Virus record (IMG/VR): IMGVR_UViG_3300030202_000190
Coordinates: 1-23,502 of that record
Origin: a virus
DNA length: 23,502 nucleotides
Direction: 5' to 3' (one strand)
Below the pieces are notes generated by a model that made no database searches, had not been told where the DNA came from, and was given only the letters and a program-made list of their open reading frames with translations. Below are positions 1 to 23,502 of this stretch, piece after piece; positions within the stretch are counted from its first letter, which is position 1; every line of letters begins with the position of its first letter. The position numbers were made by a program, and so were the translations under genes.

Positions 1-232
1 TTACCATTTGCGCCCTGGGCGGTAGATCTTTTATCCAAGGCCATCTCTCTAGTAATTCTTCCTGGACAATCTTTATATCGTTGCCCAGGAGAATCATCGC
101 TTCATCTTCAGAGATACCTCTATCATCTAAATTGCGACCTACGCCGATCGTGTTCTTGCCACTCGTGCATTTGTAAAGCTGAGTTTTCATACCTTCAAAC
201 TCTATAAGGTGTGCGGTAAGTTCTTTAATCAT
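1..232 (-). CDS. T4-type lysozyme (endolysin), N-terminal part
   Basis: Muramidase of the T4 lysozyme family (glycoside hydrolase 24), which cuts the peptidoglycan glycan chain at lysis. The gene runs off the left edge, so only 77 residues are visible, starting MIKELTAHLIEFEGMK. The family core is clear: a catalytic Glu at residue 13, then a Tyr-Lys-Cys-Thr stretch and TIGVG. With T4 spacing (E11, D20, T26) the equivalents here are E13, C22 and T28, so the usual catalytic Asp is a Cys. No signal peptide is seen, which fits release through a holin. The ATG overlaps the end of the holin gene by 8 bases. The assignment is firm, although the C-terminal domain cannot be checked. Confidence 0.9.
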   Translation of the reverse strand, partial: MIKELTAHLIEFEGMKTQLYKCTSGKNTIGVGRNLDDRGISEDEAMILLGNDIKIVQEELLERWPWIKDLPPRAQMV

Positions 233-698
233 CTTTAGAGTTAGACGCGCCAAAATAAAAAGAAATTATTGCAGAAGCTAGTCCACCTAAATAACCTAGT
301 ACCAGGTTAATAAGTGCTTCTGAATTTTGTTCTGGTGGTTGTAGTGTCACTAAGAATATGTAACCCAAAAAACCGCAGATAACTAATATACCAACAAGCT
401 TGCTTGTCCAATCTTTAGAGAATGTAGATCTAGCGTTTTGTATATCTGCTGTCTCCAGGGCAAATAGATCCACGTCTAGTTCTTTCATCTTAACTTCAAA
501 ATCATTGTCTATCTTTTTAAGATCTGCAAGTTGCTCAGGCGTGGCGTTCTGCACAGCTTTTTCAACATCTTTTGGAGTGTTCTTGCATCCCAACGCCTGA
601 GAAACCATATTCATTGCCATGTTGCCCATTGGGCCACCGAGGGCAGTACCTATAGTTGGTGCTACAGCACCAATGACACCTTTGAGTAAATCTTTCAT
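225..698 (-). CDS. Holin of the GTA three-TM type
   Basis: Small membrane protein (157 aa) that most likely forms the inner-membrane hole releasing the endolysin. The N-terminus is Gly/Ala/Met-rich and amphipathic (residues 1-37). A charged, helical middle follows (about 40-95), then two strong hydrophobic segments (about 99-117 and 128-148) and a short polar tail. This layout matches the GTA_holin_3TM family known from gene transfer agents and marine phages. It sits directly upstream of, and overlaps by 8 bases, the lysozyme gene. No Shine-Dalgarno sequence is visible before the ATG; instead the shared 25-base promoter-like element ends 10 bases upstream, so the transcript leader may be very short. 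Confidence 0.8.
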   Translation of the reverse strand: MKDLLKGVIGAVAPTIGTALGGPMGNMAMNMVSQALGCKNTPKDVEKAVQNATPEQLADLKKIDNDFEVKMKELDVDLFALETADIQNARSTFSKDWTSKLVGILVICGFLGYIFLVTLQPPEQNSEALINLVLGYLGGLASAIISFYFGASNSKDD

Positions 699-708
699 GC
701 GTCAATTT

Positions 709-733
709 GTAAGTTGCAATTTAAAGAAGTCAA
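709..733 (-). promoter_or_regulatory. Promoter-like element, copy 3 (before holin)
   Basis: Read on the minus strand this is TTGAC, 10 bases, then TGCAACTTAC. It fits exactly the spacing of two other copies at 6674-6698 and 21125-21149. It fills the gap between the FecR-domain gene (ends 737) and the holin (starts 698). TTGAC looks like a -35 box, but no good TATAAT lies 17 bases further on, so a non-standard promoter, an activator site or an RNA processing signal are all possible. This copy lacks the CGGTCTT that follows in the other two. Confidence 0.55.
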
Positions 734-736
734 TTA

Positions 737-1855
737 CTAAGATCCTTGGTTGATAGTGATTATATTGTCGTTACCACCGTTAACTTTCACGGTGTTCTGT
801 ACCTCATTCTGCAAAAGATTTAACGTATACGCGCTTCCTCCATCTATTTCTATCCTATAACTGTCGCTTACAGATCTAATTAGCGTGATCTTTTGGCCTG
901 TGATAATTGTTGTGATCTGCGTATCTTTGTCCTGGCCAATCTCTGTTCCTGTGATTCGTATGCTTGTAGCAACCTGGTCTAACTTATCTTCTTCCTTTCC
1001 TATATCTAGTGCATCTAATAATGACAGTAAGTCAGTCATGAACTCTTGTGCCAGGTAATCTATATCTAACTCTGTAAAGTCTAGATCTGCTTCATTATCT
1101 AAGAAATTTTCTGACAAGTAGTCAATTTCTAGATCTGCAAAATCAAGATAATCTGCGGTACCTTGTTGCTGTTCTTCAATAAGATCTTGCCTGGGAGTAG
1201 GTGGGTTAACAATTAGCATATTGTCTATAAAGTCCAACGTAAGATCTAACACTACAGGATCACTAGGTGCTTTCTCGTACATAGATGCTACTGTGGCTTG
1301 AAAAGGTTTATTTAGTATGACCGTTCCCATTGCTGTGGTTACGCTTATCTCACCGCTACTTGTGCCGTCAGCTTGCGGCAATAGAATTACCAAAGTGCGT
1401 TGTAACTCATCAACTGTTACAGATAGCGAGGTACCTCTGATGCCAATAGTCGCACTGTTTGTTTTTAATTTAATTCTTTTCTTAGGGATCCTACCTAATT
1501 TACTACTTACAAATCTTGCAGTACCTTTAGCAAAGGTTAGTGCCATCTGTGACTTTTGTGGATCTGGATTAAAGACAAACTCATCAATAACAATCTTTGA
1601 GTTTTCTGTTAATCGTATCTGCGTATCATCAATGAAAGTTATACCCATACGGCCTTTTGCAGTTTCCACGTTGTCATAAGATACAACGCCAAAATCTACT
1701 GTGGCTTCATAGGGTTTGTCTCTTACAACTCTAGCAACGCCGTTTACTTCGCTTATGTTTCCAATATTAACAACCTGTGCTTGTGCCTTGATCGTTTTGG
1801 ATAACACAGAAAGTTGAAGAATTAGAACCCACGCTAATAATTTTAAGCCAGTCAT
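737..1855 (-). CDS. Secreted FecR-domain protein of the phage curli cassette
   Basis: A 372-residue exported protein. Residues 1-27 look like a Sec signal peptide (a hydrophobic stretch at 6-18, then AQA at 24-26). Residues about 35-150 form a FecR-type domain, with the typical sequence of a threshold-crossing strand, a TFIDDTQIRL-like segment and a TIGIRGTSLSV segment near 137-147. An acidic stretch with two related DYLDFADLEIDYL-like units lies around 235-270. The last 15 residues (NGGNDNIITINQGS) resemble a curlin strand. There is no membrane anchor, unlike sigma-factor regulators of the FecR type. The first 89 bases overlap the curlin-like gene in another frame. The FecR fold is well supported; the role is inferred from neighbours and may be periplasmic or surface-located assembly of the fibre. 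Confidence 0.75.
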   Translation of the reverse strand: MTGLKLLAWVLILQLSVLSKTIKAQAQVVNIGNISEVNGVARVVRDKPYEATVDFGVVSYDNVETAKGRMGITFIDDTQIRLTENSKIVIDEFVFNPDPQKSQMALTFAKGTARFVSSKLGRIPKKRIKLKTNSATIGIRGTSLSVTVDELQRTLVILLPQADGTSSGEISVTTAMGTVILNKPFQATVASMYEKAPSDPVVLDLTLDFIDNMLIVNPPTPRQDLIEEQQQGTADYLDFADLEIDYLSENFLDNEADLDFTELDIDYLAQEFMTDLLSLLDALDIGKEEDKLDQVATSIRITGTEIGQDKDTQITTIITGQKITLIRSVSDSYRIEIDGGSAYTLNLLQNEVQNTVKVNGGNDNIITINQGS

Positions 1856-2480
1856 TATCTAATGTTGATTTCTGTTGTATGTTGAAGCTTCTGTTGCTAC
1901 CAGTATGATCTAGATAAAAATAGCCACCTGCGTAACCATCACCATCATAAGTAACTGTGTTATCAGATCCATCAATATCCATATAGTTTGTCGCTAGATC
2001 TACGTCTATTGCGGCAGTTATTGAGTTACTAGATCCGTTAATGATCCAGTCTAGATCTAACGTACTCGCTTGTGCGGCCATAGCGTGATTGAGAGTAAAC
2101 GTATTACTGTTACCTGTTGCCTGGACATTTACGTTACTGCCGTCTGCGCTATACGTATTGGTTTCGTCTGTACTCATGTTGAACGTATTACTATTGCCAT
2201 CAAATACAAAGTTACCTGTGTAATTATCCGCCCATATATCGCCTAAGAACTTGTTACTGTCTCCTATCATGTCTAGGTTAAGGTTCATAACCGTGCCGTC
2301 TAGATCTAAGGCCGTCATACTACCTGCGGCCGCATCTGCGCCACCGATAATATTGCCAGATCCTAATTGCTCAAAATCAAAGTTAGAGTTAGAAGATCCT
2401 GAACTTTGATCTATAAAGATCTCATTATCTGCGGCATATAAAGGCGCAGACAATAAGAGTAATAAAAATAATTTTTTCAT
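1767..2480 (-). CDS. Curlin-like (CsgA/CsgB-type) secreted repeat protein
   Basis: A 237-residue exported protein with a clear signal peptide (residues 1-16, ending LYA). The mature part carries repeated Gly-x-x-Asn motifs near residues 28, 73, 95, 123, 149, 171, 194 and 218, roughly every 22-28 residues, close to the curlin unit of about 22. Flanking strands alternate hydrophobic and polar residues, and the first unit (NEIFIDQ, then FDFEQLGSGN) is very like curlin. The repeats are richer in Asp and Thr than E. coli CsgA. Two cysteines occur near the end (225, 237). The ATG overlaps the csgG stop (TAATG). It is the likely substrate of the CsgG/CsgF pore. Amyloid formation is an inference, as is whether it acts as the CsgA or the CsgB equivalent. 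Confidence 0.75.
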   Translation of the reverse strand: MKKLFLLLLLSAPLYAADNEIFIDQSSGSSNSNFDFEQLGSGNIIGGADAAAGSMTALDLDGTVMNLNLDMIGDSNKFLGDIWADNYTGNFVFDGNSNTFNMSTDETNTYSADGSNVNVQATGNSNTFTLNHAMAAQASTLDLDWIINGSSNSITAAIDVDLATNYMDIDGSDNTVTYDGDGYAGGYFYLDHTGSNRSFNIQQKSTLDNDWLKIISVGSNSSTFCVIQNDQGTSTGC

Positions 2481-3262
2481 TATTTATACCTCCAATAATT
2501 ATTGTTTACACCCTCTTTGATCGTTTCTAAAACTGCTGTTTCTATAGCTATTTGTAATGCAATGCTCATAGGTTCATTTGCTACAGATCCACCTTCTATT
2601 TCTACTAATTCTGTGCCTTCGCTTATAAATCTAAATACATCGTTATCCAGGGAAGCTGAGAATACTGATTTAGTAACTAGAACTTCTGTTAGGATCCTGC
2701 CTGTACTTACGGACACAGTGCGTAGGCTTACTGTTATTTGATCTTTTCTAACCTTACGGCTTGCGCCTAAACCTAAATACCTGGCACCCATACCTGCGCT
2801 TTCTGTTTTGTCATAACTTAAAACGCCACCAGTCATAACCATATCGCCGAATTTAAGCGGCATAAGCTTTTGATCTTCGTCAAATGTTTCCCTGGTAGAT
2901 CTAATTAACTGCCTTTCTTTAGTTACTGCGTCTAATGACACTCTTTCTACTACGTCAAAAAAGTTAGAGTGCTTGAGTGCGCGTATTAGGTAGGCGTGTG
3001 GTGCCTGGGTAACTGCTGTACTAAATGTAGCGTATTTAGAATTAGATCTTCTTTGTCCTGTAAGATCCTGAAACTCATAAACCGCTATGACAGGCTTTCT
3101 TTCTGGTTCTGCTACGTCTTTTAGATCTGTATGTAACGTTTGCATTACAGCATTTTCTAAATACTCAACTGGCGGTAAGTTGTTTTGTATTGGATCTAGC
3201 ATTAGCGTACAACTAGAAAGTAAAACCGCCGATAGGAACGACAACAATCGTTTCTGTTCCAT
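2480..3262 (-). CDS. csgG: CsgG homologue, outer-membrane curli secretion pore lipoprotein
   Basis: Homologue of the nonameric outer-membrane lipoprotein that exports curli subunits. From the chosen start (MEQKRLL) it has 260 residues, with a short lipoprotein signal ending in LLSSC, so Cys18 would be lipidated. Blocks matching E. coli CsgG follow in order: VYEFQDLTGQ, FSTAV, a LIRALKHSNFF segment, GARYLGLGA, VSLRTVSVSTGRIL, VFRFI and SNEPMSIALQIAIETAV. The Phe preceding STAV (E. coli F56, at the channel constriction) is kept, while Asn55 appears as Thr. A start 33 bases upstream (3295) is possible but would put residues before a normal signal. It overlaps csgF by 50 bases and is joined to the curlin gene by TAATG. 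Confidence 0.92.
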   Translation of the reverse strand: MEQKRLLSFLSAVLLSSCTLMLDPIQNNLPPVEYLENAVMQTLHTDLKDVAEPERKPVIAVYEFQDLTGQRRSNSKYATFSTAVTQAPHAYLIRALKHSNFFDVVERVSLDAVTKERQLIRSTRETFDEDQKLMPLKFGDMVMTGGVLSYDKTESAGMGARYLGLGASRKVRKDQITVSLRTVSVSTGRILTEVLVTKSVFSASLDNDVFRFISEGTELVEIEGGSVANEPMSIALQIAIETAVLETIKEGVNNNYWRYK

Positions 3263-3680
3263 CTTCAGAAATGATAGTAACTCTAACTTCATCATCTGTT
3301 ATCTCATATTCAATAGTATTGCCGTCTAATTCCATAGATCCGCTTTTGTTAGGATTTTCACCAAACAAAGCATCTTCTACTTGCCTGGCAATGTTGGCAT
3401 AGATCCTGGAAGTAAGGTTTCTCATAAACCTAGCTTCTACAGTATTATTTTTTTCTCTTTCTATTTCGTCTTGCAGGGCTTTTATTTCGTCTGCTATGGC
3501 TTCACGCCTGCTAGTTTCTTGCGAGTCAATAGTTAAGTAATGACTTGATGTATTTACACCACTAAAAGAAGGTGACTTAAATTCATGCACCATTTCATCT
3601 GCTTGGATCTGCTGAACTACGACCACAAATAAGACTGCTACTAAACCTAAGATAACAATTAAATGATCGTAGTTTTGCAT
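3213..3680 (-). CDS. csgF: CsgF homologue, curli secretion channel partner
   Basis: A 155-residue exported protein: residues 1-27 form a strongly hydrophobic signal peptide ending in IQA. The mature N-terminus contains EFKSPSFSG (residues 33-41), matching the E. coli CsgF FQFRNPNFGG segment that threads into the CsgG channel and couples secretion to nucleation. A charged helical stretch follows (about 55-80). Then comes a C-terminal half matching CsgF in layout: an NLTSRIYANIARQ-like helix, a turn with Gly-x-Met, and three strands ending VVVPIGGF. The helical stretch is longer than in E. coli. It is joined upstream by TAATG and runs 50 bases into csgG. Assignment is by recognisable motifs, not by a search. 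Confidence 0.85.
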   Translation of the reverse strand: MQNYDHLIVILGLVAVLFVVVVQQIQADEMVHEFKSPSFSGVNTSSHYLTIDSQETSRREAIADEIKALQDEIEREKNNTVEARFMRNLTSRIYANIARQVEDALFGENPNKSGSMELDGNTIEYEITDDEVRVTIISEDGTETIVVVPIGGFTF

Positions 3681-4036
3681 TAGTCGCGCCTTACATCGCC
3701 CCTGGTAGGATCTGTCTTAGATATTTTGTTTTGTTCTATAAGATTGGGCAGGCCTAAGATTGTCTTGATCATAGTGTCCTGCCTCAAAATTTCATTGTCG
3801 AGGCTACGAATTCTGTCGATGAGTGCAACCAGGATCCCATGCTGTGCGTCTAGTTTAGATCCTAAACGTTCTTCTATGTTGTCCAGGCTTTCTTGTACCT
3901 TGTCATCTACCGTGTCCAGGCGTTCTGATAGGTTATCTACAATCTTAAATACTAATTTATATACAAAGAATCCTACGGCTATTAGTGCGGCCGTTGGTAC
4001 GCCCAATTCTGACACTAATAAAACAGCTTCATCCAT
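3680..4036 (-). CDS. Membrane-anchored coiled-coil protein, unknown role
   Basis: 118 residues with one N-terminal hydrophobic segment (about 12-31, PTAALIAVGFFVYKLVF). A long charged helix follows (35-90) with heptad-like spacing of Leu/Ile/Val, and then a polar, basic tail. The layout (short periplasmic end, one membrane span, coiled coil) is seen in some holin-like and spanin-like phage proteins, but I recognise no family with confidence. It is coupled on both sides by TAATG, to the nuclease upstream and csgF downstream, so it is made together with the curli proteins. It may be an accessory lysis protein or an anchor for the curli pore; neither is shown by sequence. Confidence 0.6.
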   Translation of the reverse strand: MDEAVLLVSELGVPTAALIAVGFFVYKLVFKIVDNLSERLDTVDDKVQESLDNIEERLGSKLDAQHGILVALIDRIRSLDNEILRQDTMIKTILGLPNLIEQNKISKTDPTRGDVRRD

Positions 4037-4455
4037 TAATCAGGTTTAAATATATTTAGATCTATAAGTTTTTGGCGGTTAGCCAGGTGTTCTTTTTCTA
4101 CGTCTTTCTTTGATTGCCCAAAATAGTCTACTGCTAAATGGTTGTCTATCAATGCTTGGTTTATGTTTACGCCGTCAACCCAGATAGTGCCTAAGACTCT
4201 GCCAAACTTACCTCTAGAATCTTTTAACTCAGTTTTTATAACAATTTTTTTGCCGTTTTCTATAGAGTCTTTTAAAAAATCTTTAGCCAGTAATCCTCTA
4301 GCTTTTTCGTCAAGGTTTCTAGTGCGGCTTTCAGGGGTATCAATAGCAAATAGCCTGACAGAAGAACTAAAGTGAATATCAAAACCAAGAGATATACGAC
4401 AGACCAAAGAATCTCCATCAATGACTCTTTCAACTTCGCAAGCATATTCATACAT
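4036..4455 (-). CDS. Staphylococcal nuclease-like (thermonuclease) protein
   Basis: A 139-residue single SNase domain, a calcium-dependent nuclease fold cutting DNA and RNA. Key residues are all present, numbered from MYEYACEV: Asp15 in VIDGDS, Arg34 in VRL, Asp39-Thr40-x-Glu42 in AIDTPE, and Arg86 in KFGRV. They match D21, R35, D40, T41, E43 and R87 of the S. aureus enzyme. The ATG at 4455 was chosen because it shares bases with the upstream stop (TAATG) and the fold begins at once; the reading frame is open 18 codons further upstream. No signal peptide is visible, so it probably acts in the cytoplasm, for example on host DNA. Its place inside a curli cassette is unusual. Confidence 0.88.
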   Translation of the reverse strand: MYEYACEVERVIDGDSLVCRISLGFDIHFSSSVRLFAIDTPESRTRNLDEKARGLLAKDFLKDSIENGKKIVIKTELKDSRGKFGRVLGTIWVDGVNINQALIDNHLAVDYFGQSKKDVEKEHLANRQKLIDLNIFKPD

Positions 4456-4637
4456 TAGATATACCTGGAAGCGAGCAGGGTAGTGATGATGAGTGGGTAG
4501 ATCCCCCACATAATAGTTTCTAGTCTTTTAAATTTTGCAGATCCTTCGTCTAATCTGTCTTCGATGTATTTGAAGCGTATAGAGTTTTCACGCTGATACG
4601 CTTCTAGTGTAGTGATTGTGTCAGTTTGGTTTTCCAT
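4455..4637 (-). CDS. XhlA-like small membrane protein, possible lysis helper
   Basis: 60 residues: a polar, helical N-terminal part (about 5-40) with heptad-like hydrophobic spacing, then a C-terminal hydrophobic segment (about 43-57, IMWGIYPLIITTLLA) with a short basic end. This coiled-coil plus C-terminal membrane anchor layout is that of XhlA-type haemolysin/holin partners, but similarity is structural only. ATG at 4637 is preferred over an adjacent TTG one codon upstream. It overlaps the preceding gene by 17 bases and shares bases with the nuclease start (TAATG). Confidence 0.55.
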   Translation of the reverse strand: MENQTDTITTLEAYQRENSIRFKYIEDRLDEGSAKFKRLETIMWGIYPLIITTLLASRYI

Positions 4638-4911
4638 CAAGATTTAAGAGTTTTGACAACTCTCCTTGTTCATACATAAAGTGTCTTTTTTTAAGTTCAA
4701 ATTCTCGTACCTGCTCTGTAAAGTCGTCTAATTGTTTTTGTAGATGTTGCATCGTTACGGCTATTAGATATTGTTCGTCATCTAACGTGTCACTACTTAT
4801 AACACTGCCATCAACTAAATTTATGCTGAAGGTTTTCCTTTGAATAGCGTTTTCAGCTTGTTCCAGGCTTCCTTTATCTTCTGCTTTATTTTCTTCATTT
4901 TTATCATCCAT
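4621..4911 (-). CDS. Small acidic helical protein, unknown
   Basis: 96 residues. The first 25 are strongly charged (Asp/Glu/Lys), followed by a short strand-like part (TFSINLVDGSVISS) and a helical second half with Leu/Phe heptads (TMQHLQKQLDDFTEQVREFEL). There is no signal peptide or membrane segment. An AGGAG sequence lies 6 bases before the ATG. It opens the packed gene run that continues through the nuclease and curli genes, overlapping the next gene by 17 bases. I do not recognise a family; a phage chaperone or structural accessory is possible. Confidence 0.65.
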   Translation of the reverse strand: MDDKNEENKAEDKGSLEQAENAIQRKTFSINLVDGSVISSDTLDDEQYLIAVTMQHLQKQLDDFTEQVREFELKKRHFMYEQGELSKLLNLDGKPN

Positions 4912-4934
4912 TTTGCACTCCTAAGTTAATGTTT

Positions 4935-5231
4935 TTATTCTGGGAAAGACTGTTCGTTTGCCGTTCTCTTGGCGGCCTTTACGTCATTTGTCCATACTGC
5001 ATTTGCTATAGCTTGTACTTCAGAAGACTCACTAGAAATATCTGTATCTGTGTGTGTCCAAGAATCGTCTTTATTTTTGACAGAACTGACAGCTTCAAGT
5101 GCGTGTCTATGATAAGCCCTAGAAATTTCTACTCCATCTTCTTTGATGACTGTAGCAGTACGAATTTGTATATCTTTAGTAGTTCCTACTATTTCTATTT
5201 TATCTTCTTCAGTTGTTTTTGTTATCGCCAT
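4935..5231 (-). CDS. Small conserved phage protein following the tail fibre
   Basis: 98 residues from the ATG at 5231, chosen because AAGGAG lies 6 bases upstream; an extension to 5255 would bury this signal. The N-terminal half alternates strands (IEIVGTTKDIQIRTATVIKE). A His-rich turn (RAYHRHAL, around 40) and an acidic segment ending in a helix with NAVWT follow. I recall similar small proteins directly after tail-fibre genes in marine phages, but no function is known to me. Its position suggests a fibre accessory, but that is inference. Confidence 0.65.
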   Translation of the reverse strand: MAITKTTEEDKIEIVGTTKDIQIRTATVIKEDGVEISRAYHRHALEAVSSVKNKDDSWTHTDTDISSESSEVQAIANAVWTNDVKAAKRTANEQSFPE

Positions 5232-5267
5232 TTTTTCTCCTTGCCTAGAATCCACTAAGCATAATTG

Positions 5268-6630
5268 TTAAACACTGTGATAGACCGCAGACAGCATTAA
5301 ATATACTGGATTACCTGACTGCCAACCTATATTAGTAGGCGCACCTGAAACGCTTACTACTCTTATATAAGAATGTCCATTTGTAACGTAGCCTGCAAAA
5401 CCATGTGAAGGTTGAGCAATAATGGCGCTTGTATGAACAAAACTTGCAACTGAGTAACCTTGTCCGTTTGTATGCACATAAGGCAATCCGTGTATTTCTG
5501 CGGCACCTGAACCCGCATCTGAAATATTTGCACTTAAGTAACAATCTACATGAACTAACCCACCAACTTTTATGTACTTTGCATAATTAATCGTTACTGT
5601 AAAAGAACCATTGCCATTTGATGTTTGAAAAGTAGGTGTCCAGCTACCCTCTTCATAATCGTCAAGTGCGTTGGCGGCGGCCGTGTCTCCGTTAAAGGAG
5701 ATACCACCACCTGATTGGAAACGCACTTTTTCTGTGTTGCTAGTACCTAGGCCAAATCTTAAATCACTACCTTGTATGTTTATAGGGGTATAAGCATTTG
5801 AACTACGATTATAAGAAAATATACGGCTTACTCCTGATTCAGCAGGAGATATTTCAACGCCTTGCGCGCCACCGTCTGAAATAACTAATTTTTTTTGAGG
5901 GGTATTAGTTCCCAAGCCAGTATGTCCATATTGCCCCCAAACAAACAAAGCATTAGCATCGTTATCAGATTCAACTCTAAAGTTTATATCTTGTGAATCA
6001 TCATTAAATACAGCTTCAGTTCTATCTAACATTAATGCAAGTCTTTGTGTACCAGACTTCATAATATACATATACATATTAGAATCTTCTCCACCATCTG
6101 TAGGAGTCATAATTCTAGTATTTATCATGCCATAAACTATATCTTCTGAATTAGCATTACGACCTTCAAAATCTATTTGACCTAATATATCGTCATCATT
6201 AGGTGAGCCAGAGTTTCTATATAGTCTAAGGTTTGGGCCACTATTCGCATCAGCATCAGTAGATGTAAGAGTTAAGTGTGTCAGAGTTATCTGCTACTGT
6301 AATCGTAGAAGCTGAAGTTGCATTTATGCTAGTAAAAGTACCTGCGGCGGCCGAACTGCCGCCAATAACAGCACCATCAATAGTGCCACCGTTTATGTCA
6401 ACTGTATTACTAGCAGTCACAGAAAAGGGCATAGTGATCCAGGCATTATTAGCGCTATTACGTAACTTTAATAGATTATTGCCTGTGTCTAACCACCAAA
6501 GATAAGCATAAGTGGTACTTGGTGCGGAAGATCCGCTATTATTGGAAGATATGGCCAGTGCCATATTGTTAATGTCTGCTCTGACTGTAGCACCAGAAGC
6601 ATTAGCTATGACGTAATCATGTTGTGCCAT
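5268..6630 (-). CDS. Tail fibre protein, interrupted by a one-base frameshift
   Basis: A single 453-residue fibre if one base is removed near 6268. The N-terminal piece (6630-6256, MAQHDYVIANASGATVRADI) is an attachment domain of a type common on marine phages. It stops 9 codons after ...DNSDT; the next frame continues without a break through LTLTSTDADANSGPNLRLY into the ORF starting at 6128. The joint reads CTT-A-ACT, and dropping one A restores the frame. The middle is a shaft with DGG and GLGT-like repeats. The C-terminal 130 residues (from GSWTPTF) are a jelly-roll-like tip ending AVYHSV. It likely contacts the host surface. The extra base may be a sequencing error, a real mutation or (less likely) programmed +1 shifting. 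Confidence 0.75.
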
Positions 6631-6657
6631 CTAAAACCTACCTTTAAATGTTATAAA

Positions 6658-6669
6658 TTTTGTACAAAA
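6658..6669. promoter_or_regulatory. 12-base palindrome before the tail fibre
   Basis: TTTTGTACAAAA is a perfect palindrome lying between the promoter-like element (ends 6674) and the fibre start (6630). It could be a protein-binding site in the leader of the fibre gene, or chance in an AT-rich gap. No partner copy is seen at the other two promoter-like elements, so support is weak. Confidence 0.25.
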
Positions 6670-6673
6670 GACC

Positions 6674-6698
6674 GTAAGTTGCATATTCATATTGTCAA
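6674..6698 (-). promoter_or_regulatory. Promoter-like element, copy 2 (before tail fibre)
   Basis: On the minus strand: TTGAC, 10 bases, TGCAACTTAC, followed by GGTCTT as in the copy at 21125. TTGACA overlaps the stop codon of gene J, and the fibre gene starts 43 bases after the element. It would drive the fibre and, with no terminator seen, the nuclease and curli genes beyond. The identical 25-base spacing in three gaps is the main evidence. Confidence 0.6.
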
Positions 6699-9600
6699 TA
6701 TCCCCTTGCTAGATAGTAGGCAGTTCTAGATATACCAGTACCGCTTGCGTTATAAAATCTAAGTGTAAAACCTGTAGCGGAACTGCTTGTAATCTCATAA
6801 TAATCGCCTGTGGCCATATCATTAGCAGTTATTGCAATCTGTGGAGTAGCCAGGAAGGGTGTAGCGTAAGTAAATGCACTGCCACCTGCATTTGTAGTAT
6901 TAGTAGCTGATTCAAACCTAAAATAAACTTCTGCTTTCGCAACTAATTGCGATACGTTGATTTGGTGTGTTGTATCGCCAGTAGTACATTCAAGCTTAAA
7001 CTTATGGCCTCTACCGTAATAGTTACCAATAGTAAATTCCTGGTAAGCTGACCAGGTTGCAGATCCGCTTGCAGGATCATCATTGGTAGAAGCTATAAAT
7101 AAAGTAGCGTTTACATCATCAAATGTATTTGCGTCTATAGCATCCCAAGTATCTATATTGCCTGCTCTGTTATCCCATATATCTGAGGTTGCAACGGTAG
7201 CAAATGTCACGCTTCCAGATAAAGTAGCTGACATAACGCGCGTAAGATCTATCTTGTCTGCAAATTCGTAAGATCCTGAAGTATCAACACCACCAATAGA
7301 GTCAAACAATCCCCAGGTATCTATATTTTCAGTCTTACTGTCTATAAGCGTATCAGCTTCAAATTTCAGTACACCGCTATCTGCATCTACAACCATATTT
7401 GTTTTTGTGCCTGCAAAAGTTGTATCTGTAATAGTAGCCTGATCTCTTTTGTCAAAAACAGATGCCGATACGGTATTTACAATGGCAGTCGCGCTCACAG
7501 ATTTGTTGCCTGTTGAATCAACAGCTTTTATTAAATAAGTTCCTACAAGCAAGGGCATAGATGCTGAGTTAGAAGATCCTGGTATATCAGATCCTATTTT
7601 TAAAGCTTGCCCCCAGGTTGCACCGCTTGTTGCAACGCTGTGTCTAATTTCAAATGTACCGCCAACTTTTACATCTAGATCTGTAGTAGGAGTCCAGGAC
7701 AAATTTGCTTGTGTACTTTCTGCTCTTAAGTAAAAGTTTGTTACGTTAGCAGGTGCCGCACTGAGTCCTGTTATCTCTGCTGTTGTGGTTGCATAGGGTG
7801 ATTTGATACCTGCATCGTTTACAGCACGTACTCTAAAATCATAATTATCTGGTGCAATGTCAAAGAACTCAAAGAAAGTACCAGTTGCAGATCCTAAACG
7901 TTCAAAGTTTGTAGCTTCTGAAGTTAGTTTGTACTCAACCTCATAACTTTCTATATATATTCCAAGTGCTTCCCATTCTGCGTTGCTTTGTGCTACCCAA
8001 GACAATACTGCCTTTGCCTTAACACCTGAACCTGCTGTAGTAGATATAAGCGACTCAACAACACCTGTGATACCAGGAGCATTAACGGCAGGCAATATTG
8101 ATGTTCCTTTAGCGTTTAATAACACTGTCGCGTAATCAGACATAAAACCAGCTGTGTTTACGGTTCTGATAGCAAACTGGTAAACACTAGGATCTAAATT
8201 ATCAATTGTGAATTGTGTTCCTGTAACTGTTCCTGCTTGTGTATATGTTTTGCCAGTCGCACCTTGTATGTAAGCTACTTCATAATGTTTGATATAAGGT
8301 GTCGTAGGTGCCGCCCAAGACAAACTTACTCTGTTAGTAACTTTAGGATCGTTAAATAAAAGACTTTCAGAAGCGGTTAAATTTGTAGGTGCAACCACAG
8401 TATCTAATGAGGGCAGGGCGGTATTAGGTGCTGTGTCGAAAGTTTTAGCAGTACCTACAGTATAAACGTCTGCATCGTATTCCCTGGCAACTATAGAAAT
8501 TTCATCATTTGCTTCTATGCCTACTTGTATAACTCTAAATAATTTACCTGCGCCGCTATTAAGGCTAGACCAACCAGGAGCGTCTAATTTTATATAAATG
8601 ACATCTCCAACTTCTGCCAACAACCCTTCTTGTGTTGTGTTAAATTCAATCAGTATGTTTTGTCTGCTTTGCTTTAATACTTGCTCAGCAATAATTTGTG
8701 CCTGGTAGTAATCTGCTGTGAATGGCAGTTCTATTTTTCTTTCTAACAGTAAGCCGTTATCTTGCGTTTTGTACGTACTGCTTTCTGAATAAACAAAATC
8801 AGCTTGCCACTCATTCTCAGGATTAAAAAAGTTTGCTTGTACTCTATTGGCCAGGCTTTGTTTGCCAGGTAACGTAATATTAAAGTTAGGCATTATGTTT
8901 GACTCGTCAAAAGTCAAACTTGCGCTTTCGGGTTTATCAATAATCAGTTTGTAAAAACCACCACTAAACACAAGCATACCTCTACAAGATGTAAGCATTT
9001 TGTTAAGTATGTCCATGCTTGACTCGCCTACAGTCACCACACCGTTCATCGTAAATCTTTTTTGGGTAATGGTCGTGCCATCGTCTTTAGTGATAGTTAT
9101 TTTTTCATCACAATAATTTGCGGCCGCTTCAAAAGAACTGTTGCTAATTTGGCTTGATGGTATGCCTTTTCCATAAGTTGTATTTATAAGGTAATCTCTT
9201 ATACATAAGGCAGGGTTATTACTGTAGCGATCTATTGAAAAAGCGGTTCCTGAATAAGTGTTTCTAGTGTCTTCTACAACTTTACCTAATACATCAGCAT
9301 TGATAGTAGGCACACCAGATCCCCATACGTCAGGATCAGATTCTAATTGCACGTATAGATAAGCGACACCGCGTAATCTATATTCAGAAGTCCATTCAAA
9401 TGGTTTGCCATCAGAATTTGCAACAGCAAGTAATTCTGCATCTGCCGCCTGGTTAGCTTCACCTCTATGTACGCTGATATAAGCTTTACCTTCAAAACGC
9501 GGATCCATTTGCGGCCAGATTTCTACATTATTAGCATAGACCTTTTTTATGGCACCTATTGGCCCCTCACAAAGTGCTATAACCATATTCAAATAGTGAT

Positions 9601-9943
9601 TAGGCACTTGGCCATCTGGATAGTCTTCGGTTGGGCCATCGTTTATATAACTTGGAGAAGTTGAAACAAAAACCTGAACACCACCTACACGCCTTGCACC
9701 ATATATAACAGGTAAAGGTGCTGAACTAGATCTACTGTTACTAAGAACAGTTGCGCCTTGCTGTGCTAATCCAATTTCTGGGATCTTAAATAAGCTATTT
9801 ACATAACTGCCTGCTGAATAAAAGAATGCGGCGGCGGCAACATAGCCTATGACTTGTTGACCAACAATACTTGCACCTGCCGCCCAGGCTAATCCTGAAA
9901 AGAACCTTACTACACCTGCTACAAAATTTACTGCCTGTGGCAT
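6695..9943 (-). CDS. gpJ-like central tail tip / host-specificity protein
   Basis: A 1082-residue tail hub and receptor-recognition protein. Residues about 10-50 are hydrophobic, Ala/Gly-rich and gpI-like. Then PVIYGARRVGG and the phage-tail tip domain (CEGPIGAIKKVYANN, DVWGSGVPTINADVLGKVV) cover roughly 75-500. At least three fibronectin type III-like domains follow (about 515-620, 630-730, 740-830). The C-terminal region is a beta-rich tail including a WSAYQEF segment, and its end probably faces the receptor. The start ATG shares bases with the stop of the peptidase gene (TAATG). It is close to lambda gpJ in length (1132 aa) and in position, after K and before the fibre. The family is certain; receptor and host are unknown. 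Confidence 0.88.
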   Translation of the reverse strand: MPQAVNFVAGVVRFFSGLAWAAGASIVGQQVIGYVAAAAFFYSAGSYVNSLFKIPEIGLAQQGATVLSNSRSSSAPLPVIYGARRVGGVQVFVSTSPSYINDGPTEDYPDGQVPNHYLNMVIALCEGPIGAIKKVYANNVEIWPQMDPRFEGKAYISVHRGEANQAADAELLAVANSDGKPFEWTSEYRLRGVAYLYVQLESDPDVWGSGVPTINADVLGKVVEDTRNTYSGTAFSIDRYSNNPALCIRDYLINTTYGKGIPSSQISNSSFEAAANYCDEKITITKDDGTTITQKRFTMNGVVTVGESSMDILNKMLTSCRGMLVFSGGFYKLIIDKPESASLTFDESNIMPNFNITLPGKQSLANRVQANFFNPENEWQADFVYSESSTYKTQDNGLLLERKIELPFTADYYQAQIIAEQVLKQSRQNILIEFNTTQEGLLAEVGDVIYIKLDAPGWSSLNSGAGKLFRVIQVGIEANDEISIVAREYDADVYTVGTAKTFDTAPNTALPSLDTVVAPTNLTASESLLFNDPKVTNRVSLSWAAPTTPYIKHYEVAYIQGATGKTYTQAGTVTGTQFTIDNLDPSVYQFAIRTVNTAGFMSDYATVLLNAKGTSILPAVNAPGITGVVESLISTTAGSGVKAKAVLSWVAQSNAEWEALGIYIESYEVEYKLTSEATNFERLGSATGTFFEFFDIAPDNYDFRVRAVNDAGIKSPYATTTAEITGLSAAPANVTNFYLRAESTQANLSWTPTTDLDVKVGGTFEIRHSVATSGATWGQALKIGSDIPGSSNSASMPLLVGTYLIKAVDSTGNKSVSATAIVNTVSASVFDKRDQATITDTTFAGTKTNMVVDADSGVLKFEADTLIDSKTENIDTWGLFDSIGGVDTSGSYEFADKIDLTRVMSATLSGSVTFATVATSDIWDNRAGNIDTWDAIDANTFDDVNATLFIASTNDDPASGSATWSAYQEFTIGNYYGRGHKFKLECTTGDTTHQINVSQLVAKAEVYFRFESATNTTNAGGSAFTYATPFLATPQIAITANDMATGDYYEITSSSATGFTLRFYNASGTGISRTAYYLARGY

Positions 9944-10350
9944 TAGCTAATCCTTATACTCCAATTATAAAAACCAAAATCTAGCACCTTACTAATGCTA
10001 GTTTTGCCATCTTCAGGAACAGATAAAACGTTAGTTCCCATACATATATGCCCCATCTCAAATGCTTCGTCATGCACTATTAAAATATCACCTGTCCTGG
10101 CTAACTTTGGGGGTAATCTAGTTGCACCTAATTCTTCAACGATGCCATCTGTGAAGCTGTACTTCTGTTTTTTGTTAAACTTTACTGCTCCAATCTTTGT
10201 TTTGTATTTACCGTAAATCATGTGCAAAACATCTTTGCCCCATACTTCATCGATGTATTTAAGAACTAAGGTATTGCAGTCATTTGTACCCCAGGCAAAA
10301 GGGGTATCAAGTTCCTTTTGTGCAAATTCTATCGTTTCTATATCTCTCAT
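9943..10350 (-). CDS. Tail-tip NlpC/P60-like peptidase (gpK-type)
   Basis: 135 residues with a Cys-His peptidase layout: FAWGTNDCNTLV places a likely nucleophile Cys at residue 25, and EMGHICMG supplies the His near 100, separated by a GDILIV strand. This fits the DUF6950/NlpC-P60 group, tail-tip enzymes that may nick peptidoglycan during entry or process tail proteins. It occupies the lambda K slot between the L-like protein and J. ATGA overlap upstream and TAATG overlap downstream indicate coupled translation. It is shorter than lambda gpK, having only the papain-like part and no JAB domain. Confidence 0.8.
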   Translation of the reverse strand: MRDIETIEFAQKELDTPFAWGTNDCNTLVLKYIDEVWGKDVLHMIYGKYKTKIGAVKFNKKQKYSFTDGIVEELGATRLPPKLARTGDILIVHDEAFEMGHICMGTNVLSVPEDGKTSISKVLDFGFYNWSIRIS

Positions 10351-12131
10351 TCTGGTATTGCAAAATGTATATTTTCTTGAGGTTTAGCCGCGCTGATACT
10401 GATAGTGGTGGTTTTCTTACCACCCCTGGCCGCGCTAGTAGCTTTAACAGGTAACTTAATATAACTATAAGCGCCACCGCCAACGGCAGTAGAAGTAGCG
10501 GCAGTGGCTACGGTTACTGTAAAGCTGTTTGCGTTTGGTACGCTTACAACAGTGTGCGATTTGTTGAGATCTGAAGCAGGTATACCACCTACGTCAGTGC
10601 ATCCAATAATTACAACTGTATCTCCAACAGCTAAACCGTGTGCAGTGTGGTGAAAGGTGACAGTCGTGCTTCCTGAAGTCGTTGCTACAAATGGGCTATT
10701 GGGTGACAAACCATCTATAGTAACGCCGTCACCTCCACCGTTATTCACTGTACTGGAGACTGTATCTGTTACTGTTATATTTACCGCATCATTGCTTTTT
10801 ATTGATGCTATTGTTTTTGTACCATTGATACTAGAAGCGGCTACACCACCAACGGCCGTAGATCCTGCAATGGTGATTGTTTCGCCAACGTCTAAACCAT
10901 GATCTGCAATATTGACTGTGACGGTGTTAGCAACTGTTGTGTCGGTTGAAATAGGTGGTGATGTTGTTTTTTCTTGTTTAACAACTTCAACTTTTGCAGT
11001 TGTTACGCCGTTGCTGTCTACTTCTACAACTTTGAAAGGTTTATTTACAAGATCTATTTCAGAAATGCCGCCTATATCGCCAGTGTTTTTCAAAGTTACA
11101 TAGCCACCTTCTTTTATAGTTTCTGTTGGATCTAATATTTCTATTTGATTTTGTTTATTAGTTGTTGTTTGTGTTTTTATGCCTGTTGTAACTTGCGGCT
11201 TTCCATATACTGTCAAAGATCTACCACCTGCAAAGTTTTCAACAACACTTACAGTTTCATCAACATCAAAATAAAAAGCGTTAGGATCTGAAACAGTTAT
11301 TGTTTTTTCACCATTTATAGAACTAGCAGGAACGTCTGTAGTGCCTTCAGCACCACCAATATCAACCGTATCACCTGTACTAAATCCATGCTCTGCAATA
11401 TTTATATAAACCCTATCGCCTAAATCTGGATCTATAAGAATTGGATTACCCCAGGGATTTGTAACTACCTGTGACTCAGATCCTATACCGCCTGTGTTTA
11501 CATAGGATGCACCTGTTAGTTCACCTGTTAAAGATCCTGCACCTTCTACTCTGTTACCACCGTTAAACTCTTGCCCCCAAACTATGTCTTTTATGATCTG
11601 AGAAGCGTAAATAAAACCTTTGTCGCCAGGATAGTACAATTGTTGATTTTCGTGGTTTGTGTATCGCCCTGGAGTCTTTTCAAAATCTACAAACTGATTT
11701 GAAACTGTTACACCTATAGTAGCTAAACCTGAATCTGTATCTTCTGTGATAACAGGGTTATCCATTCTTCCATCAAATATAACTACAGGATCCGCAATCA
11801 AAGCGTTAGAAGTGTCTATAAACGCTTTTCTTATAACTACACGCCTATCAACGTAATTTTCTGTTAGGAATAAGTTTGTATATGTTTGATCTACACCAGA
11901 TAAACCTAGTGTGATCTTAGAAGCTGATATAGATGCAGATTCTTCTATAGTGTCAAAATTCAAAAAGAAACCTAAAGCTGTATATGTGTTGCTGTTATAG
12001 GTTATGTCTCTAAAGTTATCAGTAACGTAATAGGTAGCACTATCCAAGTAAACTTCTATTAGGTGCAGTGGATGTGATTGATCTTTTACAATCTCATTCT
12101 GGAAAGCTGTTGTACTTCCTCTATTTGCCAC
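10347..12131 (-). CDS. Tail-tip/baseplate hub protein with repeated FCCH-like domains
   Basis: 594 residues. Residues 1-200 form a hub domain (HLIEVYLDSATYYVTDN, VVIFDGRMDNP, and a GFIYASQIIKDIVWG end), like the DUF2163-type proteins beside the tail tip. After it, three clear copies and one divergent copy of a 60-residue beta module follow (about 240-303, 328-385, 400-470, 485-553). Each clear copy has HG(L/F)-x-x-G-(D/E)-T near its start, then P/A-ASSINGEKT-like and a TVSVV-like strand. They resemble the FCCH-type module of E1 enzymes found on many phage tail proteins. The C-terminus is Ala/Gly/Lys-rich. The start is GTG, sharing a base with the upstream TAG. It lies in the lambda L position. 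Confidence 0.75.
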   Translation of the reverse strand: MANRGSTTAFQNEIVKDQSHPLHLIEVYLDSATYYVTDNFRDITYNSNTYTALGFFLNFDTIEESASISASKITLGLSGVDQTYTNLFLTENYVDRRVVIRKAFIDTSNALIADPVVIFDGRMDNPVITEDTDSGLATIGVTVSNQFVDFEKTPGRYTNHENQQLYYPGDKGFIYASQIIKDIVWGQEFNGGNRVEGAGSLTGELTGASYVNTGGIGSESQVVTNPWGNPILIDPDLGDRVYINIAEHGFSTGDTVDIGGAEGTTDVPASSINGEKTITVSDPNAFYFDVDETVSVVENFAGGRSLTVYGKPQVTTGIKTQTTTNKQNQIEILDPTETIKEGGYVTLKNTGDIGGISEIDLVNKPFKVVEVDSNGVTTAKVEVVKQEKTTSPPISTDTTVANTVTVNIADHGLDVGETITIAGSTAVGGVAASSINGTKTIASIKSNDAVNITVTDTVSSTVNNGGGDGVTIDGLSPNSPFVATTSGSTTVTFHHTAHGLAVGDTVVIIGCTDVGGIPASDLNKSHTVVSVPNANSFTVTVATAATSTAVGGGAYSYIKLPVKATSAARGGKKTTTISISAAKPQENIHFAIPE

Positions 12132-12733
12132 TAGATCACCTCAACAAGTTCTATTTCATATTGGTAATATCCTGATGCGTCAGTTGTGTATTGTCTGTTG
12201 TCACTTGAGAAAGCGACCTGGAAAGGCACAGACGCGATCGTTAATGTTTCGTTATCAGCAACAGCACTATCTAACTTAGGTGCAAAATTTAAAGTTGCCG
12301 CACCAGATCCGTTACTGCTCATATCTGCTGTAGCCATATAAACTTTTGAATGGCCTGAGAATTTAAAGAAATCACCAGATCTTAAAATATTAGATGTGCT
12401 TGCAGTTAATCCATCTATAGCGGCAGAAGATACACCTGCGGCTAATGCACCGTTTACCACTGGTGATTCACTAGATGCGCCCCTGGTTGTGCCTATTGTT
12501 GTTGGCACCCAGGTAAAGGTTTCAAACTGACCACGTTGTGCAACGCTAAATGCAAAGATAGGATCTAAATCAGATCTAGCCAGGGGAGGGAAGATACATT
12601 TGAACAACCATCTTTGCCCACCTCTAGATCTAACCTGTCTACGTAAGTTATTGGCAACACTGATAAGCGTAGGTTCAACGCTTTGTACTTCTATGCTGAC
12701 TGGTTTTGGTGTGCTTGGAAATGTTCCGCTCAT
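12131..12733 (-). CDS. Minor tail protein, gpM-like, distal tail
   Basis: 200 residues without signal or membrane segment. The N-terminal half contains NNLRRQVRSRGGQRWLFKCIFPPLAR and a QRGQFETFTWVP segment. A Ser/Ala-rich inserted part and a C-terminal strand region ending YYQYEIELVEVI follow. This arrangement is usual for proteins between the tape measure and the hub in marine siphophages, where they form the first distal ring. The ATG overlaps the tape-measure stop (ATGA). The structural role is inferred mainly from position. Confidence 0.65.
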   Translation of the reverse strand: MSGTFPSTPKPVSIEVQSVEPTLISVANNLRRQVRSRGGQRWLFKCIFPPLARSDLDPIFAFSVAQRGQFETFTWVPTTIGTTRGASSESPVVNGALAAGVSSAAIDGLTASTSNILRSGDFFKFSGHSKVYMATADMSSNGSGAATLNFAPKLDSAVADNETLTIASVPFQVAFSSDNRQYTTDASGYYQYEIELVEVI

Positions 12734-14391
12734 CCTAATGGCCCTCGTTTACCGCGCTTTCTAAATGATTGTTCTACTATTCCTACAATAGTTGGTGCTT
12801 GTTCTGCTATAGCCGCCGTTGCACCTTTTGAATCAAATGCTTTGATCTCATAAGTGATGTTTACGTTGGTATCACCACCACCTGCCATAGCTAGTCCGTG
12901 ATTAGGAACTATGCCGCCGCTTTGTCCTGGCACAAATAATTCTGGCCCTTTCTCACCAACTAAATATGGTCTACCTGCTGTTACCGGGCCGCCTTTTTCT
13001 CTTGGTATTGGAAAAAAGCTAGTTACTGCTCCTACTATTTGTTGCACTACATAAATTCTTATTAATTCTGCGATGATGGCTTTAGCAATCTGATCCATCG
13101 TGTCTTTCAAGCCTTCTGCCCCTGTTCTGATATTCATAAAGGCATCTGTTAAACCTGCTTCCAATGTGTTTGCTACGTTTTCACCTAACTTTTCTAGATC
13201 TGCAAATTTGTCTGCACCTTCATTAAATACTTTTGCAAAACCATCACTAAATTTTTCTAGTCCTGGAAAACTTGCACCTAATCCTCCTACTGCATCTTCT
13301 GTTTCTTTTATCTTTGCTGTTGAATTGATTGCGGCTAATGCTACGGTTGTAAGCTTATTAGCAAATTCTTCTGCTTTTTTTCCTGCCGCACCAGTAGCAG
13401 TCATTAACTGACCTTGTACCTCTGCAAACTTTTCAGCTTCTATAGAAACTAACGGTAAAGCATCTAAAGCTTCTAACATTGTTAGTTGGAAATTAACAAA
13501 AGCGTTATTGATGCCTACAAAAGTTTCTTCTAAGGTATCTCCAAACTGACCAACGACACGGATTGCATCAGCTAGGGCGTTAACCATTGTTGTGGCAATC
13601 GTTTTTCCTAACCCGTCAAATGTGCCGTCTGCATCCCTGCCTGCACTCAATGTGTTAGTTAATTTTGCTGACAGTTGATCTAAAGCAGGCAAGAAAGCAC
13701 CAACAATACCAGATGCTATTGCGTTTATTTGTTTCTTCACACGATTAACACTATCTGCAAATTGCTCTGCTTTTTTGATGGTATCTCTGCTTATCAGTAA
13801 GCCTAAATTTTCTGCTTCTTCAAAGAAATTACGTAAACCTTCAGATCCTTCTTTGAGTGTTGATACCAGGGCAACACCTTCAGAATCAAAGAACTTAAAG
13901 GCTAATCTAACTTGCTCTGCTGAGTCAGTTGTATTTTGTATAGCATCTGCAACATCAAATAGTACGCTTTCTACATCTCTTAGCTTGCCGTCACTATCAA
14001 ATAAACTAATGTTTAAATCTGCAAGTGCTTGTTTTGCTTCACCAGTTCCCCTGGCGGCTTCAGCAGTTCTACGTATGAACCTTTGTAAGCCCATATCTAG
14101 AGCCGTAATCTGTACACCTGTTTGCTCTGCCGCAAATCTTAGCTTCTGTAAAAATAAAGGATCTACGCCTAGTTTCTCTGACGTTTTGCCTATGCTATCG
14201 AGCATACTGACATATTTAGCTACTACTAGAGAGACAGCACCTACGGCGGCAGTTATACCCACAGCAACTTTGCCTAGGGCTTTACCTAAACCTGCCGCCA
14301 AGGATCCTGCTTTAGCTAAACCTGCTGATAATTTTTTAATTGGCGCGCTGAACTTGTCAACGGCCGTAATTATCATCTTAAATTTATCCAC
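12730..14391 (-). CDS. Tail tape measure protein
   Basis: 553 residues setting tail length and carried in the tail lumen. The N-terminus is a long Ala/Lys/Gly helix with a hydrophobic segment at about 42-60. A typical tape-measure block follows (LRFAAEQTGVQITAL, GLQRFIRRTAEAARG, VESVLFDVADAIQ, around 85-150), then mostly helical sequence. A second hydrophobic stretch (about 437-462) precedes a Gly/Pro-rich part (GGPVTAGRPYLVGEKGPELF) that is often trimmed in this family. It starts with GTG at 14391, overlapping the gpT-like frame by 8 bases. It is shorter than lambda gpH (853 aa), so a shorter tail is expected. Confidence 0.88.
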   Translation of the reverse strand: MDKFKMIITAVDKFSAPIKKLSAGLAKAGSLAAGLGKALGKVAVGITAAVGAVSLVVAKYVSMLDSIGKTSEKLGVDPLFLQKLRFAAEQTGVQITALDMGLQRFIRRTAEAARGTGEAKQALADLNISLFDSDGKLRDVESVLFDVADAIQNTTDSAEQVRLAFKFFDSEGVALVSTLKEGSEGLRNFFEEAENLGLLISRDTIKKAEQFADSVNRVKKQINAIASGIVGAFLPALDQLSAKLTNTLSAGRDADGTFDGLGKTIATTMVNALADAIRVVGQFGDTLEETFVGINNAFVNFQLTMLEALDALPLVSIEAEKFAEVQGQLMTATGAAGKKAEEFANKLTTVALAAINSTAKIKETEDAVGGLGASFPGLEKFSDGFAKVFNEGADKFADLEKLGENVANTLEAGLTDAFMNIRTGAEGLKDTMDQIAKAIIAELIRIYVVQQIVGAVTSFFPIPREKGGPVTAGRPYLVGEKGPELFVPGQSGGIVPNHGLAMAGGGDTNVNITYEIKAFDSKGATAAIAEQAPTIVGIVEQSFRKRGKRGPLG

Positions 14392-14865
14392 GCTTATTCT
14401 TATCCTCTAATATTTTTAAATATGCCATCCAACCGACAAACTCATCTACTGTTATCGCCCCTAACTCCTCTAATGTTTTACCTAACCTGTCTGCTAATGC
14501 GTATTGGGCGAATAAATCCGCATCAGCATTTATTTTTTTTCAGCAGTCTCCATATCGTCAGTTCCCATGATCCAGGAACCAACTCTAGTCATAACTGTTA
14601 CATCAACGTTATTCAAAAGTTTATGTTTATCATCCATCGTAAACATCTTGTCGCCGTTACCATCTAACGCCTTGTGTATAAGGGCATAGGCAAGCAGTTC
14701 TAGTTCGTTATTTTTGGATAACTTATATAACTTCTGACTTTCGTTTAATGTTAATGGTTTTGCATAGATGACTAATGGGCCACTCTCATCGCCCCATTCT
14801 TCAACGCTAAGAGATCTAATCTCTTGTTCGTTGAAGTGGGCGACCGCTCTATCTATTGCGTTCAT
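14384..14865 (-). CDS. gpGT-like tail assembly chaperone made by -1 frameshift
   Basis: Predicted 160-residue product of gpG plus a 49-residue extension. Ribosomes slipping back one base on A-AAA-AAA just before the gpG stop continue in a frame that starts INADADLFAQYALADRLG, contains LEELGAITVDEFVGWMAYLK, and ends at 14384, 8 bases into the tape-measure gene. The extension has no good start codon of its own. The LADRLGKTLEEL and EFVGWMAY pattern matches the T/DUF4035-type domains found at this place. In lambda, gpGT binds the tail tube while gpG coats the tape measure, so the same division is expected. The arithmetic (482 bases, 160 codons plus stop minus one) fits exactly. Confidence 0.82.
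14530..14865 (-). CDS. gpG-like tail assembly chaperone
   Basis: 111 residues, the unshifted product. It has a compact alpha/beta part (EQEIRSLSVEEWGDESGPLVIYAKPLTLNESQ) and a helical end (LELLAYALIHKALDGNG, then DKHKLLNNVDV), finishing with Glu-Lys-Lys at an eight-A run. This is the usual make-up of the chaperone upstream of the tape measure in lambda-like tails. It is expected to be more abundant than the frameshifted form. It starts 4 bases after the tail tube gene. Confidence 0.8.
   Translation of the reverse strand: MNAIDRAVAHFNEQEIRSLSVEEWGDESGPLVIYAKPLTLNESQKLYKLSKNNELELLAYALIHKALDGNGDKMFTMDDKHKLLNNVDVTVMTRVGSWIMGTDDMETAEKK
14533..14539 (-). promoter_or_regulatory. -1 ribosomal slippery site A-AAA-AAA
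   Basis: The minus strand reads GCT GAA AAA AAA TAA. The eight-A run supplies a canonical X-XXY-YYZ heptamer immediately before the stop. Both AAA tRNAs (Lys) can re-pair one base back and enter the gpT-like frame. Stop-codon proximity favours slippage; no clear downstream stem is evident by eye. Confidence 0.8.
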
Positions 14866-14869
14866 GCTG

Positions 14870-15259
14870 TTACACCGTTGCTGTTGTTACTGCGCCTGTG
14901 TAGGTAGCACTTATACTAGCTTCAACCATACCATCAAAAGATCCTGTGATGGATTTTGAAGTTACGATTGCTGTACCAGTATAGTAAGTGTCACCAGTTG
15001 CGGCACCTTCTGGGTACAGAACTAAAGTTACAGAAGATCCAGGTGCTAGTGCAACCTGACCATTTGTATCAGTCTCATCCCAAAAAACATCAACTGAAGC
15101 ATCAGCAGAAGTTAAACCAGAAAGGTACGTTCTAGCCGTATCTCCCATAGCTGTGTCTTCTATAACGTCAGCATTTGTATTGATAGTCCATGTACGAACC
15201 TCTGCTACTGTGTTTGAGCCAACCTTGACTAGCCCTTCTTTTCCTGCGTGAGTCGCCAT
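14870..15259 (-). CDS. Major tail tube protein (gpV-like)
   Basis: 129 residues, almost all beta strands: a GKEGLVKVG start, TWTINTNADVIEDTAMGDTA and VTLVLYPEGA segments, and the GSFDGMVEASISATYTG end typical of short tail-tube proteins. Hexamers of such proteins stack to form the tail lumen. A GAGGAA sequence lies 5-6 bases before the ATG. It lacks the C-terminal Ig domain of lambda gpV (246 aa). It sits directly upstream of the G/GT pair, as expected. Confidence 0.8.
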   Translation of the reverse strand: MATHAGKEGLVKVGSNTVAEVRTWTINTNADVIEDTAMGDTARTYLSGLTSADASVDVFWDETDTNGQVALAPGSSVTLVLYPEGAATGDTYYTGTAIVTSKSITGSFDGMVEASISATYTGAVTTATV

Positions 15260-15261
15260 TT

Positions 15262-15399
15262 TTATTCCTCGCTATTTTTATTTTTTTTACTTACAGACTT
15301 AGATTTCTCTTCAGTCCAACCTTTACTTTTTAAATACTCCACCTGGTCTATATGTGCATCAATGCTGTCTTTGCCATCTGGAGAATATAAAACTGCCAT
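15262..15399 (-). CDS. 45-residue protein upstream of the tail tube
   Basis: A small ORF in the gap between the tail terminator and the tube gene. It starts ATG with AAGGAG six bases upstream, a better ribosome site than most genes here. The product, MAVLYSPDGKDSIDAHIDQV followed by a Lys-rich end, is hydrophilic. It ends two bases before the tail tube ATG. Small Lys-rich proteins of this kind occur here in related phages, but I know no function. Confidence 0.7.
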   Translation of the reverse strand: MAVLYSPDGKDSIDAHIDQVEYLKSKGWTEEKSKSVSKKNKNSEE

Positions 15400-15408
15400 A
15401 TCTACTCC

Positions 15409-15852
15409 TTACACCGCCGTTTGTGGTGCATTTTCTATAGTCATGTATTCAACGGTATACGTTAGAGATACAACAGCTACAGGTTTTTCACCTTCGCCGT
15501 CATATTCAATTTCAGTAGATTCCAGGTAAGAGTTTTTAGCCAGGCCGTTAAGCGTGACATCATTACCCATTGCTGTCTCTACCTCTTTTGCTATCGTATC
15601 AACAGTATCGTCATAATTACTTACTGCCTTCACATATCCTTCAATAACTAAAGATAAGTTTCTTAAAAGTGTCCTCGCACCTGACATAGTTACTATTTCG
15701 CTATCCTCAGATTTGGTATATATCAACAAACCAGGCAAGTTAGCCGCACCAAGGGGGTATACCCTAGATTGGTAGACTTTAGATCCAGTAGTGCTTAACC
15801 CTGTAAGGGTTGTAGCCGCTCTTTCTCTAAGTTGTTGCCTGACGTGTGACAC
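15409..15852 (-). CDS. Tail terminator candidate (gpU-like)
   Basis: 147 residues with alpha/beta character: an Arg-rich N-terminal helix (VRQQLRERAATTL), a YPLGAANLPGLLIYT strand, an LSLVIEGYVKA strand, a VDTIAKEVETAM helix, and a C-terminal strand pair (VAVVSLTYTVEYMT). This matches the gpU/tail-terminator fold that caps the tail tube. It begins at GTG, sharing a base with the preceding TAG (TAGTG). It lies between the connector and the tube gene, the usual slot. Assignment rests on layout and position. Confidence 0.7.
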   Translation of the reverse strand: MSHVRQQLRERAATTLTGLSTTGSKVYQSRVYPLGAANLPGLLIYTKSEDSEIVTMSGARTLLRNLSLVIEGYVKAVSNYDDTVDTIAKEVETAMGNDVTLNGLAKNSYLESTEIEYDGEGEKPVAVVSLTYTVEYMTIENAPQTAV

Positions 15853-16160
15853 TATTGCTCCTCTAAGATCAACGTAGTAACACCCACGCCATCTGGTTGG
15901 ACATTGATAATGTTATAAGTAACAGAACTAATTTGAATCGTGTCGCCAATCTCTACATTAGTCATATCTGTAGATCTTCCTGTGCATACAGGTTGAGTTC
16001 CTTCTACTTCCATGCCAAGTCCAGGATCTATAGCAAAGTATTCTTTGTTTAAGATCACATTAATGCTAGATCCGCTACCATTTATAGTGATAGTGGCCGC
16101 TACACCATGTGCATCTGTGTCAAAGTAACCTGCTAGATCTGACGCTGATTCAAGTACCAT
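15852..16160 (-). CDS. Head-tail joining protein (gpFII-like)
   Basis: 102 residues, mainly strands, with the arrangement of lambda gpFII-type connectors: an acidic Ala-rich N-terminal part (DLAGYFDTDAHGVAAT), an NVILNKEYF segment, a middle loop containing one Cys, then GDTIQISSVTYNIINVQPDGVGVTTLIL. Such proteins close the portal vertex and receive the tail. It begins TAATG, sharing bases with the stop of the upstream small gene, and is followed by the gpU-like gene. Fairly confident. Confidence 0.72.
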   Translation of the reverse strand: MVLESASDLAGYFDTDAHGVAATITINGSGSSINVILNKEYFAIDPGLGMEVEGTQPVCTGRSTDMTNVEIGDTIQISSVTYNIINVQPDGVGVTTLILEEQ

Positions 16161-16351
16161 TACTTAGCCTTTTTCTTAGGTGCCTTTTTGACAGCTTTAG
16201 TAGCTGTCTTTTTTGGTTTATCAGAAACATCGCTTGCTGTGCCGTTGCTTACGAATTGTCTTGCTTCCGCAGAAGACACTTCTACAACGTCATTTTTCTT
16301 ACGCATGATTCCTCTAATGTAGGCATCCTGTTCCATTTTTATTTGTGCCAT
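16160..16351 (-). CDS. Small basic-tailed protein after the capsid gene
   Basis: 63 residues from the ATG at 16351, chosen because GGAG lies 6 bases before it; an ATG four codons earlier lies right at the base of a stable hairpin and has no ribosome site. The N-terminal half contains AYIRGIMRKKNDVVEVSSAEARQFVSNGTA, like small head-completion proteins in this slot. The last 20 residues are Lys/Ala/Thr-rich (KKTATKAVKKAPKKKAK), able to bind nucleic acid. The role is uncertain. Confidence 0.65.
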   Translation of the reverse strand: MAQIKMEQDAYIRGIMRKKNDVVEVSSAEARQFVSNGTASDVSDKPKKTATKAVKKAPKKKAK

Positions 16352-16367
16352 TGTTTGCTCCATTGAA

Positions 16368-16389
16368 AGAGGGGAGCGAACTCCCCTCT
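16368..16389 (-). terminator. Strong UUCG hairpin after the capsid gene
   Basis: A perfect 9-base-pair stem (AGAGGGGAG with CTCCCCTCT) closed by TTCG, an exceptionally stable tetraloop, just after the capsid stop at 16401. Only a short T run follows (CTCTTTCA) and the next gene starts at once, so it may be a leaky terminator, a 3' mRNA-protecting hairpin or a translation block rather than a full terminator. Confidence 0.5.
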
Positions 16390-16400
16390 AATCAAATTAA

Positions 16401-17702
16401 TTAAACAGTGATGTCCTTAATCGCCGCGAAAGCGTTAGGGATTCTCACAGCAACATCAACATCCTGGAAGAACGCGATTCTAGTTCCACCAGAAGTGCTT
16501 AATGTTGAACTATCAACAACAACGTCAACACCTGACCAGAAGCCCATCATTACTTGTGCAAAGTCACCCAAGATGAGTGCATGACAAGATCCTGAAGTAG
16601 ATCCTTTGGTTAGTGTGCTAGGAACGTTAGTTGAAACAGTTACATTGTGTCCTAAGATAGAATTGCTATCGTTAAGGATGAAGTTACCTTCTACACCTGA
16701 AGACTGTCTAGGTATTTGTCTCATCGCACCCTGTACGCCAGGAGTAGTTGCGAAATTCAAAGTACCAGTTAGAGCATTGTCCGCCGCAATAGCCGCTTCC
16801 ATGTCTACAATCTTCGCGTAAGTAACAGCACCACCGTTAGTGCCAATGGCAACAACGTTAGTGTCAGACTCTTGCAAGATACCTGAAGGCTCATTAGATC
16901 CACCGCCATTTAGAGCAACCTGGTCTATTTTAGAAGCCATAGTTTGAACTACGTCATTTCTTAGTATTTGCTCAACAGAAGGATCTGATTGCAATGCTAG
17001 TTTTCTTGTGTAGTCAACGTATGTAGCTAAAGTCTTAGGTGCCATTGTGACTTGTGCGAAAGTTGCCGCGCCTTCACTTGGTGCAGATCCTTCAGCAACA
17101 AAAGCAGTATTAGTTACAGATGCAGAAAGCTTTGGAATCGCTATATCACCTTGTAAACCAGTCATAACTCTGCCGCCTAATTGTGCAACAACTGAGTTAG
17201 CATAGACTTCACCGATGAACTCATTCGCCAGGTGATCTGTTCCCTTTAAGAAACCACCTTGTGAGTTAGTTCCAACAGTTTGATCCCTTTGCCCCCAACC
17301 TATGTCCATAGGTAGGTAGAAACCTCTAGCTTCTTTACCAGTTCTAGCGGCGATTTCATTAGAAATCTCTCTTTCTAGTCCTGCATTTGACCAGTCACCG
17401 CTAGATGCCGCTCTAATCGCGTTCAAGAAAGAATAACTGCTTCTTTCTCTGTCGTTTAGTCCAACTTCTGCTACTGGTGTTTCAAGTGGCTTATCGTCTG
17501 CTATTTGATTAAGAAGGATCCCTCTAAATTGCTCTAAAGAATGTCCTTCCGCTATTGATACATCAGCTAAATCACGTTTGTTGTGTTTAGTAGCTAATGC
17601 AAGTATTTCCTTTGCTTCTTTAGCAACTTCAGATCTAACGCTTACAGCAGTTTCAGATCTAACAGCTTCTAAATCAACTTCTGGAGTTTTATTTTCTTCC
17701 AT
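16401..17702 (-). CDS. Major capsid protein made from an internal start
   Basis: The HK97-fold capsid part of the fused ORF, 433 residues if started at the internal ATG at 17702 (residue 400 of the fusion). AAGGA lies 7 bases before this ATG. The first part (MEENKTPEVDLEAVRSETAV, continuing as a charged helix) is a scaffold-like delta domain. The mature shell domain then runs from about fusion residue 530 (GFLKGTDHLANEF, GLQGDIAIPKLS, FAQVTMAPKTLATYVDYTRKL, SDPSVEQILRND, LNGGGSNEPSGIL, LGDFAQVMMGFWSGVD). Length fits HK97 gp5 (385 aa). The protein probably exists both alone and as part of longer forms. Confidence 0.75.
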   Translation of the reverse strand: MEENKTPEVDLEAVRSETAVSVRSEVAKEAKEILALATKHNKRDLADVSIAEGHSLEQFRGILLNQIADDKPLETPVAEVGLNDRERSSYSFLNAIRAASSGDWSNAGLEREISNEIAARTGKEARGFYLPMDIGWGQRDQTVGTNSQGGFLKGTDHLANEFIGEVYANSVVAQLGGRVMTGLQGDIAIPKLSASVTNTAFVAEGSAPSEGAATFAQVTMAPKTLATYVDYTRKLALQSDPSVEQILRNDVVQTMASKIDQVALNGGGSNEPSGILQESDTNVVAIGTNGGAVTYAKIVDMEAAIAADNALTGTLNFATTPGVQGAMRQIPRQSSGVEGNFILNDSNSILGHNVTVSTNVPSTLTKGSTSGSCHALILGDFAQVMMGFWSGVDVVVDSSTLSTSGGTRIAFFQDVDVAVRIPNAFAAIKDITV

Positions 17703-18392
17703 TTTCTTTTCCTTAATAGAATTGTTTATCTCTACAGGGGCTTCCACCTCTGCGCTATCTTTTGACCTGGCAACACCAACCATAGGGTTTGTGTCAGCAG
17801 GTAATGAAACCAGGCTTGCTTCCATAGGAGTCCAACTGGCTCTATAGGTCGTATCTTCAGCAGACTCATCCCTTACCATAGAGTTGATTCTGTAGCCGAC
17901 ACTGACTGAACGCTTAATACCATCCAAAACATCGTTCCAGGTTTCTTGTGCTAGTTCGCTTCTTCCAAAGCGCACCGTTGCCAATGTCCTATTGGTAGCA
18001 CCGTCTAAATTAAAATCCTCAACAATACCTACTTGCCTAGTCGTATCATGGTCTAGTAAAACAGGCATATTGCCGCTTCTCGCCCAAGTCATATCAACTG
18101 ACTCAGGGGAATGGTCTAGCACCTCCATTCCAAAACTACGTTCCACAGGTTCCTCAGAAGAAAGAGCAATGCGGACAGTTCTTTTGTCCTCATTAATCAT
18201 TTCTGCCCTGGATAGATCAATGGAGCGGTAGTTAGTTTCGTCTTTATCAAAACGCTTTTCTTCGTCTTCATCATCGCCGTATGAATTAGATTCAATTTCC
18301 TGGACAACTTCAGCTTTTGCAAACTTTACGTTGTAAGAATCTTCGTCTTCCTCAACAGCTAAGATATGACGACCTTCCGTTCTTTCATCCAT
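16401..18392 (-). CDS. Protease-capsid form from an internal start
   Basis: Second in-frame internal start of the same ORF: ATG at 18392 (fusion residue 170, MDERTEGRHILAV), preceded by AAGGAG with a 6-base spacer. It would give a 663-residue protease-capsid protein without the N-terminal domain. Both internal sites are stronger than average for this genome, so three lengths of product are predicted. This is a site prediction; no product is shown. Confidence 0.5.
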   Translation of the reverse strand: MDERTEGRHILAVEEDEDSYNVKFAKAEVVQEIESNSYGDDEDEEKRFDKDETNYRSIDLSRAEMINEDKRTVRIALSSEEPVERSFGMEVLDHSPESVDMTWARSGNMPVLLDHDTTRQVGIVEDFNLDGATNRTLATVRFGRSELAQETWNDVLDGIKRSVSVGYRINSMVRDESAEDTTYRASWTPMEASLVSLPADTNPMVGVARSKDSAEVEAPVEINNSIKEKKMEENKTPEVDLEAVRSETAVSVRSEVAKEAKEILALATKHNKRDLADVSIAEGHSLEQFRGILLNQIADDKPLETPVAEVGLNDRERSSYSFLNAIRAASSGDWSNAGLEREISNEIAARTGKEARGFYLPMDIGWGQRDQTVGTNSQGGFLKGTDHLANEFIGEVYANSVVAQLGGRVMTGLQGDIAIPKLSASVTNTAFVAEGSAPSEGAATFAQVTMAPKTLATYVDYTRKLALQSDPSVEQILRNDVVQTMASKIDQVALNGGGSNEPSGILQESDTNVVAIGTNGGAVTYAKIVDMEAAIAADNALTGTLNFATTPGVQGAMRQIPRQSSGVEGNFILNDSNSILGHNVTVSTNVPSTLTKGSTSGSCHALILGDFAQVMMGFWSGVDVVVDSSTLSTSGGTRIAFFQDVDVAVRIPNAFAAIKDITV

Positions 18393-18899
18393 ATCTGTCT
18401 CCTTGGATTTAAGTTTTAAATTTGAGCCGTTAGGCTCGCTTTCTATAGATTCCTCTATAAAAACTGTTTCACCTCTATCAGCTAACTTACGTTTAAGCTC
18501 ATTGATGATTTTTTTCATACCGCCTGTACCTAGTTTGGGATTGACTACACCCCATTTCATTAGAGCTACAATGCCTGCAACATTAGATACGTTAGGCTCT
18601 TTGTCTGTATCTACAAAAGCATTGCCATCATTAACACTGTGTCTTGCCGCCCATGCTTCGCGTTCCTTGATCCAATCTAAAACGCCTTGTGTTTCAGATC
18701 CTTGCCTGGCTTTACCCCATAATGTGAAGGCATCACTGCCCCTTATGTTGCCGCCTGCGCTCCAGATCTTCTTGTGATTGTTTTTAAGATCTAAAACATA
18801 TTCATAATCAAACTGTTTGTATTTAGAATTACGCAAACTAATCTTCTGATCGTCACCAGATTCAGGAAAATTAGTTTCTCTGTGGTCTAATTCAGACAC
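16401..18899 (-). CDS. Prohead protease-major capsid fusion (HK97 type)
   Basis: 832 residues starting GTG with AAGGGG about six bases upstream. Residues 30-145 form a phage-head-associated helical domain (KIWSAGGN, GVLDWIKEREAWAARH, NVAGIVALMKWGVVNP), then an acidic linker. Residues about 225-380 form a U35-type serine protease: SSEEPVERSFGMEVLDHSPE, His284 in LLDHDTT, a likely nucleophile Ser333 in RSVSVGYRI, and PMEASLVSLPAD. Residues 400-832 are the capsid. The protease should cut the delta domain and itself after assembly. Fusion of protease and shell is known in some phages, but usually two genes are seen. It overlaps the small membrane gene upstream by 8 bases. Confidence 0.88.
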   Translation of the reverse strand: MSELDHRETNFPESGDDQKISLRNSKYKQFDYEYVLDLKNNHKKIWSAGGNIRGSDAFTLWGKARQGSETQGVLDWIKEREAWAARHSVNDGNAFVDTDKEPNVSNVAGIVALMKWGVVNPKLGTGGMKKIINELKRKLADRGETVFIEESIESEPNGSNLKLKSKETDMDERTEGRHILAVEEDEDSYNVKFAKAEVVQEIESNSYGDDEDEEKRFDKDETNYRSIDLSRAEMINEDKRTVRIALSSEEPVERSFGMEVLDHSPESVDMTWARSGNMPVLLDHDTTRQVGIVEDFNLDGATNRTLATVRFGRSELAQETWNDVLDGIKRSVSVGYRINSMVRDESAEDTTYRASWTPMEASLVSLPADTNPMVGVARSKDSAEVEAPVEINNSIKEKKMEENKTPEVDLEAVRSETAVSVRSEVAKEAKEILALATKHNKRDLADVSIAEGHSLEQFRGILLNQIADDKPLETPVAEVGLNDRERSSYSFLNAIRAASSGDWSNAGLEREISNEIAARTGKEARGFYLPMDIGWGQRDQTVGTNSQGGFLKGTDHLANEFIGEVYANSVVAQLGGRVMTGLQGDIAIPKLSASVTNTAFVAEGSAPSEGAATFAQVTMAPKTLATYVDYTRKLALQSDPSVEQILRNDVVQTMASKIDQVALNGGGSNEPSGILQESDTNVVAIGTNGGAVTYAKIVDMEAAIAADNALTGTLNFATTPGVQGAMRQIPRQSSGVEGNFILNDSNSILGHNVTVSTNVPSTLTKGSTSGSCHALILGDFAQVMMGFWSGVDVVVDSSTLSTSGGTRIAFFQDVDVAVRIPNAFAAIKDITV

Positions 18900-19026
18900 T
18901 TTTTACCCCTTGCAGAACAGCAAAAACCCTTAGTCCTAAAGAAAACAAGGCGACAGAGAGTGCGCCCAACGCCTGTATTTTGCTCATCATTTGTAATAAA
19001 TGATCCCACCTCAACTGCTTAATCAT
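18892..19026 (-). CDS. 44-residue membrane protein between portal and protease
   Basis: Starts at ATG 19026, overlapping the portal stop (ATGATTAA), and ends 8 bases inside the protease-capsid gene. A single hydrophobic segment lies at about 18-40 (ALGALSVALFSLGLRVFAVL), with a basic N-terminal side. Longer readings to 19074 only overlap the portal. Both junctions suggest coupled translation, which supports it being real. No family recognised. Confidence 0.55.
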   Translation of the reverse strand: MIKQLRWDHLLQMMSKIQALGALSVALFSLGLRVFAVLQGVKSV

Positions 19027-20503
19027 TGTCTGCACCCTGTAATTCAGGTTCAACAGCGCTTGTTTGCGCTCCAAAAGGTTGAAATGCGGTAGTTACACCG
19101 TATTGCTCTGCTAATTTCGTTTCTCTGTCGTGCTGTTCAAATAATTCTTCTACATCACGACCATAAGCGGCCTGAATGTCGCTCATAGTTACTTGTCCTG
19201 ACTTCAATCCCATAATGTTGGCCTGGATCTCTTTTTGCGGATCTACATAACTCCAAGATCTTGGAATAAACGTGGTTGAGTCTGCAAACTTATCAAATCG
19301 TGTGATAGGCATAGGGATCTGATTAGTTGTCATAGCCATCTCTAGCCATTCTCTAAATATTGGCTCTATAAAGTGTGCAATTACGAATTCTTGTATGACT
19401 CCAAACTGTGCGCGGTCTTCTAAAGATCCTGCGCGGATAGAACTGTAATTAACTGAACTTAAATCGTTAGCTAATGAGTGATAACTAATATTTAAACCAC
19501 TTGCTATACCTCTTAGAATTGCAGTTTCAAATGCTTCAAATGCAGACGTAGGGTGATTAGGTTCAAAACTCTTAAAGTCCATGCCGCTAGGTAGCTGTTC
19601 AAATGTTCCTGGCTCAGCTTCCATGATTGGTGAATACGTATCTTCGTAGTCTTCACCTACATAGCCATCACCACCAGGAGAAACATAGAAACCCATTTTG
19701 CAGGCCGCTAACCTGGATGCTGTTAGTTCTGCCTGTCTGTAACCATTTAGCGTATGGATTTTGTCCATAGCTGTAGAAGTCCAGGGTACACCGCGTGTCA
19801 TTTCTGGTCTTTCTTGTATGTAGGCGTGTATTAGTTCCTCCGCAGGGATCCTGGTGTATTTTTGTGAATGAACTGTGCTGTATTGTGCTGAGTCGTAAGG
19901 GTGTTGTTTGAATAGATGATAAGCAAGCGGTTTTCCTACACCGTTTACTTCAACGCCCATGCGGATAGTTTTATTGTCTTGTAGTTTGTAATCGTATTCT
20001 TCGTCTAGGTGATCCGCTTCTATAAATTGTATTGAGTAGTTATAAGGATTGTCTTTTGTCTTAACGTGCTTAACTAAGCACTCACCATCTCTGGCTAATG
20101 TTTCTACAAATAGTTTTTGTGCATCAATAAAACTCAACTTACCAGTTACAGTACAAGTTTCTTTTTTGCACCATTTAGCAAATTCACGTTCTATGATCTG
20201 ATTGCCTATTATGTCTAGCTGACCGTTATCATCCCTTGCTTTGCATGACAGTCTTATGCCTTTAGTACCGATAACGTTAGCTGACAACAATGCCAGGTAT
20301 CTTTTAACGTAACTATCGTTCCTGGCTAACTCTCTAGATCTATCACGTAAAGTGCGTAGGGCAGGAGCCAGTTCTGCATCAGCAGACTTTGAATTACTAA
20401 AAAAGTCTGCAAACAGACGGCCTTTGTTAGCACCTGCATAAGTTCGCAGGTTAAGTGGTCTACTTTTTTTACGGCCACCAAATAATCTTTTGTACCAGGG
20501 CAT
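19019..20503 (-). CDS. Portal protein, lambda type
   Basis: 494 residues; the dodecameric ring through which DNA enters and leaves the head. The sequence matches the lambda gpB/Phage_portal_2 layout: a basic start (MPWYKRLFGGRKKSRPLNLR), ELARNDSYVKRYLALLSANVIGTKGI (around 54-80), FVETLARDGECLVKH, IQFIEADHLDEEYD, RGVPWTSTAMDKIHTLNGYRQAELTASRLAACKMGF, and the ASGLNISYHSLANDLSSVNYSSIRAGSLEDRAQF motif (about 335-370). A C-terminal helical part with WSYVDPQKEIQANIMGLKSG follows. Its ATG directly follows the TAG of the upstream gene. Strong assignment. Confidence 0.92.
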   Translation of the reverse strand: MPWYKRLFGGRKKSRPLNLRTYAGANKGRLFADFFSNSKSADAELAPALRTLRDRSRELARNDSYVKRYLALLSANVIGTKGIRLSCKARDDNGQLDIIGNQIIEREFAKWCKKETCTVTGKLSFIDAQKLFVETLARDGECLVKHVKTKDNPYNYSIQFIEADHLDEEYDYKLQDNKTIRMGVEVNGVGKPLAYHLFKQHPYDSAQYSTVHSQKYTRIPAEELIHAYIQERPEMTRGVPWTSTAMDKIHTLNGYRQAELTASRLAACKMGFYVSPGGDGYVGEDYEDTYSPIMEAEPGTFEQLPSGMDFKSFEPNHPTSAFEAFETAILRGIASGLNISYHSLANDLSSVNYSSIRAGSLEDRAQFGVIQEFVIAHFIEPIFREWLEMAMTTNQIPMPITRFDKFADSTTFIPRSWSYVDPQKEIQANIMGLKSGQVTMSDIQAAYGRDVEELFEQHDRETKLAEQYGVTTAFQPFGAQTSAVEPELQGADND

Positions 20504-21094
20504 CTAAAATCTCGCTTTTATTAAGGATCCTGTGGCTAAACCTTTACTGATCCTGTCTTTTTTTATCTCTAAATTAACTTTATATCTGTAGTATTCGTAC
20601 CAATCGCGTATCTCTTCTGGAGTCATACGGCTTAATGATCTGCCTGCTACACTCATGCTTGATTGATCTATAGATGCTCTGTTTTCCAACATAGCTTCTA
20701 GAGCATCAAAAACTATTCTGGCGTGTGACCTAGGATCTGAAGTGTCAGCATCTAAGTTAGCCTCTAGAGTCACAAAACCTGAACTAACAACCACTCTTTG
20801 TGAAGATGAGTTAGTAATGTATTCCTGGTAACTGTAATCGCCCTTTGTATAGCCTGACGTAGTCGTACTAGGTACCTCTACTATGTAAGCTGTTGAACTT
20901 TCTGTAATTACAGAACTGGCAAGTGCTATTTCTGTGGCGGCCGAACTTAGTAATCTAAAACTATAAGTCAGCGTATAACTTGTAGGGATATAATCTGTTG
21001 CTATGTCTTCTCGTTTCCATGCCCAACGGTCGCCAACCGTTAATGTTTCTGGCACATTAGAAGGGTAATTTTCTGAGTCAAATAAATTAGCCAA
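20504..21094 (-). CDS. Head completion protein with gpW-like C-terminus
   Basis: 196 residues, started by TTG at 21094 with GAGGG 9 bases upstream; no ATG fits. Residues 1-115 form a strand-rich domain (TLTYSFRLLSS, TAYIVEVPSTTTSGY, GDYSYQEYITNSSSQRVVVSSGFVTL). The last 75 resemble the gpW fold: a helix DALEAMLEN, a strand pair with SMSVAGRSLSRM, then TPEEIRDWYEYYRYKVNLEI. Its position between terL and portal is that of lambda W. The N-terminal domain is an extra not present in lambda gpW (68 aa). The promoter-like element lies 30 bases upstream. Confidence 0.68.
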   Translation of the reverse strand: MANLFDSENYPSNVPETLTVGDRWAWKREDIATDYIPTSYTLTYSFRLLSSAATEIALASSVITESSTAYIVEVPSTTTSGYTKGDYSYQEYITNSSSQRVVVSSGFVTLEANLDADTSDPRSHARIVFDALEAMLENRASIDQSSMSVAGRSLSRMTPEEIRDWYEYYRYKVNLEIKKDRISKGLATGSLIKARF

Positions 21095-21124
21095 TTTCTG
21101 CCCTCATACAGTTTTTTTAAGACC

Positions 21125-21149
21125 GTAAGTTGCATTTTTAGCTTGTCAA
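21125..21149 (-). promoter_or_regulatory. Promoter-like element, copy 1 (after terL)
   Basis: Minus strand TTGAC, 10 bases, TGCAACTTAC, then GGTCTT; it shares 16 continuous bases (TGCAACTTACGGTCTT) with the copy at 6674-6698. It lies in the 59-base gap between terL (ends 21154) and the gpW-like gene and would start the head-tail transcript. A -10 box of normal sequence is not evident. Confidence 0.6.
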
Positions 21150-21153
21150 CACT

Positions 21154-23025
21154 CTACCAATCCTTCACGAATGATTTTTTTCTACGTGGTTTTCGTCTTT
21201 CTTTAAATAGATCTCTGCCTTTTGGTTCTTTTGTTGGCAGATCTTCTTGTTCTTGCTTTGGCATTTCTGTCTTGCCTGCAATTCTTTCTAGATCTGGGTT
21301 CAGTATATGAAAGGCAACCAGGCAATAGTTATAGCAATCTAGTGCTTCGTTTCTGTCTCTCTTCTGTACCCAAACAACTGACTTGCGACCACGTACATAC
21401 TTAATTGCTCTTTTCTCTGCCGTAAGTTGCTTAAAGTATTCTTCATCCATAGTGGCGGCAAAATGTATGTATCCTGGCCCGGGTTCTTCAACCTGCAACC
21501 AACTAAACAAAGTTTCTTTGCAAGTATCTACGCCTGCTGAAAACAGTTGCACTCTTTGTCTGCCAGATTGCGAACTTTTACCTGCTATGGGTTTACCTGC
21601 TTGGCTTTGTCCTTTGATTGCAAAGATCCTACGACCTTGCCTGGGTTTTACAAAATTATAAACAGATTGGGTTTGATAACCTGAGTCAACAGCTACACAA
21701 GCAATAGGCAAGCTTGGTAGTGTTTCTCTGTCGTATCTTCTTTGTAAATATTCATCTATATCTTTCCATACCTGATATTGTGCTGTTTCACCCCAAAACA
21801 CCTGGTGTTCTATGACATAAGATTGTGAATCTAAACCCCAACCTATAACACTCATCTCTAAACGGTCTTCCTGGCAATCTATGCCTGCTGTAATAACCAG
21901 AACATCATCAGGTATACACTCAGAATCCCAATTTTCACGTTTTGCCATTAGTCCTTCTGACTCTATTTCTTCACCCTGGTCACGCCACACTTCACCGAGG
22001 GCAGTATTAACCCAAGTCTTTAACATTTCTGGGTGTTTACGTGCCTGGTTGAATCCAACTGCCATAGATGCCCAAGTTGACCAAGGCGAATACAGCTCTG
22101 AAATATGAAATCCTGCAATCGTAGTTGTTTCTTCTTCTGCTCTCCATTCTCCATCGCGTAGCATCTGAATTTTGTGTTTTTCTTCCATAATAGATCCACA
22201 TTCTTGGCATACATAATGTGCGGTTTCAGGCTCGTTTTCTTCCCAATGAATATTTGCCCATTCCAACGTAATAAATTCGTTACAGTGTACGCATGGCACC
22301 CAGAACTTGCGTTTGTCGCTACTTTCAAAGGCAGTTTGTATACGTGATAAACCATCAATAGTAGGTGTCGATGCCATGATGATTTTGCGGTTCCAAAATG
22401 TCGTAGTACGTTTTGTGGCAAGTGCTATTGGATCACCTTCACTGCCTGCTGACTGTGGGTATCTATCACACTCATCTACTAGCAATATTCTTATTGGTCT
22501 ACTTGCTAAACCGCTTGCAGAGTTAGCACCAACTATAGTCATGTGACCACCAGGAAACTTTTTGTGTAAAACGGTGTTTTCGCTATCTCTAGATCTAGGT
22601 TCTTTAACTTTATCAACCAGGGCAGGGGATGAAGCAAGCATAGGAGCAAGTCTGTCTTTGCTAAATGCTCTACCCATTTCTATAGTTGGTTGCATACACA
22701 TAATGGGGCAGGGATCCTGGCTAATGTAGTAACCCAAAACATTTAGTAACAGTTCTGTTGCTCCTACCTGTGCGCTTTTCATAAATACAACGGTTTCTAT
22801 ATTGCGATCAATAATGCAATCCATTATCTGCTTTTGATACGGTGCGCGTGACGTGCGCCACTTGCCTGGTTCTGCGCTAGACTCAGATGTTAAGAAACGG
22901 TAGTCATCAGACCACTCACTAACCAGTAGCTTCTTTGGCGGTTGGAACGTCTTTGCCGTTTCTGTCCATACCCAACTCATTGGGTTCTTGATATTCAACT
23001 TCTGTGAGTTCGTTAAGTGCTTCAT
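21154..23025 (-). CDS. terL: Terminase large subunit (lambda gpA type)
   Basis: 623-residue packaging motor and DNA-cutting enzyme. A Walker A-like MKSAQVGATELLL lies at about 82-94 and Walker B ILLVDECDRYP at 180-190, with ASTPT (coupling motif) near 217-222. A CxxC...CxxC pair (245, 248, 273, 276) probably holds zinc. The nuclease acids appear as AGIDCQEDR (Asp383), AVDSGY (Asp447) and RNEALDCYNY (Asp563). The tail is basic. This belongs to the GpA (PF05876) group, which cuts at cos. The start at 23025 overlaps terS by 107 bases; an ATG at 22980 is an alternative, and neither has a strong ribosome site. Family certain, start uncertain. Confidence 0.92.
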   Translation of the reverse strand: MKHLTNSQKLNIKNPMSWVWTETAKTFQPPKKLLVSEWSDDYRFLTSESSAEPGKWRTSRAPYQKQIMDCIIDRNIETVVFMKSAQVGATELLLNVLGYYISQDPCPIMCMQPTIEMGRAFSKDRLAPMLASSPALVDKVKEPRSRDSENTVLHKKFPGGHMTIVGANSASGLASRPIRILLVDECDRYPQSAGSEGDPIALATKRTTTFWNRKIIMASTPTIDGLSRIQTAFESSDKRKFWVPCVHCNEFITLEWANIHWEENEPETAHYVCQECGSIMEEKHKIQMLRDGEWRAEEETTTIAGFHISELYSPWSTWASMAVGFNQARKHPEMLKTWVNTALGEVWRDQGEEIESEGLMAKRENWDSECIPDDVLVITAGIDCQEDRLEMSVIGWGLDSQSYVIEHQVFWGETAQYQVWKDIDEYLQRRYDRETLPSLPIACVAVDSGYQTQSVYNFVKPRQGRRIFAIKGQSQAGKPIAGKSSQSGRQRVQLFSAGVDTCKETLFSWLQVEEPGPGYIHFAATMDEEYFKQLTAEKRAIKYVRGRKSVVWVQKRDRNEALDCYNYCLVAFHILNPDLERIAGKTEMPKQEQEDLPTKEPKGRDLFKERRKPRRKKSFVKDW

Positions 23026-23440
23026 ATATTTCGTTAGTTAATAATTCTTCTGCCTGGCCGTAATGTTCTAAACCGATAACCTGGTGTGCCATCTTTGCAG
23101 GCAGGTTCAATAACTTAGCTCTTACGTTTGCAACAAACTCTGTCCAGGCAGATCTCACTTCGTCTGCTCGTATCAGTGTGTTACTTAAAACCTGTACTTC
23201 CATTTCTGCTTTGTCAGCTTGTGCAGAAGTAAGACGTGACTTATGTTCAGTGATTGTGCCGTTATCAGTGTCGCGCGTTAGTCGTGCTTTATTGCGTAAG
23301 TAATTTATGTACGCAAGTCTGCATTGATCTATGTCCATTTGTTTACCTGGCGTGTGCGGAAGTATGTTTTGTCCTTTCAACTTACTTACCCAATCAGGCG
23401 TAATGTCCAGGTGCTTTGCTATTTCTACGTTTGTTGCCAT
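22919..23440 (-). CDS. terS: Terminase small subunit (Nu1-like)
   Basis: 173 residues; the DNA-recognition partner of the large subunit. An N-terminal helix-turn-helix (NVEIAKHLDITPDWVSKLKG, about 4-23, with HTPGKQMDIDQCRLAYINYLR after it) would bind cos. A long helical oligomerisation part follows (ADKAEMEVQVLSNTLIRADEVRSAWTEFVANVRAKLLNLPAKMAHQV), then an acidic C-terminal helix. This is the Nu1/DUF1441-like arrangement. No Shine-Dalgarno sequence is visible before the ATG. The end overlaps terL by 107 bases. Confidence 0.85.
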   Translation of the reverse strand: MATNVEIAKHLDITPDWVSKLKGQNILPHTPGKQMDIDQCRLAYINYLRNKARLTRDTDNGTITEHKSRLTSAQADKAEMEVQVLSNTLIRADEVRSAWTEFVANVRAKLLNLPAKMAHQVIGLEHYGQAEELLTNEIYEALNELTEVEYQEPNELGMDRNGKDVPTAKEATG

Positions 23441-23502
23441 GTCAAATCGAACCAGTCAAAAAAGGGCAGTGTCTAAAAAAATATCGCGGCCGTGAAACCT
23501 GT
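23441..23502 (-). other. Upstream of terS, possible cos-side region
   Basis: 62 bases with no gene, cut by the window edge. It holds a GC-rich core (CACGGCCGCGATA on the minus strand) in AT-rich surroundings and a run TTTTTTTAGACACTG. In lambda-like phages cos lies just upstream of terS, so a cohesive-end or binding site is possible. Nothing here proves it, and a copy of the promoter-like element is absent. Confidence 0.3.

Follow-up and report, generated by a model that had tools for sequence, protein, structure and literature searches.

Conserved internal start sites strongly suggest that translation also begins within a fused phage protease-capsid gene, both at the protease and at the capsid protein

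Introduction

The protease gene C of phage λ contains a nested scaffold product, Nu3, that is started internally, and this nested start has become textbook knowledge. The gene described here would share with the λ system the use of one frame, an internal start and C-coterminal products, the protease being carried on the larger chain and an assembly protein being also made alone. Protease and scaffold of λ, and also of Mu, are treated in PMC8508860 with reference to Shaw and Murialdo 1980; in both phages a separate gene encodes the capsid protein. The nested product in λ and Mu is the scaffold. In the gene described here, unlike in λ C/Nu3, the predicted nested product comprises both scaffold and capsid, and a second candidate nested start is located at the protease.

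The gp4 and gp5 proteins of HK97 are of the same kinds and in the same order as in the gene described here, and in both cases the scaffold is the N-terminal domain of the capsid protein. HK97, whose shell has 415 subunits, differs in encoding these proteins in two separate genes rather than in one ORF; each procapsid has about 60 proteases for its 415 capsid proteins, and in D3 the corresponding numbers are about 90 and 540 (PMC12749128).

Protease-capsid fusions have been described in thaumarchaeal proviruses (PMC6563490) and in Pseudomonas phage MD8, whose gp5 carries protease, scaffold and capsid in one gene as does the gene described here (PMC8508860). The MD8 protease aligns with the λ C protease (PMC8508860), whereas that of the gene described here is S78-type by prediction. 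The account of gp5 in PMC8508860 makes no mention of an internal start; in this single case, an in-frame ATG is found at codon 220, after the protease region, with the ribosome site (SD) CAGGAG (-6.9). The family phrog_617 groups fused protease-major head proteins from phiHAP-1, VP882, ECO1230-10 and R4C relatives. Gene vBDshSR4C_006 of Dinoroseobacter phage R4C belongs to the same fused family as the gene described here; it has no N-terminal extension of the same kind, its linker contains ATG189 with the SD CGGAGGA, and its mature shell, a T=7 structure of 415 subunits, has been solved (8GTA; PMC10276861). The R4C paper contains no discussion of a protease, a fusion or an internal start, and the roseophage papers on the nearest cultured relatives (PMC12629253, PMC10276861) describe the gene only as encoding the major capsid protein. 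Family members available in culture include R4C, CRP-406 and CRP-822.

Results

The fused gene and its candidate starts

The window, that is the whole stretch of DNA analyzed here, is a 23.5-kb marine phage contig that constitutes a separate virus record. Its minus strand carries morphogenesis genes in the order terminase, head-tail joining homologue, portal, protease-capsid, head closure, tail terminator, tail and tape measure. Protease and capsid are encoded in a single uninterrupted frame of 832 codons that opens with GTG (Table 1). The profile phrog_617 ('major head protein') matches residues 217-831 (E 1e-126) and PF05065, the HK97-fold capsid family, matches residues 556-828 (E 2e-34). 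The match of PF04586 (Peptidase_S78) was below the cut-off for the window gene (E 0.042) and above it for the relatives CRP-821 and CRP-811 (E 2e-7), and Pfam and PHROG profiles gave no match of weight to the N-terminal extension of the window gene.

An AlphaFold model was built from an alignment of 51 sequences; its mean pLDDT was 65, with good values in the domains. The model consists of a beta-rich domain (residues 222-377), a disordered linker (378-409, with pLDDT below 50 at residues 378-417), helices from residue 410 and a C-terminal third with an HK97 fold. Disorder is also predicted for residues 142-221, which surround M170. In this model, the two segments that hold the internal starts (142-221 and 378-409) separate domains and are predicted to be disordered. 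The best match among solved structures was 8GTA, the R4C capsid (Foldseek E 2.9e-19, target TM 0.71). When this structure was compared with the R4C ORF, the shell chain was found to correspond to residues 362-629 of the 629-residue fused ORF, and the region equivalent to the scaffold (delta) domain is missing from the modelled mature chain. The point at which this chain begins indicates that the fused product is processed in R4C, the shell being made of the processed C-terminal part.

Table 1. Features of the fused protease-capsid gene in the window
Feature	Coordinates	Strand	Remarks
Fused gene: N-terminal extension, HK97-type prohead protease, scaffold (delta) domain and major capsid protein	16401..18899	-	832 aa
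Outer start codon GTG	18897..18899	-	SD AAGGGG at 18906-18911; anti-SD energy -7.7 kcal/mol
N-terminal extension, residues 1-169	18393..18899	-	First ~140 residues missing in many close relatives (L010-L028 group)
SD AAGGAG of M170	18399..18404	-	6-nt spacing; anti-SD energy -8.5 kcal/mol
Candidate internal start ATG, residue 170 (M170)	18390..18392	-	Predicted protease-capsid chain of 663 aa, 71.5 kDa
Predicted prohead protease domain (S78-like beta fold), residues 222-377	17769..18236	-	AlphaFold model; PF04586 in relatives
Hypervariable predicted-disordered linker, residues 378-409	17673..17768	-	Contains the second candidate internal start
SD AAGGA of M400	17710..17714	-	7-nt spacing; anti-SD energy -6.1 kcal/mol
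Candidate internal start ATG, residue 400 (M400)	17700..17702	-	Predicted capsid precursor of 433 aa, 45.5 kDa
Helical scaffold (delta) domain and cleavage region, residues 410-546	17262..17672	-	AlphaFold helices from residue 410
Mature HK97-fold capsid protein, about residues 548-832	16404..17258	-	Foldseek and profile match to 8GTA; cleavage point approximate

The first-pass annotation had pointed to two internal ATGs preceded by ribosome sites, AAGGAG for residue 170 and AAGGA for residue 400. Both were confirmed, 18392 and 17702 being the coordinates of the ATGs themselves, and M400, which had been assigned to the N-terminus of the capsid/delta domain, indeed lies in the predicted-disordered linker, with the first helix of the scaffold domain following 10 residues later. 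When the 19 in-frame internal ATGs were ranked by anti-SD energy, M170 was the best and M400 the third-best. M531 was considered as a third internal start (SD -6.5) and rejected, as its spacing of 10 is poor and it is located inside the scaffold/capsid boundary. Upon synonymous permutation of the window gene alone, the M170 value was reached in 12.6% of trials and the M400 value in 24%; in 62% of permutations, at least two internal ATGs equalled or exceeded M400 in strength. The internal SD matches of the window taken alone are therefore at chance level, and because these statistics were without significance, comparison with relatives was used instead. Folding energies calculated over 60 nt in the window were -10.5 kcal/mol at the GTG, -5.9 at M170 and -3.6 at M400, indicating that accessibility increases from the outer to the inner start.

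Relatives of the fused gene

A first search gave 29 close viral loci. A wider sample, comprising named phages, viral contigs and one genome per bacterial or archaeal species, provided 205 usable fused loci from phages and prophages whose hosts include many proteobacterial groups, cyanobacteria and others. None of the 205 loci recovered had protease and capsid split into two genes. The closest split arrangement examined was that of Cellulophaga phage phi39:1, in which the protease and capsid genes are separate and lack an SD, so that it is uninformative as a guide to dating the fusion; phrog_10, intended as a control, gave no usable loci. Statistics were computed after removal of near-duplicates, on 142 lineages or on a stricter set of 72 strongly diverged lineages. 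Anti-SD energies were compared with those of other internal ATGs in the same genes and with those obtained when the same residues were recoded with the gene's own codons. As the lineages are related, the tests are not fully independent.

The candidate start at the protease

In close relatives, a GTG or an ATG with an SD is found at the outer-start position. Those without the ~140-residue module keep a leader of ~30 residues before the M170 equivalent, so that the M170 product would be nearly full length there, and in one of the close loci (L026) the gene start is close to the M170 equivalent. A GGAG or GGAA core at M170 was retained in every readable close relative, even where the lysine is replaced by E or T. 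Some distant relatives carry longer and different extensions, with at least 100 residues upstream of the protease core in 38 of 135 lineages; the extension of CRP-811 includes a Hva1_TUDOR module. Directly behind the extension, many lineages hold the motif RH(I/V)xx(V/I)xET, the window version being MDERTEGRHILAVEED. All 28 deduplicated extension-bearing lineages holding this motif have an in-frame ATG (once a GTG) 2-21 residues before it. In these 28 lineages, the SD at the M170 equivalent averaged -6.2 kcal/mol compared to -4.3 kcal/mol upon recoding (p 1.6e-5), and 89% of them had an SD of -5 kcal/mol or lower. In two relatives without an extension (L092 and L172) the gene begins at the M170-equivalent position, and in the annotation of Roseobacter phage CRP-823 the extension and the protease-capsid part are two overlapping genes. 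A dip in mRNA structure is present at the M170 equivalent and is not significant relative to recoding (p about 0.2, n = 28).

These data also bear on the possibility that M400 alone yields a separate product, M170 being a weak or silent relic of the protease-gene start left after in-frame fusion of an upstream module. The M170 case was built on 28 lineages and the M400 case on 142, the mRNA-structure signal is significant for M400 only, and such a history is compatible both with close relatives starting about 30 residues upstream of M170 and with the two genes that begin at its position. However, a silent relic would lose its SD, and lineages with differing extensions have kept it; codon choice favours this SD over synonymous recoding, and its core outlasts changes of the encoded residue in close relatives. 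We consider it rather unlikely that M170 is such a relic.

The candidate start at the capsid precursor

AAGGA before M400 was retained in 26 of the 27 close loci readable there, the exception being L026 with GGAA. A loss of the SD sequences in close relatives, on which the first-pass annotation had been ready to abandon its reading, was thus not observed, the sites surviving at both internal ATGs. An in-frame ATG is present in the linker of 204 of the 205 fused relatives, and an ATG, GTG or TTG in all 205. The linker itself, which extends from the VGxGR motif of the protease to the scaffold domain, is hypervariable (median 43 residues in the 205 loci), and M400 is the sole column between R378 and I432 that is conserved in at least 90% of the 51 aligned sequences.

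Across the 142 lineages, the SD energy at M400 equivalents averaged -6.15 kcal/mol, compared to -2.22 kcal/mol at 1735 other internal ATGs (p 6e-57) and to -4.13 kcal/mol after synonymous recoding (p 2e-18); the difference from recoding still gave p 1e-9 with the 72 strongly diverged lineages only. The last linker ATG was taken as a fixed choice, which weakens the signal and does not inflate it; in R4C (L045), for example, it is another linker ATG that bears the SD CGGAGGA. The residues encoding the SD differ among lineages (KE, EE, (L)ED, RSD, (I)RG) and the SD is found in all three codon frames (87/13/9), showing that the RNA signal has been kept while the protein sequence has not. Just upstream of the M400 site, where the mRNA is least structured, the 39-nt folding energy climbs from about -8 to -3.3 kcal/mol. 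The mRNA structure at -18 nt is weaker than synonymous recoding gives (p 7e-6), and 90 nt downstream of the site it is stronger. At the level of sequence, this combination of SD and mRNA structure is what is usually seen at translation starts that are in use.

Lineages with an SD-less linker ATG were few. Notable cases are the cyanophages S-LBS1, S-CBS1 and S-CBS3 and a Synechococcus prophage, in which no SD was found at the linker ATG and the ATG lies in a G-poor stretch. Because cyanobacteria are less dependent on the SD, these four linker ATGs may be SD-independent starts.

In a plain fusion, only full-length chains would be made, a protease would be present on each subunit and proteolysis alone would trim the product, the SD-like motifs simply arising from Lys/Glu-rich disordered linkers. 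It is true that slightly more than half of the SD-like sites stem from KE or EE pairs, that the motifs do not exceed chance in the window alone and that the fused product of R4C is clearly processed. Yet codon choice favours the SD at fixed protein sequence, SDs occur in all codon frames, the Met is retained in a linker where no other residue is, and the mRNA at the site is less structured than synonymous recoding predicts. Furthermore, one protease per capsid subunit would amount to about seven times the protease load of HK97 (PMC12749128). A plain fusion appears very unlikely. Finally, it is extremely improbable that the linker Met is a self-cleavage site of the protease instead of a start codon: the protease-scaffold linker would be a natural release point and the Met is nearly invariant, but the flanking residues are not conserved (KKM-EEN, VTM-TDK, DPM-TEE, RSM-EPT) whereas the RNA signals 5-10 nt upstream of the Met are.

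Combined, these comparisons show that both internal starts and their ribosome sites are conserved family-wide, under selection at the RNA level. Conservation in related fusions, which the first-pass annotation had put forward as a check, extends to the whole family, with codon-level selection detected for M400 and M170 in 142 and 28 lineages, respectively.

Discussion

The conserved sites strongly suggest that ribosomes also use starts within the fused gene, one at the protease and another at the capsid. We consider it probable that three in-frame starts give rise to three nested, C-coterminal products that are processed after co-assembly. The outer GTG would yield a chain of 90.5 kDa carrying the N-terminal extension, protease, scaffold and capsid, ATG170 a protease-scaffold-capsid chain of 71.5 kDa, and ATG400 a scaffold-capsid chain of 45.5 kDa equivalent to the normal HK97 gp5 precursor. 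As the shared capsid domain would let the chains co-assemble, the protease would be brought into the procapsid on a minority of subunits, and the N-terminal module would be delivered there rarely, on the longest chains. The protease would then cut the linkers and the scaffold domains to leave an all-capsid shell with subunits of about 29 kDa. Of this scheme, we infer the actual initiation, the relative amounts of the chains, their co-assembly and self-cleavage.

By analogy with the capsid to protease numbers of HK97 and D3, the protease would be expected in the minority, with few protease-bearing chains for many capsid chains. Over the 28 paired lineages, the SD of the capsid start is stronger (-7.6) than that of the protease start (-6.2). 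These paired strengths and the accessibility gradient agree with an output rising inward, neither of them being a measure of output. SD energy was rejected as a gauge of the product ratio: the pairing energy of M400 is the weakest of the three starts in the window (-6.1 versus -8.5 for M170 and -7.7 for the GTG), and the SD thus gives no basis for the proposed ratio. As for the whole family, we find the case evenly balanced that the protease:capsid ratio is set within one gene by two nested starts and that swapped, unrelated N-terminal modules reach procapsids as rare tails on few capsid subunits.

Two parts of this arrangement are already known separately, internal starts from λ C/Nu3 and protease-capsid fusions. 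As is typical of λ C/Nu3, the window gene has an internal in-frame start with a ribosome site that is conserved in relatives. Gifsy-2 is said to have a 'tripartite capsid gene', reportedly the subject of work by Effantin and colleagues in 2010. In the mainly open-access literature, with the Gifsy-2 work outside the comparison, we found no report of internal starts in this fused family. As far as this literature goes, nested initiation in a protease-capsid fusion, with a second nested site and with conservation across a large family, would be new.

Nested starts would offer a concrete way for the protease to stay in the minority when it is fused to the capsid protein in one gene, and would extend the λ C/Nu3 principle from the scaffold to the capsid protein. 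Where the gene is annotated as a single 'major capsid protein', two probable products are overlooked, and for this widespread group of phages, marine and other, the capsid precursor would be given the wrong mass and start. A linker ATG with an SD may serve as a sequence rule for the annotation and the expression of such capsids.

Sequences in front of the protease

The extensions preceding the protease, in the window and in L031-L033, L121 and L185 among the compared loci, vary by lineage and comprise a WALWGG-type module, a PNEHAARL-type module and, in phage CRP-811, Hva1_TUDOR (PF11160). Judging from these sequences, it is as if modules had been exchanged ahead of the M170 start. In Roseobacter phage CRP-823, the extension and the protease-capsid part are annotated as separate, overlapping CDS, divided by a frameshift relative to CRP-821 that is either real or a sequencing error. 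At the outer start, the stop of a small ORF overlaps the first codons past the GTG of the protease-capsid gene, so that its translation may be coupled to that of this gene. By eye, the small ORF product is hydrophobic.

Features of the window and of the compared loci
Feature	Locus	Position	Strand	Remarks
Small ORF	window	18892-19026	-	flanked by the portal and protease-capsid genes; product MIKQLRWDHLLQMMSKIQALGALSVALFSLGLRVFAVLQGVKSV, ~44 aa
N-terminal extension	window	18393-18899	-	precedes protease
Overlapping CDS	L049 (CRP-823)	1528-2244 and 2204-4456		both annotated major capsid protein
Fusion	L213 (Pseudomonas phage MD8)	4371-6452		
Fusion	L212 (Helicobacter prophage)	1767-3422		

Putative internal starts across fusions

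Family-wide, predicted mRNA structure reaches a local peak (-10.3 kcal/mol per 39 nt) ~60 nt upstream of the M400 equivalents, immediately before an open region. As this peak shows no excess over synonymous recoding, it is probably a by-product of the codons for the VGxGR protease motif. The cyanobacterial members L036, L042, L048 and L193 retain the linker ATG; the stretch upstream of it is G-poor and lacks a Shine-Dalgarno sequence.

In-frame ATGs with good Shine-Dalgarno sequences also lie past the protease domain in the MD8 fusion, whose protease is lambda-type (codon 220; anti-SD energy -6.9 kcal/mol), and in the distant Helicobacter prophage fusion (codon 187; -8.5 kcal/mol), hinting that the internal-start solution may have evolved more than once.
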